From Chryseobacterium soldanellicola (GTDB lineage: Bacteria; Bacteroidota; Bacteroidia; Flavobacteriales; Weeksellaceae), in the NCBI RefSeq assembly GCF_900100115.1, contig NZ_FNKL01000004.1, forward strand, positions 868,001 to 932,000: 64,000 nt of DNA, given 5' to 3'. Positions 1 through 64,000 of this stretch are shown here, piece by piece. Both the position numbers and the translations under genes were made by a program. The notes beneath the pieces are model-generated. The model was given only the letters and a program-made list of their open reading frames with translations, was not told where the DNA came from and searched no databases. Each line of letters starts with the position of its first letter. The first letter of the stretch is position 1.

Positions 1-513
1 AATACTTTCCGAGATTTCAGAATTATTGATCATCACCCCGGGAATGTTTACATTTTTAAGATAACGGTCGATTGTTACAACAGGATATTCTTCTTTTATC
101 AGTTTCAAAACAGCTTCATCAGAATCCACAACCGGCGCAATAATCATTCCGTCAACCTGTTGCTCAGAGAAAAGGTCTGTCAGTTTTTTAAACTTTTCCG
201 GCGTTTCATCAGAACTTCCGATCAATAAAGTATAACCGAATTTCATGGCTTCATCTTCAATGCTTCTTGCGATATTCGAATAAAAATCATTGGAAATATC
301 AGCAACAATAAGTCCTATCAGCTTACTTTTATTAGTTTTAAGGCTTTTTGCGATTTTGTTTGGGGTATAATTAATTGTTTCGGCAACATTCAGGATTTTC
401 TCTTTTGTTGCTTCACTTATTCTGCTTCCTTCTTTTTTATTTAAAACATAGGAAACGGTTGCGACAGAAACGCCCGCAATTTTCGCTATATCTTTAATGG
501 AAGCTCTTTTCAT
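1..513 (-). CDS. LacI-family transcriptional regulator (partial, C-terminus beyond window)
   Basis: Only the first 171 codons are present; the gene runs off the left edge. The N-terminus MKRASIKDIAKIAGVSVATV is the typical LacI/GalR helix-turn-helix, followed by the hinge and the start of the periplasmic-binding-protein-like sensor domain (LIGLIVADISNDFYSNIARS, then DGMIIAP). Such proteins usually repress or activate sugar-utilisation genes in response to a sugar ligand. The regulated genes probably lie left of the window. A -7 box at 531-538 sits 18 bp before the ATG. The ligand cannot be told from this fragment. Family assignment is firm. Confidence 0.93.
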   Translation of the reverse strand, partial: MKRASIKDIAKIAGVSVATVSYVLNKKEGSRISEATKEKILNVAETINYTPNKIAKSLKTNKSKLIGLIVADISNDFYSNIARSIEDEAMKFGYTLLIGSSDETPEKFKKLTDLFSEQQVDGMIIAPVVDSDEAVLKLIKEEYPVVTIDRYLKNVNIPGVMINNSEISESI

Positions 514-530
514 TTTTAAATTAATTTGCG

Positions 531-538
531 CAAAAGTA
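531..538 (-). promoter_or_regulatory. Bacteroidota -7 box (TACTTTTG) for the LacI-type gene
   Basis: The complement strand reads TACTTTTG, a perfect TAnnTTTG, 18 bp upstream of the ATG. No clear -33 TTTG was found. Confidence 0.6.
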
Positions 539-740
539 TTTCATTAAATATTAACAAAGCAATAGGCAATTTTTTTTGGTCAGATCAAAAAATATTGTAT
601 TTTCGCAGCTTTTTATTTTTACAATTCAAACACAATATAACACATTGATTATCAATTATCTATTCAAAATAATTTCTCTATATTAATTTAATGTTACTTA
701 TATATTAAAAGTTAAATACAGACAATAGCAGATTTTTGGT

Positions 741-750
741 TAAACGTTTA
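741..750. promoter_or_regulatory. Palindrome TAAACGTTTA, candidate LacI-family operator
   Basis: A perfect palindrome with a central CG step, 17 bp before the -7-like box at 767-774 that would serve the Crp/Fnr-type gene. LacI/GalR proteins typically bind such sites. Binding by the neighbouring regulator is inference only. Confidence 0.35.
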
Positions 751-766
751 TGTTATAAAAATTTAA

Positions 767-774
767 TATTTTTG
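767..774 (+). promoter_or_regulatory. -7 box TATTTTTG, likely for the Crp/Fnr-type gene
   Basis: A perfect TAnnTTTG on the plus strand, 82 bp before the ATG at 857. That leaves a leader of about 75 nt. Confidence 0.45.
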
Positions 775-856
775 AAAAAACTTTGTTATTTGTCACATTT
801 TATTCCTAAAAGCTAGTAAAAAACAAATAAATTTAAAGTATTCCAAACCATTCTTT

Positions 857-1420
857 ATGAATATTGACCAAATATTAGATAAAATATACCCATTACCTGA
901 TTCTTCTAAAAAGAATTTAAAAAAATACATTTCAGAGGTAAATTACAGTAAAAATTTTTGCTTAATGGAAGCAGATAAAATAATTCCTTATATATATTTC
1001 ATTAAAAAAGGAATCGTACGCGCTTATTCAACTACAGAAGATAACGACATCACGTTTTGGTTTGGAAGTGAGGGTGAAACCGTAATTTCAATGAAAAGTT
1101 ATGTTGAAGATAAGCCGGGTTATGAAAATATTGAGCTTCTGGAAGATTGTGAATTTTATATGTTAAAAACAGAAGATCTGAGAAAACTTTTTAATGAAGA
1201 TATTCATATCTCGAATTGGGGAAGAAAATTTGCTGAACGTGAATTAGTAAAAACAGAAGAATTGATTATTTCACGACAATTCAAAACTGCTTTGGAGCGT
1301 TATAAAGATCTCATGAAATATAAACTCGATCTTTTAAAAAGAGTGCAGCTGGGACATATTGCGTCTTATTTGGGAATTACTCAGGTGAGCTTGAGCAGGA
1401 TCAGAAGTGAGATTAAGTGA
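857..1420 (+). CDS. Crp/Fnr-family transcriptional regulator
   Basis: 187 aa. Residues about 25-115 form a cyclic-nucleotide-binding-like beta-roll (IIPYIYFIKKGIVRAYSTTE, then a glycine-containing FWFGSEGETV). The C-terminal 30 residues hold a short helix-turn-helix (LGHIASYLGITQVSLSRIR). Length and layout match the many short Crp/Fnr paralogues of Bacteroidota, whose ligands are mostly unknown. There is no Cys cluster for an iron-sulfur centre, so it is not a true Fnr. The next gene, an SMR exporter, is co-oriented 139 bp downstream; some of these regulators control adjacent transporters, but that is only a possibility here. Confidence 0.88.
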   Translation: MNIDQILDKIYPLPDSSKKNLKKYISEVNYSKNFCLMEADKIIPYIYFIKKGIVRAYSTTEDNDITFWFGSEGETVISMKSYVEDKPGYENIELLEDCEFYMLKTEDLRKLFNEDIHISNWGRKFAERELVKTEELIISRQFKTALERYKDLMKYKLDLLKRVQLGHIASYLGITQVSLSRIRSEIK

Positions 1421-1559
1421 GTTTTTTAGAGTTTTAGAGTTTGAGGGTATAAGTGTATGAGAATTTGAGGTATAATTTTCATGTTATTCTTATTTTTTAA
1501 CAATTGTAAAATTTTAATTCCTTATAAATACAGACCTTTGCAGAAGAAAATTATTAAAA

Positions 1560-1886
1560 ATGAATTGGATTATTTTAATTATAGCAGGATTATTTGAAGT
1601 GGCTTTCGCCTCATGCTTAGGAAAGGTGAAAGAAACAATAGGAAACACTATGTATTTCTGGTTTGCAGGATTTTTAATTTCCCTGACAATAAGCATGCTT
1701 TTACTGATTAAAGCAACACAAACATTACCGATAGGAACAGCTTATGCGGTCTGGACGGGCATCGGTGCGGTCGGAACCGTTCTAATGGGAATTTTCTTCT
1801 TTAAGGATCCGGTAAGCTTCTGGAGAATTTTCTTTATCGTTACTTTAATCGGGTCTGTGATTGGGTTAAAAGCTGTTTCACATTAA
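1560..1886 (+). CDS. SMR-family small multidrug/guanidinium exporter (SugE/Gdx-like)
   Basis: 108 aa with four hydrophobic segments, the standard size of the small multidrug resistance family, which works as antiparallel dimers in the inner membrane and swaps protons for cationic substrates. The essential membrane glutamate is E13 (IIAGLFEVAFA). The loop LPIGTAYAVWTGIGAVGT is the SMR signature, and ending in a GLK motif is more like the SugE/Gdx branch (guanidinium exporters) than EmrE. The usual WAxxLKYT stretch of Gdx is replaced by FASCLGKVKET, so the substrate is uncertain. No guanidine riboswitch was recognised in the leader. A bidirectional terminator follows at 1921-1944. Confidence 0.9.
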   Translation: MNWIILIIAGLFEVAFASCLGKVKETIGNTMYFWFAGFLISLTISMLLLIKATQTLPIGTAYAVWTGIGAVGTVLMGIFFFKDPVSFWRIFFIVTLIGSVIGLKAVSH

Positions 1887-1920
1887 TTTTTTAAACATAA
1901 ATTTACCCATAAAAACAATA

Positions 1921-1947
1921 AACGTCCCTAAAAATAGAGACGTTTTT
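1921..1947. terminator. Bidirectional intrinsic terminator
   Basis: An 8-bp stem with one mismatch (1921-1928 with 1937-1944), followed by seven T on the plus strand. It lies between the convergent SMR and methyltransferase genes, and A-rich sequence on the left lets it serve both. Confidence 0.75.
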
Positions 1948-2715
1948 TTATTTTTTAAAAACAACGGGTAAGATTTCATTTTTTCTCAGTCCATATTTTT
2001 TAATTTCTTCTTCTGTAAACTGCTGAGAATAAAAATTAGGTTCGGTTTCAAAGCCTGCTTTTCTCAAGCGGTCAAAATAATCCATCCCGTACCAGCGAAC
2101 ATGGTCGTATTGCCCGAAATGCTTTTGACGTTCTTTAGGATCTTTAATGGTAAAATCTTCATAGGTTTTTTCATGAGAATTTCTCATCGGAACCTGGAAA
2201 ATCCCCCATCCGCCGGGTTTCATTACGCGATATAATTCGCTCATTGCTTTGGCGTCGTCTTCGATATGTTCCAAAACGTGGTTGCAAAAAACAATCTCAA
2301 AACTTTCGTCAGGAAAAGGCAAATCCAGAATATCAGCCTTTACATCTACAATCGGAGAAAAAAGATCTGCTGAAATGTAATTAAGGTTGCTCATTCTTTT
2401 AAATTTTCTTAAAAATTCCTGTTCGGGAGCAATATGCAGAACTTTATGGTTTTTAATAAAAAAATCGGTTTCATTTTGAAGATACAGCCACATCTGGCGG
2501 TGTCTTTCAAGGCTTAAAGTTCCGGGAGATAATGCATTCTCGCGTTGATTTCCGTATCCGTACGGTAAAAATTTTCTGTAATATTTCCCGTCAATAGGAT
2601 CCTGAAATTTGTCTCCTTTAAAGAACTGATAAATAAGCGGTCTCGCCCAAATGCTCATTTTAATAAGCACCGGACGTGGAATTTTATTTAATAAAAGTTT
2701 CGTTACTTTTTTCAT
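1948..2715 (-). CDS. Class I SAM-dependent methyltransferase
   Basis: 255 aa. The Methyltransf_11-type core lies at about residues 90-185: a glycine-poor motif I region (VLHIAPEQEFLRKF), the acidic end of strand 2 (YISADLF), DILDLPFPDESFEIVFCNHV as motifs II/III, and HIEDDAKAMSELYRVMKPGG. No signal peptide or membrane segment is clear. The start codon overlaps the map stop codon by one base (TAATG), so the two are co-transcribed and translationally coupled. The substrate is unknown; methyltransferases of this branch next to map are common in flavobacteria. Confidence 0.85.
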   Translation of the reverse strand: MKKVTKLLLNKIPRPVLIKMSIWARPLIYQFFKGDKFQDPIDGKYYRKFLPYGYGNQRENALSPGTLSLERHRQMWLYLQNETDFFIKNHKVLHIAPEQEFLRKFKRMSNLNYISADLFSPIVDVKADILDLPFPDESFEIVFCNHVLEHIEDDAKAMSELYRVMKPGGWGIFQVPMRNSHEKTYEDFTIKDPKERQKHFGQYDHVRWYGMDYFDRLRKAGFETEPNFYSQQFTEEEIKKYGLRKNEILPVVFKK

Positions 2716-3524
2716 TAAAAATCCATTTGGAAAGGCTTTTCTTCATCAGTTTCGATACCTAAAGCTTCGTAAATATATTTAAAAGTAGAAAGCAATACCG
2801 GTTTTCCGTTGATTACCGCTACATCATGTTCGAAATGTGCAGAAGGTTGATTATCAAGGGTTGTCACCGTCCAGCCATCATTATGGAACTTCACTTTTTC
2901 AGTTCCCAGATTGATCATCGGCTCAATTGCAATGGTAAGACCGTCTTTGATCACTTTACCGCTTCCCTGTCTTCCGTAGTTCGGAACTTGTGGATCTTCA
3001 TGCATTTTTCTTCCTACACCATGGCCAACAAGCTCTCTTACAACACCATATCCTTCTTTTTCACAATGAGCCTGAATTGCGTGTGAAATATCTCCGATTC
3101 TCTTTCCTCTGACGCACTGCTCGATTCCTTTGTAAAGAGATTCTTTAGCAACTTTTAATAATTTTTTCGTCTCCGGATTTACTTCACCAATTTCAAAAGT
3201 GTACGCGTGATCACCTACGAAACCATTTAAAACGGCTCCACAATCCACAGAAAGCACATCGCCTTCTTTTATAACTTCATTGCTTGGAAAGCCATGAACG
3301 ACCTGCTCGTTAGGAGAAATACACAAAGAATAAGGGAATCCTCCGTATCCTAAAAATGCAGGCTCTGCCCCATGATCTTTAATAAAATCATGCGCTAATT
3401 TATCTAAATATAAAGTAGTGATTCCCGGTTTTATTTCTTTCGCCAACATTCCTAATGTCCTGGAAACCAACTGGGCACTTTCTCTCATAAGACGAAGCTC
3501 GTCTATTGTTTTTAATTGAATCAT
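2715..3524 (-). CDS. map: Type I methionine aminopeptidase
   Basis: 269 aa, the length of a type I enzyme without the zinc-finger extension. It removes the initiator methionine from new cytosolic proteins. The dinuclear metal ligands are all visible: D94 (SVDCGA), D105 (GDHAYTF), H168 (VGHGVGRKMHEDP), E201 (AIEPM) and E232 (FEHDV), with H77 in VVHGFPS as the substrate-binding histidine. It is the first gene of a two-gene unit with the downstream methyltransferase. The 155-bp upstream gap holds a long inverted repeat built from the word AGAAATTAGA. Confidence 0.97.
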   Translation of the reverse strand: MIQLKTIDELRLMRESAQLVSRTLGMLAKEIKPGITTLYLDKLAHDFIKDHGAEPAFLGYGGFPYSLCISPNEQVVHGFPSNEVIKEGDVLSVDCGAVLNGFVGDHAYTFEIGEVNPETKKLLKVAKESLYKGIEQCVRGKRIGDISHAIQAHCEKEGYGVVRELVGHGVGRKMHEDPQVPNYGRQGSGKVIKDGLTIAIEPMINLGTEKVKFHNDGWTVTTLDNQPSAHFEHDVAVINGKPVLLSTFKYIYEALGIETDEEKPFQMDF

Positions 3525-3537
3525 TTTTTGTTTAGAT

Positions 3538-3672
3538 ATTAGAAATTAGATGTTTAGAAATTAGATTAAATCTTATTGCATTTTTTCATAACATCTAATA
3601 TTTTCTGATTAAAATTTAAAATTAAAAGCTGATTTAAAAACTAATTTCTAACGTCTAGCTTCTAATTTCTTA
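3538..3672. repeat. Long inverted repeat of AGAAATTAGA words
   Basis: The left arm (about 3541-3564) carries two copies of AGAAATTAG and the right arm (about 3641-3670) carries the complements CTAATTTCTA and TCTAATTTCT. They could fold into a cruciform or a long RNA hairpin upstream of map. The same words form a 17-bp perfect inverted repeat at 63609-63668, so this looks like a dispersed family. Confidence 0.6.
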
Positions 3673-3679
3673 TAAAAAT

Positions 3680-4111
3680 CTACCAGAAAAGTCCTTTTTT
3701 CTTTTCTTTTTTAAGTTTTGAATAGGCTAAAACTTCTTTGCCTTCCACACGGAATTCTATTCTTTCATTAATGATATTGTAAATCTCACCCCAACCTGGG
3801 AATCCTCCAAGATTTCTGTCATCAATAAACCAATCTGCATCCAGCTTTCTCGACTGATTTTCGGGATCAAAAACTTCCCCTTCAAAACTGGAATTTACTG
3901 CATAAAACTCAATTCCGTTCTGCTTGCAGAATTCCACCGCTTCATCTAACGTTTTTCCGTGTCTGTATGTCCAAAGTATCAATCTGAATCCCTGAGCCTG
4001 TAATTTTCTAAGTGTTTCGAAAGCAAAAATCTTTGCCTTTCCAATTGCCGGATATGCATCATCTACAATCGTTCCGTCAAAATCTACAGCAATTTTTTTA
4101 TTATTCATCAT
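3680..4111 (-). CDS. Small HAD-like hydrolase
   Basis: 143 aa from ATG 4111 (a second in-frame ATG follows at 4108). It opens with the HAD motif I, KKIAVDFDGTIVDD, whose first Asp would form the phospho-aspartyl intermediate, and has a motif II-like LILWTYRHG and an acidic ADWFIDDRNLGG. It resembles the BT0820-type small HAD proteins of Bacteroidota; the substrate is unknown. The frame stays open to an ATG at 4165, but that extension would cross the desaturase terminator (4149-4176) and the gene's own -7 box (4132-4139). The hydrophobic extra N-terminus is therefore not real. Confidence 0.85.
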   Translation of the reverse strand: MMNNKKIAVDFDGTIVDDAYPAIGKAKIFAFETLRKLQAQGFRLILWTYRHGKTLDEAVEFCKQNGIEFYAVNSSFEGEVFDPENQSRKLDADWFIDDRNLGGFPGWGEIYNIINERIEFRVEGKEVLAYSKLKKEKKKGLFW

Positions 4112-4131
4112 TCTATTATGATTTAGAAGTG

Positions 4132-4139
4132 CAAAGATA
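4132..4139 (-). promoter_or_regulatory. -7 box TATCTTTG for the HAD-like gene
   Basis: A perfect TAnnTTTG on the complement strand, 20 bp before ATG 4111. It decides the start of the HAD-like gene. Confidence 0.7.
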
Positions 4140-4148
4140 AGAAATAAA

Positions 4149-4176
4149 AAGAGTGCCAAAAACATTCGGCACTCTT
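4149..4176 (-). terminator. Terminator after the acyl-ACP desaturase
   Basis: A perfect 9-bp stem AAGAGTGCC/GGCACTCTT with a 10-nt loop. On the minus strand it is followed by a T-run (CTCTTTTTATTTC). Confidence 0.85.
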
Positions 4177-4204
4177 ACTTTTATAATTTAATGATAATAT
4201 GGAA

Positions 4205-5185
4205 CTAACTTTTCACCCATTTAAACTGAAACTGTAAATCAGGTGTTGAAATTCTATCTGTAATTTTTTGAAGCCTTGCCGGAAGTTTCATTAAATATTC
4301 CTGAGCTTTTTCGGCTTTTTCAGTAAGACCTTTCACATGTTCTATCTTCCATTCATCCAACAATTCTTTCATGATATTGATATAATCCTGCCCTGTATAA
4401 ACCATACATCTTTGTGCTGCATCTGAAAAATGTCCCCAAAGCTCACCTGCCGCCTGCCCGGATTGTCTCATCATGTGAGCCGGCATGACGATCTTTTTAC
4501 GCATCATATCTTCAAATGCAAGGATCATTTCTGACGGATCTATTTCAAGGATTTTTGCTACGAAATGTTTGTATGCTTTTGCGTGTCTTGCTTCATCTGC
4601 TGCAATCACACCACACATTTTTGCTAATTTCCCGTTTCCGGACTGCTTTGCCAATGTTCCTACCCTTCTGTGTGAAATATTGGTAGCCGTTTCCTGAAAA
4701 CTTGTGTAAACAAAGTTTCTGTAAGGGTCCATGCTTGTTCCCAAATCAAAACCGTCGTTGATTAAATATTGAGTTGTAATCTCTACTTCACGCATATTCA
4801 CTCTTCCGCACAGATAAAGATATTTACTTAATAAATCTCCGTGTCTGTTTTCTTCACCCGTCCATGCTCTGATCCAATGTGCCCAACCCACTGATTGTTT
4901 TTCCTGATCAATACCTTCAACACCCATCAGCCAGGATTCGTAAGAAGGTAAAGCTTCTTCTGTGATACAGTCACCGATCAACGTTACGAAAAGATCGTAA
5001 GGCATTTCGCGGGCAAAAGTCTGGATTTCTTCTAAATCGTACTTAAAATCAGCGCTTGACGGATCCGGAAGGTAATCGGAAGGTTGCCAGATTTTCTCAA
5101 TTGGCGTTAAAAATTTATCCAGAAAAGAACCTACTTCCTTTTCCAATATTCCCATTACTTCTTTTCTGACAAGGTTTTGATACAT
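4205..5185 (-). CDS. Acyl-ACP desaturase (ferritin-like di-iron)
   Basis: 326 aa soluble protein of the plant stearoyl-ACP desaturase type, which puts a cis double bond into acyl chains carried on ACP. The di-iron ligands are in the expected helices: E76 (CITEEALPSYE), E112 and H115 (TGEENRHGD), E165 (FQETATNISH), and E198 and H201 (ADEARHAKAY). The start is supported by a -7 box 25 bp upstream. A terminator follows directly. It is a single-gene unit and probably adjusts membrane fluidity together with FabI elsewhere in the window, which is an inference. Confidence 0.93.
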   Translation of the reverse strand: MYQNLVRKEVMGILEKEVGSFLDKFLTPIEKIWQPSDYLPDPSSADFKYDLEEIQTFAREMPYDLFVTLIGDCITEEALPSYESWLMGVEGIDQEKQSVGWAHWIRAWTGEENRHGDLLSKYLYLCGRVNMREVEITTQYLINDGFDLGTSMDPYRNFVYTSFQETATNISHRRVGTLAKQSGNGKLAKMCGVIAADEARHAKAYKHFVAKILEIDPSEMILAFEDMMRKKIVMPAHMMRQSGQAAGELWGHFSDAAQRCMVYTGQDYINIMKELLDEWKIEHVKGLTEKAEKAQEYLMKLPARLQKITDRISTPDLQFQFKWVKS

Positions 5186-5209
5186 TTTTACTATTTAGGT
5201 TAGAATATG

Positions 5210-5217
5210 CAAAGATA
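5210..5217 (-). promoter_or_regulatory. -7 box TATCTTTG for the acyl-ACP desaturase
   Basis: A perfect TAnnTTTG, the same octamer as in front of the HAD-like gene, 25 bp before the ATG. Confidence 0.7.
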
Positions 5218-5329
5218 GAATTATTTTATTATTTAAAGCATAACAACATTCGTGCCTGATATAAATCATAAAAATCAATCTCGTTATATTTTGTTATAAC
5301 GGCATTGTTTTAACATTATTATTAAATTT

Positions 5330-6871
5330 TTAATTAACTAAAATATCTCCGGTCATTATTTCCGGAATTTCTATTCCCATTACTTTTAAAATCGTCGGTG
5401 CGACATCGCCCAGCTTTCCGGGCTTTAAATTCCAGGTATGGTCTTTATCCATCACGATGAAAGGAACCAGATTGGTTGAGTGTTGTGTATTCGGGGTTCC
5501 ATCCGGATTGATCATTACATCTGAATTTCCGTGGTCTGCCAAAATGAATACTGCATAACCATTTTCATAAGCTGTTGTCGCTACTTTTTCGATGCATTTA
5601 TCAACGGTTTCAGCAGCTTTTACAGCCGCTTCAAAAACGCCTGTATGTCCCACCATATCTGTGTTTGCAAAGTTTAAACAAACAAAATCCGCAGTTCCGT
5701 TTTCTAATTCCGGAACGATGGCGTTGGTAATATCATAAGCTGACATTTCAGGTTTTAAATCATAGGTCGGAACATCTTTCGGGCTCGGACAAAGCAATCT
5801 TCTTTCCCCGATAAACTCCTCTTCTCTCCCTCCCGAAAAGAAAAACGTCACGTGAGGATATTTTTCTGTTTCCGCGATTCTGATCTGTGTTTTGTGATTT
5901 CTTTCCAACACTTCTCCCATGGTATCTTCCAATACGTTTTCATCAAAAACAACGTGTACATTCTGGAAAGTTTTATCGTAATTGGTTAACGTAACATAAT
6001 ATAAATTCAATTTACGCATAAAATATTCCGGGAAATCTTTCTGAGAAAGCACTTCTGTGATCTCACGGCCTCTGTCTGTACGGAAATTAAAGCAGATTAC
6101 AACATCATTATCAACAATCTTAGCGACAGGAACTACATTTCCGGTTTGTCTGGTATCGATCATGATAATAGGCTTTAGAAATTCATCTGTTACATTATCA
6201 TTATAAGATTCCTGAATTGAGGCTAAAGCATCAGTTGACTGTTTTCCAACGCCTTCAACCATAGCATCATAAGCCAGTTTTACACGTTCCCATCTTTTAT
6301 CTCTGTCCATTGCATAATACCTTCCGACAACTGTTGCCAGTTTTCCGGTTGTAGATTTCATATGCTGCTCAAGCTCATCAATAAAACCCAATCCTGAATG
6401 TGGATCACAGTCTCTACCGTCTGTGAAAGCGTGAACGAAAACATTTTCATGCAAGCCAAATTCGTGCGCTGCGGTCAATAATCCTTTCAGGTGATTGATA
6501 TGTGAATGTACTCCCCCGTTTGAAACCAAACCGATGAAATGTACTTTTTTGTTCTCTTTTTTTGCATAAGCGAATGCATCCTGGATAATCTGCTGATGGC
6601 CTAACGTCCCGTTTTCAACAGCCATATTAAGCTTAACTAAATTTTGATATACAACTCTTCCTGCACCCAGATTCATGTGACCGACTTCGGAATTTCCCAT
6701 CTGCCCGAAAGGAAGACCTACCGCCAAACCACTCGCTTCAAGTGTTGTATGGGGAAAATTTTTATAACAACTATCTATAAATGGTGTATTTGCTTTATCT
6801 ATTGCTGAAACATCCGGATTCATTCCCAATCCCCATCCGTCAAGGATTGCCAATATTGCTTTTTTCGACAT
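5330..6871 (-). CDS. gpmI: 2,3-bisphosphoglycerate-independent phosphoglycerate mutase
   Basis: 513 aa, the usual length of the Mn-dependent iPGM of glycolysis and gluconeogenesis. The alkaline-phosphatase-fold metal site is seen in AILDGWG (D11), the catalytic serine in MGNSEVGHMNLGAG (S61), and further ligands in DGRDCDP, RYYAMDRDKRWER, NFANTDMVGHTG and ADHGNSD. A -7 box lies 20 bp upstream. It stands alone, with 144 bp to the next gene on the left. Confidence 0.97.
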   Translation of the reverse strand: MSKKAILAILDGWGLGMNPDVSAIDKANTPFIDSCYKNFPHTTLEASGLAVGLPFGQMGNSEVGHMNLGAGRVVYQNLVKLNMAVENGTLGHQQIIQDAFAYAKKENKKVHFIGLVSNGGVHSHINHLKGLLTAAHEFGLHENVFVHAFTDGRDCDPHSGLGFIDELEQHMKSTTGKLATVVGRYYAMDRDKRWERVKLAYDAMVEGVGKQSTDALASIQESYNDNVTDEFLKPIIMIDTRQTGNVVPVAKIVDNDVVICFNFRTDRGREITEVLSQKDFPEYFMRKLNLYYVTLTNYDKTFQNVHVVFDENVLEDTMGEVLERNHKTQIRIAETEKYPHVTFFFSGGREEEFIGERRLLCPSPKDVPTYDLKPEMSAYDITNAIVPELENGTADFVCLNFANTDMVGHTGVFEAAVKAAETVDKCIEKVATTAYENGYAVFILADHGNSDVMINPDGTPNTQHSTNLVPFIVMDKDHTWNLKPGKLGDVAPTILKVMGIEIPEIMTGDILVN

Positions 6872-6890
6872 TATGTAAACTTTTGTATTA

Positions 6891-6898
6891 CAAATTTA
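6891..6898 (-). promoter_or_regulatory. -7 box TAAATTTG for gpmI
   Basis: A perfect TAnnTTTG, 20 bp before the gpmI ATG on the minus strand. Confidence 0.65.
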
Positions 6899-7155
6899 TC
6901 TAATTTGAAATGAATTCAAGAATTTGAGAGACTTAAATTTTTATTAAAAGATTTTCATTTTCTTTATTCTTAGTTTAAACATAATCATCTGTGCAAATCT
7001 GTAGTTTGCTAATTTTTAAATATAAATATTCACTAATATTTTCACGAATGATCACAAGTTTTATTTTCTCCCACAGATTTCACAGATGACTGTGGATATT
7101 TTTTAAGTCAAAAGTTTTATACTTGATTTGACTTTTTTGCAATAAAAATAATTAT

Positions 7156-7163
7156 TAATTTTG
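7156..7163 (+). promoter_or_regulatory. -7 box TAATTTTG for the SUI1-like gene
   Basis: It ends only 4 nt before ATG 7168, so the transcript would be leaderless or nearly so. Confidence 0.55.
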
Positions 7164-7167
7164 CCTT

Positions 7168-7491
7168 ATGGATTTACGAGATCAGTTGAAAAACCTTTTT
7201 CCTGAGCATGAAGAGCAGGATTTTGAGATGCCTAAAGAAGAATTTAAGCAGAAAGAGCCTTTGGTCTGCAAATTTGAAAAGAAAGGCAGAAACGGAAAAC
7301 CCGTGACCATCGTTGAAGGTTGGGAAGGAAGTGAAGAAGACCTGAAGAAAGTCTCAAAAAAAATAAAAACCACCCTGGGAATCGGTGGTTCGGAAAAGGA
7401 TGGAACGATTATCATTCAAGGAGATAACCGTGATAAAATAATGGATATCCTTAAAGAAATGGGTTTTAAAACCAAGAGAGTTGGAGGGTAA
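7168..7491 (+). CDS. SUI1/eIF1-like translation factor (YciH family)
   Basis: 107 aa. The C-terminal 75 residues form the SUI1 fold: KGRNGKPVTIVEGWEGSEED, a lysine-rich helix, KTTLGIGGSEKDGTIIIQGD, and a closing helix ending in GFKTKRVGG. Archaeal and eukaryotic relatives police start-codon selection on the small ribosomal subunit; the bacterial YciH role is less settled. The -7 box lies almost on the ATG. The gene is convergent with the LRR gene with only one base between stop codons, so no terminator separates them. Confidence 0.93.
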   Translation: MDLRDQLKNLFPEHEEQDFEMPKEEFKQKEPLVCKFEKKGRNGKPVTIVEGWEGSEEDLKKVSKKIKTTLGIGGSEKDGTIIIQGDNRDKIMDILKEMGFKTKRVGG

Positions 7492-7492
7492 A

Positions 7493-8392
7493 TCAGAAAT
7501 AGATCTGCGTTTGAGGCATCACTTTTTTTAATTCTTCAATTTTTGTTTTATTCATCGGGTTTCCTGTAAGGATCAGTGTTTTCAGATTTTTTAATTCTTT
7601 TATTTCGAGGGGAAGGTCTGTCAGTTTATTGTTGGCTAAATTCATGCTTTCAATCATTTTTAAGCCTTTAATTTTAGGTGAGATCTCTTTAATATTATTG
7701 TTACTTATATTTAAAAATTCAAGATTTTTTGACCGGAATAATTTTTCAGGAAGCTGAACGATTGCATTTTGCTGTAATTCCAGGTATTTTAACTGTTTTG
7801 GAAATTCCAGCTGCCCTAAATCATTGATCTGATTGGCAGAAAGGTTTAAAAATTTCAGATCTTTAATTTTATCCAGATCTTTAGAAATAAAGCTGATCTG
7901 ATTTCCCTGAAGATTGATCTCTTCCAACGTCGGGATTTCCAGTAAAGCTTCTGGAAAAACATTTAAATTATTGGCATCCAAATGAATGGCTTTTAAATGT
8001 TGAAGTTTTGCGATGTTTGGATTAATGGAAGTCAATTCATTCAGATTCATTGAAAAAGAGGTTAGTTTTTTAAGCTCGCCTATCTGATCGGGAATAAATC
8101 TGATGCCGTTTTCGTTAACATTTAAAATTTCGAGCTCTTTTAAAGCAAATATCTCTTCATCCATTTTTTCCAGCTTATTTCCCATTAAATTCAGGAAAAA
8201 AATAGCATTCAGCTTTGTGATATCAGGCGGAACATTAAACAATCCTTTACCCCTGAAACTCATGCTGTAAACGGTTTCTTTGCTTTTTAAAGCTTCGTCG
8301 ACATTCGTATAAGTCGGATATTTTATAGGATCGATCTGAGCCTTTATCTGAGAAAGTGAAAGAATGAAAACCGAAAGAAATAGCTTTTTCAT
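7493..8392 (-). CDS. Secreted leucine-rich-repeat protein
   Basis: 299 aa with a signal peptide (MKKLFLSVFILSLSQIKAQ) and then about nine 22-23-residue leucine-rich repeats of the form LxxLxxLxLxxNxL, for example LKNLKTLILTGNPM near the end. No T9SS sorting domain, lipobox or membrane anchor follows the repeats. LRR solenoids usually bind protein or glycan partners, but no partner is indicated here. The function is unknown. Confidence 0.85.
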   Translation of the reverse strand: MKKLFLSVFILSLSQIKAQIDPIKYPTYTNVDEALKSKETVYSMSFRGKGLFNVPPDITKLNAIFFLNLMGNKLEKMDEEIFALKELEILNVNENGIRFIPDQIGELKKLTSFSMNLNELTSINPNIAKLQHLKAIHLDANNLNVFPEALLEIPTLEEINLQGNQISFISKDLDKIKDLKFLNLSANQINDLGQLEFPKQLKYLELQQNAIVQLPEKLFRSKNLEFLNISNNNIKEISPKIKGLKMIESMNLANNKLTDLPLEIKELKNLKTLILTGNPMNKTKIEELKKVMPQTQIYF

Positions 8393-8404
8393 ATAATAAA
8401 TAAA

Positions 8405-8431
8405 GCTGCCGGCAAATGAATTACCGACAGC
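8405..8431 (-). terminator. Terminator after the PhoX-like gene
   Basis: On the minus strand, stem GCTGTCGG/CCGGCAGC (one G-U pair) is followed by TTTATTT, 20 bp after the stop codon. Confidence 0.7.
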
Positions 8432-8450
8432 GATGTAAAAATATTAATAA

Positions 8451-10094
8451 TTATTTTTTAAGGACTTTTATCATTTTCTCAAATCCTCCGTCTGCTTCTA
8501 CATTTAACATCAGGATTCTGGAAGCTTCAAGCTGTGAAGTAAAATCTAAATTCAAAGATGTATTTGTACCTGTAAATTTCTTGCTGTAAATAATTTTACC
8601 ATCCATGCTGTAGGCTGTTACTGAGATGTTTTTCAAGCCTTTCGGAGCATTAATTTTCACCAATCCTGAAGTTGGGTTCGGCGAAACGGTTACTGTATTT
8701 TCTACATTCTGCTCGATAGTTCCCAATGAACCGGTTGTTCCTAAATTTTCTTTAAGCGCAACAACGATCGTAGCAGATTTTCCTCTGTAATCAATTGTAT
8801 TTCCTGTAGCATCAATATCTGTGGAAATTGAAGCATCCGGATGCTGGATTGAGAAGAAACCGAATTTATGATCCGGCGTAAATGTAAGTCCTGTCGGTTC
8901 TGATCCTGCAGGCATTGACGCGAAAAGTCTTACTTTAGGATTTGCCTGTGTATGATCCGGAGCCACTACCCAAATGTAGTTTTTCCCACCATCCTGAAGC
9001 ACCCAAAGGTTGCCAAGCTCGTCGAAAGTAAGATTATCATTACCATCTCCCCAAGCTTCAGTTTTTGTCCCTTGAGGAGTGGTGAAAGAATATGTTGTTG
9101 TAAGGCCTCCCACGAAAGTTTCAACCTGAGAAGCTGTTGTTCCGTTGTCCTGTAATCTGTACACTTTGTTTAATCCTTTAGCCGTAAAATAGATTTTACC
9201 ATCTAACGGGCTGATTTCAACGTCTTCTATTCCGTTAAAAGAAGTACCGCCTAAAGATTGTGCCAAAGCAGATGTATTGTTTTGATCTGCCTTAATTTTG
9301 TTAGGAACCTGCACCCATGTAGCTGTTGTTGCCACAGGATTACCATTGCTAAGACCCTGATCCAGCTTTAAAACATATAAATTACCTGAAGAAAGGTTAT
9401 TTGGGGTATCCATAACATATTTATAAACCATATGAGTACCACCGTCTTCTCCGAAATATGCTGTAGTTCCTGCATTGTTTATCACTACATTTTCGTGGTT
9501 CATAATTCCCATTTGCCAAAGTTTTCCCTGAGAACCGTTCGTATTCTGAGAAATAACCTGTGCTGTAGCAGGATCGATCTCTACCAGCCATCCGTAATCC
9601 TTGTATCCATCAACATTTACGTCGCTCGCAGTTGTCTGCTCTTCTGCTGTAACAATAGTTCCCCAAGGTGTAACACCTCCTGAACAGTTTCTGATGGTCT
9701 GAACTAAGCTTGATCCCGAGAAATTCACTCCTCTTGATCTTGTCAGCTGCCAAAGTTTTGTTGTAGCGTTATAGTTAATTTCAGCCATTGTAACACCTCC
9801 CGGGTTGGTTTCATGGTTTACTGAAAGATAACCGTTTGTGCTGCTTCCCGTAATCGGAACATATCCCGTAAAGTCGTTCTGACCTCCTACAAGACCACCT
9901 CCTTCTGTATAATTATCACCTTCTTTTAAGATCAGCTGGTATTTATGCTCAGCAGGAATAAGTAATTTATTTGTCTGAGCTGTCGGAACGATAGATGTGA
10001 AACAACTGATGTGAGTTCCGGTACAATTCTGCGCCTGAAGTGCCGAACTTGTCATTAAACCAAGTACTGCAACTGTTAGTAATTTTTTCTTCAT
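8451..10094 (-). CDS. PhoX-like (DUF839) secreted protein with T9SS sorting domain
   Basis: 547 aa. It starts with a Sec signal peptide (LLTVAVLGLMTSSALQAQ). The body is of the PhoX/DUF839 beta-propeller type: LSVNHETNPGG, NCSGGVTPWGTIVTAEEQ and FDELGNLWVLQDGG carry the acidic clusters that bind Ca2+ and Fe in PhoX alkaline phosphatases. The last 80 residues form a type A T9SS sorting domain (TVSPNPTSGLVKI, then MDGKIIY, ending in KMIKVLKK), so it should be exported to the cell surface or medium. It is probably a phosphatase, but activity is not shown. A -7 box lies 26 bp before the ATG and a terminator follows. Confidence 0.88.
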   Translation of the reverse strand: MKKKLLTVAVLGLMTSSALQAQNCTGTHISCFTSIVPTAQTNKLLIPAEHKYQLILKEGDNYTEGGGLVGGQNDFTGYVPITGSSTNGYLSVNHETNPGGVTMAEINYNATTKLWQLTRSRGVNFSGSSLVQTIRNCSGGVTPWGTIVTAEEQTTASDVNVDGYKDYGWLVEIDPATAQVISQNTNGSQGKLWQMGIMNHENVVINNAGTTAYFGEDGGTHMVYKYVMDTPNNLSSGNLYVLKLDQGLSNGNPVATTATWVQVPNKIKADQNNTSALAQSLGGTSFNGIEDVEISPLDGKIYFTAKGLNKVYRLQDNGTTASQVETFVGGLTTTYSFTTPQGTKTEAWGDGNDNLTFDELGNLWVLQDGGKNYIWVVAPDHTQANPKVRLFASMPAGSEPTGLTFTPDHKFGFFSIQHPDASISTDIDATGNTIDYRGKSATIVVALKENLGTTGSLGTIEQNVENTVTVSPNPTSGLVKINAPKGLKNISVTAYSMDGKIIYSKKFTGTNTSLNLDFTSQLEASRILMLNVEADGGFEKMIKVLKK

Positions 10095-10119
10095 TTTAAA
10101 TAAGATTTATTAGACCTTG

Positions 10120-10127
10120 CAAAACTA
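10120..10127 (-). promoter_or_regulatory. -7 box TAGTTTTG for the PhoX-like gene
   Basis: A perfect TAnnTTTG on the minus strand, 26 bp before the ATG. The same octamer precedes the neighbouring peroxidase gene. Confidence 0.65.
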
Positions 10128-10308
10128 TTTTTTAATCGCGAACCCGCTGTTAATAGGACTTTAAATAAATCTCACGGAATATTAATTAATCTCAAACTTA
10201 TTGTTAATTAAATTAATTTAACGTTAATTAAAAAAATATTAAAAAAGCGAAAAAGTGGATAATGAACTGCAACTGTGAACTTTTACATTCATTAAACCAC
10301 CCTTCACC

Positions 10309-12141
10309 TTAATTATTTTTGGTCTTACTGATGTCTGTCAATGAATTTAAAAAGGCAATGATCTGCTTCATTTCCGGTTGGGTAAGATTCAGCTTGTCGG
10401 GAGCGAGGGTCTGGTTTTTCATGGGTAAACCCAAGCCTTCACCTCCACCTTCATTATAAAAATCAAGAACTTCTTCTAAAGTATTGAATGCCCCATTGTG
10501 AAAATACGGCTTCGTCAACGCAATATTTCTCACCGTTGTTGTTTTGAAAGAATTTTCATAAATCCATGAGTTTTCCTTTTGTACCGGGCTGTTTATTCTT
10601 CCTTTATCAGAATCTAACTCGATGGGTAACTGTTTGATCGGTTTTTTTGTAATTCCCAACACTTCAGATTCATTTTCATTATAAAAAGGAGGAACCAAGC
10701 CCGAAAAATGCGGTGCAAAATGACAAGTCGCACAATTGGCTTTTCCCATAAAAAGATTAAAACCTTTTTTGGCATCTTCTGAAATTTCTTTTTCATTGCG
10801 CATGAAACGGTCAAAATCACTTTCAAAAGAATACAGAGAGGAAACGTAAGAACTTAATGCTTTTGAGAAATTCTGTTTATTAATTTCACCTTTAAAAGCT
10901 TTACGGAAAGCTTTTTTGTATTCAGGTTTGGTTTTTAATTTTTTAATGATGCTTTCGTAGCTTGTGTTGAATTCCTGTTCGTTGTAAATCACGTGTTCTG
11001 CCTGTTGTTCCAGATAAAAAGCACGCATATCATAGAAGAATCGTTTCGCGAAAACCGCATTATATAAAGAAGGCGAATTTCTCAGCACCGTTTTTCCTTC
11101 CACATTGCTTTGGGATTTTGCTTTTAAATCGGTGAAGGCATTTTCGGGTAAATGACAGCTTGCACAGCTCATTTTACCGTTATCACTTAAATTCTGATCG
11201 AAAAAAATATCTTTTCCCAGTTTTTTTAAGTCGGGATTATCTTCCGAAGATTTTAATAAAGTATAAAAATACGGATCAAGAAAATCACTGCTGAAAAAGT
11301 TTTTGTTAGCAACATTCCATCCTGAAAATTCTTTCAGATCATCCGGTCTTCCGTCCCAGTTTCCAAATTCCTCATACAAAGGCTGAATGTATTTTTTATA
11401 GAATTCTATCCTGTCAAACTTTTCAAAATCTGTATTTTTTGATAGATAATCAATACTTTCAGTTAAAATAGTATTTGCTTTTTCAATATTATAATTTTTA
11501 AAATAAGCATCATCATTAATGTATTTTTTGATACCTAACAATGCATGACCTGCTTCTTCCGAAATATTTAACGAACCCGGAGTATCAAAACCCGTTACTC
11601 CTAAGCTGTAAATCCTGATCAGCTCAATTCTTAAAGGCAACGTTTTGTTATTTCCTTTGCTTAAACCGTTTTTGGTCGTGCTTAAATAAAAACTTGCATA
11701 ACTATTGTATAAAAAATCTGTAATCGCCTTAATTTCTTCCTTTTTTTCACCTGCTTCATCGGAAAAAATCAATTCATCCAATACCTGCAAACCTTCGGGA
11801 GGCAATGTAAAAGCCTTTGTTCCAGCCGCTTCGATGTGAAATAAAGGCGCAGCATTCAAATGTGTTTTTGAAAATTCAGGGTAATGATAAGCGATGTAAA
11901 ACTCAATTTCTTTATAAGAATTTCTGGTTTTGCTTAATGTTTTCTGAAGCTCTTCAAGAGAAATTTTTTCCTCGGCAAACAGATAAGCCTCTGATTTTAA
12001 GCGGTCAAGATTCGTTTTAAAATCTGTTAACCCTTTATTGATTATTGTATCTTCACTTTTAACTCCTTTATCAACAGGATTAAAAGACATTACAGCAAAA
12101 CCAATCAAAAGAACAACAATAGCTAAAGGATAAAATCTCAT
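10309..12141 (-). CDS. Imelysin-like domain fused to di-haem cytochrome c peroxidase
   Basis: 610 aa from ATG 12141; an in-frame TTG at 12171 lies upstream of the -7 box and is rejected. An N-terminal membrane anchor or uncleaved signal (PLAIVVLLIGFAVMSF) is followed by about 250 helical residues with an imelysin-like feature (TLPPEGLQVLDELIF). The C-terminal 300 residues form a CcpA/MauG-type peroxidase with two c-type haem sites, SCASCH and NCATCH, plus the RNSPSLYNAVF and TTTVRNIALTKPYFHNG motifs. It should act in the periplasm, reducing H2O2 or oxidising a protein. The imelysin call is weaker than the peroxidase call. Confidence 0.88.
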   Translation of the reverse strand: MRFYPLAIVVLLIGFAVMSFNPVDKGVKSEDTIINKGLTDFKTNLDRLKSEAYLFAEEKISLEELQKTLSKTRNSYKEIEFYIAYHYPEFSKTHLNAAPLFHIEAAGTKAFTLPPEGLQVLDELIFSDEAGEKKEEIKAITDFLYNSYASFYLSTTKNGLSKGNNKTLPLRIELIRIYSLGVTGFDTPGSLNISEEAGHALLGIKKYINDDAYFKNYNIEKANTILTESIDYLSKNTDFEKFDRIEFYKKYIQPLYEEFGNWDGRPDDLKEFSGWNVANKNFFSSDFLDPYFYTLLKSSEDNPDLKKLGKDIFFDQNLSDNGKMSCASCHLPENAFTDLKAKSQSNVEGKTVLRNSPSLYNAVFAKRFFYDMRAFYLEQQAEHVIYNEQEFNTSYESIIKKLKTKPEYKKAFRKAFKGEINKQNFSKALSSYVSSLYSFESDFDRFMRNEKEISEDAKKGFNLFMGKANCATCHFAPHFSGLVPPFYNENESEVLGITKKPIKQLPIELDSDKGRINSPVQKENSWIYENSFKTTTVRNIALTKPYFHNGAFNTLEEVLDFYNEGGGEGLGLPMKNQTLAPDKLNLTQPEMKQIIAFLNSLTDISKTKNN

Positions 12142-12153
12142 TAATTTTTTGCG

Positions 12154-12161
12154 CAAAACTA
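12154..12161 (-). promoter_or_regulatory. -7 box TAGTTTTG for the peroxidase gene
   Basis: A perfect TAnnTTTG, 12 bp before ATG 12141 and downstream of the alternative TTG start, so it fixes the start. Confidence 0.65.
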
Positions 12162-12378
12162 TCGATAGCAAACGGATCAGATGTTACCACAGTTTTAAAT
12201 TTGAATTAAATTATGTTTACATCTTATATAAAGTATTTTTTACTAATTTTAAATCCCGAAAATCAATTTCATTACTTAAAATGTCAATATTTCTTTATTG
12301 ACCAGTTTTAAAATAAAGACGAAATGATGTTTGGGGAAGATTTTAAAACAATTTTAATTCGACTATTAAAAACATATT

Positions 12379-13233
12379 ATGCTAAATAAACTTGCTGCAT
12401 CAGAACTTGTTCTGAACGATGACGGAAGCGTTTACCACTTAAATCTTTTACCTGAAGATATTGCCGATAAAATTATCCTTGTTGGTGATCCTGACCGCGT
12501 TGCGAAGGTTTCAAAATATTTTGACAAAGTAGAAATAAAAAAGAATAAAAGAGAATTTTACACCCATACAGGAACGTTACGCGGTGAAAGAATTACTGTA
12601 ATGTCAACCGGAATCGGGACTGAAAATATTGATATTGTGATGAATGAGCTTGATGCTCTGGTAAATATCGACCTTATAAATAAAGAATTTAAAACCGAAC
12701 ATAAGGCGCTTGAGCTTTTCAGAATGGGAACCTGCGGAAGTGTAAATCCTGATGTACAGGTCGATAATATGCTGGTTACCCAAAATGTTGTCGGGTTAGA
12801 CGGATTGATGCATTTTTATCAGGATTATGAATTTGAGAATGAATTTTCGAGAAACTTTTTAGAAAAATTCCCGTATGCAAAGATAAAACCGATGCTCTAT
12901 TTTGCAGATTGGTCGGAAGATCTTGGTGAGCTCTATAAAGATGCCAAATACCATGGAAACACCGCCACTTTCCCGGGTTTTTATGCTCCGCAAGGAAGAC
13001 AGCTTCGTCTGAAAGCGCTTGACGATCAATTTCTGGAAACATTAAATGATCTTGATATCACCAATTTCGAAATGGAGACTTCTGCGATTTATGCCTTGTC
13101 AAAACTGTTAGGTCACAAAGCAGTCACTGTTAACAATGTCATTGCCAACAGAAGAAGAGGCGAATTTTCTACCGATCACCATACTTCTGAGAAAAATCTG
13201 ATTGAATGGGTTTTAGAGAGGATTATCAACTAA
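12379..13233 (+). CDS. Nucleoside phosphorylase (uridine phosphorylase-like)
   Basis: 284 aa of the NP-I family: phosphate-binding ILVGDPDRVAKV, the MSTGIGTENIDIVMNELDAL strand-helix, FRMGTCGSVNPD, and the ribose-binding NFEMETSAIYAL with its conserved Met-Glu. It should split a nucleoside with phosphate into base and ribose-1-phosphate for salvage in the cytosol. Uridine versus purine specificity cannot be decided here; the length exceeds E. coli Udp by about 30 residues. It is monocistronic with a hairpin terminator. Confidence 0.9.
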   Translation: MLNKLAASELVLNDDGSVYHLNLLPEDIADKIILVGDPDRVAKVSKYFDKVEIKKNKREFYTHTGTLRGERITVMSTGIGTENIDIVMNELDALVNIDLINKEFKTEHKALELFRMGTCGSVNPDVQVDNMLVTQNVVGLDGLMHFYQDYEFENEFSRNFLEKFPYAKIKPMLYFADWSEDLGELYKDAKYHGNTATFPGFYAPQGRQLRLKALDDQFLETLNDLDITNFEMETSAIYALSKLLGHKAVTVNNVIANRRRGEFSTDHHTSEKNLIEWVLERIIN

Positions 13234-13243
13234 GCGTAACAGT

Positions 13244-13280
13244 AAAAAAGAAGAATTTCAAATTGAAATCCTTCTTTTTT
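13244..13280 (+). terminator. Terminator after the nucleoside phosphorylase
   Basis: A long A/T-flanked hairpin (GAAGAATTTC/GAAATCCTTC, one mismatch) runs into seven T. The A-run on the left may let it act for the minus-strand gene too. Confidence 0.75.
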
Positions 13281-13314
13281 TAAACATGCTAACTTTTTTA
13301 TTATTTATTTCAAA

Positions 13315-14679
13315 CTAAAATTCATTGATCGTAACATAAAAATGACTAGAATATAAACTTTCCGCACCATTTGAAATATTAATTAAATTAATAGTAATCA
13401 CTGCATTTGATGTCATTCGTGGGTTTGAGATGGCAAAATTGGCATTTCCTGCAAAATCTCCGGCTGGCGAAACAACAATCGTTCCTCTTGAAGTACCCGG
13501 GATTAAAGCGGGAGGAATTGTAATATTCAAAGTGGTAGATTTTCCTGATGCCAGATTATTGATAGAAACGCTTGGCCAAACCTCAAAGTTGATCTGGTTT
13601 TTATTTACTGTTCCTCGGTCTCCAAGCTTATATTGGCCGTTTACGTCTAATTTTGCCGTATTGTTCGGTGTATTTGTTCCGATACCAATATTGGCATTAT
13701 TATCACCCAAAACAATCGCATTTGCCTGTGAAGTTGATGCATTATAACCAATTGCAGTAGAATTTTGCCCCGTCGCAGAAGCTCCTGAACCTAAGGCTGT
13801 AGAATTCTGGCCGTTTGTTTGTGAATTAATTCCCAGCGCAGTTTCACCATTTGATGACGTTTTTGCGTTATATCCCATTGCAATCGACTGATAACCATTG
13901 GCTAAAGAGTTTTTCCCGACTGCCGTTGCATCATTCACAGAAGTTTTTGCATTAAAACCTAAAGCAATAGATTGAAAACCTGAAGCATTGGCGTTATTTC
14001 CTACTGCAGTTGCTTCATTGACAGTTACTTTCGCATTATAACCAACTGCAGTAGACTGATAACCTGAAATTTGTGTATTTGCCCCAATCGCAACCGATTC
14101 GTTTGCGTTTACGGAAGCGTTTGTTCCAATGGCAATGCCCTGATAGGCGCTGCTGGAATTTCCCAATGCAATGCCATTTTGCGCTGCATTGGCCGCAGAT
14201 CCGAAGCTTATGGAATTATTAGCTCCCAATCTGCCCATTGTTGCTGAATTTACTTTCAGAACAAGATCATCTAAAGTATTTGTTCCCAGAGACAAACCTG
14301 TATTTGCCCCGCTATAATTACCGCTGTTGGTCCCGGTAAGATTCCAACCGGTTGAGTTTATATTGTTATTCGGGCTGTTGGTCCCGCTTGTAGAGATAAA
14401 ATTCCACTGAAGATTGTTCCAATAATAAAATCCTGCTGCCGACAAACCTCCCGAACCGTTGTTCCAGACCAGTAAACCCTCTGCAGGTGTAGGAATGGTT
14501 GTATTGTCTGTTAGAGATTTTAAAGCAATACTTGGGAAAAGCACCCCTTTATTCGCTGACTTGATATCAAGCATTGCGGAGGAATTAGGGCTGGGCGTAC
14601 CTATCCCTATTTGAGCATATGCAAAATTATTTAGTAATAAAAATAATAAAGCGTATTGAAGAATTGATTTTGTTTGCAT
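13315..14679 (-). CDS. Surface protein with YadA-head-like repeats
   Basis: 454 aa from ATG 14679, followed by signal peptide MQTKSILQYALLFLLLNNFA. An open frame to 14733 is rejected because the -7 box (14713-14720) lies inside it. After a common Bacteroidota module (SSAMLDIKSANKGVLFPSI), residues about 150-330 consist of some twelve 14-residue repeats of the form AxGxNAxxxxxxS (YadA head / Hep_Hag left-handed beta-roll), partly paired into 28-residue super-repeats. The C-terminus (about 110 residues) has neither a YadA beta-barrel nor a T9SS domain. It is likely a trimeric surface adhesin or filament, or a tail-fibre-like protein; the role is unknown. Confidence 0.82.
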   Translation of the reverse strand: MQTKSILQYALLFLLLNNFAYAQIGIGTPSPNSSAMLDIKSANKGVLFPSIALKSLTDNTTIPTPAEGLLVWNNGSGGLSAAGFYYWNNLQWNFISTSGTNSPNNNINSTGWNLTGTNSGNYSGANTGLSLGTNTLDDLVLKVNSATMGRLGANNSISFGSAANAAQNGIALGNSSSAYQGIAIGTNASVNANESVAIGANTQISGYQSTAVGYNAKVTVNEATAVGNNANASGFQSIALGFNAKTSVNDATAVGKNSLANGYQSIAMGYNAKTSSNGETALGINSQTNGQNSTALGSGASATGQNSTAIGYNASTSQANAIVLGDNNANIGIGTNTPNNTAKLDVNGQYKLGDRGTVNKNQINFEVWPSVSINNLASGKSTTLNITIPPALIPGTSRGTIVVSPAGDFAGNANFAISNPRMTSNAVITINLINISNGAESLYSSHFYVTINEF

Positions 14680-15327
14680 TGTCTTAGTTATTCGCAGTAA
14701 TAGTTTACGGCTACAAATATAATAAATTTTCAATAAAACAACAAAAAAATTACATATTTCGCAATAAATACACCTAAAAGTGAATAAACCTAGATTTAAT
14801 CACTATTAAATGAATCGAAACTTATCTTTAATAAATTATTAAATGCATTAATAATGAGGGTTTCAAGTACGTCTTAATTCTTTACACAGTGTTTTAAAAT
14901 TACAAAATATTTAAAAGAAGTCACTTAAATTTGAATAATATTTAATTTATCACCATATAATGAAACACTTAAAAATATCGATTTATTATAGCTTTACTAT
15001 TCTATTATTTAATTCATACATAAATGTAAATATTTGTATTCCAATTATTTAAGTTTTAAATCAAAATCTTTATAGGTGACAATAATAAATATAATCTCAG
15101 AATTTATATCCATCAATTCAATTTCAGATAAATGCTTAAAATATTTGTAAAAAACTTCTAATTTTTCTGAACAAACCGGAAATTATTCACATTGATGCTT
15201 TTGACTAAGGTTAATATAAAATACCATTATGAAACAAAAACAAAATATTGTGAAAAGTTTAACAGACCGATTTAATTTTAGGAATGGTTCTTGTTTATTC
15301 ATCAATAACACTCTAAAATTCAATATT
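14680..15327. other. AT-rich 648-bp intergenic region
   Basis: Apart from the -7 box at 14713-14720 it contains an orphan -7 box TAAATTTG at 14926-14933 (plus strand), nearly 400 bp before the next plausible start. No ORF with coding character, tRNA or strong hairpin was seen. The long leader before 15328 could hold the promoter of the stress-type gene or a small RNA, but nothing decides it. Confidence 0.4.
14713..14720 (-). promoter_or_regulatory. -7 box TATATTTG for the YadA-head-like gene
   Basis: A perfect TAnnTTTG, 33 bp before ATG 14679. Confidence 0.65.
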
Positions 15328-15627
15328 ATGAACAATTCAGAATACAACAAAGCAGAAGATGCAGTAAACAACACAGAAAATTCTTTAAAAAATGCTGCAG
15401 AAAATGCAAAATGGAAAGTTGAGGAATTAGCAGACAGAGCTAAAGATTATATCAACGAAAAAAGAAATAATGATGAAGAAGCAAGACAGGAAGATTGGCT
15501 GGACAGGGCAAAGAATAATTTAGCCGATGCCTGGGACGATGTAAAGGATAAGGCGAATGATGCCTGGGAAAAAACCAAAGATGCTGCAGAAGATGTAAAA
15601 GCAGAATGGAATAAGAAAACCAACTAA
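15328..15627 (+). CDS. Small amphipathic-helix protein (LEA/YtxH-like)
   Basis: 99 aa from the ATG at 15328. An in-frame ATG at 15229 would add 33 residues that do not share the composition. The protein is almost all Ala, Lys, Glu, Asp, Asn and Trp, with an imperfect 11-residue pattern (AENAKWKVEELADRAKDY, DRAKNNLADAWDDVKDKA, DAWEKTKDAAEDVKAEW). That is typical of LEA-like or YtxH-like stress proteins that are unfolded until dried or membrane-bound. There is no signal peptide. A strong terminator follows. The role in stress is inferred from composition only. Confidence 0.75.
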   Translation: MNNSEYNKAEDAVNNTENSLKNAAENAKWKVEELADRAKDYINEKRNNDEEARQEDWLDRAKNNLADAWDDVKDKANDAWEKTKDAAEDVKAEWNKKTN

Positions 15628-15658
15628 AAATTTCAGTCATATAAATATTTTCAAAAAA

Positions 15659-15692
15659 AACGGAGCCTTTTTATACAAGGCTCCGTTTTTTA
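15659..15692 (+). terminator. Terminator after the amphipathic stress-type gene
   Basis: An 11-bp perfect stem AACGGAGCCTT/AAGGCTCCGTT with a 7-nt loop, followed by a T-run. Confidence 0.92.
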
Positions 15693-15717
15693 TTATGCTC
15701 TAAAGACAAATTATTGC

Positions 15718-15725
15718 TACATTTG
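15718..15725 (+). promoter_or_regulatory. -7 box TACATTTG for fabI
   Basis: A perfect TAnnTTTG, 25 bp before the fabI ATG. Confidence 0.7.
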
Positions 15726-15750
15726 TAGTATTAATAAACATTAAAAAATT

Positions 15751-16560
15751 ATGTCATACGGTTTACTTAAAGGCAAAAAGGGAATTATTTTTGGAGCCCT
15801 TAATGAACAATCAATCGCATGGAAGGTTGCAGAAAGATGTCATGAAGAAGGCGCTGAATTTATCTTATCAAACGCTCCTATTGCTTTGAGAATGGGAGAA
15901 CTTAATGGTTTGGCCGAAAAAACAGGCTCTGACGTTATTGGTGCAGATGCTACTTCTATCGAAGATCTTGAAAAGCTTTTTGATGCTGCAATTGCAAAAT
16001 TCGGGAAAATAGATTTTATCCTGCATTCTATAGGAATGTCCGTAAATGTAAGAAAAGGAAAACATTATACTGAAATGAACTACGACTGGTTGGAAAAAGG
16101 TTGGGATATCTCTTCCGTTTCTTTTCACAAGGTAATGCGTGTGGCTTGGGAAAAAGACTGTATGAATGAGTGGGGAAGCATTCTGGCGCTTACTTATATT
16201 GCAGCTCAAAGAACGTTCCCTGATTATAATGACATGGCGGACAACAAATCTTATCTTGAAAGTATCGCAAGAACATTCGGGTATTATTGGGGTGAGAAAA
16301 AAGTACGTGTGAACACAATTTCCCAGTCTCCTACTCCAACTACTGCAGGAAGCGGTGTGAAAGGCTTCGGAGGTTTCATGGGTTATGCTGAAGATATGTC
16401 TCCGCTAGGAAACGCTACCGCTCTTGACTGTGCCAATTACTGTGTAAGCATGTTCTCTGACCTTACGAAAAAAGTGACCATGCAGAATCTTTTCCATGAC
16501 GGAGGTTTCAGCAGCTCAGGAGTTACGCAGAAAGTAATCAATAAGTATGATGTTGAATAA
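15751..16560 (+). CDS. fabI: Enoyl-ACP reductase (NADH), FabI type
   Basis: 269 aa short-chain dehydrogenase of the FabI group, the last step of each fatty-acid elongation cycle. The N-terminal nucleotide loop is GIIFGALNEQSIAWKVAE. The catalytic pair follows the FabI spacing Tyr-x6-Lys (Y159 to K166 in FPDYNDMADNKSYLE), with the outer tyrosine at Y149. The acyl-binding loop TISQSPTPTTAGSGVKGF differs from the E. coli version (SAGPIRT), a variant seen in Bacteroidota. A terminator follows and a -7 box precedes it; it is monocistronic. Confidence 0.95.
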   Translation: MSYGLLKGKKGIIFGALNEQSIAWKVAERCHEEGAEFILSNAPIALRMGELNGLAEKTGSDVIGADATSIEDLEKLFDAAIAKFGKIDFILHSIGMSVNVRKGKHYTEMNYDWLEKGWDISSVSFHKVMRVAWEKDCMNEWGSILALTYIAAQRTFPDYNDMADNKSYLESIARTFGYYWGEKKVRVNTISQSPTPTTAGSGVKGFGGFMGYAEDMSPLGNATALDCANYCVSMFSDLTKKVTMQNLFHDGGFSSSGVTQKVINKYDVE

Positions 16561-16584
16561 TTAAGAATTATTCTCAAATATATA

Positions 16585-16616
16585 AAACCAAAGCAGATTT
16601 GCTTTGGTTTTTTTTG
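16585..16616 (+). terminator. Terminator after fabI
   Basis: A perfect 10-bp stem AAACCAAAGC/GCTTTGGTTT with a 6-nt loop and a T8 run. Confidence 0.92.
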
Positions 16617-16635
16617 TGAGATGTAAATATAAGAT

Positions 16636-16666
16636 AAATCGGCGGCACCTTTGGTGCCGCCGATTT
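16636..16666 (-). terminator. GC-rich terminator at the end of the glucan locus
   Basis: A perfect 14-bp stem with a 3-nt loop, core CGGCGGCACC/GGTGCCGCCG, flanked by AAAT/ATTT. It lies 25 bp after the stop of the GH30 gene and could work in both directions. Its GGCGGC core resembles the stems of the dispersed repeats near 52470 and 59200. Confidence 0.85.
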
Positions 16667-16690
16667 TTAAAATAAATGTTAATATGAAGT

Positions 16691-18130
16691 TTATAAAATT
16701 ACTGTTTGTATAGAATGTGCGGGTGCAGATAACTTTGCTGACATTCCTTCAATCCATAGATTGGTATCGATATCATTATCGGAATCATTCATGATGACGG
16801 TAACTAGCTGTCCGTTTTCATTCATGAAAGTTGTTGAGGTTAACGCAGCTCTGTTGGATGAGGTTCCGATTCTTTGAGCATTTGGCTTAACGAATTTTGA
16901 AACGTGCCCAACATAATAATATTCATAGGTATAATGCACTTCTCCGGTTTTCGTGTCCGCAATAATAGGTGCAAAACAGAAATTTCCAACATGATTCGGC
17001 CCGCCGGTTTCGTCCAGAAGCACATTCCAGTCGGTCCATAAAGCGGTTCCTTTGTTGAAATCGTTGATCATATTTCTTCCGTATAATTCCCCTAAGCTCA
17101 CTTCGTTAATTTTAGACCTATCAAATTGCTCTTTACAACCTTCCGTAAAAGCTAAAAACTTATCTGGAAAAGCTCTTTGAGTTTCCAGTAAATTATCGAA
17201 AAGCTGCGTTTTGTTATTCCATGTTTCGTACCAGTGGTAGCCGATTCCGGAAGCATATTTTGAAGTTTCGGGATCGCTCAACGTTGTTGTGGCTCTTTGA
17301 TAGATTAAATCACGGTTGTGATCCCAGATCATCACTTTTTTATCTTTAAAACCATTTTTCCAAAGGGTTGGTCCCAAATTATTTTTAAGAAAAGCACCTT
17401 CCTCTTCCGCAGTGTAAATACAAGATTCCCAGGTTTGGGTTGCCATTGGCTCGTTCTGAACCGTCAATCCCCAAACATTGATTCCTCTTTTTTCGTATTC
17501 TTTGATGAATTTCACATAATAATCTGCCCAGGTTTGATAGAAAGCATTTTCCAATCTTCCGCCTTTCAGCATGCTTTTGTTCGATTTCATCCAGGCTGGT
17601 GGGCTCCAGGGAGAAAAATAGAAGGTAAAATTATTTCCGATCGCCTTTTGAGCTTCTTTGATCATCGGAATTTTATACTTTTCATCATGAGAAACATTGA
17701 ATGATTTTAATGAATTATCATTTTCCGTTACATACGTATAAGAATCACTTGAGAAATCACATGAATTCATATTGGTACGGACAACCGTGTATCCCAAACC
17801 GTTTTTTCCATAATAAGCGTCGATAATTTCTTTCTGCTTATTCTTTGGAAGCTTATAAAAAGTTTCTGCAGCAGCATCTGTGATTGCCCCACCGATTCCG
17901 ATAAGTTTTTGATATTTAAAATCAGGATCCACAAAAATACAGGCATCAACTTCTTTAGGCTGATCCATTTTTTCGAATTTTACAGTTCCTTTATCAACCA
18001 TTTTTTCATTGGTTTTAGAACTTGTAAGAATCACTTTCGCTGTCTTTCCTGCGTTTTTTTTCCAGTAATTTTGAGCATTGGCAGTAAAAAACATACCGGC
18101 TACAAAACAACTTACAATTATTTTCTTCAT
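16691..18130 (-). CDS. GH30 glycoside hydrolase (endo-beta-1,6-glucanase/glucosylceramidase type), periplasmic
   Basis: 479 aa with a Sec signal peptide (CFVAGMFFTANAQ), no lipobox. The GH30 (beta/alpha)8 barrel plus side beta-domain has the acid/base Glu in LTVQNEPMA (E227) and the nucleophile in AFTEGCKEQF (E330), as well as GIGGAITDAAAE and FSPWSPPAWMK. Bacteroidota GH30_3 enzymes of this length hydrolyse beta-1,6-glucan. It is the last gene of the saccharide locus, 38 bp after the GH16 gene, with a small hairpin (18147-18163) in the gap. The exact subfamily cannot be fixed by eye. Confidence 0.92.
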   Translation of the reverse strand: MKKIIVSCFVAGMFFTANAQNYWKKNAGKTAKVILTSSKTNEKMVDKGTVKFEKMDQPKEVDACIFVDPDFKYQKLIGIGGAITDAAAETFYKLPKNKQKEIIDAYYGKNGLGYTVVRTNMNSCDFSSDSYTYVTENDNSLKSFNVSHDEKYKIPMIKEAQKAIGNNFTFYFSPWSPPAWMKSNKSMLKGGRLENAFYQTWADYYVKFIKEYEKRGINVWGLTVQNEPMATQTWESCIYTAEEEGAFLKNNLGPTLWKNGFKDKKVMIWDHNRDLIYQRATTTLSDPETSKYASGIGYHWYETWNNKTQLFDNLLETQRAFPDKFLAFTEGCKEQFDRSKINEVSLGELYGRNMINDFNKGTALWTDWNVLLDETGGPNHVGNFCFAPIIADTKTGEVHYTYEYYYVGHVSKFVKPNAQRIGTSSNRAALTSTTFMNENGQLVTVIMNDSDNDIDTNLWIEGMSAKLSAPAHSIQTVIL

Positions 18131-18168
18131 ATTTCTTCTATTTAATTGAGAGAAAACCTCTCACTTCA

Positions 18169-18978
18169 TTATTTATTCTCATAGACTCTTACATAATCTA
18201 TCTCATATTTTTGAGGAAAAATCGTATCATCGATTCCTTCCTTTCCGCCCCAGGTTCCTCCAATTGCGAGATTTAGAATAATAAAATACGGACGGTTAAA
18301 TGGCCATGCTTCATTGGTTTTTTCTTTATTCTCGTAAGTAAAAAACTTTTGATCATCAATATAAATGTCGATTTTTTCGGGGGTCCAATCTGCTTTATAC
18401 ACGTGAAATTTTTCACTGGCATCTTTTACTATCAATGTGTCTGTTTTCTGAGACCCGATGATATGGTTGTATTTTTTAGTATGTACCGATGCATGAATAT
18501 ATCCCTGATTATATCCCACATGCTCCATGATATCCAGCTCACCGTCGTCCGGCCATTTCTTCATATTTTCACTCATCATCCAGATGGCAGGCCATGTTCC
18601 GCGACCTTTCGGAAGCTTTGCACGCACTTCAACCGTTCCATATTGAAAGGCAAATTTTCCCTTCGTTAAAAGTCTCGCGGAAGTATACTTACTGTTTTCC
18701 CAATTTTCTTTTTTGGCTTCAATAACAAGATTTCCGTTTTCCATTCTTGCGTTTTCCAAACGGTTTTTGGTATAAAACTGAGCTTCATTATTTCCAAAAC
18801 CACTGCTACCGACATCATAATTCCATTTTGTGGCATCGGGTAATCCTTTTCCGTTAAACTCATCATTCCAGATTAATTTTCTGTTGGGATCGGGTTTGTT
18901 TGAAGCACAATTTAACGATGAAAAAACCAAAGTTCCGCCAATAACTAATTGAAAAATATGTTGAAGTTTTGTTTTCAA
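18169..18978 (-). CDS. GH16 endo-beta-glucanase lipoprotein (laminarinase-like)
   Basis: 269 aa lipoprotein with lipobox SSLNC (C24), so it is likely on the outer membrane or at the cell surface. The GH16 jelly-roll has the active-site strand DGELDIMEHVG with nucleophile E147 and acid/base E152, and the upstream substrate motif GRGTWPAIWMM. The extra Met between the Asp and second Glu marks the beta-bulged laminarinase (endo-beta-1,3-glucanase) group rather than lichenase or carrageenase. It sits downstream of a terminator and a repeat that separate it from the GH3 gene. Confidence 0.92.
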   Translation of the reverse strand: MKTKLQHIFQLVIGGTLVFSSLNCASNKPDPNRKLIWNDEFNGKGLPDATKWNYDVGSSGFGNNEAQFYTKNRLENARMENGNLVIEAKKENWENSKYTSARLLTKGKFAFQYGTVEVRAKLPKGRGTWPAIWMMSENMKKWPDDGELDIMEHVGYNQGYIHASVHTKKYNHIIGSQKTDTLIVKDASEKFHVYKADWTPEKIDIYIDDQKFFTYENKEKTNEAWPFNRPYFIILNLAIGGTWGGKEGIDDTIFPQKYEIDYVRVYENK

Positions 18979-19010
18979 AATTTTGAATTTTATGATGATT
19001 ATTTTCAGCG

Positions 19011-19114
19011 TTTGTCATTGGCTACGCCGAATCTAAAGATTTCTGACGAAGGAAGAATCTCAAATCCGTTTTAATAGATTCTTCTATACGCTGCGCTTCT
19101 TTCAGAATGACAAA
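19011..19114. repeat. 104-bp palindromic repeat element between GH3 and GH16
   Basis: It is bounded by perfect inverted ends TTTGTCATT (19011-19019) and AATGACAAA (19106-19114). Inside are a second inverted pair, AGAATCT (19054) and AGATTCT (19076), and the words CTGACGAAGGA and GCTGCGCTTCTTTCAG. It has no ORF. It recalls the TTTCAGGATGACAAA elements near 52200, 52370 and 59355, and is probably a non-autonomous dispersed repeat. Confidence 0.7.
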
Positions 19115-19167
19115 CAATGCTTTCTATTAATGCTCTTATAAAAAACGTTCAGTCTTTTACCACCAAA

Positions 19168-19185
19168 AGCGGGTTTTATCCCGCT
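19168..19185 (-). terminator. Terminator after the GH3 gene
   Basis: Stem AGCGGG/CCCGCT with a 6-nt loop, followed on the minus strand by TTTTGG, 20 bp after the GH3 stop. The short T-run may allow read-through into GH16. Confidence 0.6.
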
Positions 19186-19205
19186 CGTGTTAAAAACTAA
19201 TCCTA

Positions 19206-21428
19206 TTATTTATTCCAGTTAATTCTTTTTGTCTGAACATGCTGAGAATCGGTTCCGACCATAATGTCAAATTCCCCGGCTTCCCAATCATAATTCAGTT
19301 CATCATCATAAAATTTAAGATTTTCGGGAGTCAGCGTAAAATTTACCGTTTTACTTTCCCCTTTTTTGATGAATATTTTCTGGAAACCTTTCAGTTCTTT
19401 CACCGGTCTTACCACTTTTCCGAATAGATCTCTGATGTACAGCTGCACCACTTCTTCACCGTCATAATTTCCAGTATTGGAAACATTTACACTGATATTT
19501 AATGTCTGATTTCCTTTAAGATTTGTCGAACTTAAATTCATATCAGAATATTTAAACTGAGTATAGCTTAACCCATACCCAAAAGGGAATTCCGGATCAT
19601 TATCTAAGTCGATGTAAGCCGAAACATAATTTCTGTCTGTATTATTTTTCGCGGGTCTTCCCGTATTATAATGATTATAGTACACCGGAATCTGCCCTTC
19701 TGTTCTTGGGAAAGTCATTGGAAGCTTTCCACCAGGATTTACCGTTCCGAAAAGGACATCTGCAATAGAATTTCCCGCTTCCGTTCCCAGCCACCAAGTG
19801 TATATGATCGTCGGAATATTGTCTGCAGCCCAGTCAAAAACCAACGGTCTTCCTGCATTGATCATTAAAACGATCGGTTTTCCTGTTTTTGCAATTTCTT
19901 TCAATAAATCTTCCTGAACTCCCGTGAAATGTAAGTTACTTCTGCTTTTTGCTTCGCCGCTCATTGCTGAACCTTCGCCTAAAGTCATAATCACAACATC
20001 TGCTTTTTTTGCCGTTTCCACCGCTTCTGCAAACATGGATTTATCCTGATCATCAACGTTGGCGCCTTTTGCGTAGAGTAAAGTTGAATTTTTGTCTAAC
20101 TGATTCTTAATTCCGTCAAACTGAGTGATGATTCTTTGATTATCATCTTTAAAAGCAATCGACCAGAAACCGTGGTTTGCAGAAGTTTCTTTTCCGAAAG
20201 GTCCGATCAACGCAATTGTTTTTGTAGATCTAGAAAGAGGAAGAATATTCTTTTGATTTTTAAGCAAAACAATACTTTTTGAGCCAAATTCTCTTCCGAA
20301 TTTTCTGTTTTCCTGATTATTTAACTGTTCTTTCTGTCTTTTTTCGTTGCTGAATCTGTAAGGATCATCAAATAATCCCATCTCGAATTTTTTAACTAAA
20401 ATTCTTCTAGCCGCATCATCAATTAATTTAGGATCAACTTTTCCTTCCTGGACCAATTTTGGGAGTTCAGCCATATAAGCACGGCTTTCCATATCCATAT
20501 CGCTTCCTGCATTAATCGCTTTTTCGGCAGCTTCTTTGTTGTCTTTTGCGTAACCGTGAGGCACCATTTCGCCGATACTTCCCCAGTCTGAAACTACAAA
20601 CCCCTGATAGTTCCATTTTCCTTTTAAAAGATCTCTTAAAATGTATTTGTTTGCCGTTGCCGGAATCCCGTTGATATCATTAAAAGAGTTCATAAAAGTG
20701 GCAACACCCGCTTCTGCTGCTGCTTTGAAAGGTGGCAGATAAGTTTCGTTTAATTGTCTTAAGCTCATATCAACAGAATTATAATCTCTTCCGCCAACTC
20801 CGGCTCCGTACGCTGCAAAATGCTTTGCACAAGCCATAATCGCATCAAGATTTCCCAAACCTTTTCCCTGAAAACCTTTGATTCTTGCCAAACCAATCTG
20901 CGTTCCCAAGTAGGTATCTTCCCCTGAACCTTCCATTACTCTTCCCCATCTCGGATCTCTGGCGATATCGACCATTGGGGCAAACGTCCAGTGAATTCCG
21001 TAGGCTGAGGCTTCTGTTGCGGCGATTCTTTCAGATTTTTCGATTAAACCTAAATCCCAGCTCGCGGCCTGCCCTAAATTCACGGGGAATGTTGTTCTGT
21101 ATCCGTGAATGACGTCCTGACCGAACAGCAAAGGAATTTTTAATCTTGATTGTAAAGCTAATTGCTGAAATTTTCTGGTTTCTTCTGCTCCCGCTACATT
21201 CAGCATTGAGCCAACTTTTCCTTTTTTAATTTCATCTAAAACTGTTGCAGAATTGGAATTCTGAGGACCTGTCGCATATTCAAAACCGCTATATTGAACG
21301 AGCTGCCCTACTTTTTCTTCCAACGTCATTTTAGACAACAGCTCAGAAACCTTCTGATCGATTGTCTTTTGCCCATACGCATTCATCCCAAATGCTGATA
21401 ATAGTAATAAGAACGAAATTTTCTTCAT
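19206..21428 (-). CDS. GH3 beta-glucosidase, periplasmic (BglX-like)
   Basis: 740 aa from ATG 21428, which places signal peptide MKKISFLLLLSAFGMNAYGQ at the N-terminus; the frame is open to 21461 without a better start. The order is GH3 N-terminal barrel with the nucleophile Asp in GFVVSDWGSIGEM, the GH3 C-terminal domain (VVIMTLGEGSAMSGEAKSRS), and a C-terminal FnIII-like domain (VVQLYIRDLFGKVVRPVKEL). It removes glucose units from the ends of imported oligosaccharides in the periplasm. It fits the beta-glucan locus. Confidence 0.95.
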   Translation of the reverse strand: MKKISFLLLLSAFGMNAYGQKTIDQKVSELLSKMTLEEKVGQLVQYSGFEYATGPQNSNSATVLDEIKKGKVGSMLNVAGAEETRKFQQLALQSRLKIPLLFGQDVIHGYRTTFPVNLGQAASWDLGLIEKSERIAATEASAYGIHWTFAPMVDIARDPRWGRVMEGSGEDTYLGTQIGLARIKGFQGKGLGNLDAIMACAKHFAAYGAGVGGRDYNSVDMSLRQLNETYLPPFKAAAEAGVATFMNSFNDINGIPATANKYILRDLLKGKWNYQGFVVSDWGSIGEMVPHGYAKDNKEAAEKAINAGSDMDMESRAYMAELPKLVQEGKVDPKLIDDAARRILVKKFEMGLFDDPYRFSNEKRQKEQLNNQENRKFGREFGSKSIVLLKNQKNILPLSRSTKTIALIGPFGKETSANHGFWSIAFKDDNQRIITQFDGIKNQLDKNSTLLYAKGANVDDQDKSMFAEAVETAKKADVVIMTLGEGSAMSGEAKSRSNLHFTGVQEDLLKEIAKTGKPIVLMINAGRPLVFDWAADNIPTIIYTWWLGTEAGNSIADVLFGTVNPGGKLPMTFPRTEGQIPVYYNHYNTGRPAKNNTDRNYVSAYIDLDNDPEFPFGYGLSYTQFKYSDMNLSSTNLKGNQTLNISVNVSNTGNYDGEEVVQLYIRDLFGKVVRPVKELKGFQKIFIKKGESKTVNFTLTPENLKFYDDELNYDWEAGEFDIMVGTDSQHVQTKRINWNK

Positions 21429-21514
21429 TTGAAGTTTTATTTTAAGGTCATTTGAAATCACAAAATAGACAGACTTTTAATTAAAAAACAATGCAGCGAT
21501 TTCATGATTTTATT

Positions 21515-22975
21515 TTAAAAAATATAAGTTGCTGTTGAGACTCCCGGCATTGTTACGGAAGCCGTTTTCTGATTATATTTAATGTTAAATGTCTTGTCTG
21601 TCGTATTGCTGTTCTGTACAATTAAAACAGTTTTTCCCGCAGGAGTTTTAAATGCCACCGTTGAAAGGTTATCCCCTTGCGAAGAAGCTATTCTCTGAGA
21701 ATTTACAGGAACGAATTTTGAGGCATGAGCAATAATATAATAGGCAACATTTTTGTCATAACCTGAGCCTCCTGTCACCGTAACTGCACCTTTACACTGT
21801 GTACAGCCACCTGGTGTATGAGGTCCGAATGATGCGTCATTTGCCACATTCCATTCTAATGCTGTTCTGCTCCAGTTTCTCATTGATCCAATAATAACAT
21901 TTTTCACGTGCCAATCCAAATCTCCGGAGAAATTTCCTGTAGAACTCGTCCATTGTTCTGTGAAATATAGGTTTTTATTAGGAAATAAATTATGAACATT
22001 ATTTAAAGCCGAAATATCCCCCGCATATAAATGGAAAGCAGAACCGTCAACATATTGATTGGCTGCTGTATCATTTAAAATACTTAAAGGATAAACGATA
22101 TTGTCACAATTGTGATCATAAACAATAATTTTAGTATTGATATTGGCAGCCTGAAAAGCCGGACCTAAGCTATTTTTAATAAAAGTTCCCTGATCCGCAG
22201 CCGTCATATACATGCTTGGATTGTTTCCGGGGTGCAATGGCTCGTTTTGAGGAGTTACGGCATCAATTTTAATTCCCTGAGCCTGCATTGCCTGAATGTA
22301 TTTCACAAAATATTGCGCATATACATTATAATATTCAGGTCTCAAACTTCCACCGATGCTGTTTCCGTTGTCTTTCATCCAAAGCGGGGCCGACCATGGT
22401 GTTGCTAAAATTTTAATATTCGGATTGATCACCAAAATATCTTTTAGCATCTGAATAAGCGCCTGATCTTTATTTAAGCTAAATTGTGAAAGAGTAAGAT
22501 CAGTCTGTCCCGTTGGTAAATCATTGTAAGAAAAAACTTCACTGTTGAGATCGGAAGCTCCAATGCTTATCCTTAAATAACTTACGCCAATACCTGTACT
22601 GCTGAATAAATCATTTAATAATTCTTGTTTTTTGGAAGCCGAAAGCTGATTAATGACCGCCACACTTCCTCCTGTAAGCGTATATCCGAAACCGTCAACC
22701 GTCTGAAAAACCTGTGAAGGATCAATTTCTACGGTAGTTCCTGAGCCGGAAGCATTAGAAAAATACGCTGTACTTTGCTGCTGAAGCTTTACGGATTGAT
22801 CCCCTTTTGTTATCCAGACTTCAACAGGGTCACCTGTGGAATTTCCGCCGCCGTTTGTGGGATTTTCATTATTTGAAATATCCGAAGATGTACTGCTACA
22901 GTTTAAAAAAGAAAGAAGTGCTACACCGCAAAGCGCAGCACCTCTAACGAAACTATATGAATATTGTAATTTCAT
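21515..22975 (-). CDS. GH30 glycoside hydrolase lipoprotein
   Basis: 486 aa lipoprotein (lipobox SFLNC, C26) followed by a flexible Asn/Gly/Ser linker, as in surface-exposed enzymes of Sus-like loci. Catalytic glutamates are E245 (AVTPQNEPLHP) and E340 (YFTEQWTSSTG), with the GH30 motifs VDGFGYTLTGGS and ATPWSAPLWMK. It is only distantly similar to the other GH30 in the locus, and most likely does the first cut outside the cell while the other works in the periplasm. This division of labour is inferred from the lipobox. Confidence 0.92.
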   Translation of the reverse strand: MKLQYSYSFVRGAALCGVALLSFLNCSSTSSDISNNENPTNGGGNSTGDPVEVWITKGDQSVKLQQQSTAYFSNASGSGTTVEIDPSQVFQTVDGFGYTLTGGSVAVINQLSASKKQELLNDLFSSTGIGVSYLRISIGASDLNSEVFSYNDLPTGQTDLTLSQFSLNKDQALIQMLKDILVINPNIKILATPWSAPLWMKDNGNSIGGSLRPEYYNVYAQYFVKYIQAMQAQGIKIDAVTPQNEPLHPGNNPSMYMTAADQGTFIKNSLGPAFQAANINTKIIVYDHNCDNIVYPLSILNDTAANQYVDGSAFHLYAGDISALNNVHNLFPNKNLYFTEQWTSSTGNFSGDLDWHVKNVIIGSMRNWSRTALEWNVANDASFGPHTPGGCTQCKGAVTVTGGSGYDKNVAYYIIAHASKFVPVNSQRIASSQGDNLSTVAFKTPAGKTVLIVQNSNTTDKTFNIKYNQKTASVTMPGVSTATYIF

Positions 22976-22993
22976 ATGATATTTTATGGTTAA

Positions 22994-23854
22994 TTATTGC
23001 ATTCTACGGAACTCAACTTTGTCGATACTTAAGCTGTTAACGGTTTGTCCGCCGCATTTGATTACCAAATAGACAGTTCCTGTTGCGGTAGCTGTATAAA
23101 CACCTCCGTTTTTAGAAGAATTACACCCTACAGATGAAACTTTTCCTCCGAATTTGCTTGTACCACAACCATCCCATGTATTAATATTTCTGTAAACAGG
23201 TCCGCTGACATCCTGTCCTGAAGCCGGAATACTGTTTAAAACATACACTTCAAACCATGTATTTACCAAAGGAGTATCAGAAGATGCCACCATATCAATA
23301 GAATATTGTTTTCCTGCTTCTACACTTACAGCCTGATAAATTGCCTGCTGATTGTTTCCGGTTGCCACAATTGTAGCATTACCATTAGCAAAAACCCATT
23401 GTGCGCCAGAAGGGCTGATAATATGTTTTGACCATTTTGCAACTTCATCAGGAGTATCAAATCTTCCCCCTTGAATCATATTTCCTGAAACGGGATCCGA
23501 TGTAGGAACAACGATAGTCTGGCTCGCCGTACCAGCAACCTGACCTCCAATTCCTACAGCCTGGTGCTGAATAACATAAGTACCTGCATCCGGAAGGAAA
23601 ATATCCTGTGTGCTTTTTCCTGTGTTATAACCATCGTCATCGATATTCCATTTTGAAAGAATATAATTGTTGGTAGCCGCTTTTAACTGGTATCTGTTTT
23701 CTGCTGTTTTTGTTGCTGTAAATGATGCATCTACTGCTTCCTGTGAAAGCCCGTTACCTTCCTCGACAGTATCCGGCGTGCAGCTGGCCAATAAAAAAGC
23801 CGCCGAACATAATAAAAGGCTTTTATTAATATATTTAGTTATCATATCTATCAA
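22994..23854 (-). CDS. Surface glycan-binding lipoprotein (SusE/F-position)
   Basis: 286 aa lipoprotein (LLASC, C25). The N-terminal part is PKD-like (RYQLKAATNNYILSKWNIDD, then PDAGTYVIQHQAVG); the C-terminal 150 residues form a beta-sandwich with GGRFDTPDEVAKWSKH and a solvent-exposed WDGCG loop, like CBM4/9-type carbohydrate-binding modules. Sitting right after SusD with a 3-bp gap, it holds the place of the SusE/F or SGBP subunit that captures glycan at the surface. An alternative start at the fourth codon (Met) is possible. No enzyme motif was found. Confidence 0.82.
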   Translation of the reverse strand: MIDMITKYINKSLLLCSAAFLLASCTPDTVEEGNGLSQEAVDASFTATKTAENRYQLKAATNNYILSKWNIDDDGYNTGKSTQDIFLPDAGTYVIQHQAVGIGGQVAGTASQTIVVPTSDPVSGNMIQGGRFDTPDEVAKWSKHIISPSGAQWVFANGNATIVATGNNQQAIYQAVSVEAGKQYSIDMVASSDTPLVNTWFEVYVLNSIPASGQDVSGPVYRNINTWDGCGTSKFGGKVSSVGCNSSKNGGVYTATATGTVYLVIKCGGQTVNSLSIDKVEFRRMQ

Positions 23855-23857
23855 AAA

Positions 23858-25378
23858 TTAATAATTAGGATTTTGTTTAAGGATTGTTCCTGTAAGCTCT
23901 GTGTAAGGAATAGGAAGAATTTCATTTTTCCCTGCTACAAAACCTCTTGAGGCTAATTTTGCCGGCGCTTCACCCCATCTTACCAAGTCAAACCAACGGT
24001 GGCCTTCTCCTACCAATTCTCTTCTTCTTTCGTCTTTAACGGCTTGCATAGAAATAGGAACCGATGCCAGACCAACTCTTGCTCTTACCGCGTCTAATAA
24101 AGCCTGAGCCCTTGCGCCTGAACCATTCAATGCTTCAGCCTCCATTAAATAGGTATCAGCTAATCTGAGATAGATATAGTTTTGACGATAATTTAATTCT
24201 GCAGGGCCGGGAAGTGTTGTTACTTCATCCTTTGTAGGCATATATTTGTTCAAAAAGTATCCTGAATCCATATAAGCCGGCGAATAATCTGCTTTACCTT
24301 GCTGTTTAAGAAGCTTAACATTCAAGATGGTTGCATTCATTCTTGGATCTCCCTGCATAAAGTTGAATAAATCAGGAGTAATAGCATTAAATGCCCAACC
24401 GGCAACAACGTCCGGCGCATCAGTTGTTATTTTGCTGTAACCTCTCGGAGCCACCATAATGTTGATAGAATTGCCTTCATCATTACCCTGCCCCCAGAAA
24501 CTCCAGTCTGAATTTCCTTTATTGGTATGCATTACCTCAAAAATAGATTCTGTAGTAAATTTATTATCTGTTACCCAAAGGTCTGCAAAATTTGGCACTA
24601 ATTTATATCCGTATTGGCTTGTACCTCCCGGCGTTCCGTTTACTTCAGCAAATTGTGCTGCGGCTTCAGCTTTTTTATTTTCATATAAATATACTTTTCC
24701 AAGCAATGCTCTTGCTGCACCTTGTGTAAATCTTCCTCTCTGATCCCCTGAAACCGTCATAGGCAGATCTGGAACGGCGGCCGATAAATCAGCTTCTATC
24801 TGAGCATATACGTCATTAGGGTTTGCCTGAGGAATATTATAATAGTCGTCGTTTGCATTAATTTCAGTAAGAATTAACGGAATATTTTTAAACATTGTTA
24901 ATAATTCAAAATAATATAATGCTCTTAAACTTTTAGCTTCTGCTGTGAATCTCTTCTTGATTGCATCACTCATATTAGCCTGAGGAATTTTTTCAATCAA
25001 AACATTGGTTCTTGAAATTCCCTGATAATAATCTCTCCAATAGCTTGCCGGCATGGTATTAGGGTTTATCTGATAATTTGAAAGCCCCTGAATTCCGGCT
25101 CCGTCTGTAGAGCTTCCTCCTCCCGCATAAAAATCATCGGATCCTGCATTGAAAAATGTCACCATGTTTTCAAAACCTCCCGCATATTTTCTTACCGGAT
25201 CATAAGCTCCAACGAGGGCAAAAAAACATTCTTGCTCATTTCTGAAGAAATTACTTGTATCAAATGCACCAAGATTTTTTACATCTTCAAGATTATCAGT
25301 AGTACAGGCAACGTTCATTAATCCTGTTCCTAGTAATAATGATGCTGCTATGCTTATTTTAAATATTTTATTTTTCAT
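23858..25378 (-). CDS. susD: SusD/RagB outer-membrane glycan-binding lipoprotein
   Basis: 506 aa lipoprotein (MNVACTT, C25). It shows the SusD tetratricopeptide-like helices (KKRFTAEAKSLRALYYFELL), the RADTYLMEAEAL-type helix (LRLADTYLMEAEALNG), and the C-terminal ERRRELVGEGHRWFDLVRWG motif. It forms the lid over the SusC pore and traps oligosaccharide. It follows susC after 11 bp and overlaps the same transcript as the downstream lipoprotein. Confidence 0.96.
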   Translation of the reverse strand: MKNKIFKISIAASLLLGTGLMNVACTTDNLEDVKNLGAFDTSNFFRNEQECFFALVGAYDPVRKYAGGFENMVTFFNAGSDDFYAGGGSSTDGAGIQGLSNYQINPNTMPASYWRDYYQGISRTNVLIEKIPQANMSDAIKKRFTAEAKSLRALYYFELLTMFKNIPLILTEINANDDYYNIPQANPNDVYAQIEADLSAAVPDLPMTVSGDQRGRFTQGAARALLGKVYLYENKKAEAAAQFAEVNGTPGGTSQYGYKLVPNFADLWVTDNKFTTESIFEVMHTNKGNSDWSFWGQGNDEGNSINIMVAPRGYSKITTDAPDVVAGWAFNAITPDLFNFMQGDPRMNATILNVKLLKQQGKADYSPAYMDSGYFLNKYMPTKDEVTTLPGPAELNYRQNYIYLRLADTYLMEAEALNGSGARAQALLDAVRARVGLASVPISMQAVKDERRRELVGEGHRWFDLVRWGEAPAKLASRGFVAGKNEILPIPYTELTGTILKQNPNY

Positions 25379-25389
25379 TTTAAATCGTA

Positions 25390-28290
25390 TTAGAATGTAA
25401 CATTTGCTCCAAAAAGGAAAGTTTTAGCCTGAGGGTAATATGCTCTGTCGATACCGAAGCTGTCACCGGCAGCAATTTCAGGATCGTATCCTGTGTATTT
25501 TGTAAAAGTGAAAAGATTTTCAGCAGTTACATAAAAACGAAGTTTACCCACACCGAAATTTTGTGTCATGCTCACAGGAAGCGTATATCCCAGCTGAACC
25601 AGTTTTACTCTTACATAATCTCCTTTTTGCAGATAATAATCTGACATCCAGGTGTAATTATGGTTTGTATCATTCGTTGTAACTCTTGGCGTTGTGTTAG
25701 AAGTTCCTTCCCCTGTCCAACGATCCAAAATAGCCGTCTGATAGTTTGCATTTAAAATATCAAGACGTCTAAGACCCTGGAAAATCTTGTTTCCTGCCTG
25801 TCCCTGGGCAAAAACCATGAAGTCCCAATTTTTATAGTTAAGATTTACCGTCATACCAAAAGTATATTTCGGAACAGAATTTCCTAAATTTACTTTATCA
25901 GCATCAGTGATTTTTCCATCTCCGTTACTGTCTGCCCAGATAAAATCTCCGGGTTTTGCATCAGGAAGTATCAGCTGGCCGTTTGCATTTCTATAAGCAT
26001 TAATTTGATCCTGATTCTGGAAAATACCTAAATTTTTATATCCGTAGAAAGAGCCGTAAGATTCCCCAACCTGAATCCTGGAAACAGGACCCATTGACTG
26101 AAACCCTGGCCCGTCGATATATAATCTTCCCTGCTCAAGGCTTGTAACCGTATTTTTCAGATAAGCAAAATTTCCGTTAACTGAAACTCCGAAATCTGTC
26201 CAGTTTTTCTTGTATCCTAATTCCACTTCTACTCCTTCATTTTCCATATCTCCGATGTTTGCGGTCGGAGCAACAGTCACCCCAACATAACCAGGAATCT
26301 GAACCTGTCTTAAGATATCTGAAGTTTTCTTTTTGTAATAATCAACCGTTAAATTGAAATTATTTAAGAATTTAATATCTGTTGCAATATTCAGCTGAGA
26401 AGTAGATTCCCATTTCAGATCCGGGTTTGCCAGCGTATTAGGAATATATCCAGGCATAATTACGTTGTTTCCGTTTGTGTAATTGGCTCCCGGTACATAG
26501 AAGTTGGCAAACAGGAAATCTCCGATCCCGTCATTTCCTAAAACACCGTATCCTCCACGAATCTTTAATGTATTAACGATTTTATTTTCAGGCCAGAAAT
26601 TTTCTTTATCCACATTCCAACCTACAGAGAATGCAGGGAAATTTCCCCAATGATGGTTTGCACCGAACTTGGAAGATCCGTCACGTCTGATCGTTCCTGT
26701 GAATAAATATTTATTTGCATAATCATACACAACTCTTCCAAAATAAGATGCTTTATGTGTATTAATATTATCCCAGGCATTCATATTTTTCTGATCCTGA
26801 GGAACATAATAATTAAACGAAGCATCTTCATAGCTGCTGATCGGCAAATTTGTATGCGTTACAGTTTGTCCGAATCCGATGTTGTATTCGTAATAACCTG
26901 TTCCTGCCAAAACATTTAAACTATGCTCGCCAAATTTTCTTTGCCAGTTTACTGTATTTTCAAAACTCCACTCCAGTTTTTGTTGTGTTGTTCTGCTTAA
27001 GCTGTTGAAATTTAAATTACTGTAATTTGGATTTAAATAGAAAAGCGGTGTAAAGCTTTGGTTTCCCCAATACGCTTTTTTACCGTTAATTGATGATTTG
27101 AAAGTAAAATCTTTCGCGAATTTCACTTCTGCAAAAATATTGGCAATAAAATCATCAGACCATCCGCTGTTTCCTAATTGTGTATATCTGAAAGCAAGCG
27201 GGTTAGACATTTCCTGACCAACCAAAGTAGAAATTCCGTAAGGATTTCCATAAGGATCTCTTACAATATTAGGATTTGAATAGGTATTTGGATTTACAGT
27301 AGACATATCGGTTACAACCGTAGGCGTTGTAGGATCTAAGTTTACGGCAGAGCTCAAAGGTCCTCCAAATTCACCATTTGCATTAATTCCTTGAGATTTT
27401 GTGTGGGTATAAGCAAAAGTTTGCCCAACTGTTAACCAATCTGTAACTTTATGAGTAGAGTTTAAACGCCCTGTTAACCTTTTGTAATAAGAAATATCAC
27501 TCATAATGATACCTGTCTGATCAAAATATCCGAATGAGCCATAGAAAGTAGACTTTTCGTTTCCTCCGCTGATGCTTACCTCATGGTTTGATCTTTCTCC
27601 TGTACCAAAGATAACATCCTGCCAATCTGTTCCTTGCCCTAAAGATTGTGGATTCTGGAATACAGGGTTCTGCCCGCCATTTACATAAGCTTCATTTAAA
27701 ATGGTTCCGTACTGAGTTGCGTTCAGAAGATCTAGTTTTCTTGCAGCTCTTGCTGTACCATAAAACCCGTTATAAGAGATATTTAATCTTCCTTTTTTAC
27801 CTTTTTTAGTCGTTACCAAAATTACCCCTCTTGCGGCAGATACACCATAGATTGCAGAAGAAGCACCATCTTTCAATACTTCCATGCTTTCGATGTCTGA
27901 TTGATTAAGCCAACCGATACCATCTACAACAATCCCGTCAACTACCCAAAGCGGATCGTTGTTTGAATAATAACTCGTAATACCCCTTACACGAATTGTC
28001 GCTGCAGAGCCAGGCTGCCCGGAGTTCGAGATTACATTCACACCGGCAGCTCTCCCCTGTAAAACCTGTTCAGGCTTACCGGCCGGAATATTTTCAATGT
28101 CGCTGGCTTTAATACTTGAGATCGCTCCTGTTACATTACTCTTTTTTTGAGTACCATAACCGATCATTACCACTTCCTCAATTTTTTGCTCTTTTGGAAG
28201 CGTGTCTTTGGCCGTGTTCTGGGCACTGAAATTTGCAGTAAAATATAGCACTGCAACCATTCCCAAACTTCTAGTTATTCTTACATTCAT
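25390..28290 (-). CDS. susC: SusC/RagA TonB-dependent oligosaccharide transporter
   Basis: 966 aa. After a signal peptide (LYFTANFSAQ) only about 15 residues precede the TonB-box/plug region (IEEVVMIGYGTQKKSNVTGA). The beta-sandwich carboxypeptidase-regulatory domain that most SusC proteins carry is therefore missing. The plug includes SDIESMEVLKDGASSAIYG and ARGVILVTTKKG, and the barrel ends in TFLFGANVTF with the terminal aromatic. It imports glycan fragments with energy from TonB. It is the first gene of the locus, divergent from the sugar transporter. Confidence 0.96.
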   Translation of the reverse strand: MNVRITRSLGMVAVLYFTANFSAQNTAKDTLPKEQKIEEVVMIGYGTQKKSNVTGAISSIKASDIENIPAGKPEQVLQGRAAGVNVISNSGQPGSAATIRVRGITSYYSNNDPLWVVDGIVVDGIGWLNQSDIESMEVLKDGASSAIYGVSAARGVILVTTKKGKKGRLNISYNGFYGTARAARKLDLLNATQYGTILNEAYVNGGQNPVFQNPQSLGQGTDWQDVIFGTGERSNHEVSISGGNEKSTFYGSFGYFDQTGIIMSDISYYKRLTGRLNSTHKVTDWLTVGQTFAYTHTKSQGINANGEFGGPLSSAVNLDPTTPTVVTDMSTVNPNTYSNPNIVRDPYGNPYGISTLVGQEMSNPLAFRYTQLGNSGWSDDFIANIFAEVKFAKDFTFKSSINGKKAYWGNQSFTPLFYLNPNYSNLNFNSLSRTTQQKLEWSFENTVNWQRKFGEHSLNVLAGTGYYEYNIGFGQTVTHTNLPISSYEDASFNYYVPQDQKNMNAWDNINTHKASYFGRVVYDYANKYLFTGTIRRDGSSKFGANHHWGNFPAFSVGWNVDKENFWPENKIVNTLKIRGGYGVLGNDGIGDFLFANFYVPGANYTNGNNVIMPGYIPNTLANPDLKWESTSQLNIATDIKFLNNFNLTVDYYKKKTSDILRQVQIPGYVGVTVAPTANIGDMENEGVEVELGYKKNWTDFGVSVNGNFAYLKNTVTSLEQGRLYIDGPGFQSMGPVSRIQVGESYGSFYGYKNLGIFQNQDQINAYRNANGQLILPDAKPGDFIWADSNGDGKITDADKVNLGNSVPKYTFGMTVNLNYKNWDFMVFAQGQAGNKIFQGLRRLDILNANYQTAILDRWTGEGTSNTTPRVTTNDTNHNYTWMSDYYLQKGDYVRVKLVQLGYTLPVSMTQNFGVGKLRFYVTAENLFTFTKYTGYDPEIAAGDSFGIDRAYYPQAKTFLFGANVTF

Positions 28291-28309
28291 ATACAGTTAG
28301 TTTTTTAAT

Positions 28310-28322
28310 TCTCAAATTGAGA
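28310..28322. promoter_or_regulatory. 13-bp palindrome TCTCAAATTGAGA in the susC/MFS divergent region
   Basis: A perfect odd palindrome 20 bp upstream of the susC start. It is a possible operator for the Nudix-type regulator encoded on the other side. No perfect -7 box for susC was recognised nearby. Confidence 0.35.
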
Positions 28323-28386
28323 CAATAAAAATATATTTTTTTTTAAATAATTAACATTATATTAATAATTATTTTAATTTTTCGTT

Positions 28387-28394
28387 TATTTTTG
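28387..28394 (+). promoter_or_regulatory. -7 box TATTTTTG for the MFS/regulator pair
   Basis: A perfect TAnnTTTG on the plus strand, 73 bp before the MFS ATG. Confidence 0.45.
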
Positions 28395-28467
28395 GGGGTT
28401 GAAAGGCATAAATTTTAGCCAATAAATCATAATTTTTCATAAAAAATCAATAAAAAAGATCCCCAAA

Positions 28468-29661
28468 ATGATATCCAAGCCGGCCAATATTTCACTTCCG
28501 TTAAAACTGACTTTTCTAATTTTTTCAATGGTTTTGAACTGTATGGGCATTGTAATTCTTCAACTTTCGGAGGCGAAAATCACATATGATAAATTGGGAT
28601 TTTTAGAATCTTTTAAGGATCTTCCAATTGCGTTTATTTCACTTTTTGCCGTTAATTTTATCAGTAAAATCGGGACAAAAAAGGCATTGATTTTTGCGTT
28701 AATTGTTGTCGGAATCTGCTCCGCAATATTACCTTTTGTTGAAGTATTCTGGTTTTATAAACTTTGGTTCGCAATAATTGGGACGTGCTTTGCAATCGGT
28801 AAAATTTGTGTTTTCGGAATTATCCGGAATAACATTTCTGACGAAAAATCGCTCGCGAAAACCATGAATAGCGTTGAAGCATCATTTATGATCGGTATTT
28901 TTGTGGTCAATACAGGCTTTGGATGGCTTATATCAAGTCAGTACTCCGAATTTTGGAAATTTGGCTTTTTGTCGATTTCGGTTTTATCGTTACTTACGAT
29001 TTATTTATTTTCAAAATTACCAATTTCAGAGCCTGAAAAAACTGAAAACAAAGGCATTATCTCTGATTTATCAGAATTTGTAACGCCTTTAACAGTTTCT
29101 TTTTTAGGCGTCATTTTCTTTATCGTTTTTGTTGAGCAAAGCTTTAATTCCTGGTTGCCGTCATTCTATAAAAATCATTTAAAGGTTAATTCTTTTTTTG
29201 CACTTCAGGCATCTTCATTTTTAGCACTTTTCTCTTATGTGGGGAGAACAATTACATCCAGCATCATCCAAAGATTCTCATTATCAAAATATTACACATT
29301 ATGTTTATCATTAATTGTAATCGTCTTAACCGTCATCTTGGGAATACAGTTTTTATATTCGGAAAATTCGCTTGTATTACTGTTTTTATTCCCTGTGATA
29401 GGCTTATTTCTTTCACCACTTTACCCTGTAATCAATTCTAAAATGATTTCAAAGATCAATAAGGAAAAAATTAATCTTTTTACTTCATTAATAGTAATTT
29501 TTTCTTCACTGGGAAGTTCTGTAAGTTCCATTATCATGGCATTATTATTCGGAAAACAGCTTTTGAGCTTTTATCCGTTATATATTTTACTTGCTGTAAC
29601 TGTGCTACTTATAATTAGTTTGATTTATTTTAATTTTGCTGAGAAAACATATAGAAAATAA
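28468..29661 (+). CDS. MFS sugar transporter (FucP-like)
   Basis: 397 aa with 12 predicted membrane helices split by a hydrophilic loop near residue 190-200 (KLPISEPEKTENKG). It lacks drug-pump signatures and resembles the hexose:proton symporters that Bacteroidota place beside saccharide loci. In context it would move the monosaccharide (glucose, if the locus acts on beta-glucan) across the inner membrane. It is followed by the Nudix regulator 16 bp later, so the two form an operon divergent from susC. The substrate is inferred. Confidence 0.85.
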   Translation: MISKPANISLPLKLTFLIFSMVLNCMGIVILQLSEAKITYDKLGFLESFKDLPIAFISLFAVNFISKIGTKKALIFALIVVGICSAILPFVEVFWFYKLWFAIIGTCFAIGKICVFGIIRNNISDEKSLAKTMNSVEASFMIGIFVVNTGFGWLISSQYSEFWKFGFLSISVLSLLTIYLFSKLPISEPEKTENKGIISDLSEFVTPLTVSFLGVIFFIVFVEQSFNSWLPSFYKNHLKVNSFFALQASSFLALFSYVGRTITSSIIQRFSLSKYYTLCLSLIVIVLTVILGIQFLYSENSLVLLFLFPVIGLFLSPLYPVINSKMISKINKEKINLFTSLIVIFSSLGSSVSSIIMALLFGKQLLSFYPLYILLAVTVLLIISLIYFNFAEKTYRK

Positions 29662-29677
29662 TTTTATTTTTACTGTC

Positions 29678-30466
29678 ATGGAAATCAAGGATACAAAAAA
29701 CAAAGAAACATTACGGGAACTTATTGATACAAAAGACTTTGTAGCTCATGTATCGGTGGATTGCACCATTTTTGGTTTCCATAATAACATTCTGAAAGTC
29801 TTGTTGCTGAAGTATCATGACCTTGATTTGTGGTCTCTTCCCGGTGGTTTCGTGTTTAACGATGAAGATCTTCGTGAGGCTGCAGCACGTGTTTTGCATG
29901 AAAGAACACATCTTAAAGATATTTTCCTAAAACAGTTCCATACTTTCGGCAGAATCGACAGAACGGAGAATAATGTTCATCAAATCCTGCTTAATAACAA
30001 AGGAATTAAAGTTCCTAAAGATCACTGGATTTTCCAGCGGTTTATCACAGTCGGTTATTGCAGCTTGATTGATTTTTCGATTGCCAATACATTTCCTGAT
30101 GCATTTAACGAAACTTGTGAATGGTTTGAGGTGAATAAACTTCCAAAAATGGCATTCGATCACGACAGAATTATCGAAACCGGGCTCGAATATCTTCGTA
30201 TGAATATCAATACCGAAGTTGCGGCCAGCAATCTTCTTCCCGAAAAATTTACGATGAAAGACCTTCAGTCTCTTTATGAAACAATTTTAGGAGAAAAATT
30301 CAGGCGAAATAATTTCCAACGTAAAATATTGAGCTTAAACATTTTAGAAAGACTGGAAAAGCTTTACGACGGTTCTGCCAACAAAGCGCCATATCTGTAT
30401 AAATTTAAAAACAGAATTTATAATCCGACCAATCACTACCCGTTTTCGAATGAAGAAGAGGTCTAA
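29678..30466 (+). CDS. Nudix-like transcriptional regulator (NrtR/AraR type)
   Basis: 262 aa from ATG 29678; the open frame back to 29636 overlaps the transporter. The N-terminal Nudix domain (residues about 20-150) has a degenerate catalytic box: GGFVFNDEDLREAAARVLHE reads RVLHERTHL where active enzymes have REUxEExGU. The C-terminal 90 residues are a winged helix (MKDLQSLYETILGEKFRRNN, then RKILSLNILERL). This is the NrtR/AraR architecture, in which the Nudix part senses a sugar or nucleotide ligand. The setting predicts a local regulator of the glucan locus. Confidence 0.87.
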   Translation: MEIKDTKNKETLRELIDTKDFVAHVSVDCTIFGFHNNILKVLLLKYHDLDLWSLPGGFVFNDEDLREAAARVLHERTHLKDIFLKQFHTFGRIDRTENNVHQILLNNKGIKVPKDHWIFQRFITVGYCSLIDFSIANTFPDAFNETCEWFEVNKLPKMAFDHDRIIETGLEYLRMNINTEVAASNLLPEKFTMKDLQSLYETILGEKFRRNNFQRKILSLNILERLEKLYDGSANKAPYLYKFKNRIYNPTNHYPFSNEEEV

Positions 30467-30555
30467 AATTTTTAGTTAAATCTATCTTTAAAAAGACATT
30501 CAAAAAAATTTTCCTGAAATGATGAAAAGTGCTATTTTTAGGAAAATTAAATTAC

Positions 30556-31734
30556 ATGTCATATTATCCTCTTACAAGCATTCCAGACTATTACGGAATT
30601 GATGCTTTACTTACCGAAGAACACAAGCTGATCCGCCAATCAATAAGAGAATGGGTCGAAAGTTTTGTAATGCCGCAAATCGATCAGGCTGCACAAAACC
30701 ATACAGATTTACCCAACTTAATGAAGGAATTGGGAAAAATCGGTGCGCTTGGGCCTTATATTCCTGTTGAATACGGCGGTTCCGGGTTAGATCAGATTTC
30801 GTACGGTCTCATTATGCAGGAATTGGAAAGGGGCGATTCTGCGGTACGTTCTGCGGCTTCTGTACAGAGTTCTCTGGTGATGTTTCCTATCAATGAATTT
30901 GGTTCTGAGGAACAAAAAAGAAAATATTTACCTCAGTTAGCTTCCGGTGAAATGATCGGTTCTTTTGGCTTAACAGAGCCTAACCACGGGTCAGATCCCG
31001 GTTCTATGGAATCTCATTTTAAAGATATGGGTGATCATTATCTTTTAAACGGTGCCAAAATGTGGATTACCAACGCGCCTTTATGTGATATTGCTGTAAT
31101 TTGGGCTAAAAATGAAGAAGGAAAAGTACAGGGACTGATTGTAGAAAGAGGCATGGAAGGTTTCACAACACCTGAAACCCATAATAAATGGAGTTTAAGA
31201 GCTTCAAAAACAGGGGAATTGGTATTTAATAATGTAAAAGTTCCTAAAGAAAATCTACTTCCCGGAGTTACAGGATTAAAAGGCCCTTTATCATGTTTAA
31301 ATTCAGCAAGATACGGGATTTCATGGGGTGTAATCGGTGCTGCAATTGATTGTTATTGCACTGCCGTTCAATATTCAAAAGAAAGAAAGCAATTCGGGAA
31401 ACCCATCGGCTCCTATCAGTTACAGCAGAAAAAATTGGCAGAATTTTTAACTGAAATTACTAAAGCTCAGTTACTTTGCTTACAATTGGGAACACTTAAG
31501 AACGATCATAAAGCAACTCCTGCACAAATTTCTATGGCAAAAAGAAATAATGTGAAAATGGCTATTGATATTGCAAGAGAATCACGCCAAGTCCTTGGAG
31601 GAATGGGTATTATGGGTGAATTCCCGATGATGAGACATGCCGCAAACCTTGAATCTGTGATTACTTATGAAGGTACGCACGATGTTCACTTATTGATTAC
31701 AGGAATGGATATTACGGGTTTCAATGCTTTTTAA
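30556..31734 (+). CDS. gcdH: Glutaryl-CoA dehydrogenase-type acyl-CoA dehydrogenase
   Basis: 392 aa from ATG 30556; the upstream ATG 30529 adds nine atypical residues. Across its length it follows the GcdH pattern: SVQSSLVMFPINEFGS, IGSFGLTEPNHGSDPGSM (FAD contact), KMWITNAPLCD, CLNSARYGISWGVIGAA, and the catalytic glutamate in VITYEGTHDVH. GcdH turns glutaryl-CoA into crotonyl-CoA in lysine and tryptophan breakdown. It is monocistronic with a strong terminator. Confidence 0.92.
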   Translation: MSYYPLTSIPDYYGIDALLTEEHKLIRQSIREWVESFVMPQIDQAAQNHTDLPNLMKELGKIGALGPYIPVEYGGSGLDQISYGLIMQELERGDSAVRSAASVQSSLVMFPINEFGSEEQKRKYLPQLASGEMIGSFGLTEPNHGSDPGSMESHFKDMGDHYLLNGAKMWITNAPLCDIAVIWAKNEEGKVQGLIVERGMEGFTTPETHNKWSLRASKTGELVFNNVKVPKENLLPGVTGLKGPLSCLNSARYGISWGVIGAAIDCYCTAVQYSKERKQFGKPIGSYQLQQKKLAEFLTEITKAQLLCLQLGTLKNDHKATPAQISMAKRNNVKMAIDIARESRQVLGGMGIMGEFPMMRHAANLESVITYEGTHDVHLLITGMDITGFNAF

Positions 31735-31756
31735 AATTAAAATATAAATAATGAAG

Positions 31757-31785
31757 AGCCTGGTCTGCTTACCAGGCTTTTTTAT
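31757..31785 (+). terminator. Terminator after gcdH
   Basis: A perfect 8-bp stem AGCCTGGT/ACCAGGCT with a 6-nt loop and a T-run. Confidence 0.92.
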
Positions 31786-31888
31786 TGGTCAATGCAGAAT
31801 TTGTATTCGACGAATAATTATTAATTAAACAAAGTAGTTGCAATTTTATTAAATAAAACTAATTTAACAACCAATAAAAATATGAATT

Positions 31889-33835
31889 ATGAAAAAGATT
31901 AATCTTTTATTATTAAGTCTTGTTTCACCGTTTTACTTTTCGCAACAGGCAGGCGATGTAGTAAGCTTTGAACAAAAACTTGATTTAACGCCGCAGGGAG
32001 CCGTTAATTTTATCGCAAGCAGTCTCGGAGAAGAAAGCACGCCAGATTTTGTGAATTATCTGAATGGTTTTAATATCGGCTTGAAAGCTTTCAAAATCAC
32101 TTATTACACTAAAAACGAAAACAATACGCTGGTTAAAGCAACAGGTCTTGTGATGTTTCCAAACGTAAATTACAAGCTTTCCACGGTTGTTTCCGAGCAT
32201 GGCACAACAGATACCAGAAATAATGTTCCATCCAATCTAAAAGGTACTTTGTATGGTGGCTTTGTTGTTGAACTTTCATATGCCCTTAACGGTTATATTG
32301 TGATGGCACCTGATTATGTAGGGATGGGAACAGGCGATGGTACACATCCTTATGTACACTATCCTACCGAAGCCTCAGCTACTGTCAATTTCGTGGCTGC
32401 AGCCAATAAAGTTTTAACTCAGTTAAACATAAAAAGGTATGATGAATATTTCCTGACCGGCTATTCTCAAGGTGCTCACGCTGCAATGTCAACTTTAAAA
32501 AAGTTAAATATTTCAAATCCCAATAACCTGAATTTCAAATATGCTTACATGGGAGACGGACCTTACGATTTTTCGGGAGTAACTTTGCAAAAAGGAATCA
32601 TTGAAAAAGATGTTTATCCGTTTACAGCATTTTTAGCTAATGTTGTAAATACCTGTAATAATGTAGGTTATAAAACTTATACTAACAATATTTCAGAGGT
32701 GATTTCTGCAGAATACCTTGATAAATATAACGAAAATGTGATCAATGAGCATGGTGGATTATTATGGGGACCATTGATTTGGAGAAAACTTTTCACAACA
32801 AATTTCGTTAATGATGCCACAAATAATAACAACAGCAAACTAAGACAATGCTTACGGGCTAGCGATGTTTACGATTGGTATAACAAAACCCCGATGACGT
32901 TGGGTCATTCTACGGTAGATCTTGCAATTCATCCGGAAAATACCTCCAAAACAATTGATACTCAGCGTGGTTATTATCCTTGGTGGGACTTGAATAAATA
33001 CAAGCTGGAAGCTTTTTATTGGGGGCCTTTAGGACACGCAGGAGGAATTTTACCTTTTGTGCTAGCGTCAAATGCAAAGTTCAATTCTTTAAGAAGTGGC
33101 GGACTTTTCAATGAATGGGCAATGTTAACTTCAAAAAATACCGGAGAAAATCAACCAAAAACAAATTCGCTGTTTACTTCTCAGATTAAACCGGATGTAA
33201 AAGACATGAATCTCGTTGAAATTACAGATTTTAACACCCAAAAAGCTGAACGTAAAGCAATAATTACCAACAACTTATCAACCTTAAAAGATGGTGTTTA
33301 TTTGTTAAAAGTTGCCGAAAATAATACAGATAAATTTATTCCTTATATCAAAAATACCCCTCAGATTATAGCTGAAAATCAAATTGTTACCTCTGAAAAC
33401 AATAATATTTTAAGCTTAAAGATCAATACTGATGATATATTATCGGTAAATATCTTTGATAAAGACAAAAATTTGGTTAAAAGTATTTCAAAGGAGCAAT
33501 TTAAAACAGATGGAGGAATTAATCTAAATGATATTGATAATCAAAATCATACGTTTGAAATTGTTACTCAATTTTATAATCTTCAATTTGATAAACAAAT
33601 CAACGGACTTGCTTCAGAAAATACAGCGGAAGTTTACACTCAAAATCACCAGGTTTTTGTAAAATCGAAAAATGAAATCAAAAATGTTACGATTTATAGT
33701 ATTTCCGGTGCATTGATTCAAAATCAGGAAGTTAAGAAAACTCAATTTGAATCAAACAGCTTACAATCAGGCATTTATTTGGTCCAAATCACGGTAAGCA
33801 ATGGCAAAATAATCAATAAAAAAATACAGCTGTAA
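31889..33835 (+). CDS. Secreted alpha/beta-hydrolase (lipase-like) with T9SS sorting domain
   Basis: 648 aa. Signal peptide (LLLSLVSPFYFSQQ) leads into an alpha/beta-hydrolase domain (residues about 60-400) with oxyanion-side VSEHGTTDTR, APDYVGMGTGDGTHPYVH and the nucleophile elbow GYSQGAHAAM (G-x-S-x-G). This is the fungal secretory lipase-like layout. The last 80 residues are a type A T9SS domain (VTIYSISGALIQNQEV, ending KIINKKIQL). It should be exported and may cleave esters or lipids outside the cell. Substrate is not determinable. Confidence 0.87.
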   Translation: MKKINLLLLSLVSPFYFSQQAGDVVSFEQKLDLTPQGAVNFIASSLGEESTPDFVNYLNGFNIGLKAFKITYYTKNENNTLVKATGLVMFPNVNYKLSTVVSEHGTTDTRNNVPSNLKGTLYGGFVVELSYALNGYIVMAPDYVGMGTGDGTHPYVHYPTEASATVNFVAAANKVLTQLNIKRYDEYFLTGYSQGAHAAMSTLKKLNISNPNNLNFKYAYMGDGPYDFSGVTLQKGIIEKDVYPFTAFLANVVNTCNNVGYKTYTNNISEVISAEYLDKYNENVINEHGGLLWGPLIWRKLFTTNFVNDATNNNNSKLRQCLRASDVYDWYNKTPMTLGHSTVDLAIHPENTSKTIDTQRGYYPWWDLNKYKLEAFYWGPLGHAGGILPFVLASNAKFNSLRSGGLFNEWAMLTSKNTGENQPKTNSLFTSQIKPDVKDMNLVEITDFNTQKAERKAIITNNLSTLKDGVYLLKVAENNTDKFIPYIKNTPQIIAENQIVTSENNNILSLKINTDDILSVNIFDKDKNLVKSISKEQFKTDGGINLNDIDNQNHTFEIVTQFYNLQFDKQINGLASENTAEVYTQNHQVFVKSKNEIKNVTIYSISGALIQNQEVKKTQFESNSLQSGIYLVQITVSNGKIINKKIQL

Positions 33836-33890
33836 TTCCTGCAGTTTCCTTTATATCAATTGTTAAAATGCACTTCAGAAATGGAGTGCA

Positions 33891-36581
33891 TTATTGATAA
33901 GATTTAATATTTTCTATAAAATTAATGTCTGGGTTTAAAATTTCCAGAATCAGGCTTTTAATGGATTTCATTGCATCATCAATATTTCCTTTGTCAAATT
34001 GCAGAGAAACAACTCCTTTTCTGGCTTCCGCAAAGCTCCAGATTCCCGTTTCAACCGGAAGTCCCCAAAATTCAGGAAGACTCTGAACAACATATTGATA
34101 AATACATAGTTGTAAAGCCTGTTTACGCTCACCATTATGAAAATATGAATCCACATTTTCTTCATCAATTTTAACTGTTAAGTTTTTGATTTTAGCCGTT
34201 TTATAATCAATAATTCTCACCGTCCCGTTCAAACGGTCAATCCTGTCAATAAATCCGAAAAACGTTATTTTATCATTCTCATCAAGATAAAAATCTACAT
34301 TTTCAAACCTTCTTTCAATGGCAATTATTTCAAGTTTATTTCCTTTTTTAACAAGATCAAGATCGTGATTTAATATGCTTTCAATGACTTTTTTAGCAAT
34401 TGCTTTATGAATGAAATTCATTCCTTTTTCATAAAATTCAGGCTGATGCTTTAGCTTTTCAATTGCAATTTCTATATATTTATCTATTGCTTTAATTGAT
34501 TCCTTTAAGTCATTTTCTTTTAATACTTTACCTTTTAATACTTCATATATTTCTTGAAGTGAATAATGAACTAAATTTCCATAATTTTTTACAGAAAGCT
34601 CTTCTTCAATTTCGTCTGTTTCAGAGGTATTTAAAATTTTTGAAAGATAAAAATCAATCGGATTATAAAGGTAGCTTGTAAGGTGTGAAGCGGAAACTTT
34701 TTCCTTCCATTTTTCCAGTCGTTCCAGCACAATATCTGTCTTCGTAAATTCAATCGGCTGGCTTAAAATTGGCTCTGAAGAATTTTCAATAATCAAATGC
34801 TCGATATGATGAGAGCTCTCCATTTCAATTTGTGTAATAAATCTACTTTTTTCACCCGTATTTACACCTGAGCTTAAGGCATTAAAAAGTAAATGAACAT
34901 TTTTGGCATCCTGGATTAACCGGTAGAAATGATAAGCATAAATGCTGTCATTTTCCAGGAAAGTATGAAGATCAAAAAACCTTCTGATATCAAAAGGAAT
35001 ATAAGTATTTTGTGAATTTCCCAACGGTAATTTTCCTTCATTTACAGAAAGCATGATTACGTTTTCAAAATTCAGGAGACGGGTTTCCAAAAGTCCCATA
35101 ATTTGTAATCCACGCAACGGTTCACCTTGAAAATCAATACTTTCAGAATTAATATGCTGATTGATCAAAATCTCCAGCGTTTCCATTTTAATTTCAAAAT
35201 TATAGGGTAAGATCTGATTCTTTATAATTCTGAAAGCATTTTCGAAGTGAGAGACGTTTTCGTATTGAATATCATCTATTTCCAGCCATTTTACATGCTT
35301 GCAAAAATCGATAAGAATATCTAAATATTCGTTTGTGGAACCGGCTTTTTGAAGAAGGTTAAAATAAGAAAGTCCACTTAACATTTCTACCAAAAGCTTT
35401 CTCGATATATAAACAATATTCCTTTCTTCTATTTTTGATTTAAATTGAGAGATAACTTCTTCATCTTCAATAGATTTGGGAAGCTCTTCCAAGATAGGAA
35501 ATATATCTTTGTAATAGTAGGAAGATTTGTTTTTTTCAAGCTGTTTCTGAAGATAAAAAAGCTGTTTCACTGCATTTGAAAACGACAGATTCTTTAAAGG
35601 AAAACCCATTGTAATATTCAGATTCTGAACACCATACATTACATCTAAGCTTGCAGGCAGCAGATTTTCGTCGAGTAAAACAACTGCGGTATTTGAATAG
35701 GTTTTATTGTCGATTTCTTTGAAAATTTCAGGAAGGATTTTTGTCTGAGTAACGTTTCCTGAAACTTCGTAAACTTTTATATTTTTTGGCTGGTTAAAAT
35801 CATCTTCAATCCATTGAAAAACTCTGCTATCATTGAATTCCTTCCATGTTTTATGATTTCGGAGAAATTTTCCGGCTTCCTGCCTTTCATCATCAAAATA
35901 ATAATGGTCAGCCTGAAAGAAGCATTGTCCTTTATCCCACTGTAAAAGGCTTCGAACCAATTTTTCTTCAACCGGAGTAAAGGCATTAAAGCCACAAAAA
36001 ACAAATTTTTCAGAAGTATTTTTGGCAAAATTTTCAATTTTTTTCTTTGCCGTTTCGTGAATCATTCCTGATGTTGCCCAATTTCTTTCGTTTAATTTCT
36101 CTTTTAAAACGGGAAGGAAAATATTCATATTTCTCCAGAAATTAAGGAATTTTTTTCTAGGAACATCTTCATCATCTCCGAGGTTTTGGGCCCAGTCTTT
36201 AATTCTTTCTTCATCAAACATATACTGTAAAACTGCCTGATCACCGTCTGAAAATTTTAACATATCGTCCCAATCTTTCTGCAAAGTCGGGAACCATTTT
36301 AAAAATTCAGCAAAATCATCATTGGGGATAAGATTCAGGCTTTTGTACACGTCAAACGCAAAAAGCCATAAAGAAATTCCCTGAATCGCTTGTTTATCAG
36401 CAATTCTGTCTATCAATTCTTCAATAGTAAAAAAATTCGGAAGAAACCCTGAATATTTATTTTCCTCTAAAATCTGTTTGATAAAAACAATGGGTCTTTT
36501 CCCGGGCAGAACAATGTTAAACTCAGAAAGATCCGGGTTTTGGGCTAATAATTCGTGAATGATTTTGTTGAGAAATTTCAA
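33891..36581 (-). CDS. AddB-like PD-(D/E)XK nuclease/inactive helicase
   Basis: 896 aa. The N-terminal part resembles AddB-type inactivated helicases (FNIVLPGKRPIVFIKQIL in place of a Walker A). The C-terminal RecB-family nuclease domain has GNLVHYSLQEIYE (His), FGFIDRIDRLNGTVRIIDYK (Asp and the Asp-x-Lys motif). It is probably the nuclease partner of an AddA/UvrD-type helicase in double-strand-break repair; no helicase gene is in the window. The start codon is TTG, overlapping the TGA of the DUF922 gene as TTGA at 36578-36581, and the next in-frame ATG lies far inside, so the unusual start is the best choice. Confidence 0.86.
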   Translation of the reverse strand: MKFLNKIIHELLAQNPDLSEFNIVLPGKRPIVFIKQILEENKYSGFLPNFFTIEELIDRIADKQAIQGISLWLFAFDVYKSLNLIPNDDFAEFLKWFPTLQKDWDDMLKFSDGDQAVLQYMFDEERIKDWAQNLGDDEDVPRKKFLNFWRNMNIFLPVLKEKLNERNWATSGMIHETAKKKIENFAKNTSEKFVFCGFNAFTPVEEKLVRSLLQWDKGQCFFQADHYYFDDERQEAGKFLRNHKTWKEFNDSRVFQWIEDDFNQPKNIKVYEVSGNVTQTKILPEIFKEIDNKTYSNTAVVLLDENLLPASLDVMYGVQNLNITMGFPLKNLSFSNAVKQLFYLQKQLEKNKSSYYYKDIFPILEELPKSIEDEEVISQFKSKIEERNIVYISRKLLVEMLSGLSYFNLLQKAGSTNEYLDILIDFCKHVKWLEIDDIQYENVSHFENAFRIIKNQILPYNFEIKMETLEILINQHINSESIDFQGEPLRGLQIMGLLETRLLNFENVIMLSVNEGKLPLGNSQNTYIPFDIRRFFDLHTFLENDSIYAYHFYRLIQDAKNVHLLFNALSSGVNTGEKSRFITQIEMESSHHIEHLIIENSSEPILSQPIEFTKTDIVLERLEKWKEKVSASHLTSYLYNPIDFYLSKILNTSETDEIEEELSVKNYGNLVHYSLQEIYEVLKGKVLKENDLKESIKAIDKYIEIAIEKLKHQPEFYEKGMNFIHKAIAKKVIESILNHDLDLVKKGNKLEIIAIERRFENVDFYLDENDKITFFGFIDRIDRLNGTVRIIDYKTAKIKNLTVKIDEENVDSYFHNGERKQALQLCIYQYVVQSLPEFWGLPVETGIWSFAEARKGVVSLQFDKGNIDDAMKSIKSLILEILNPDINFIENIKSYQ

Positions 36582-37114
36582 GAGGCTTTATAACTTTTTA
36601 AATTGTCTAACTCTTCAGCAATAATACGATTATATTCTGATTGTTTCTCTTCAACAATACCGTTTTGTGTTTCGGCATCATAAGCTCTCTGGAAATCCTG
36701 ATATGATTTTAAAACACGATTATAAATGTCTTTAAAATATTTGTCAAAATCGGAAGAAGTCTTTATTTTTTCCGCTATTTCTTTTCGCAGTTTTCTTGAA
36801 AAAAGTTCGGCAACATCAAAATGTTTTTGTTCATGCAACAAGATATAATCATTGATTTTTTTAACATCTTTCCATGATTTATCTTCATTAAAAACGGTTT
36901 CGATAGTTATTTTTACGGGTGTTTTTGGATTTGAAGATTTCACATACGAATATACCCAACCGCAATTTGTATAAGCAACGACATTGCTGCCGCGCTGATT
37001 ATTAATATTACTTTTAAAATTGCTCCATTTCAATTTTACATTTTCTTTCCAGATGATTTTTTGTGAAAATAAACTATTGGAAATCAGAAAACAAGCTACA
37101 AAAATCCATTTCAT
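36578..37114 (-). CDS. DUF922-type secreted putative zinc protease
   Basis: 178 aa with a signal peptide (WIFVACFLISNSLFSQ). The core holds HEQKHFDVAELFSRKLRKEI, a DUF922-style variant of the HExxH zinc motif, and later the DAETQNG-x-EEKQSEYN stretch typical of the family. It is thought to be a periplasmic or secreted metalloprotease-like protein, but activity is unproven. It is translationally coupled to the nuclease gene and 4 bp from the lipoprotein gene upstream, so three unlike genes share one transcript. Confidence 0.78.
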   Translation of the reverse strand: MKWIFVACFLISNSLFSQKIIWKENVKLKWSNFKSNINNQRGSNVVAYTNCGWVYSYVKSSNPKTPVKITIETVFNEDKSWKDVKKINDYILLHEQKHFDVAELFSRKLRKEIAEKIKTSSDFDKYFKDIYNRVLKSYQDFQRAYDAETQNGIVEEKQSEYNRIIAEELDNLKSYKAS

Positions 37115-37118
37115 TATT

Positions 37119-37526
37119 TTATTCTACTACAATTGTTCTGGTAATCCAATTACTACCGCCGTTCCAAAATTTAAAAGTGTAAGTTCCTGTTTGCCGAGGA
37201 CTGAAATTGATCTGGTTGATTCCTGTAAAACTGCTTTGAACACAAGGCCCGTTGGTGATATATTTATATGCCGTAACAGATCTTGTCAAGTTATCATTAT
37301 GAATGTAATCATAGCCGTAAAAGCCCTCACAATGAGACGGATAAGTAGAATAAGTCCTGATACTCTGAACAGTAAAAACATCCATCGTATCATTTGCAAT
37401 TTTAACACTATCGATTTTTATTTTGTCGATAGATTCAATGGTCTGATAATCGTCGTCGTCATTACATGAGGTCAAAAATAATCCTAAAATTATTGCTGAA
37501 AACCCAATATTTAAAAACTTTTTCAT
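37119..37526 (-). CDS. Small lipoprotein of unknown function
   Basis: 135 aa with lipobox FLTSC (C21), then an acidic DDDD stretch and a beta-rich body (GINQINFSPRQTGTYTFKFW). There are only two further cysteines, which could form one disulphide. I recognise no family. The sequence resembles small Ig-like or CUB-like lipoproteins found singly in Chryseobacterium-type genomes. It starts the transcript that continues into the DUF922 gene. Confidence 0.7.
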   Translation of the reverse strand: MKKFLNIGFSAIILGLFLTSCNDDDDYQTIESIDKIKIDSVKIANDTMDVFTVQSIRTYSTYPSHCEGFYGYDYIHNDNLTRSVTAYKYITNGPCVQSSFTGINQINFSPRQTGTYTFKFWNGGSNWITRTIVVE

Positions 37527-37591
37527 AACACTGTATAAATTTCGATTATTACTAAAATTTGAGCAAAAATTATTCCTTAATTATGTTAAAT

Positions 37592-38227
37592 TTAAGAATT
37601 AAAATTACCTTTCGATACATAAACAACTTTTTTTGTATCAAAAAATTCTTCATCAAAATAGCTTTTAAGATTAAAAATTTCACATTTAAGTCCGGCCAGC
37701 TCTTCTGCAAGATCGCCGCCTTTTAAATATAAAATTCCGTTATGTTTGGGATTAAACTGTTCTTTTTCAAATTTGCCTTTTAACCATCTCAAAAATTCCG
37801 GCATCTGAGTAACCGCTCTGCTTACTACAAAATGGAATTTTTCTTTTACTTTTTCCGCCCTTCCGTGGATTGCAGTGACGTTTTTCAATCCAACTCCTTC
37901 TGCAACAGCATTTACTACACTTATTTTCTTTCCAATAGAATCAATTAATGTAAACTTTACTTCAGGAAATAAAATCGCTAACGGAATTCCGGGAAAACCA
38001 CCACCAGTCCCGATGTCTAAAACTTTGGTTCCCGGTGCAAATTCCATCACTTTTGCGATTCCCAAAGAGTGTAAAATATGCTTTTCATACAGCGATTCCA
38101 TATCTTTTCTTGAGATGACGTTGATTTTTTCGTTCCATTCGTTGTAGAGATTTTCTAGCTGAGTGAACTGGTCAATCTGTGTTTCTGTAAGATCCGGAAA
38201 GTATTTTAATAGTAACGATATAGACAT
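37592..38227 (-). CDS. rsmG: 16S rRNA (guanine527-N7)-methyltransferase
   Basis: 211 aa from ATG 38227. An open frame to a TTG at 38248 is rejected because the -7 box lies there. The RsmG Rossmann core is clear: VLDIGTGGGFPGIPLAIL (motif I), FTLIDSIGKKISVV, AIHGRAEKV and HFVVSRAVTQMP. It methylates G527 in the 530 loop of 16S rRNA; loss gives low-level streptomycin resistance in other bacteria. It stands alone, not next to mnmG as in many Proteobacteria. Confidence 0.95.
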   Translation of the reverse strand: MSISLLLKYFPDLTETQIDQFTQLENLYNEWNEKINVISRKDMESLYEKHILHSLGIAKVMEFAPGTKVLDIGTGGGFPGIPLAILFPEVKFTLIDSIGKKISVVNAVAEGVGLKNVTAIHGRAEKVKEKFHFVVSRAVTQMPEFLRWLKGKFEKEQFNPKHNGILYLKGGDLAEELAGLKCEIFNLKSYFDEEFFDTKKVVYVSKGNFNS

Positions 38228-38245
38228 ATGAATTATTATAGTTGG

Positions 38246-38253
38246 CAAAAATA
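38246..38253 (-). promoter_or_regulatory. -7 box TATTTTTG for rsmG
   Basis: A perfect TAnnTTTG, 18 bp before ATG 38227; it rules out the longer TTG start. Confidence 0.65.
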
Positions 38254-38397
38254 AGTTTTATTTCACATTGTATTCAAATTAAATTCTGAATATCCGCTTT
38301 AATTATAATGCCTTTTTTAACGCAAGGCACGCAAAGATTCTTCAATTTTCTCAAATTATGGATAATCATAAAGTATTTGAATTTTCATCACCTCAGA

Positions 38398-39738
38398 TTA
38401 TTTTGCAATACTAGGAATAACAGGCAAGCTTAAATTTCCAGTGTTACTAACTGCCTGTACCGCAAAGATATAATTATCCTTTGACAACGGAATCTTAATA
38501 GAAAGCTGTGTTGTAAATATTTCTTTTTGCCATACAGGGCTATCCGTTTCTCTTATCAGCACAAAATATCCTGCCGGTGTTCCGGATTTCGGCTTTTTCC
38601 AATGTAACGTGGTAGAATTGGTAAGTTCTTTCACCTCTACTTCTACATTCTCAGGCTTTGAGGTAGATTTGGCAAGATTGGCTAGCACGGCAACATTTGC
38701 AGCAACATTTTTTTTGAGATAATCATGATCTATAAATTCCGGAAGGTCGCCATACTGAATATTTTTTTCTGTTCTTACATCCTGATGCTGATGATTGTAA
38801 TTTTCATAATATTCTGTCAATCTCACTGATGGAAACCCGTAATTAACAAAGCTGGAATGATCTCCGCCACGTAAGAATCTGTCATTTCTATAGATTAATT
38901 TTACATCTAATTTTTTGACATATTTCTCTGCAATTTCTTTTATGTATCTGGCTAACTGTCTGGAATCTCCGTCATTTTCGAGTCCGATATTCCTGATTGC
39001 CATGGCTTTTTTATCAATATCCGGATAAGGAAGCCCTTCACTGAATACCCGAAGTGTGCGGTCATTTGTTTCGCCCGTTTCTCCGGCTTTAACGTTGCCG
39101 ATCATGTCATTATTTAGAACAGCTTCGATTTGAAGACCTTCTTTTTTAGCTTTTTCCGCCAACATTTTAGAGCCAAGGAGCGATTGTTCTTCTCCTGAAA
39201 ATGCGACAAAAATAATAGTCGCCGGAAATGAAGATTTGCTTAAAATTCTTGCTGCTTCAATTACTGCACTTACTCCGCTTCCGTCGTCATTTGCGCCCGG
39301 AGCAAAAGAAGTTCGATTCATAATATCAGTAACACGCGAATCAAGATGTCCGGAAATCAGAAAAATTCTTTTATCATTCAGGTCAGTTCCTTTTAGATAT
39401 GCAATAGGATTTCCGAGGTTAACTCCCTGATCTACACGCTTTCCATCAGGCTGAAGATCCTGTTGCTGAAGATAAACTTCCATTCTCCCACCAGAATTTT
39501 TTGAATATTGTTTAAATTTTTTAAGAACCCAGTTTCGTGCTGCGCCTATTCCTTTATTTTGATCATCAACTGTGCTCAAAGTATGTCTTGTATGAAAGCT
39601 GACAAGCTTATTGATATAAGATTTTAAAGAATCAGCATTAACCTCAGAGACATATTTTGTTATTTCATCATCTTTTTTTAAACGGGCCTGCGAAAAAATG
39701 ATACATGGAAAAAGCATTAAAAGAAGAAAATATTTCAT
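38398..39738 (-). CDS. M28-family zinc aminopeptidase, secreted
   Basis: 446 aa with a signal peptide (FLLLMLFPCIIFSQ). Zinc ligands follow the M28 order: H131 (ISGHLDSR), D151 (GANDDGSG), E183/E184 (SGEEQSLLGS), D211 (LNNDMIG) and a late His (NYNHQHQDV). A C-terminal 80-residue beta-sandwich of the FnIII type (TLHWKKPKSGTPAGYFVLI) may bind substrate. It likely cuts amino-terminal residues in the periplasm or outside the cell. It lacks a T9SS domain. Confidence 0.92.
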   Translation of the reverse strand: MKYFLLLMLFPCIIFSQARLKKDDEITKYVSEVNADSLKSYINKLVSFHTRHTLSTVDDQNKGIGAARNWVLKKFKQYSKNSGGRMEVYLQQQDLQPDGKRVDQGVNLGNPIAYLKGTDLNDKRIFLISGHLDSRVTDIMNRTSFAPGANDDGSGVSAVIEAARILSKSSFPATIIFVAFSGEEQSLLGSKMLAEKAKKEGLQIEAVLNNDMIGNVKAGETGETNDRTLRVFSEGLPYPDIDKKAMAIRNIGLENDGDSRQLARYIKEIAEKYVKKLDVKLIYRNDRFLRGGDHSSFVNYGFPSVRLTEYYENYNHQHQDVRTEKNIQYGDLPEFIDHDYLKKNVAANVAVLANLAKSTSKPENVEVEVKELTNSTTLHWKKPKSGTPAGYFVLIRETDSPVWQKEIFTTQLSIKIPLSKDNYIFAVQAVSNTGNLSLPVIPSIAK

Positions 39739-39838
39739 AACAAGTTAATTTAAAACAGACATTTGTAAATATAATAAATCTATATCTTGGATTATTTGTT
39801 TTTTTTGATCACATTTTATTCAGATTAAGTTTTTATTA

Positions 39839-39846
39839 TATATTTG
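39839..39846 (+). promoter_or_regulatory. -7 box TATATTTG for aspC
   Basis: A perfect TAnnTTTG, 19 bp before ATG 39866. Confidence 0.65.
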
Positions 39847-39865
39847 TTTAAATGCAAAAAACTAT

Positions 39866-41059
39866 ATGGACAAACTTTCAGATAGAGTACAGAGACTCGG
39901 TTACTCGCAAACTTTTGTAATGTCTAACAAGGCTAGAGAAATGAAAGCCAACGGAATAGATGTTATCAGCTTAACTCTCGGCGAACCCGATTTTGATGTT
40001 CCCGATAATATAAAACAAGCCGCTTTCGATGCTATTAACCAAAATTACAGTCACTACTCTCCTGTTCCGGGATTTTTGGAACTTCGCCAGGCAATTTCTG
40101 ATAAACTTAAAAGAGATAATAGTTTAGAATATAAACCTACACAGATTTGTGTTTCAAATGGTGCAAAACAGGCTATTTTAAACGTTTTGGCATCACTGCT
40201 AAATGATGGAGACGAGGTCATCCTTCCTAATCCGTATTGGGTAAGCTATGATGAAATGGTAAAAATGATGGGTGGAAATTCTGTAATGCTTCCGACATCT
40301 TATATTACTGATTTTAAGATCACTGCAGAGCAACTGGAAGAAGCAATTAATGAAAAAACAAAAGCAATTTTGTTCAGCTCACCTTGCAATCCTTCTGGTG
40401 GTTATTATACCTATGACGAATTGAAATCTTTAGCTAAAGTTATCGCTAAATATCCTCATGTCACGGTAATTTCGGATGAGATTTACGAATATATCAATTA
40501 CGAAACAAAAACAACTTCCATCGCCCAGTTTCCGGAAGTGTACGAACAAACTGCGGTAATCAACGGAATGTCAAAAGCTTTTGCAATGACAGGCTGGAGA
40601 ATCGGATATTCTGCCTGCCCGGAATGGCTGGCAAAAGCCTGTGAAAAAATACAGGGACAAATGACGAGCGGAGCAAACACAATGGCGCAAAGAGCTTCCA
40701 TCACAGCGTTACAAACCAATCCTTCCGAGTACAAATTTATGATCGATGCTTTCAAAAAGAGAAGAGATCTTGTGTATGATTTAATTAAAGAAATTCCGGG
40801 TTTTAAGGTTTTGCTGCCAAAGGCTGCCTTTTATTTCTTCCCTGATATTTCTCATTATATTGGTAAAACTTTAGACGGAACAGAGATTAAAGATTCTGAT
40901 GATTTCGCTATGTTTCTTTTAGAAAAAGCTCATGTGGGCTGTGTGGGAGGAGTTTCTTTTGGAAGCCCGGAATGTATCCGATTTTCATATGCAGCTTCAG
41001 AAGATGATTTGAGAGAAGCCATGAAAAGAATTAAAGAATTACTCGAAAAATTTAATTAG
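39866..41059 (+). CDS. aspC: Class I pyridoxal-phosphate aminotransferase (aspartate type)
   Basis: 397 aa fold type I aminotransferase. The PLP lysine is in GMSKAFAMTGWRIGY, the phosphate/ring contacts in VSNGAKQAILNVLAS and SSPCNPSGGYY, and VISDEIYEYI supplies the pyridine-nitrogen Asp. It resembles subgroup I-gamma aspartate aminotransferases (aspartate plus 2-oxoglutarate to oxaloacetate plus glutamate). Alanine or aromatic specificity cannot be excluded. A terminator follows. Confidence 0.9.
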   Translation: MDKLSDRVQRLGYSQTFVMSNKAREMKANGIDVISLTLGEPDFDVPDNIKQAAFDAINQNYSHYSPVPGFLELRQAISDKLKRDNSLEYKPTQICVSNGAKQAILNVLASLLNDGDEVILPNPYWVSYDEMVKMMGGNSVMLPTSYITDFKITAEQLEEAINEKTKAILFSSPCNPSGGYYTYDELKSLAKVIAKYPHVTVISDEIYEYINYETKTTSIAQFPEVYEQTAVINGMSKAFAMTGWRIGYSACPEWLAKACEKIQGQMTSGANTMAQRASITALQTNPSEYKFMIDAFKKRRDLVYDLIKEIPGFKVLLPKAAFYFFPDISHYIGKTLDGTEIKDSDDFAMFLLEKAHVGCVGGVSFGSPECIRFSYAASEDDLREAMKRIKELLEKFN

Positions 41060-41089
41060 TCTTAAAAATTTTCATCTTATTTAAAAATC

Positions 41090-41120
41090 AAGTCTAAGTT
41101 TAAAAGCTTAGGCTTTTTTA
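41090..41120 (+). terminator. Terminator after aspC
   Basis: Hairpin AAGTCTAAG/GCTTAGGCTT (two G-U pairs) is followed by TTTTTA. Confidence 0.75.
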
Positions 41121-41277
41121 TTTTTTTCTAATAGACGAAACCTTAATCAAAAATAAAAAATTTGTTTATTAAAATAGTGAAAAACACCAGTTTAAACACA
41201 TTTTATTCTATTTTTAATCAAAAACAATTATAGATTTTATTTATCAATATCAACTTGTTCGATAGACAAAATAGTTA

Positions 41278-41285
41278 TATATTTG
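41278..41285 (+). promoter_or_regulatory. -7 box TATATTTG for ahpC
   Basis: A perfect TAnnTTTG, 34 bp before ATG 41320. No confident OxyR or PerR box was recognised upstream. Confidence 0.65.
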
Positions 41286-41319
41286 CATCAGAAAATTATA
41301 ATATAAAAACGAGAAAATT

Positions 41320-41952
41320 ATGTCTTTAGTAGGAAAAAAATTCCCGAATGTAACAATCGATGCAATGTCTGAAATGGGTGATGATCTTAGAATCAACATC
41401 TTTGAAGAAACAACAAAAAACCAGCAGAAAGTAGTTTTGTTCTGGTATCCGAAAGATTTCACTTTTGTTTGCCCGACTGAGCTTCACGCTTTCCAGGAGG
41501 CTTTAGGTGAATTTGAAAAAAGAAACACTAAGGTAATCGGTGCTTCTTGCGATACAAACGAAGTGCATTTCGCTTGGTTGAACGTATCAAAAGATAACGG
41601 AGGTATTGAAGGGGTAACTTATCCAATTTTGGCTGATACACACAGACAGTTGGCAAATATGTTGGGAATCGTTGATCAGGATTTCGAATTTGATGAAGAA
41701 GGAAATGAAATTTTCACAGGTTCAAACGTAACTTACAGAGCAACTTATTTAATTGATGAAACCGGAAAAATCTTCCATGAGTCTGTAAATGATATGCCTT
41801 TGGGAAGAAACGTAAAAGAATATTTAAGATTAATTGATGCTTATACGCACGTTCAGAAGCACGGTGAAGTTTGCCCTGCAAACTGGGAAGAAGGAAAAGA
41901 AGCGATGAAAGCCGACAGAAATTCTACTGCTGAGTATTTAGCTAAGAACTAA
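41320..41952 (+). CDS. ahpC: Peroxiredoxin, AhpC/TSA family (2-Cys)
   Basis: 210 aa. The peroxidatic Cys is C51 in DFTFVCPTELHAF and the resolving Cys is C185 in GEVCPANW, as in typical 2-Cys peroxiredoxins. It reduces H2O2 and organic peroxides in the cytosol. It is followed by a thioredoxin-like gene and a small conserved gene, a redox cassette that looks like a self-contained system with no ahpF here. A 15-bp perfect inverted repeat sits in the gap after it and may tune expression of the downstream pair. Confidence 0.95.
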   Translation: MSLVGKKFPNVTIDAMSEMGDDLRINIFEETTKNQQKVVLFWYPKDFTFVCPTELHAFQEALGEFEKRNTKVIGASCDTNEVHFAWLNVSKDNGGIEGVTYPILADTHRQLANMLGIVDQDFEFDEEGNEIFTGSNVTYRATYLIDETGKIFHESVNDMPLGRNVKEYLRLIDAYTHVQKHGEVCPANWEEGKEAMKADRNSTAEYLAKN

Positions 41953-41968
41953 TACAATGTGTTAATTT

Positions 41969-42026
41969 GAAAATGAGATAATTTGAGAATTAGTCACATT
42001 GATTATTTAAGAATTATCTCATTTTC
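41969..42026. repeat. 15-bp perfect inverted repeat between ahpC and the thioredoxin gene
   Basis: Arms GAAAATGAGATAATT (41969-41983) and its complement (42012-42026) are separated by 28 nt. No T-run follows. It may act as an RNA stabiliser or partial terminator inside the operon. Confidence 0.6.
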
Positions 42027-42060
42027 TATTTTAGTAAATCCCAAATTTTCAATTTAAATT

Positions 42061-42366
42061 ATGTATACAGAATTAACAGAAGATACGCTGCAAAATATTG
42101 TAAGCGACAATGAAAAAGTTGTGGTGCAGTACGGGGCAACCTGGTGCGGAAACTGCAGAATAATGAAACCGAAATTCAAAAAATTAGCATCGGAAAATGA
42201 AAACATTCCTTTCCTATACGTAGATGCAGAAAAATTACCGGAAAGCAGAAAATTAGCCAAAGTTGACAATTTACCTACTTTCGCGATCTTCAAAAATGGT
42301 GAATTGGTGAATCAGGTTCAATCTAATCAGGCTGAAAGTTTAATTAATTTATTTAACGAATTATAA
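42061..42366 (+). CDS. Thioredoxin-family protein
   Basis: 101 aa single thioredoxin domain with the active site ATWCGNCRIMKPKF (C29 and C32; CGNC instead of the classic CGPC) and the cis-proline in DNLPTFAIF. The changed dipeptide should raise the redox potential. Lying behind ahpC, it is the likely reductant of that peroxiredoxin. It has no signal peptide, so it is cytosolic. Only 3 bp separate it from the next gene. Confidence 0.92.
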   Translation: MYTELTEDTLQNIVSDNEKVVVQYGATWCGNCRIMKPKFKKLASENENIPFLYVDAEKLPESRKLAKVDNLPTFAIFKNGELVNQVQSNQAESLINLFNEL

Positions 42367-42369
42367 GCT

Positions 42370-42618
42370 ATGAAATTACCCGTAATCAGACAATTTTACC
42401 AGAACCAAACGCCCGAAAATCTTGAAAAAACATTAGAGGTTTTGGAGAGCTTCAGCGAATTCAGAGGTACAAGTGAAGAGGACTTAAACGTTGCAGGTGA
42501 GTTAATTACAAACATCTGCGGAGCCTTGGAAGTTCACGCCAACGTACAAAACGGAATGAGTGAAAAGGATGCTTTAAATTCTTTTGCTCAAAAGGTTTTA
42601 GGATCCATTGATAAATAG
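42370..42618 (+). CDS. Small conserved protein of the peroxiredoxin operon (DUF6952-like)
   Basis: 82 aa, helical and soluble, with one cysteine (NICGALEV). I recall a family of this size, DUF6952, placed behind thioredoxin genes in flavobacteria, but cannot check. It is translationally close (3 bp) to the thioredoxin-like gene, so a role in the same peroxide-reducing system is a reasonable guess. No motif suggests an activity. Confidence 0.7.
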   Translation: MKLPVIRQFYQNQTPENLEKTLEVLESFSEFRGTSEEDLNVAGELITNICGALEVHANVQNGMSEKDALNSFAQKVLGSIDK

Positions 42619-42677
42619 CTTTTTTATTAAAAGATTGAAAGATTTAATAATTGAAAAATTATTGACTTCACATAAAA

Positions 42678-42708
42678 AATCCCGATGAAAAGACATCAGG
42701 ATTTTTTG
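42678..42708 (+). terminator. Terminator of the ahpC operon
   Basis: Stem AAATCCCGATG/CATCAGGATTT (one mismatch) with a 5-nt loop, then a T-run. Confidence 0.85.
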
Positions 42709-42776
42709 GTTTATAAAAATGAATTTAAACATTTTGAAAAATTCATAATTTAAATTCATAATTTATCACTTTTACA

Positions 42777-43463
42777 TTAGCTTCTTCTGCTCATAAGAAT
42801 ACTTAAAATATACCAGAACAGCAACATAATAGATGCAAAAAGCTGTAACGAAGCTCCCACATATTGGTTGACACCATAAGAATCTTTAAGCTTACTTGTC
42901 TGATATAAGATCGTAGCAGAAGCCAAAATCACCATTCCTACAGAGAACCAAAGTCCAAGATTGAACCCGAAAAGCATTCCGCCAACGATCAATCCCAGTG
43001 AAATAAATCCACCGATTACGATGATATTCCTTAAAAAAGAAAAATCTCTTTTGGAAGTAAACGCTACTGCAGAAATTCCGGCAAACATCGCCAGAGTAAG
43101 CATTGCCGCCTGATAAATCACCTGTCCGCCAGAATAAACAATTGCTATATAAATCAGAGGCAAGAAAATTACCGCTTCCAATAAAATATAAAATCCGAGG
43201 CCGAAATACTGTGTTGCCTTACTTTGAGAAAGAGACCATTTTGTAGCTAAAACCGAAGCCAGCCAAAATACTCCGATAATCAATAGCCAAGCGTACCTTT
43301 GAGCAAACATTGCCAAGATCAATTGTTCCGGAACCACTTTTAATAAAACCGTTTCAACCCCGATAAATAAAAGGATTGATACAGCAACGTGTAAATACGT
43401 TTTTTTGTAAAAACTTGCCTTTTCCACGTCTTTAGAATTCGCAACTAAAACATCTGTCATCAT
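42777..43463 (-). CDS. Bax inhibitor-1/YccA-family membrane protein
   Basis: 228 aa with seven membrane helices. The family hallmarks are the short cytosolic N-terminus, the GISAVAFTSKRDFSFL loop, and the closing LILF-like region (LQLFASIMLLFWYILSIL). Bacterial members can leak Ca2+ in a pH-dependent way or interact with FtsH; the physiological role here is unknown. Two adjacent ATGs (43463 and 43460) are possible starts. Confidence 0.92.
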   Translation of the reverse strand: MMTDVLVANSKDVEKASFYKKTYLHVAVSILLFIGVETVLLKVVPEQLILAMFAQRYAWLLIIGVFWLASVLATKWSLSQSKATQYFGLGFYILLEAVIFLPLIYIAIVYSGGQVIYQAAMLTLAMFAGISAVAFTSKRDFSFLRNIIVIGGFISLGLIVGGMLFGFNLGLWFSVGMVILASATILYQTSKLKDSYGVNQYVGASLQLFASIMLLFWYILSILMSRRS

Positions 43464-43501
43464 AGTTTATATTTTTATTTAAATATATAAAATTAATTTA
43501 T

Positions 43502-43954
43502 TTATTTTGTTTGTTTATAAGGCTTAATTCCTAAGATTTTGCCATTTTCTTCAAAAACAGCCGTAATAATTTCTTTAGGCTCAGTCGACTTATCATCCGA
43601 ATATTTATACTGAATCATTGGGTAATTACCACCTCCGATCAACGATTTATAGCCTGTTTTAAAGATTTCAAGCTTTTTATCAAAATGAATATCTTCCGTC
43701 AGCCTTTTATAGACTTTATCCGTAACAGCTGTTTTTGCATTGTCAGAAAGCAGACTTTCCATTGTCTTTTTATCGGAAGTTTTTAATGCGGTGATAAACT
43801 GCACAAATTTCCCGTTGAATAATTCAATTTTGTCTTTGCTGAGCTCAAGCTTTTGCTCAGTCGTCTTGGCTTCTTTTACGGTAACGCTTTTTACTTTCTG
43901 TGAAAAACACAGGTGAACTGCAAAAACAGAAAGAATTAAAAATATTTTTTTCAT
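43502..43954 (-). CDS. Secreted protein of unknown function
   Basis: 150 aa with a signal peptide (FLILSVFAVHLCFSQ). The body is alpha+beta: KFVQFITALKTSDKKTMESL then LEIFKTGYKSL and IITAVFEENGKILGI, an order that recalls NTF2-like/DUF4878 folds. There is no lipobox, repeat or catalytic motif. The downstream BI-1 gene is 38 bp away on the same strand, so they could be co-transcribed. I do not recognise the family with confidence. Confidence 0.7.
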   Translation of the reverse strand: MKKIFLILSVFAVHLCFSQKVKSVTVKEAKTTEQKLELSKDKIELFNGKFVQFITALKTSDKKTMESLLSDNAKTAVTDKVYKRLTEDIHFDKKLEIFKTGYKSLIGGGNYPMIQYKYSDDKSTEPKEIITAVFEENGKILGIKPYKQTK

Positions 43955-43999
43955 AAAATTCGGTGATTTGATGTAAATTATTATTTAAGACAAAGACAA

Positions 44000-45034
44000 T
44001 TAAACCAGCTCTAAAAACTTCATTGTGTCAACATTATCTGCATAGGTGTCTAAACTTGGGTTTTGCGCCTGCCCAAAAGCAATGGTATCAAAACCCAGTC
44101 CATTTTTCGCAACCACACATTGAATATTCTCTTCATTTTCAGCAATAAAGCTTTTAACATCCTCCAAAGAAGAATATCTGCTGAAATTAATTACAGAAAG
44201 TGGGCTAAACAGTTTATCATCTTCTTTTAACATAACGAAATTATTATCCCAAAATTGTTCTTGATTTAAAAGGTAAACCGCTCTGTTGTATTCGTAATTA
44301 TTCGCATATTTATTATGATTGATAATATCCTGAAAATCAATGAAACTTTCAAATAATCTGTCAATAACAAAATCCTGCGGAATAAAAATTCTTGTTACAT
44401 TTCTGCAACCTAAACCGAAATACTGGAAAATATCATTCGCTAAAAGTTTTAATTCTTCTACAGTTTCATCACCTTTCAGAACAGCAATGGAAGTTCTGTT
44501 TTTTCTGATGATATTTAAATGGTTTTTAAAATAATATTCAAGGTATCTTGCTGTATTATTGCTTCCTGTAGCGATTACGGCATCGAAATTCTCTAATCTT
44601 TCAACAAACTCATATTCAACATTATCATTAGAAAATTCTTTCCATTTTTTCAACAAAAAAGGAATCATGTATCTGTCTTTTGAAGACAATTTGATTACCG
44701 GAATATGATTGCTCAAAACCACAGAAATCACATCATGAAATCCCACCATAGGAATATTTCCGGCCAGGATCAATCCTACTCTTTTAGGGATTTTTGAGAT
44801 CGTATATGCCTGAATCCAATTCTTTATATTTTCTTCGGTTAATAAATCTGCCCATTGTTTTAAGGCAAATTTCTGATTTTCAATTGTGAACCACTGGTTC
44901 TCTATTTTTGATTTTTCTAACAATAACTCAAAATCAGAATCATTTTCATTATAATCCTCAGGATTCTTTGTTAAAAAATCTTTAATATAATTGCTTACCT
45001 TCGTAAGTCCTAAAACTTGATTTTCAATATTCAT
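44000..45034 (-). CDS. LuxC-like acyl-CoA/aldehyde reductase family protein
   Basis: 344 aa of the acyl-CoA reductase LuxC family. It has the aldehyde-dehydrogenase-like fold: VGLILAGNIPMVGFHDVISV, PVIKLSSKDRYM, DAVIATGSNNTARYLEYYF, and the catalytic cysteine in YFGLGCRNVTRIF. In luminous bacteria LuxC makes fatty aldehyde; in Bacteroidota the member next to a ferredoxin is widespread and its substrate is unknown, although it is sometimes placed near pigment or lipid genes. Its promoter faces that of the ferredoxin gene. Confidence 0.87.
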   Translation of the reverse strand: MNIENQVLGLTKVSNYIKDFLTKNPEDYNENDSDFELLLEKSKIENQWFTIENQKFALKQWADLLTEENIKNWIQAYTISKIPKRVGLILAGNIPMVGFHDVISVVLSNHIPVIKLSSKDRYMIPFLLKKWKEFSNDNVEYEFVERLENFDAVIATGSNNTARYLEYYFKNHLNIIRKNRTSIAVLKGDETVEELKLLANDIFQYFGLGCRNVTRIFIPQDFVIDRLFESFIDFQDIINHNKYANNYEYNRAVYLLNQEQFWDNNFVMLKEDDKLFSPLSVINFSRYSSLEDVKSFIAENEENIQCVVAKNGLGFDTIAFGQAQNPSLDTYADNVDTMKFLELV

Positions 45035-45062
45035 AATTACTGTAAAATTGGGGAATATTTTG

Positions 45063-45080
45063 TAATTTTGTGCAAATTTA
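45063..45080. promoter_or_regulatory. Face-to-face -7 boxes of the ferredoxin and LuxC-like genes
   Basis: TAATTTTG on the plus strand (45063-45070) and TAAATTTG on the minus strand (45073-45080) lie 2 bp apart. Each would start transcription through the other, so polymerase can use only one at a time. Confidence 0.6.
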
Positions 45081-45093
45081 AAAAAAATTAGCG

Positions 45094-45444
45094 ATGGCTA
45101 TTAAAATAACTGATGAATGCATTAATTGCGGGGCCTGCGAACCAGAGTGTCCAAATAATGCAATTTATGAAGGAGCAGTAGATTGGAAAGCTTCCGAAGG
45201 TACTGAGCTGAAAGGTACAGTAACATTAACATCAGGACTCACTGTGGATGCAGATTCACCACAGGAGCCCGTAAGTGATGATGTGTATTTCATTGTAACA
45301 GATAAATGTACGGAATGTAAAGGCTTCCATGAAGAGCCGCAGTGTGCAGCGGTTTGCCCTGTTGACTGCTGTGTTCCGGATGAGGACCATGTAGAATCAG
45401 AAGAAGCACTGCTTAATAAAAAAGCATTCTTACACGGTGAATAA
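45094..45444 (+). CDS. 4Fe-4S dicluster ferredoxin
   Basis: 116 aa. The first cluster motif is CINCGACEPECP (C9, C12, C15, C19). The second, CTECKGFHEEPQCAAVCPVDCC, has an eight-residue insertion between the second and third cysteines, as in the 2[4Fe-4S] YfhL/Alvin ferredoxin group. It is a small cytosolic electron carrier; its partner is unknown. It is divergent from the LuxC-like gene and closed by a strong terminator. Confidence 0.93.
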   Translation: MAIKITDECINCGACEPECPNNAIYEGAVDWKASEGTELKGTVTLTSGLTVDADSPQEPVSDDVYFIVTDKCTECKGFHEEPQCAAVCPVDCCVPDEDHVESEEALLNKKAFLHGE

Positions 45445-45447
45445 AAA

Positions 45448-45480
45448 ACGCCGTCTCATCAAGCATGAGACGGTTTTTTT
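45448..45480 (+). terminator. Terminator after the ferredoxin gene
   Basis: A perfect 9-bp stem CCGTCTCAT/ATGAGACGG with a 5-nt loop and a T7 run. Confidence 0.94.
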
Positions 45481-45564
45481 AACTATAAACTTGAAAAAAT
45501 CCAATAAAATATTAATTCTGAAACCGCAAGAGATTGATATTCTTGCAAACCAAAAAATAAAAAT

Positions 45565-46629
45565 ATGAGCAAAAAGCACAACTTCAGCGCAGGACCATGT
45601 ATCTTACCACAAGAGGTATTCGAAAAGTCGGCAGCAGCTATTTTAGATTTTAACGGTATAGGATTGTCTCTTCTTGAGATCTCTCACAGAAGCAAGGATT
45701 TCGTTGCGGTAATGGACGAAGCGCGTGCCATTGTAAAAAGACTGATGAATTTAGGCGATGATTATGAAGTTTTGTATTTGGGTGGTGGTGCCAGTCTTCA
45801 GTTTGCGATGGTGCCTTATAACTTGTTGAAAGTTGGCGGAAAAGCAGCTTATCTAGATACAGGAACCTGGGCTGCTGGAGCTATAAAGGAAGCAAAAAAA
45901 TTAGGAAATGTAGATGTTGTAGGTTCTTCGAAAGAGGAAAACTACTCTTTCATTCCAAAAGATTATACGGTAGGATCAGAGTACGATTATTTTCATTGTA
46001 CTTCAAATAATACAATTTACGGAACTCAGATGAAGTCTTTCCCTGAAGTGGAAACTTTGATGGTTTGCGATATGAGCTCTGATATTTTCTCAAGACAGCT
46101 GGATTTCTCAAAATTTGATTTAATCTACGCCGGAGCCCAGAAAAATATGGGACCTGCGGGAGTTACTTTAGTAGTGATCAAAAAAGAAATCCTTGGAAAA
46201 ACAGGAAGAGAAAATATGCTTTCAATGTTAGATTATTCTCAGCATATTTCTAAAGAATCAATGTACAATACGCCACCGGTTTTCCCTGTATATGCGTCTT
46301 TACTGACTTTGCAACATTTAGAAAATAATGGAGGAATTGCAGCTGCCGAAGCCAGAAACGAAGCAAAAGCAAAACTTTTGTATGACGAAATCGACAGCAA
46401 TCCGTTATTTGAAACGTTCTGCAAAGAAGAAGACCGCTCGTTGATGAATGTTTCATTTAAATTAATCGATGACAGCAAAAAAGAGGAATTCGACGCTGCA
46501 TGGAAAGCTGCCGGAATCAGCGGACTGAACGGACACAGAAGTTTGGGAGGTTACAGAGCAAGTTTATACAATGCTTTACCGATCGAAAGCGTGCAGGTTT
46601 TGGTGGATGTAATGAAGTCTGTTAAATAA
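45565..46629 (+). CDS. serC: Phosphoserine aminotransferase
   Basis: 354 aa class V aminotransferase. N-terminal HNFSAGPCILPQEVFE, LGGGASLQFAMVP, and the PLP lysine in YAGAQKNMGPAG match SerC. It converts 3-phosphohydroxypyruvate to phosphoserine, and may also serve pyridoxal-phosphate synthesis. The next gene, serA, codes for the step before it. The 5-prime region has a one-mismatch -7-like TATTCTTG about 25 bp before the ATG. Confidence 0.96.
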   Translation: MSKKHNFSAGPCILPQEVFEKSAAAILDFNGIGLSLLEISHRSKDFVAVMDEARAIVKRLMNLGDDYEVLYLGGGASLQFAMVPYNLLKVGGKAAYLDTGTWAAGAIKEAKKLGNVDVVGSSKEENYSFIPKDYTVGSEYDYFHCTSNNTIYGTQMKSFPEVETLMVCDMSSDIFSRQLDFSKFDLIYAGAQKNMGPAGVTLVVIKKEILGKTGRENMLSMLDYSQHISKESMYNTPPVFPVYASLLTLQHLENNGGIAAAEARNEAKAKLLYDEIDSNPLFETFCKEEDRSLMNVSFKLIDDSKKEEFDAAWKAAGISGLNGHRSLGGYRASLYNALPIESVQVLVDVMKSVK

Positions 46630-46752
46630 TTTAAATATTTAAAATTCAAAGATTTAAGGATTATTTATCATTAATTAAATTTTCTTAATTTGCGCAACTA
46701 TTTAATTTTTAAATATTGCAATCTTTAAAATTTTAAATTAAATAAAAAAACC

Positions 46753-47718
46753 ATGAAAGTTTTAGCAAACGACGGAATTTCGAAAGCTGGAGAACAGGCA
46801 TTAAAAAATGCCGGAATTGAAGTGTTGGACAACAAAGTTGCACAGGACCATGTGATCAATTTCATCAATGAAAACAACGTAGATATACTTCTCGTAAGAA
46901 GCGCTACGAAAGTAAGAAAAGATATGATTGATGCTTGTCCAAGCCTTAAAATCATCGGAAGAGGTGGTATCGGTATGGACAATATCGATGTTGAATATGC
47001 AAAAAGTAAAGGAATTAAAGTAATTAATACCCCTACAGCATCTTCAAAATCGGTTGCAGAGCTGGTTTTCGGGCATTTCTTTTCACTGGCGAGATTCCTT
47101 CATGAATCGAACAGATTGATGCCTTTGGAAGGAGAAACTCATTTCAATGCCATGAAAAAATCGTTCAGCAATGCGTACGAGCTTTCAGGGAAGACGTTAG
47201 GAGTTATTGGTTTTGGAAGTATTGGTCAGGAAGTTATAAAAATCGGGATTTCTTTAGGAATGAAGGTTAAAGTTTTAACAAGAAAACCTGCAACGGAAGT
47301 TTTGACATTAAGTTTTTTTGACGGCCAGTCAGTGAACTTTGAAATTACTTCTACCAACAATACGGATGAGTTTCTTAAGGAAGCAGATTTCATCAGTATC
47401 AATACGCCGAAGACCAACGAATATATCATAGACACGCCTCAGTTTGAAAAGATGAAAGACGGAGTTTATATTGTAAATACTGCACGAGGCGGCGTTATCA
47501 ATGAAGTAGCACTGATCGATTTTATTGAATCAGGAAAAGTTGCAGGAGCAGCACTGGATGTTTTTGAAAACGAACCAACTCCGGAACTGCCTTTATTGAT
47601 GAATCCTGCGCTATCTCTATCCCCACACGTTGGCGGAAATACGGTAGATGCCCAGGAAAAAATCGGCGTCGAATTAGCAGAACAGATTATTAAGCTACAA
47701 AAAGAAACTATACAATAA
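46753..47718 (+). CDS. serA: D-3-phosphoglycerate dehydrogenase
   Basis: 321 aa D-2-hydroxyacid dehydrogenase. It has the Rossmann loop GVIGFGSIGQEVIK, substrate/catalytic Arg in VNTARGGVINE, and the acid/base His in LSPHVGGNTVDAQ. It lacks the C-terminal ACT domain of long SerA enzymes, so classical serine feedback through ACT is not expected. It makes 3-phosphohydroxypyruvate, the substrate of the upstream SerC. DUF1015 starts 3 bp after it. Confidence 0.94.
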   Translation: MKVLANDGISKAGEQALKNAGIEVLDNKVAQDHVINFINENNVDILLVRSATKVRKDMIDACPSLKIIGRGGIGMDNIDVEYAKSKGIKVINTPTASSKSVAELVFGHFFSLARFLHESNRLMPLEGETHFNAMKKSFSNAYELSGKTLGVIGFGSIGQEVIKIGISLGMKVKVLTRKPATEVLTLSFFDGQSVNFEITSTNNTDEFLKEADFISINTPKTNEYIIDTPQFEKMKDGVYIVNTARGGVINEVALIDFIESGKVAGAALDVFENEPTPELPLLMNPALSLSPHVGGNTVDAQEKIGVELAEQIIKLQKETIQ

Positions 47719-47721
47719 AAT

Positions 47722-48966
47722 ATGCCTGTTTTTAAACCTTTCCGTGGAATAAGACCTCATAAAGACTTCGAGAGCACCTTCCCTACTCATCCGCTGGATA
47801 ATTTTACCCAGGAAGAAATAGCGGAGAAAGCCCAAGTTGAAAATACTTACATCAACATGATAAAACCTTATGTTGTAAGTAAATCTAAAGATATTGATAG
47901 GAATTTAAGGAAAATCCGATCGACATTTGAAGAGCTGGTTGAAGAGAAAAAACTCATTCAGGACAGCTCGGCCTATTATCTTTATGAGCAGATTTATCCC
48001 AGCAAACAGGTTTTCAGAGGCCTTTTAGGATTAGCGAGCATCGAAGATTTCTGGAACGGCAAAATTAAAAGACACGAGAGCACAATTCCTCAGAAAAAGG
48101 AAAAGCTGGCTCATTATCTTGATAAGGTAAATCTACAGGCAGAACCTGTTTTATTGACCTATCCCGCCAATTCCAAGATTGAATTGCTGATGAATCATGA
48201 AGAAAAAAATGTTCCGATTTTCAATCATGTGGATACAAAAGGAATCAGACACAAAATCTGGAGGATTGATAACCGTCTGAAACTGCAACAGTTTAAAGAA
48301 GTAATCGATCAGATCGATGCATTTTATATTGCGGACGGCCACCACAGGATTGGTTCCACAGCGCTTAATGCAAAGCTTCATAAAGACAAAAACAAAAGAC
48401 ATAACGGTACGGAAGCTTATAATTTTGTGTACAGTTTCATCGTTTCCAACCAGTCGATTAAAATTCATGATTACAACAGGATTTTAACTGATCTTAATGG
48501 TGTTCCAGCTGAAGATTTTTTAAAGCAGCTTGAAAAATATTTCCTTATTCACGAAAAAGGAGAAGCACCTTATTTTCCTTCGCAGAAATTCCATATGTCA
48601 ATGTATATGGACGGTAAATTTTACTCTCTTCACGTAAAGCACGACCTTCGCTCTCAGGAAATGTCTTTAGACAATCTTGACCACCATCTTTTAGATAAAT
48701 ATATTTTTAAAGATATTTTAAAAATTGAAGATCCGGACAGCTCAGATAAGATTTCTTATGTAAAAGGAACTTCCAACATCGAAGGGATTAATCTGTTAAA
48801 AGAAAAAGTAGACAATGGTGAAGGAAGAGTCGGTTTTGGAATATATCCTGTCAGTTTTAATGATATGATTAAAATTTCTGATTTAAAACTGAGCATGCCT
48901 CCAAAATGTACATTTATTGAGCCCAAATTGGTTACAGCCTTATTAATGTACGATATGAAACCTTAA
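47722..48966 (+). CDS. DUF1015-family protein of the serine operon
   Basis: 414 aa, cytosolic. It has the family's N-terminal FKPFRGIRP and the central DAFYIADGHHRIGSTALN motif with its His-His-Arg cluster, which suggests a metal or nucleotide site. DUF1015 genes are repeatedly found next to serA and serC, and one branch has been linked to ATP-dependent serine kinase (SerK) activity in other lineages. That makes serine or phosphoserine metabolism a good guess here, but not proven. Confidence 0.9.
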   Translation: MPVFKPFRGIRPHKDFESTFPTHPLDNFTQEEIAEKAQVENTYINMIKPYVVSKSKDIDRNLRKIRSTFEELVEEKKLIQDSSAYYLYEQIYPSKQVFRGLLGLASIEDFWNGKIKRHESTIPQKKEKLAHYLDKVNLQAEPVLLTYPANSKIELLMNHEEKNVPIFNHVDTKGIRHKIWRIDNRLKLQQFKEVIDQIDAFYIADGHHRIGSTALNAKLHKDKNKRHNGTEAYNFVYSFIVSNQSIKIHDYNRILTDLNGVPAEDFLKQLEKYFLIHEKGEAPYFPSQKFHMSMYMDGKFYSLHVKHDLRSQEMSLDNLDHHLLDKYIFKDILKIEDPDSSDKISYVKGTSNIEGINLLKEKVDNGEGRVGFGIYPVSFNDMIKISDLKLSMPPKCTFIEPKLVTALLMYDMKP

Positions 48967-49022
48967 TTTATTCCTATATTTTCCCTACTTTTATCAGCGG
49001 AAAAAGAAAAGGTAAATAAAAA

Positions 49023-50429
49023 ATGAAAAAAATATTCATTATAATTCCACTCTTTTTGAGTGGATTTTTATTTTCTCAAAAAAAACCTCAGAAAAAAACG
49101 GTAAAAAAGACAAACGTTTCGGCAAAATTCAACTATCATGATGAATTTAAAAAGATTTCAGACGAAATCATGACCAATGGAACCGCATACGACAATCTCG
49201 GACAATTAACTAAAGGGGTCGGACCGCGTTTCAGCGGAACTCCCGGCTATGCAAAGGCTGTTGAATGGGCAGAAAAGAAGTTTAAAGAGATCGGAATAGA
49301 AATGATCTGGAGACAGGAAGCAAAAGCTCCGGTATGGATCAGAGGAAAAGAATCTTTACAGATAAAAACAGCAAACGGAGACTGGAGAAACATCAGAATG
49401 CTATCTTTCGGAAATTCGGAAGGTACAGACGGAAAAGATCTCACCGGCGAAATTGTCTTAATCAATACTACTTCTGAGCTTAATGCTTTATCTGTGGGAC
49501 AGTTAAAAGACAAAATTGTTTTCGTCAATGTTCCCATGGATCCGAAAATTATTAACACCAGTGATGCTTACTTAATTGCAGCAAAATCAAAATTGATTTC
49601 TGCTTCTGTCATCGCTAAAACAGGAGCAAAAGCTTTAATTATAAGATCATTAACAACAGCTAATGACGATGTTCCTCATGCAAAAATGATTTATTACGAA
49701 CCGGATGATAAAGTAAAAATTCCTGCCTTATCAATCGGAGTAAGATCTGCTGACGAACTGGAAAAATTAGTAAAAAAACAAAAAGTCACTGCTAAAATAA
49801 ATATGACCGCCGAATCAAAAGGCGACACCACCAATCCGAATATCATTGCTGAGATTCAAGGAAAAAAAGACTCTAAAGTGATTGTGTTAGGAGCTCAGCT
49901 GGATTCCTGGGATTTTGGAGAAGGTGCGATTGATGACGGGACTGGAGTGGTTCAATGTATTGAAGTTTTAAGAACCTTAAAAGCGCTTGGCTTTGAAAAT
50001 AATCATACGATCAGAGTTGTTTTGTACGCCAACAGTGAAAACGGCGGACAAGGGCGAGAAATGTATGCGGCTTATGTTAAAAAGAAAGATGAGAGACATG
50101 TTTTCGCTTTAGGAACGGATGCGGGAGGCTATTCTCCACGCGGTTTTTCACTGGATATGTCCCCACAAAGGAGAAAACAGATTTTTGAATGGAAAAATTA
50201 TTTCCTGCCGTACGGTATTTATGATTTTGATCAGACGGAAGCCATTCAGGATATTTCGCCTTTAAAAAAGTTGGATATTCCTTTGGCAGAGCTGGTTGTA
50301 GACACTCAACGATATTTTGATTATCACCATTCTACGGAAGATACTTTCGATAAAGTGAATAAAAGAGAGCTTCTTTTAGGCGCCGTTGCCATGACACAGC
50401 TTATTTTCATGATCGATAAAAACTGGTAA
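49023..50429 (+). CDS. M28-family carboxypeptidase-Q-like protein, probably inactive
   Basis: 468 aa with a signal peptide (FLSGFLFSQKK), a protease-associated (PA) insert at about 130-260, and an M28 domain. Compared with its tandem neighbour and with human CPQ, the zinc-binding His of GGHLDSWD is Gln (Q292 in GAQLDSWD) and the catalytic general-base Glu of the EE pair is Ser (S338 in YANSENGG). D304, E339, D366 and the late His are kept. The frame is intact and well conserved elsewhere, so it is likely a pseudoenzyme rather than a decayed gene. Confidence 0.88.
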   Translation: MKKIFIIIPLFLSGFLFSQKKPQKKTVKKTNVSAKFNYHDEFKKISDEIMTNGTAYDNLGQLTKGVGPRFSGTPGYAKAVEWAEKKFKEIGIEMIWRQEAKAPVWIRGKESLQIKTANGDWRNIRMLSFGNSEGTDGKDLTGEIVLINTTSELNALSVGQLKDKIVFVNVPMDPKIINTSDAYLIAAKSKLISASVIAKTGAKALIIRSLTTANDDVPHAKMIYYEPDDKVKIPALSIGVRSADELEKLVKKQKVTAKINMTAESKGDTTNPNIIAEIQGKKDSKVIVLGAQLDSWDFGEGAIDDGTGVVQCIEVLRTLKALGFENNHTIRVVLYANSENGGQGREMYAAYVKKKDERHVFALGTDAGGYSPRGFSLDMSPQRRKQIFEWKNYFLPYGIYDFDQTEAIQDISPLKKLDIPLAELVVDTQRYFDYHHSTEDTFDKVNKRELLLGAVAMTQLIFMIDKNW

Positions 50430-50432
50430 AAA

Positions 50433-51788
50433 ATGAAAAAGATAGTAGCAACATCATTATTACTTTTTAGTTTGCCGGCTTTTGGTCAGGCTAAAGAAGA
50501 TTCCATACAATTCAGTAAAATTTCTACGGAAATATTAAATAAAGGTAAATCTTACACCGAATTAAGAGATTTAACTAAAAACATCGGTCACCGTTTAAGC
50601 GGTTCCGAAGCGTATAAAAAGTCCGTGAAATGGGCAGAGCAAAAACTTCGCGATGCAGGTGCAGATAAGGTCTGGTTTCAGGAAGTAATGATTCCCGTTT
50701 GGGAAAGAGGAAAAGAATCTCTACAGATCAAAATTTCCGACGGAAAATGGAAAAACCTGAAAATGCTTTCTCTGGGAAACTCTGAAGGAACAGGCGGAAA
50801 AGACGTTTCAGGAGAAATTATCATGGTAAAATCAATGGAAGAATACGAAAAGCTTCCTGCCGAAAAGGTAAAAGACAAAATAGTTTTCTTCAACTATCCT
50901 TTTAATCAGTCTTATATTCAGACATTTAAAGGATATAGCGATGCAGCCAAATATCGGGTGAATGCTGCTTCATTAACCGCAAAAAAAGGCGGAAAGGTTG
51001 CTATTATCCGGTCGCTTTCTTCTGCGTTTGATGATGTTCCTCACACAGGAGCAATGCGTTATGAAAACGATCAGAAAATCCCTGCCGTAGCTATTGGAAA
51101 TACCACAGCAGACGAATTGGAAAGGTTATTACAATCACAAAAAATCACCGCAAAGCTCAACTCCAGCTGTGGAATGAAAGGTGAAAAACTTTCACATTCC
51201 GTTATCGGGGAAATTACGGGTAAAAAAGATAAAAATGTCATTCTTGTCGGCGGACATCTCGATTCTTGGGATGTCGGGGAAGGCGCGCATGATGACGGAA
51301 CGGGAATTGTGCAGAGCATTGAAGTCTTAAGAACCTTCAAAAATCTTGGCATTAAAAACAATCATACCATACGAGTTGTATGTTTTGCGAATGAAGAAAA
51401 CGGCGTAAAAGGTGGCATACAATATGGAAAAACAGTAAGAGACAACAACGAAAAACATCTTTTCGCCATAGAAACCGATGCCGGAGGTTTTACGCCCAGA
51501 GGGGTCTCCTTAGAAATGGACGACCAGAAAAGAAATCAGATCAAAAGCTGGAAACCTCTGTTCGAGCCTTACGGAGCGACCGATTTTGAAGGCAGATATT
51601 CTGGGACGGATATTTATCCGCTTCATGATATGGGCGTTCCAACAGCTGAATTAGTTCCCGATTCCCAACGATATTTCGACATTCATCACACGGAAGAGGA
51701 TACTTTTGAAAAAGTGAACCGCCGAGAATTACTGCTCGGTGCCACAGTAATAACACAGCTTATTTATATGATTGATAAGAACTGGTAA
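50433..51788 (+). CDS. M28-family carboxypeptidase-Q-like zinc peptidase
   Basis: 451 aa paralogue of the gene before it, 3 bp downstream. Signal peptide (LLFSLPAFGQ), PA insert and M28 domain are in the same order, but all active-site residues are present: H275 (GGHLDSWD), D287 (GAHDDGTG), E321/E322 (FANEENG), Asp in ETDAGG and His in IHHTEEDTF. It should be a periplasmic or secreted exopeptidase. The pair probably arose by tandem duplication. Confidence 0.92.
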   Translation: MKKIVATSLLLFSLPAFGQAKEDSIQFSKISTEILNKGKSYTELRDLTKNIGHRLSGSEAYKKSVKWAEQKLRDAGADKVWFQEVMIPVWERGKESLQIKISDGKWKNLKMLSLGNSEGTGGKDVSGEIIMVKSMEEYEKLPAEKVKDKIVFFNYPFNQSYIQTFKGYSDAAKYRVNAASLTAKKGGKVAIIRSLSSAFDDVPHTGAMRYENDQKIPAVAIGNTTADELERLLQSQKITAKLNSSCGMKGEKLSHSVIGEITGKKDKNVILVGGHLDSWDVGEGAHDDGTGIVQSIEVLRTFKNLGIKNNHTIRVVCFANEENGVKGGIQYGKTVRDNNEKHLFAIETDAGGFTPRGVSLEMDDQKRNQIKSWKPLFEPYGATDFEGRYSGTDIYPLHDMGVPTAELVPDSQRYFDIHHTEEDTFEKVNRRELLLGATVITQLIYMIDKNW

Positions 51789-51795
51789 GATAATG

Positions 51796-51828
51796 AAACC
51801 GCCTTTTAGGGGCGGTTTTTGTTTTTTT
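51796..51828 (+). terminator. Terminator after the M28 pair
   Basis: An 8-bp perfect stem AAACCGCC/GGCGGTTT with a 7-nt loop, then T-runs. Confidence 0.92.
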
Positions 51829-51849
51829 AAATACTTGAGTATAATTTAT

Positions 51850-51965
51850 CAGGAGCTTTTTCCGGCTATCCACTCATACTCCTCACGCCAACGCAATCCC
51901 ACACCGAAACCTCACCATTTCCACTTCTAGTTGCGGGGTACCCGTTGCTATCCGGGCTAGGAAAG
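51850..51965 (-). repeat. Dispersed repeat, copy 1 (degenerate core)
   Basis: On the minus strand it begins with CCTAGCCCGGATAGCA and ends with GAGTGGATAGCCGGA and AAAGCTCC, the flanks shared with copies at 52428-52540 and 59160-59275. Its core is longer and lacks the perfect hairpin. Confidence 0.65.
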
Positions 51966-52112
51966 TGAATCGTCAATAAATGATTGTTAATTTAGATGAA
52001 GCTTGAGAAATTAACCATTAACATTCACTCCGTTAAAAACCATCCCGTCAAAATTCTTTTAGAATTTTCGCCACCTTCCGAAGAAGGGGAATTTTTCGCC
52101 GCACATACTGAG

Positions 52113-52313
52113 GTCATTGCGAGGAGCGCAGCGACGAAGCAATCTCATTGTTTACTTAGTTTTTTAAATGATTAATGTTTTAACTGTTTAGATCCTTTCA
52201 GGATGACAAAGTGTGCGCTTATTGTGCGGTTAGCTTGGTTTCCTATTTGTTTTTAGAGATTGCTTCGTCGCTCCTGAACTGCGTTCGCAGACCTTCAGTC
52301 TGTTCGCAATGAC
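52113..52313. repeat. Inverted pair of GTCATTGCGAGGAGCG elements
   Basis: The left element spans 52113-52146. The right one, complementary in its ends (GAGATTGCTTCGTCGCTCC and TCGCAATGAC), spans 52256-52313 and carries a short insert. I recognise this word as a dispersed intergenic repeat seen in several phyla; that cannot be checked here. Between them lies a TTTCAGGATGACAAA end. Confidence 0.75.
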
Positions 52314-52427
52314 AGAAATATATCGCTAATACATTCTTGAGATCCTTTAACTAAGTCGAACCTAAAGGTTTCAGGATGACAAACCGGGTATTGAATCTTT
52401 TGTGATATATTGAGATGACAACTGCTC

Positions 52428-52540
52428 CCCTAGCCCCGATTGGAGCATGTGTTTGAGCTCATTTTGAGGATTTCGGCGGCGGCTTTGCCGCCGCCGAAAT
52501 CCTCAAAATAGCGAGTGCGGAAAGCGGGATTAAGCTCCTG
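52428..52540 (+). repeat. Dispersed repeat, copy 2 with 22-bp perfect hairpin
   Basis: Flanks CCTAGCCCCGATTGGAGCA and TTTGAGCTC on the left, TAGCGAGTGCGGAAAGC and AAGCTCC on the right. Between them is a perfect 22-bp stem (52462-52483 with 52487-52508) with a TTT loop and a GGCGGCGG core. Confidence 0.8.
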
Positions 52541-52558
52541 AAAAATACAGGTTTTCTT

Positions 52559-52722
52559 CGTCGGGTTTTCCGATAGTGAGCTTTCTTTTAATTTCTCATC
52601 ACGGGGATTTCCGACAGGCTCATCTTATTCTGATTCTCTTCGCCGGAGTTTCCGGTGGCGTAGGAAAGTTTTGATTTAGTCCGTCGGGAATTCCGGTATT
52701 GTAAACCGGTAATGTGTATCAC
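52559..52722. repeat. Four imperfect tandem units with exact 41-bp period
   Basis: Units start at 52559, 52600, 52641 and 52682, each opening with a form of CGTCGGGNTTTCCGAT (CGTCGGGTTTTCCG, CACGGGGATTTCCG, CGCCGGAGTTTCCG, CGTCGGGAATTCCG) and then an AT-rich tail. The last unit also contains TTCCGGT, AACCGGT and ACCGGAA, which can pair. The array ends 119 bp before the DUF6261-like ATG. Confidence 0.75.
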
Positions 52723-52841
52723 CGGAAGCGGTTTATATGATAGATATCTATAATGATTTACTAATTACTACAGAAAATAGATAATTGGCATAAAATTAGC
52801 TACATACAACTTTGAAAAAAAATTCTTAAAAACACACTTCG

Positions 52842-53576
52842 ATGAAGAAATTAATAACTTTGGACCTTTCAAGGCTCCATCATGCTGAATTTGGGCAGTT
52901 TATTGTCCGCTTTTTTGAAGACTTCGGCAGCTCAACCTTAAACGCCAATACGGATTCTGATTTTAAGAGAATGTCTGATGCTATTCAGGCTCAGATCCCG
53001 ATGTTCAACAGCGCGCTTGATCAGGTAAGAGCGAGTGAAGAGTCATTAAAAATTGCTGATGCAGACGCGATTCGTGATGCCGATCTACAGGCATTGAGAG
53101 ATGCTATAAAGCCTTACAGAAACGCCAAAACCCAAATCGAAAGAGATGCTTATACTGCCATAAAGCTGCTATTGAATGAGTATAAAAATGTGCAATATGC
53201 CTCTTTTGAAGAAGAAACAAACAAGCTGAATATGCTTGTCGATCAATTACTCTCTTCAGAATACAGCTTCCATGTTTCTGTATTGAGTATCGTGAAATTC
53301 GCCAATCATCTGTCGGATTCCAATACGGCATTCAACACTGCTTTTGCAAAGCGTTCTTACGAGACATCGCAAAAGCAAACGTATGATGTAAAGGCATTGA
53401 GGAGAAATCTCAGTCACGATTATAAACAGATGGCCAACTACATCGCAAGCTTAGCCAACGTAAAAAGTGATACTTTTTACACCGATGTATTAGCAATTCT
53501 GAACAACGGAAGGGCCTATTTGTCGGGCATCGTTCTGTCAAGAAGAAATGGCAATAAAAAAGAAATTAACAATTAA
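52842..53576 (+). CDS. DUF6261-like protein of unknown function
   Basis: 244 aa, soluble, nearly all helical, no signal peptide. The N-terminus KLITLDLSRLHHAEFGQFIV and the repeated helical pattern match what I recall of DUF6261, a family found in Bacteroidota in varying copy numbers next to repeats. No catalytic motif was found. It follows the 41-bp tandem array and is followed 8 bp later by a small membrane protein. The family name is from memory; the function is unknown. Confidence 0.75.
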   Translation: MKKLITLDLSRLHHAEFGQFIVRFFEDFGSSTLNANTDSDFKRMSDAIQAQIPMFNSALDQVRASEESLKIADADAIRDADLQALRDAIKPYRNAKTQIERDAYTAIKLLLNEYKNVQYASFEEETNKLNMLVDQLLSSEYSFHVSVLSIVKFANHLSDSNTAFNTAFAKRSYETSQKQTYDVKALRRNLSHDYKQMANYIASLANVKSDTFYTDVLAILNNGRAYLSGIVLSRRNGNKKEINN

Positions 53577-53584
53577 AATAATTC

Positions 53585-53842
53585 ATGATGAAGAATTTAA
53601 TGAATATGATGTTTAAGAATCAAGAAGATTCTATGAAAATGAAAGTATGGAGTATTATTTTATTAATTGGATTTGCACTTTTCTCTGTGCTGATATTCGT
53701 ATCGAAAATCACATTTAATAACCTGATGATTTATCTTGTCGCTTTTGTGGCGTATGTAGGTTTCAGCCTGTTTTTCATCAGTTCTCTGAACGGTGATCAC
53801 AGCTCATTTGAGATGAGAAAGAGAATGAACAGACACTCATAA
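53585..53842 (+). CDS. Small two-helix membrane protein
   Basis: 85 aa with two membrane segments (VWSIILLIGFALFSVLIFV and LMIYLVAFVAYVGFSLFFI) and charged ends. Two ATGs are adjacent (53585, 53588). It is very likely co-transcribed with the DUF6261-like gene, 8 bp upstream. I do not recognise a family. The composition suggests an inner-membrane protein that might anchor or partner the upstream product, which is speculation. Confidence 0.7.
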   Translation: MMKNLMNMMFKNQEDSMKMKVWSIILLIGFALFSVLIFVSKITFNNLMIYLVAFVAYVGFSLFFISSLNGDHSSFEMRKRMNRHS

Positions 53843-53865
53843 CTTCAATTATAATTTTACGAAAA

Positions 53866-53890
53866 AAACGCTCTTTCAGGGCGGTTTTAT
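53866..53890 (+). terminator. Weak terminator after the small membrane protein
   Basis: An imperfect hairpin AACGCTC/GGGCGGTT (one bulge) with TTTTAT. Confidence 0.5.
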
Positions 53891-53909
53891 ATTTTGAAAG
53901 GTTCTTGAA

Positions 53910-55073
53910 TTATTTTAAGTATTCTCTTTTATCTAGTTTAACATCCAGAATATTTCCGTTTCTTTTTAATTTGACGTTGATGCTTGTTGCATTTTCCTCT
54001 ACCCTGTTGATCATATAGTTACATGCAGATTCTGTGTTGAGATGATCAAGATTTACATTGTTTATGCTTATAATGGAATCATCAATTTTCACCGGAAAAT
54101 CATTCTCCTGAAAGACCAGAACCACGACAGGCTTGTTATCTACAAAACGATATCCGAAGCCGAAAGATTCCAGTTTTGGAGGATCGTTTTTGATGCGCTT
54201 CATGTAGATTTTATTATTCGCCCAGTCTAACACAAAAATAAAGTTTTTGAAGAAATCATTTCCGATAAGGCTTGAATTTCCGGTTGTGATCATTTCATTC
54301 TGGAAAATCTGATTGCCTAAAGATAATTCAGCGGTTCTAAAAATATATCCTTTCGTAGGTTTTCCCGTGCCATAGGCTCCTACAGAAGTCGATCCGTACG
54401 TTTCTACGAACTTTTTTACTTTTTGAGAATCGAAATTATTGTCGGTTACTTTCATTCTTCCTGAAAATCCGGTATCAAAGGTAAGCTCAACTTTATTATT
54501 TAAAACCTTGGTTTCTACGATAGGCGTTTTCTGTGCCCTTGCCTCAAACGGAATGGTCACATCGTAGCCATTTAAATCAAATTTTGAAAGGTCTTTTGTA
54601 GCTTCCAGTGAATTTTCAGAATAATTAATCCTCCAGAAAAGTTTAGCCATTTGATTGGCTCCGAGGATTCCGTCGACTTTGAAGCAGTTCATTTCGGCAA
54701 CATTAAAATCCATTACAATTACTCCAATATTTTTGAAAACTACATTATCAACCACCATTTCCGGAAGTTCCGTAAAGATCTGCGACTGTTTATTTTCCTG
54801 CGAATCTTTTACTTTTTTCTTATGCTTTTTCTCCAAACCAAGTTCTGTATAAACAGCCGTGGAAATAACCGTCGGAGCTCCTGTATCAAACAAAAAATTG
54901 TATTCTTTCCCATTGATATTGACTTTCACATACGGTATATTATTGGAAAAGTTCAAATTAATTTTCTCAACCGGATTTTTGAGTTGCGCCTCACCTCCTT
55001 CAAAGAATTTTTTTCCTTGCGCGGAAAAGGAAAGTGCTGAAAACATCAAGAAACAGTACAGGAGTTTTTTCAT
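53910..55073 (-). CDS. Retropepsin-like aspartyl protease with PDZ domain
   Basis: 387 aa from ATG 55073, which starts a signal peptide (KLLYCFLMFSALSFSAQ); the longer frame to 55136 crosses the terminator of the upstream operon. Two protease repeats carry FLFDTGAPTVIS and LTFDTGFSGRMKV, so both aspartates come from one chain as in pepsin-type or clan AA single-chain enzymes. A PDZ domain (DDSIISINNVNLDHLN) closes the protein. It is likely a periplasmic or surface protease. A one-mismatch -7 box TACTTTAG is at 55090-55097. Confidence 0.88.
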   Translation of the reverse strand: MKKLLYCFLMFSALSFSAQGKKFFEGGEAQLKNPVEKINLNFSNNIPYVKVNINGKEYNFLFDTGAPTVISTAVYTELGLEKKHKKKVKDSQENKQSQIFTELPEMVVDNVVFKNIGVIVMDFNVAEMNCFKVDGILGANQMAKLFWRINYSENSLEATKDLSKFDLNGYDVTIPFEARAQKTPIVETKVLNNKVELTFDTGFSGRMKVTDNNFDSQKVKKFVETYGSTSVGAYGTGKPTKGYIFRTAELSLGNQIFQNEMITTGNSSLIGNDFFKNFIFVLDWANNKIYMKRIKNDPPKLESFGFGYRFVDNKPVVVLVFQENDFPVKIDDSIISINNVNLDHLNTESACNYMINRVEENATSINVKLKRNGNILDVKLDKREYLK

Positions 55074-55123
55074 TGGAGAATTTTGAACTAAAGTAGGGAA
55101 TTTTTGTGGTTTTTGGAAATGGG

Positions 55124-55149
55124 AAACCGTCCTCACAAAAGGACGGTTT
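55124..55149. terminator. Hairpin between the TIR-STING and protease genes
   Basis: A perfect 9-bp stem AAACCGTCC/GGACGGTTT with an 8-nt loop, 3 bp after the TIR-STING stop codon. The T-run on the minus strand is weak. Confidence 0.65.
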
Positions 55150-55152
55150 GGA

Positions 55153-56091
55153 TTACATTTCTTGTTCTTTTACAATTTCTATAAACGAATCAAAGCCATC
55201 TCTTAAAGCTAGTTTCTTTAAAGTGTAGATAAATCTTTCAAATTCTCTTTGAATAATTGAATCATAATCTGGACTCATTTTATTAAAATCATTTGGCAAT
55301 AAGTTCGAAATGGCATAGTTTATTCCAGAAAGAACTGTTGGAAAATCAATTATAAATACCTTATTATCGTTTATTATAGCTTCAACTTCTATATTTCTTG
55401 GTCTTCCTGCATAATCAAAACTTAATTTTTTCAAAGAAAACTTTCTTTTTATATTCTGAAATTGAAGATTTACATCAGTTGTAAGCCTTTCAGGTATTAT
55501 TATTTTCAGTTTACATTCTTTATATTTTGTTCCTTCATCATCTAATCCATCATTATTAACTAAATGAGTACATGTCGGTTTTATAAAATTTTCAAAATAA
55601 ACTGAAGCCAATGTAGATGAAGGAAAAAAGTTAATATCTGAATCTTGTTGGCTTTTAAACAAATCTCCAATTTGCCTTATTGATTCATGAAAGGACTTTA
55701 TGTCATTTTTTTTAAATCGTGCAAGGGAAATTCCTTTAATATCAGATAAAACTCTAATATCTTCATCAATAATAAAAGCACAATTGTTAAGTCCCAATCG
55801 TCCTATAAATAATCCTAATTCAAAAATCACATTATCTCTAGGCTGCAAATAGTCTTTTCCTCTAACTTCAACTTTATCATCTTGGGTTCCCAATAAAATA
55901 CCAAAATCATATTGTAAACTTGCTTTAATTAAATCATTAAGATAATTATTATTTAATTTAAAAACAGCATTATCCCATAATTTTTCATTCCAGATGGTAA
56001 CTTCAAAGTCCCTTTCTAATATCATTTTAGCAGCCTCTGCTAAATGTAATTCCTCTGACGAGGAGCCTATAAAAATTCTTTTTTTTCTCAT
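55153..56091 (-). CDS. TIR-STING effector of a CBASS system
   Basis: 312 aa, no signal peptide or membrane segment. Residues 4-125 form a CAP12/TIR-like domain: [29 protein letters not shown], and [16 protein letters not shown], where E91 is the expected NAD-cleaving glutamate. Residues about 158-310 fit a minimal bacterial [20 protein letters not shown] dimer helix, [25 protein letters not shown] and [15 protein letters not shown], with R232 and D249 as candidate ligand contacts. Known TIR-STING proteins bind c-di-GMP, form filaments and deplete NAD+. It lies 8 bp after the CD-NTase gene. The STING call rests on these motifs and on context. Confidence 0.86.
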
Positions 56092-56099
56092 TATAATAT

Positions 56100-57122
56100 T
56101 TATGAATAAATTAATTCCCCTTTTTCAAAATATGAATTATAAAGCTCTTTACTTACATCTTCAATCAATTCATCTAAATCTTTTTTCAAGTTCCTCATTT
56201 CTGAAACACAATCATCTGTTAATGGATTTTCTGTTCCATTTGGACTCTTTATACTTTTCCTTAATTCAGAGTTGTTTATCAGGTTTAATAATTGATTTGA
56301 TATTACTTTAGCTATTTGAACTTCTTTTCCTGAATGATAATAAAGTAAATTATCTTCTATTGAATGAACAATAGTAGTTAAATCAAAACTACTCAGTTTT
56401 ATTTCTTCTAAAGAATCAGCCTTTAAAGTTTTTAATAATCTAATTGCCTTTCTAGAGCCATCGTTTGTAGTCTCTCCCTTAGCATTAACTTGACTGATAT
56501 GTGCAAAAGGAAAATCCGAAATCTTTTCATTTTCAATAAAATCATACAAATAAATTCCTCGATAATACTCATTTTGTGTTTCTATATAATCTTGAGTATG
56601 ATACCAAAAACAAAAAACTATATCTACTTTTCTATTTAGTGATTTATTAAAAATAGAAATATTTTTTCTTCCTGTTTTATCTACTTCATCATAAATATTT
56701 GACATAATATTTTCTGATTGTTTTCTTAAGTCTTTAATATCATCAGTATGATCAGTATCTGTATAAGGATTATTAATAGGTACATTTGGTCCGTTAAAAT
56801 GATATTTATTAATGATTACTAATAAATCAAAATCGCTATGCACCTTTATATTAGTTCCAGTAACAACAGAGCCCTGTGTTCTGTACGCTCTATCAAAATG
56901 TAAGTTAAAATTTCCTTCTAAATGTTTCTGTACTCTATTAGCAGCATCATAGGTTCTTTCATTATATTTTGAATCTATTTTACTCATGGATTCATATAAA
57001 TATTTTATATTCTTAGGAATTTTATCATTACTAAAAGATTTCGAAATAACTGATTCATTCAGTTCATTATCATATCTTCTTGATTGTAGATTACTTAATC
57101 TTCTCTCATAATTTAATGGCAT
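56100..57122 (-). CDS. CD-NTase (cGAS/DncV-like nucleotidyltransferase) of a CBASS system
   Basis: 340 aa. The nucleotidyltransferase core has the G-S motif and the metal-binding acids: GS at residues 84-85 ([20 protein letters not shown]), D97 and D99 in SDFD, and the third acid D167 in RKVDIVFCF. The C-terminal half is helical, as in the OAS-like fold. CD-NTases make cyclic di- or trinucleotides upon phage infection; those paired with STING are mostly of clade E and make c-di-GMP, which is inferred here. It is the first gene of a two-gene type I CBASS operon. Base composition is visibly richer in A and T than its neighbours, which hints at transfer. Confidence 0.9.
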
Positions 57123-57159
57123 ATCTTATCTAAATTTTAATTAAACATTGTATAATTTT

Positions 57160-57167
57160 CAAATCTA
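57160..57167 (-). promoter_or_regulatory. -7 box TAGATTTG for the CBASS operon
   Basis: A perfect TAnnTTTG on the minus strand, 37 bp before the CD-NTase ATG at 57122. No -33 match was clear. Confidence 0.6.
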
Positions 57168-57244
57168 GCTAATGTAACATATTACTTCATTACGGGAATC
57201 CGTATTTCTACGTAATTTTCAATCACTTACCATCAGAAAACAAA

Positions 57245-57268
57245 AAAGCCATCCTTTCGGACGGCTTC
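57245..57268 (-). terminator. Terminator after the cyclophilin-FKBP gene
   Basis: On the minus strand, stem AAGCCGTCC/GGATGGCTT (one G-U pair) with a 4-nt loop, followed by T5. It shields the CBASS operon from upstream transcription. Confidence 0.88.
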
Positions 57269-57288
57269 CAATTTTATAAAAATTTCGA

Positions 57289-58404
57289 TTAATGTACTTT
57301 TACAAGCTCAACATCGAAAACTAACCATGCGTTTGGTGGGATCACTCCACCTGCACCTCTTTCTCCGTAACCCATTGCTGGTGGAATCAATAAAGTAGCA
57401 GTTTCACCTTCTTTTAATAAAAGGATACCTTCGTCCCATCCTTTGATTACTCTACCCATCCCGATTGGAATATCGATAGGCTCGTTTCTGTCGAATGAAG
57501 AATCAAATTTAGTTCCGTCAATTAACTTTCCAGCGTAGTGTACAGATACATTGTCACCAGATTTTGGAGCTTTTCCGTCAGTTGTTTTTGTGATTTTGTA
57601 GTAAAGACCGGATTCAGTTTTTTGCATTCCTGCTTTCTGATCTTCAACCATTTTCAACTGATTGGCGGCAAATTCCTCTTCTTTTTTCTTTTTTTCAGCT
57701 TCTTCTTTAGCGATGAATGCTTTATTGTTTTCTGCGATCTTCGCTTTTCCTTCCGTGAAAGTTTTTGCAGGATCGTAGTTTTTGTACTCGTCACCTTTGC
57801 TGAAAACAGAAACTTTTTCTAGAACGATATCTGTTTTGGGTTTGTCCTGAGCTCCTTTTTCTACGTTTGCGATCGCATCGATCACATCATCACCTTTTAC
57901 TACTTTTCCGAAGATCGTGTGTCTTCCGTCTAACCAGGGAGTAGCCACTTCTGTGATGAAAAACTGAGAACCGTTGGTGTTTGGTCCTGAATTCGCCATA
58001 GAAAGGATTCCTTTTCCTGTATGCTTAAGGTCGTTTTTTTCGTCCTCGAATTTATATCCAGGATCTCCCATTCCCGTTCCCTGAGGATCTCCTCCCTGGA
58101 TCATGAAATCTTTAATCACCCTGTGGAAAATCGTTCCATCATAAAAAGGAACTCCCTTAGCCTTAGCTTTGTTATCGATTTTACCTTCTGCAAGACCAAC
58201 AAAATTAGCCACAGTTACCGGTGCTTTTTTATCTTCCAGCTTTACGATCAGATTACCTTTTGTCGTTTGAAGATTAGCATAAAGTCCGTCATTAAGACCT
58301 TCGTAAGTTTCTTTGTCTACGTTCATTTTTTTATAAATTGGTGTACAACTCATCAGCGAGATACTTGCCGCTGCCAGAATTATATTCTTGTTAAACAATT
58401 TCAT
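57289..58404 (-). CDS. Dual peptidyl-prolyl isomerase lipoprotein: cyclophilin fused to FKBP
   Basis: 371 aa lipoprotein (SLMSC, C20). Residues about 45-200 are a cyclophilin (FHRVIKDFMIQGGDPQGTG, SMANSGPNTNGSQFFI, LDGRHTIFG). A lysine/glutamate coiled linker (KEEAEKKKKEEEF) leads to an FKBP domain at about 270-371 (VSVHYAGKLIDGTKFDSSFD, IKGWDEGILLLKEGETATLLIPP, GYGERGAGGVIPPNAWLVFDVEL). Both catalytic cores look complete. It should fold proteins in the periplasm. Such two-family immunophilins are known from flavobacteria. It follows the GldI-like gene by 3 bp. Confidence 0.94.
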   Translation of the reverse strand: MKLFNKNIILAAASISLMSCTPIYKKMNVDKETYEGLNDGLYANLQTTKGNLIVKLEDKKAPVTVANFVGLAEGKIDNKAKAKGVPFYDGTIFHRVIKDFMIQGGDPQGTGMGDPGYKFEDEKNDLKHTGKGILSMANSGPNTNGSQFFITEVATPWLDGRHTIFGKVVKGDDVIDAIANVEKGAQDKPKTDIVLEKVSVFSKGDEYKNYDPAKTFTEGKAKIAENNKAFIAKEEAEKKKKEEEFAANQLKMVEDQKAGMQKTESGLYYKITKTTDGKAPKSGDNVSVHYAGKLIDGTKFDSSFDRNEPIDIPIGMGRVIKGWDEGILLLKEGETATLLIPPAMGYGERGAGGVIPPNAWLVFDVELVKVH

Positions 58405-58407
58405 TTA

Positions 58408-58920
58408 TTATAGCGCTTTTAATTTTATGATTAATGGGATGTCGTTATCTATTTTTTTCTCGTCTCCATAAGTACCGTACGCCAAAGAAGATGGAACTAA
58501 AAGCGTAACTTCCTCACCATCATGTATAAAACGCAAAGCATTTTCTACAGCTTTCAATTCATCAAAGTGTCCGAATTTTGCGTCTCTTCTTTCGAAAGGC
58601 GCATCGTAAATTTTCGTCTGGTCAAAATCATATAATTCGTAAGAGTACGAAATCAGCGTATTGTCCTGTCTTCTTTCCCTTTTATCGAAATTCTCGGCAT
58701 TCGTCCAGTAATTAAGCTGTGTAGGATAGAATTTCACTGGTTGCGCATTGATCCAATCCTGCATATGTTTCCTTTCAATAATATTGAGGTTTTTCATCCT
58801 CTCTTTAGAAACATCAAGGTCGTTTTTACTCAAAACACCGCCTACAGGAGGATGTGCCTGTTGCGAATTTCTATTACAGCTCATTAAGCTTATCACCGAT
58901 ATGAAGAGTATTTTTTTCAT
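58408..58920 (-). CDS. gldI: GldI-like FKBP-type peptidyl-prolyl isomerase lipoprotein
   Basis: 170 aa lipoprotein (SLMSC, C15). The C-terminal 90 residues are FKBP-like: ISYSYELYDFDQTKIYD, VENALRFIHDGEEVTLLVPS, LAYGTYGDEKKIDNDIPLII. The order and length match GldI, needed for gliding in Flavobacterium johnsoniae. Non-gliding relatives also carry it, probably for folding envelope and T9SS parts. A one-mismatch -7 box TATTTTCG (58930-58937) lies 9 bp before the start. Confidence 0.84.
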   Translation of the reverse strand: MKKILFISVISLMSCNRNSQQAHPPVGGVLSKNDLDVSKERMKNLNIIERKHMQDWINAQPVKFYPTQLNYWTNAENFDKRERRQDNTLISYSYELYDFDQTKIYDAPFERRDAKFGHFDELKAVENALRFIHDGEEVTLLVPSSLAYGTYGDEKKIDNDIPLIIKLKAL

Positions 58921-59159
58921 AAACTTTTGCGAAAATACGCATTTCGGGAATCATTACAAAACTTGTGTAACATTGAATTAAAAGTTTTCTCATTTTCTCT
59001 GTCACCTGAGCGCGAAGCAGTTGAAAAATCTTATCAAATTGTTATTTTTTACCAGGTCTATTTAATTGAAGCTTTTTGACTCCGTCGAATTGTATTTTTA
59101 TTGTTTTTTAAGGAGCAATTTGATTACATCGAAAAGCTATTTTATTTTTTTTATTTGAA

Positions 59160-59275
59160 GCTTTTTCCAGCTTTCCGCACTCGCTATTTTTTTAGTTTAG
59201 GCTGCGGCGGCTTCGCCGCCGCAGCCTAAACTAAAAAAATGAGCTCAAACAATTGCTGCAATCTGGGCTAGGATA
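59160..59275 (-). repeat. Dispersed repeat, copy 3 with 26-bp perfect hairpin
   Basis: On the minus strand it has the flanks CCTAGCCCAGATTGCAGCA and TTTGAGCTCA, then TAGCGAGTGCGGAAAGC and AAAGCTTC, as in copy 2. The stem (59186-59211 with 59215-59240) is perfect over 26 bp, but its outer sequence differs wholly from copy 2; only the inner GGCGGC is shared. Confidence 0.8.
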
Positions 59276-59391
59276 TTTGTCGTTTTTTTTAATATTTCCA
59301 AAGCGATTGTGTAAAAAGTGATGTTGAGATTTATCATTTCACATCGTTTCTTTCAGGATGACAAACGCGAACCTATAATCATAAAACAAAA

Positions 59392-59414
59392 AAAGCCAGG
59401 AAAAACCTGGCTTT
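59392..59414 (-). terminator. Terminator after ilvE
   Basis: A perfect 9-bp stem AAAGCCAGG/CCTGGCTTT, loop 5 nt, with a T-run on the minus strand. Confidence 0.92.
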
Positions 59415-59435
59415 ATATCAATTTTTTACGTTAAA

Positions 59436-60506
59436 TTAAACTGTTTCCATAACGTGATCTACCAAAACCCTCCATCCGAAAGGATCTTCCGTAACGTTAT
59501 TTTGAATGTTTACCAGATCATTTTTAAGCGTTGCAGCATAGCTTTCTTCATCTGAAAGTGTCGGCAGCTGTAATTTCTCACCCTGATATCCTAATGCCTG
59601 GAAAACGGTAGTCACAACTGCTGTTCCTACTCCCCAAACTTCTTTTAAAGTTCCGTTTTTCTGAGCTTCGATAACTGTTTTTACAGGGATTGGCTCCACT
59701 TTTACTTCGATTCCTCTTCTTTTTGCCAATTGAATGAAGCTGTCTCTTGTAACCCCGTCAAGAATTTTTTCAGAGGTTGGCGGAGTGAAAATCGTATCGT
59801 TGATTCTTACGAAAACATTCATTGTTCCACTTTCCTCGAAATATTCGTGAGTCGCGTCATCCGTCCAGATAATTTGCTCATATCCTTCTTCGATTGCTAA
59901 TTGAGTCGGGTAAAAAGATGCGGCATAATTTCCTGCTGCTTTTGCAGAACCTACACCTCCGTTTGCCGCTCTCGAATAGTGGTCGGAGATTTTTACTGAA
60001 ACTGGCTCTGTATAATAGCTTTTCGCCGGTGTAGCAACGATTGCAAACATATATTTATTAGCAACTCTTGCTTTTAATGCTTCTTCTGTAGCGAAGATCA
60101 ATGGTCTGATATATAAAGATAAACCTTCTCCGTAAGGAATCCAGTCTCTGTCAAGATCAACTAAAGCTTTCAACCCGTCAAGGAACATTTCCTCAGTCAC
60201 TTCCGGCATTGCAAGACGTGCAGCAGATTTATTGATACGTTCAAAATTCTTTTCAGGCCTGAAAAGGAAAACTTGACCATCCTTGTCCTTATAGGCTTTC
60301 ATACCTTCAAAACAAGCTTGCCCGTAATTCACCCCCATCATCGCAGGAGTAAATGCCAACGGACCGTAAGGAACTACTTTTACATCCCCCCATTTTCCGT
60401 CCTCATACTCGCATATTACCATATGATCAATGAAAGTATTTCCGAATGAAAAATCGCTTGGGTCGAATGTAGAAATTCTGGAGTTTTCAGTTTTTTGAAT
60501 TATCAT
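59436..60506 (-). CDS. ilvE: Branched-chain amino acid aminotransferase (class II)
   Basis: 356 aa fold type IV PLP enzyme. Substrate and cofactor stretches FGNTFIDHMVICEYEDGKWG, YGQACFEGMKAY, LYIRPLIFATEEAL, the PLP-lysine segment VGSAKAAGNYAAS and ESGTMNVFV all match the class II (about 350 aa) BCAT group. It makes or breaks down Leu, Ile and Val. A -7 box lies 25 bp upstream. It is divergent from mnmD with 84 bp between starts. Confidence 0.96.
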   Translation of the reverse strand: MIIQKTENSRISTFDPSDFSFGNTFIDHMVICEYEDGKWGDVKVVPYGPLAFTPAMMGVNYGQACFEGMKAYKDKDGQVFLFRPEKNFERINKSAARLAMPEVTEEMFLDGLKALVDLDRDWIPYGEGLSLYIRPLIFATEEALKARVANKYMFAIVATPAKSYYTEPVSVKISDHYSRAANGGVGSAKAAGNYAASFYPTQLAIEEGYEQIIWTDDATHEYFEESGTMNVFVRINDTIFTPPTSEKILDGVTRDSFIQLAKRRGIEVKVEPIPVKTVIEAQKNGTLKEVWGVGTAVVTTVFQALGYQGEKLQLPTLSDEESYAATLKNDLVNIQNNVTEDPFGWRVLVDHVMETV

Positions 60507-60531
60507 TTCTAAAATTTTTTATGATGTTCTA

Positions 60532-60539
60532 CAAATTTA
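60532..60539 (-). promoter_or_regulatory. -7 box TAAATTTG for ilvE
   Basis: A perfect TAnnTTTG on the minus strand, 25 bp before the ilvE ATG. Confidence 0.7.
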
Positions 60540-60570
60540 ACATAATTTTCTAAATATAAAAATTTTACGT

Positions 60571-60578
60571 TAAATTTG
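60571..60578 (+). promoter_or_regulatory. -7 box TAAATTTG for mnmD
   Basis: A perfect TAnnTTTG that overlaps the TTG at 60576, the first in-frame start-like codon, so that TTG cannot be the start. The GTG at 60591 is 12 bp downstream. Confidence 0.65.
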
Positions 60579-60590
60579 ACAAAAAAAAGC

Positions 60591-61265
60591 GTGAAAAGAG
60601 AAATTAAGACCACAAACGACGGTAGTAAAACATTGTTTATCAATGACTTAAATGAAAACTACCATTCTCACCACGGAGCGCTCCAGGAAGCAGAACACGT
60701 GTTTATCAAAAATGGATTAAATTTAATAAATGATTACGAAATTAATATTTTAGAACTCGGTTTTGGAACAGGTTTGAATGTTTTGGTTACAATTAATGAA
60801 TATTTAAAAACTGACAAAAATCATATCATTAACTATTTTTCACTGGAAAAATATCCCATAAATGAATCTGAAATTAAAGATTTAGCCTATTTTGACCTTT
60901 TTGATAACCCCGAATTTAAAAATATTTATCAAAAAATTCATCAATCAGATTGGGGTAAATCGGTTGAAATTATTAATGGATTTAACTTAAAAAAGATAGA
61001 ATGTGACTTCTTTAACCTGAAAGACATTGAGTTACCAAAAATCAACCTTGTCTATTACGACTGTTTCGGAGCAAGAGTGCAGCCTGATTTATGGGAAAAG
61101 CCGCTGTTTGAAATGGTTTCCGACAAGATGAATATTAACGGGCTATTAACAACTTACTCATCCAAAGGAAGTGTCAGAAGAATCCTTCAGGAGCTAAATT
61201 TCAAAGTAGAAAAGAAACAGGGACCGCCGGGGAAAAGGGAAATGATCAATGCGGTAAAGCTTTAA
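60591..61265 (+). CDS. mnmD: tRNA (mnm5s2U34)-methyltransferase MnmD
   Basis: 224 aa from GTG 60591. The upstream TTG at 60576 lies inside the -7 box, and family members begin with MKRE-type residues as here (MKREIKTTNDGSKT). The MnmC N-terminal-type Rossmann core is seen in ENYHSHHGALQEAEHVFI, ILELGFGTGLN, and YYDCFGARVQPDLWE; the C-terminus has TTYSSKGSVRRIL and GPPGKREM. It adds the final methyl to the wobble uridine of tRNAs. The FAD domain of E. coli MnmC is missing, as in other free-standing MnmD. The leader would be only a few bases. Confidence 0.92.
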   Translation: MKREIKTTNDGSKTLFINDLNENYHSHHGALQEAEHVFIKNGLNLINDYEINILELGFGTGLNVLVTINEYLKTDKNHIINYFSLEKYPINESEIKDLAYFDLFDNPEFKNIYQKIHQSDWGKSVEIINGFNLKKIECDFFNLKDIELPKINLVYYDCFGARVQPDLWEKPLFEMVSDKMNINGLLTTYSSKGSVRRILQELNFKVEKKQGPPGKREMINAVKL

Positions 61266-61323
61266 TAGTTTAACTTATAACTTTTAACAATTTTTCTTAC
61301 ATTAGCTATACAAAATATTATTT

Positions 61324-61740
61324 ATGATCGATAAGATAAACATCAGAGTTTATGCTTGTGCTGTAAAAGACAAAAAAGTTTTAACATTGTTTGAAGAATA
61401 CGCCGGCGAGCCATTAATGAAATTTCCGGGTGGCGGGCTGGAATTCGGTGAAGGATTGATCGAATGCCTACACAGAGAATTCGATGAAGAATTAAATGTA
61501 AAAATCGAAATTGTAGAACATTTTTATACTCAGGAAGAATTTCTCGTTTCGCGGTTCAGAGAAAACGAACAATTGCTTACCATATATTATATAGTAAATA
61601 TCGTCAATGAAGAAGATTTTCTGATCCTCGATCCGTGCATTGAAAAAACGGAATGGCTTGAGATCGACAGACCCGATAATCCGTTTCCCTTGCCTATTGA
61701 CAAAATTGTTTTCGATAAACTAAAAGAAAAATTCCTGTAA
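61324..61740 (+). CDS. Nudix hydrolase
   Basis: 138 aa single Nudix domain. The box runs GGGLEFGEGLIECLHREFDE-ELNV: the Gly and all catalytic acids (E43, E52, E55, E56) are in place, with the last Gly of the consensus replaced by Asn. It hydrolyses a nucleoside diphosphate linked to X; the substrate is unknown. The stop codon lies inside a perfect 13-bp hairpin. Confidence 0.92.
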   Translation: MIDKINIRVYACAVKDKKVLTLFEEYAGEPLMKFPGGGLEFGEGLIECLHREFDEELNVKIEIVEHFYTQEEFLVSRFRENEQLLTIYYIVNIVNEEDFLILDPCIEKTEWLEIDRPDNPFPLPIDKIVFDKLKEKFL

Positions 61741-61756
61741 AGCTTACAGGAATTTT
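61728..61756. terminator. Terminator overlapping the Nudix stop codon
   Basis: A perfect 13-bp stem AAAATTCCTGTAA/TTACAGGAATTTT with a 3-nt loop. It includes the TAA stop and can serve both convergent genes. Confidence 0.8.
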
Positions 61757-61772
61757 CATTTCTAATTTTATA

Positions 61773-62477
61773 TTACTTTGGTATTTTAAACTGATTGGCT
61801 CCCGGATAAGGCTGTAGATAACCAGAATTCCAGTTGGATTGCAGAAGCGATTCCAGAAACTCATCGGTTCTGTTTTTATGAGGGTTATATTGATCTTTTA
61901 AATCAATATCTGCCATTTTTCCTTTTACATTCCACCAGAATGCACTCCATCCGCCTCTTAATTCTTTAATGATCTCATAGACATTTTTTCCGGTCGCCCT
62001 GTTCATTAATTTGGCAAAAACCTGTCCTTCAGTAGTCGTTAAATCTCTTAATTGCTTTTCATATTGGTCTGCCAGCATATTTTGCCTGTCCTTAACATAT
62101 TTCCTTTTGGCTTTGCTGTCAAGATCCGTCATTTCTTTCTGAATGTCTCTGTATTGCTGTAAAGCGGTTAAAAATAACGGATAAACCCTATATAATTTTT
62201 TATTTAGAAAATAATAATAATTCCGGTCTAACTGATTGTTGAATTTAGGTTTGTTTAGTAATACCAACTCATCCATCACAACGACTGTTTCCCCGTTTAT
62301 TTCATAGATTCTGGCTTTCTGTCTTTCGTCGTAATAATATTTATTTCCAAATTCATCTACTTTTAGTAGCTCTGCAGGATATTGGCTTAAGGGTTTTGCA
62401 ATCACAGAATCCTTTTGCGCAAAAACGCAGACACCAAAAAAGAGGAGAAAAAGGCAGACAATCTTACTAAAATTCAT
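61773..62477 (-). CDS. DUF4294-family secreted protein
   Basis: 234 aa from ATG 62477 with signal peptide (IVCLFLLFFGVCVFAQ). The upstream frame to 62513 adds a basic stretch before the signal and is less likely. The middle (YYYFLNKKLYRVYPLFLTAL, then RKYVKDRQNMLADQYEKQL) and the end (LRGGWSAFWWNVKGKMADID) are typical of DUF4294, a Bacteroidota-only family of unknown function. It is helical and periplasmic by prediction. It is divergent from the M42 peptidase gene, a pairing I recall from other flavobacteria. Confidence 0.88.
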   Translation of the reverse strand: MNFSKIVCLFLLFFGVCVFAQKDSVIAKPLSQYPAELLKVDEFGNKYYYDERQKARIYEINGETVVVMDELVLLNKPKFNNQLDRNYYYFLNKKLYRVYPLFLTALQQYRDIQKEMTDLDSKAKRKYVKDRQNMLADQYEKQLRDLTTTEGQVFAKLMNRATGKNVYEIIKELRGGWSAFWWNVKGKMADIDLKDQYNPHKNRTDEFLESLLQSNWNSGYLQPYPGANQFKIPK

Positions 62478-62528
62478 TATTTTTACGCGTATTACAGTAA
62501 AAATTAAACGCAAAAATCATTCCTTTTT

Positions 62529-63605
62529 ATGAAATTTGAGAAGAAATCTTTAAAATTTTTGGAAAAATATTTAAACACTTCATCACCAACAGGTTACGAA
62601 CACAAAGGTCAGGAAGTCTGGATGGACTATATCAGACCTTATGTTGATAAAATTGAAGTAGATCATTATGGAACTTGCTATGGTATAATCAATCCCGATG
62701 CCGAATTTAAAGTAGTGATTGAAGCTCATGCCGATGAAATTTCGTGGTACGTTAATTATATTACAGACGATGGATTGATCTACGTTATCAGAAATGGAGG
62801 CTCAGATCAGACGATCGCGCCGTCAAAAGTCGTTCATATTCATGGGGAAAAAGGTATTGTGAAAGGTGTATTCGGATGGCCCGCCATTCATACAAGAGGT
62901 GCGAATCAAAACGAACCCATTCCAAAAATCGAAAATATCTTCATCGATTGCGGGGCAACGACAAAAAAAGAAGTTGAAGAAATGGGAATTTATGTAGGTT
63001 GCATGATCACTTATCCTGATGAATTCTTTGAATTGAATGACCGCTATTTCGTTTGCAGAGCTTTAGACAACAGAATCGGCGGCTTTATGATCGCGGAAGT
63101 CGCAAGACTTTTAAAGGAGAGCAAAAAGACGATTCCGTTTGGTTTATATATCACCAATTCCGTTCAGGAAGAGGTTGGTTTGTACGGAGCCGATATGATT
63201 GCAGATACGATCAAGCCAAACATCGCAATTGTAACAGACGTTACCCACGACACGACAACTCCAATGATCGAAAAGAAAAAAGAAGGCGACCAAAAATGTG
63301 GCGACGGGCCGGTAGTTTTCTTTGCGCCAAGCATTCATCATGTGATCAGAGAATTAATCATTGATACTGCAAAAAACAATAAAATTCCTTTCCAAAGAGC
63401 AGCGGCAAGCAGAGCAACAGGCACAGATACAGATGCTTTCGCCCACTCCAACGGCGGTGTTCCAAGTGCTTTAATTTCCTTACCTTTGCGCTATATGCAC
63501 ACAACGGTAGAAATGGTTTCTAAAGAAGATGTAGGAAATGTAATTAAGCTGATCTATGAAACTCTTTTGAAAATTCAGCCGGAAATGAAATTGAAATATC
63601 ATTAA
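62529..63605 (+). CDS. M42-family aminopeptidase (glutamyl aminopeptidase/TET type)
   Basis: 358 aa cytosolic peptidase of the M42 family, which usually forms large tetrahedral shells. Metal ligands are visible: H68 (IEAHADEISW), Asp in ALDNRIGG, the EE pair in SVQEEVGLYGA, Asp in VTDVTHD and the final His in PSIHHV. It removes N-terminal residues from peptides made by the proteasome-like proteases. An alternative cellulase-like name (endoglucanase M) in old annotations is wrong. It stands between DUF4294 and rpe. Confidence 0.94.
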   Translation: MKFEKKSLKFLEKYLNTSSPTGYEHKGQEVWMDYIRPYVDKIEVDHYGTCYGIINPDAEFKVVIEAHADEISWYVNYITDDGLIYVIRNGGSDQTIAPSKVVHIHGEKGIVKGVFGWPAIHTRGANQNEPIPKIENIFIDCGATTKKEVEEMGIYVGCMITYPDEFFELNDRYFVCRALDNRIGGFMIAEVARLLKESKKTIPFGLYITNSVQEEVGLYGADMIADTIKPNIAIVTDVTHDTTTPMIEKKKEGDQKCGDGPVVFFAPSIHHVIRELIIDTAKNNKIPFQRAAASRATGTDTDAFAHSNGGVPSALISLPLRYMHTTVEMVSKEDVGNVIKLIYETLLKIQPEMKLKYH

Positions 63606-63608
63606 GAA

Positions 63609-63668
63609 AGAAGTTAGAAATTAGATTCTAGAAGTTAGTTTTAATCTAACCTCTAATTTCTAACTTCT
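63609..63668. repeat. 17-bp perfect inverted repeat with TAGAAATTAGA core
   Basis: Arms AGAAGTTAGAAATTAGA (63609-63625) and its complement (63652-63668) are separated by 26 nt. It shares its core word with the inverted repeat at 3538-3672, upstream of map. It lies between the M42 gene and rpe. Confidence 0.65.
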
Positions 63669-63689
63669 AAAATCTAAATATAAGTAAAA

Positions 63690-64000
63690 ATGAAAACGAA
63701 GCTTATTGCTCCTTCCCTTTTATCTGCAGACTTTGGGAATCTGCAAAGAGACATTGAAATGTTAAACAACTCTCAGGCTGACTGGTTCCATGTGGATGTG
63801 ATGGACGGGAGATTTGTACCCAACATTTCATTCGGTTTTCCGGTAATGAAAACTGTTCAGCAGCACGCCAAAAAGTTTGTTGATGTGCATTTGATGATCG
63901 TTGAGCCCGAAAAATATGTTGAAGAATTCATCAATCACGGGGCAGATCTGGTTTCTGTACATTATGAAGCCTGCACTCATCTTCACAGAACGATTCATCA
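63690..64000 (+). CDS. rpe: Ribulose-phosphate 3-epimerase (partial, C-terminus beyond window)
   Basis: The first 103 codons are present. The TIM-barrel start is typical: APSLLSADFGNLQRDIEML, WFHVDVMDGRFVPNISFG (catalytic His and Asp), and VDVHLMIVEPEKYVEEFI. It interconverts ribulose-5-phosphate and xylulose-5-phosphate in the pentose phosphate pathway. An ATG at 63690 follows A-rich sequence that can serve as the ribosome site. Confidence 0.95.
   Translation, partial: MKTKLIAPSLLSADFGNLQRDIEMLNNSQADWFHVDVMDGRFVPNISFGFPVMKTVQQHAKKFVDVHLMIVEPEKYVEEFINHGADLVSVHYEACTHLHRTIH

Follow-up and report, generated by a model that had tools for sequence, protein, structure and literature searches.

Pseudopeptidases are known, and several described systems bear on the locus reported here. 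The metal sites of M28 peptidases sit at the C-terminal ends of strands, and an active member is recognised by five metal ligands (His, bridging Asp, Glu, Asp and His) together with a general-base Glu beside the ligand Glu. In glutaminyl cyclases a single metal ion is bound by Asp, Glu and His, and a Glu beside the ligand Glu is required. Human transferrin receptor 1 is a non-enzymatic M28B homologue that acts as a receptor, and mutants of the proton-shuttle Glu serve as designed inactive controls for relatives of GCP2, according to PMC9768917. For the Aeromonas (Vibrio) aminopeptidase, the title of PDB entry 2anp describes a Glu-to-His mutant as 'functional' so that, as far as a title conveys, loss of the general-base Glu need not abolish activity. 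Bacterial M16B peptidases are encoded in two-gene operons, one gene for an active (beta) and one for an inactive (alpha) homologue (PMC11266112); the main text of that source does not mention M28.

We analysed a window of 64,000 nucleotides from Chryseobacterium soldanellicola (contig NZ_FNKL01000004.1, positions 868,001 to 932,000) that carries two adjacent M28 homologues on the forward strand. ORF A (49023..50429, 468 aa) has an altered active site, and ORF B (50433..51788, 451 aa) has complete active-site residues. A spacing of 3 bp had been proposed in the first-pass annotation, and the ATG of B does indeed start after three bases that follow the stop codon of A. Both N-termini are signal-like as judged by eye, and in A the signal-like part is followed by a Lys-rich stretch, about 12 residues long, that is absent from B. 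The pair forms the tail of a longer row of genes, which had previously gone unnoticed: serC (45565..46629, forward strand), a serA-like gene (46753..47718, forward strand; its best NCBIfam matches are phosphoglycerate dehydrogenases, below their cut-off) and a DUF1015 gene (47722..48966, forward strand; PF06245, 244.6 bits), with a gap of 56 bp between the last of these and A. Directly 3' of B lies a terminator-like hairpin of 11 pairs (51795-51819) with a T-rich tail (51795..51829 overall, forward strand). It likely marks the end of the gene row, although the scanned region holds 8 terminator-like sites against 5.7 expected and the hairpin is to be read as a consensus match only.

Several other features of the genome and window were recorded. 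The source genome (4.1 Mb, nine contigs) has eight places matching the M28 Pfam model, including a second pair of M28 matches that neighbour each other (contig C4, near 760787-762647; L004 and L005). Elsewhere in the window are a gene with an M28 domain and a fibronectin type III domain (38398-39738, reverse strand) and a member of the M42 aminopeptidase family (62529-63605, forward strand). Downstream of B, a gap of roughly 1 kb (51830-52841) before a DUF6261 gene contains no frame of at least 100 aa, and 251 bases of it (52080-52330) match 56 places in the genome, counting their own, so this gap holds dispersed repeats. Upstream, the serC, serA-like and DUF1015 genes (45565-48966) are conserved as a row, yet SerB (TIGR00338) reached its cut-off in none of 12 genomes of the genus and in 7 of 14 control genomes, in a search that covered this phosphatase family alone. 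The protein encoded by the DUF1015 gene might supply the missing phosphoserine step or take part in serine control.

Both proteins belong to M28, scoring 73.5 bits (A) and 94.7 bits (B) against Pfam PF04389 (cut-off 21.3), and no other Pfam or NCBIfam family reached its cut-off for A. They share 54% identity over 428 residues. For both, the best sequence match in the PDB is entry 3iib, a peptidase M28 of Shewanella amazonensis, which is the nearest solved structure only; we take it to belong to the carboxypeptidase Q-like branch of M28. An AlphaFold model of A (pLDDT 89.7) has the M28 fold and superposes on 3iib with a Z score of 49.7 and an rmsd of 1.9 over 428 residues, and the model of B (pLDDT 92.8) does so with a Z score of 46.5; 3iib thus resembles both proteins in fold over their whole length. 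The first reading of this DNA had described A as intact in frame and fold apart from its active site, and the coordinates and frame of the ORF as well as the M28 fold of the model agree with that description.

The difference lies in the active site. The motifs read originally from the sequence, GAQLDSWD and YANSENGG in A and GGHLDSWD and FANEENGV in B, were confirmed, and alignment with 3iib places Gln292 of A opposite the His and Ser338 of A opposite the first Glu of the EE pair, so that 3iib and B have His and Glu where A has Gln and Ser. The roles of these positions as metal ligand and general base are presumed here from the Vibrio aminopeptidase. To gauge conservation we pooled 104 distinct A proteins (100 from the sampled genomes of the genus and 4 from further named Chryseobacterium, the named relatives of A being 76-91% identical) with 242 other relatives (124 B proteins of the genus and 118 proteins from elsewhere in the family, from a neighbouring family and from other Bacteroidota). 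The metal-ligand His is replaced in A by Gln at codon 292 (CAG, 49896..49898, forward strand), which is Gln in 104/104 A proteins and His in 242/242 others; the general-base Glu is replaced by Ser at codon 338 (AGT, 50034..50036, forward strand), which is Ser in 104/104 A proteins and Glu in 242/242 others. At B, sequence and alignment indicate that the metal His is kept at codon 275 (CAT, 51255..51257, forward strand) and the general-base Glu at codon 321 (GAA, 51393..51395, forward strand), as had been read at the outset, and B proteins of the genus have all five metal ligands and the general base in 124/124 cases. A therefore lacks one metal ligand, the His, and the general base, while the other four ligands by alignment with 3iib (D304, E339, D366 and H436) are present in 104/104, as are D294, D410, R430 and Y431. 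Since the proton-shuttling Glu and one metal His are gone, peptidase activity of A has likely been lost, to judge from sequence.

These replacements are a property of the genus. Among 99 genomes of the genus, the source genome included, every one encodes a full-length A with Gln and Ser (100 distinct proteins, two of them from genome G082). An exact DNA pattern for the Gln motif, CARYTNGAYWSNTGGGAY, matched 48 of 395 genomes at the level of the order, of which 42 belong to the genus and are all the in-genus genomes searched; the pattern would miss other codings of the Gln site. Translation in the motif frame showed that the matches in the six genomes from outside the genus are not M28 genes, and neither are three of the four second matches within it; the fourth, in G082, is a second copy of A; within the 395 genomes, this exact DNA pattern found no Gln motif in an M28 gene outside the genus. 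In the neighbouring family, 135 of 149 genomes have a match at E 0.001 or better, and all 30 loci that were fetched have His and Glu. The second A of G082 (L040, 9088-10497) is diverged, at 73% identity, sits apart from the serC row and has no B as a neighbour; its His435 is Asn, and its other ligand positions are as in A. Counts were made after merging rows that differ only at the start (by their last 400 residues) and after setting aside B rows shorter than 430 aa, namely L013 (at a stretch end) and a truncated copy in G112 (L091, L185), from both tree and pooled set. The loci of named relatives were picked by peptide patterns requiring LDSWD or QRYFD.HH, so the conservation of those letters is biased, although both His and Gln were allowed at the metal-ligand position.

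The first-pass annotation had held that orthologues of A restoring His and Glu would mean a strain-specific change. Such orthologues do exist in other genera (13 rows), and within the genus there are none among the 104 distinct A proteins, so the Gln and Ser are genus-wide; with both residues in 99/99 genomes, a strain-specific change was rejected. We built a tree from 81 chosen rows (quick search, SH-aLRT support only, the two altered columns left out), in which the A proteins of the genus form one clade (29 rows, SH-aLRT 100). Its sister consists of the 13 proteins from other genera of the family (joint support 98), in which the His, the Asp-Asn and the Glu-Glu are intact, and the B proteins of the genus form a separate clade (22 rows, support 99). 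In two genomes of other genera (G100 and G012; L060 and L063), A and then B stand side by side behind DUF1015. From intact A orthologues and A-B pairs in other genera, it follows that the pair is older than the genus and that the residues were lost on the stem of the genus. At the same place, some genomes of other genera have B alone and some have an intact A alone.

The replaced residues have been held since. Over 99 genes, codon 292 has undergone at least 16 changes on the tree, all of them between CAA and CAG, and codon 338 at least 12, all between AGT and AGC, and every one was synonymous. Median dN/dS was 0.054 for A and 0.061 for B over sampled pairs (326 and 357 usable, respectively, of 400 sampled pairs from 55 genes each, many near saturation), and 0.038 for A over 126 less diverged pairs; constraint on A is about equal to that on B. 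A thus combines a kept fold, replaced catalytic residues and conservation of the replacement under selection, the features of a pseudopeptidase. Loss of a metal ligand and of the general base usually signals decay, and one locus, L233 of Chryseobacterium sp. E1, has no open A frame, as might be expected if A were an M28 pseudogene in the making. However, L233 also lacks a long B frame, and the several small shifts in both genes look like sequencing error; the locus, which gave no long matching frame when 79 of 80 named loci did, was excluded from the counts. With A at full length in 99/99 genomes, dN/dS of 0.04-0.05 and only synonymous changes at codons 292 and 338, decay was rejected, and we regard it as extremely improbable. 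A non-catalytic role had been preferred to decay from the outset, and, for a role that is non-catalytic or at least non-standard, genus-wide fixation (99/99), codons that change only synonymously and a dN/dS like that of B bear out this part of the reading; the regulation of B that came with it fares less well, as set out below.

Protein-level selection also bears on whether A might matter only for the arrangement of the operon, through its transcript or its position ahead of B and behind DUF1015, with no part played by its protein. Across genomes of the genus, A usually comes after serC, serA and DUF1015, in that order, and is itself followed by one or two B genes, and the conserved serC-serA-DUF1015-A row is what such an account would predict. 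The distance from the end of DUF1015 to A is below 200 bp in 92 of the 99 genomes and 267-313 bp in five (in G211, DUF1015 was detected only after the length limit was lowered). In G197, however, DUF1015 and A are some 4.1 kb apart, with four ORFs of 100 aa or more in between (L106), and B is absent, yet A has kept its full length, its Gln and its Ser; the strength of protein-level selection, with the replaced residues themselves held, likewise makes this account very improbable.

The two replaced residues are part of a wider change, which was not noticed at first. Under a rule requiring a residue in at least 95% of A proteins and at most 3% of the others, with at least 90% of the others sharing one letter, ten sites are specific to A: L129F, R190K, T220A, G221K, H292Q, E338S, G345R, E364G, G408I and P426V. 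Eight of them are additional to 292 and 338, and at all ten at least 91% of the other 242 relatives have one letter. The same rule gave two sites for B, for which it is stricter because nearly half of the comparison group of B is A. Codons 220-221 (49680..49685, forward strand), following PH, encode Ala-Lys for the Thr-Gly of relatives (Ala220 and Lys221 in 104/104; Thr in 239/242 and Gly in 242/242), and codon 364 (50112..50114, forward strand), two residues before Asp366, encodes Gly in 103/104 A proteins against Glu in 242/242; Arg345 is found in 100/104. In the model of A, the C-terminal end of a strand is no more than three residues away from positions 292, 338, 364 and 426, and position 408 falls in a loop. 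The remaining sites may also line the pocket, and all ten may belong to one pocket, although L129F, R190K, T220A and G221K fall outside the catalytic Pfam stretch (273-450), which counts against a one-pocket reading.

What such a pocket might do is suggested in part by likeness to glutaminyl cyclases, which (for example PDB 3si2 and 7d18) are among the fold matches of A. Asp304, Glu339 and His436 of A presumably amount to the set of a one-metal site, as in those enzymes, and the ligands of their one-metal Asp/Glu/His site are thus retained. The retained metal ligands may also fit an enzyme with altered chemistry, that is, one that carries out a different hydrolysis or transfer at a one-metal site with new residues such as Lys221, Ser338 and Arg345. 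Four of the five metal ligands in 104/104 A proteins, new polar residues at Lys221 and Ser338 (104/104) and Arg345 (100/104), and the glutaminyl cyclases among the fold matches, with their ligand set remaining in A, speak for such an enzyme. However, the M28 general-base position is Ser in A, where glutaminyl cyclases keep their catalytic Glu, the closeness of Lys221 to Ser338 is an assumption, and M28 was the only Pfam or NCBIfam family to match A at cut-off; we consider a different reaction unlikely. More speculative still is the idea that A has in its pocket a novel type of M28 active or sensing site, fixed in this one genus and built from a one-metal centre with Gln292 and a new Ser338/Lys221 pair. 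Such a site would serve either a reaction that no M28 peptidase carries out or the sensing of an exported peptide or amino-acid ligand linked to the adjoining serine-synthesis genes, which we regard as distinctly doubtful.

The position of A next to B raises a further possibility, that A is a regulatory or structural partner of B in a mixed complex, shaping or supplying the substrate site in the way of the inactive alpha subunit of M16B peptidases. A precedes B within 30 bp in 69 of the 99 genomes (by 3 bp here), a closeness that may fit a joint function; the genes are on the same strand with signal-like N-termini on both proteins, and the juxtaposition of genes for an active and an inactive homologue recalls the two-gene operons of bacterial M16B peptidases (PMC11266112). 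The gap between A and the first B is 31-250 bp in a further three genomes and exceeds 250 bp in 18, a distance that speaks against partnership, and nine have no B. Two full B genes are present in the fetched stretches of 27 of the 99 genomes (for example L056, L079-L082, L100 and L107), and in these two-B genomes the B copies adjoining A form a branch of their own on the tree (9 rows, support 100).

A is missing from none of the 99 genomes, whereas an intact B is missing near A in ten, where A still has Gln and Ser. Nine of these (G130, G154, G188, G194, G197, G202, G205, G207 and G239) have no B in the 19 kb that surround A, and the best match to B in each whole genome, at E 2.3e-146 to 6.2e-156, is about at the level expected from A itself, B copies matching an A query at 1e-157 to 1e-160. 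This call uses the E-value level of the best match and not its location, with the best six candidates scored in some genomes, and three of the nine genomes are two-contig assemblies. The tenth, G112, has a truncated B of 344 aa. G108 was listed without an intact B because B was cut by the end of the stretch; a full B is present in the genome, which was excluded from the ten (counts of B per genome were taken from stretches of 3 to 19 kb). Mapped on the tree of A, the presence of intact B changed six times, at least five of the changes being forced by supported branches.

These genomes, together with the second A of G082 that has no B beside it, weigh against the original suggestion that A regulates the active partner: the retention of A after loss of B speaks against a purely regulatory role toward B. 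The arrangement at this locus, adjacent genes with and without catalytic residues 3 bp apart, is that of an M16B pair, but the tie of the inactive member to the active one does not hold in 10 of the 99 genomes. M16B is moreover another peptidase family in which the mitochondrial inactive subunit is essential, according to PMC11266112, whereas A outlasts B. We consider a dedicated partnership with B unlikely, though the two may share a role where both genes exist.

Our preferred explanation is that A is a genus-fixed, selected, non-proteolytic homologue of M28 with a rebuilt pocket that binds a ligand, is exported and acts independently of B, which we hold with about even confidence. An ancestral tandem A-B pair would have had catalytic residues in both copies. 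On the stem of the genus, the pocket of A would have been rebuilt (His292 to Gln, Glu338 to Ser and eight more sites) and would have stayed constant since. A would retain its fold, together with four of the five metal ligands, and would probably be exported through its signal-like N-terminus. A small ligand or a peptide end would then most likely be bound in the old pocket without hydrolysis, perhaps around a single metal ion. Since A persists where B is lost, it may work alone or with a partner other than B. The single-metal site, ligand binding and export of A are all inferred, and a putative binding of substrate is the direction that we prefer.

Human transferrin receptor 1 offers a described parallel, as it matches the fold of A (Z about 31) and, despite its M28 fold, works as a receptor and not as a peptidase (PMC9768917). 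It is, however, eukaryotic and only 15-17% identical to A, and A keeps four of the five metal ligands. In the literature searched, with most subscription journals outside its reach, no description of an M28 clade with Gln and Ser was found. Pseudopeptidases as such have precedents, and what is new here is a bacterial M28 clade that persists where its active twin has been lost.

In a profile search A is classed as an M28 peptidase, whereas its residues suggest that it should not be one. Across the genomes sampled, more members of the genus have A than have an intact B. The locus amounts to a natural experiment, with the same gene row and fold, a datable change, unchanged sister genera and genomes that miss the intact copy only, and through it the role of a dead peptidase becomes testable in culturable bacteria.
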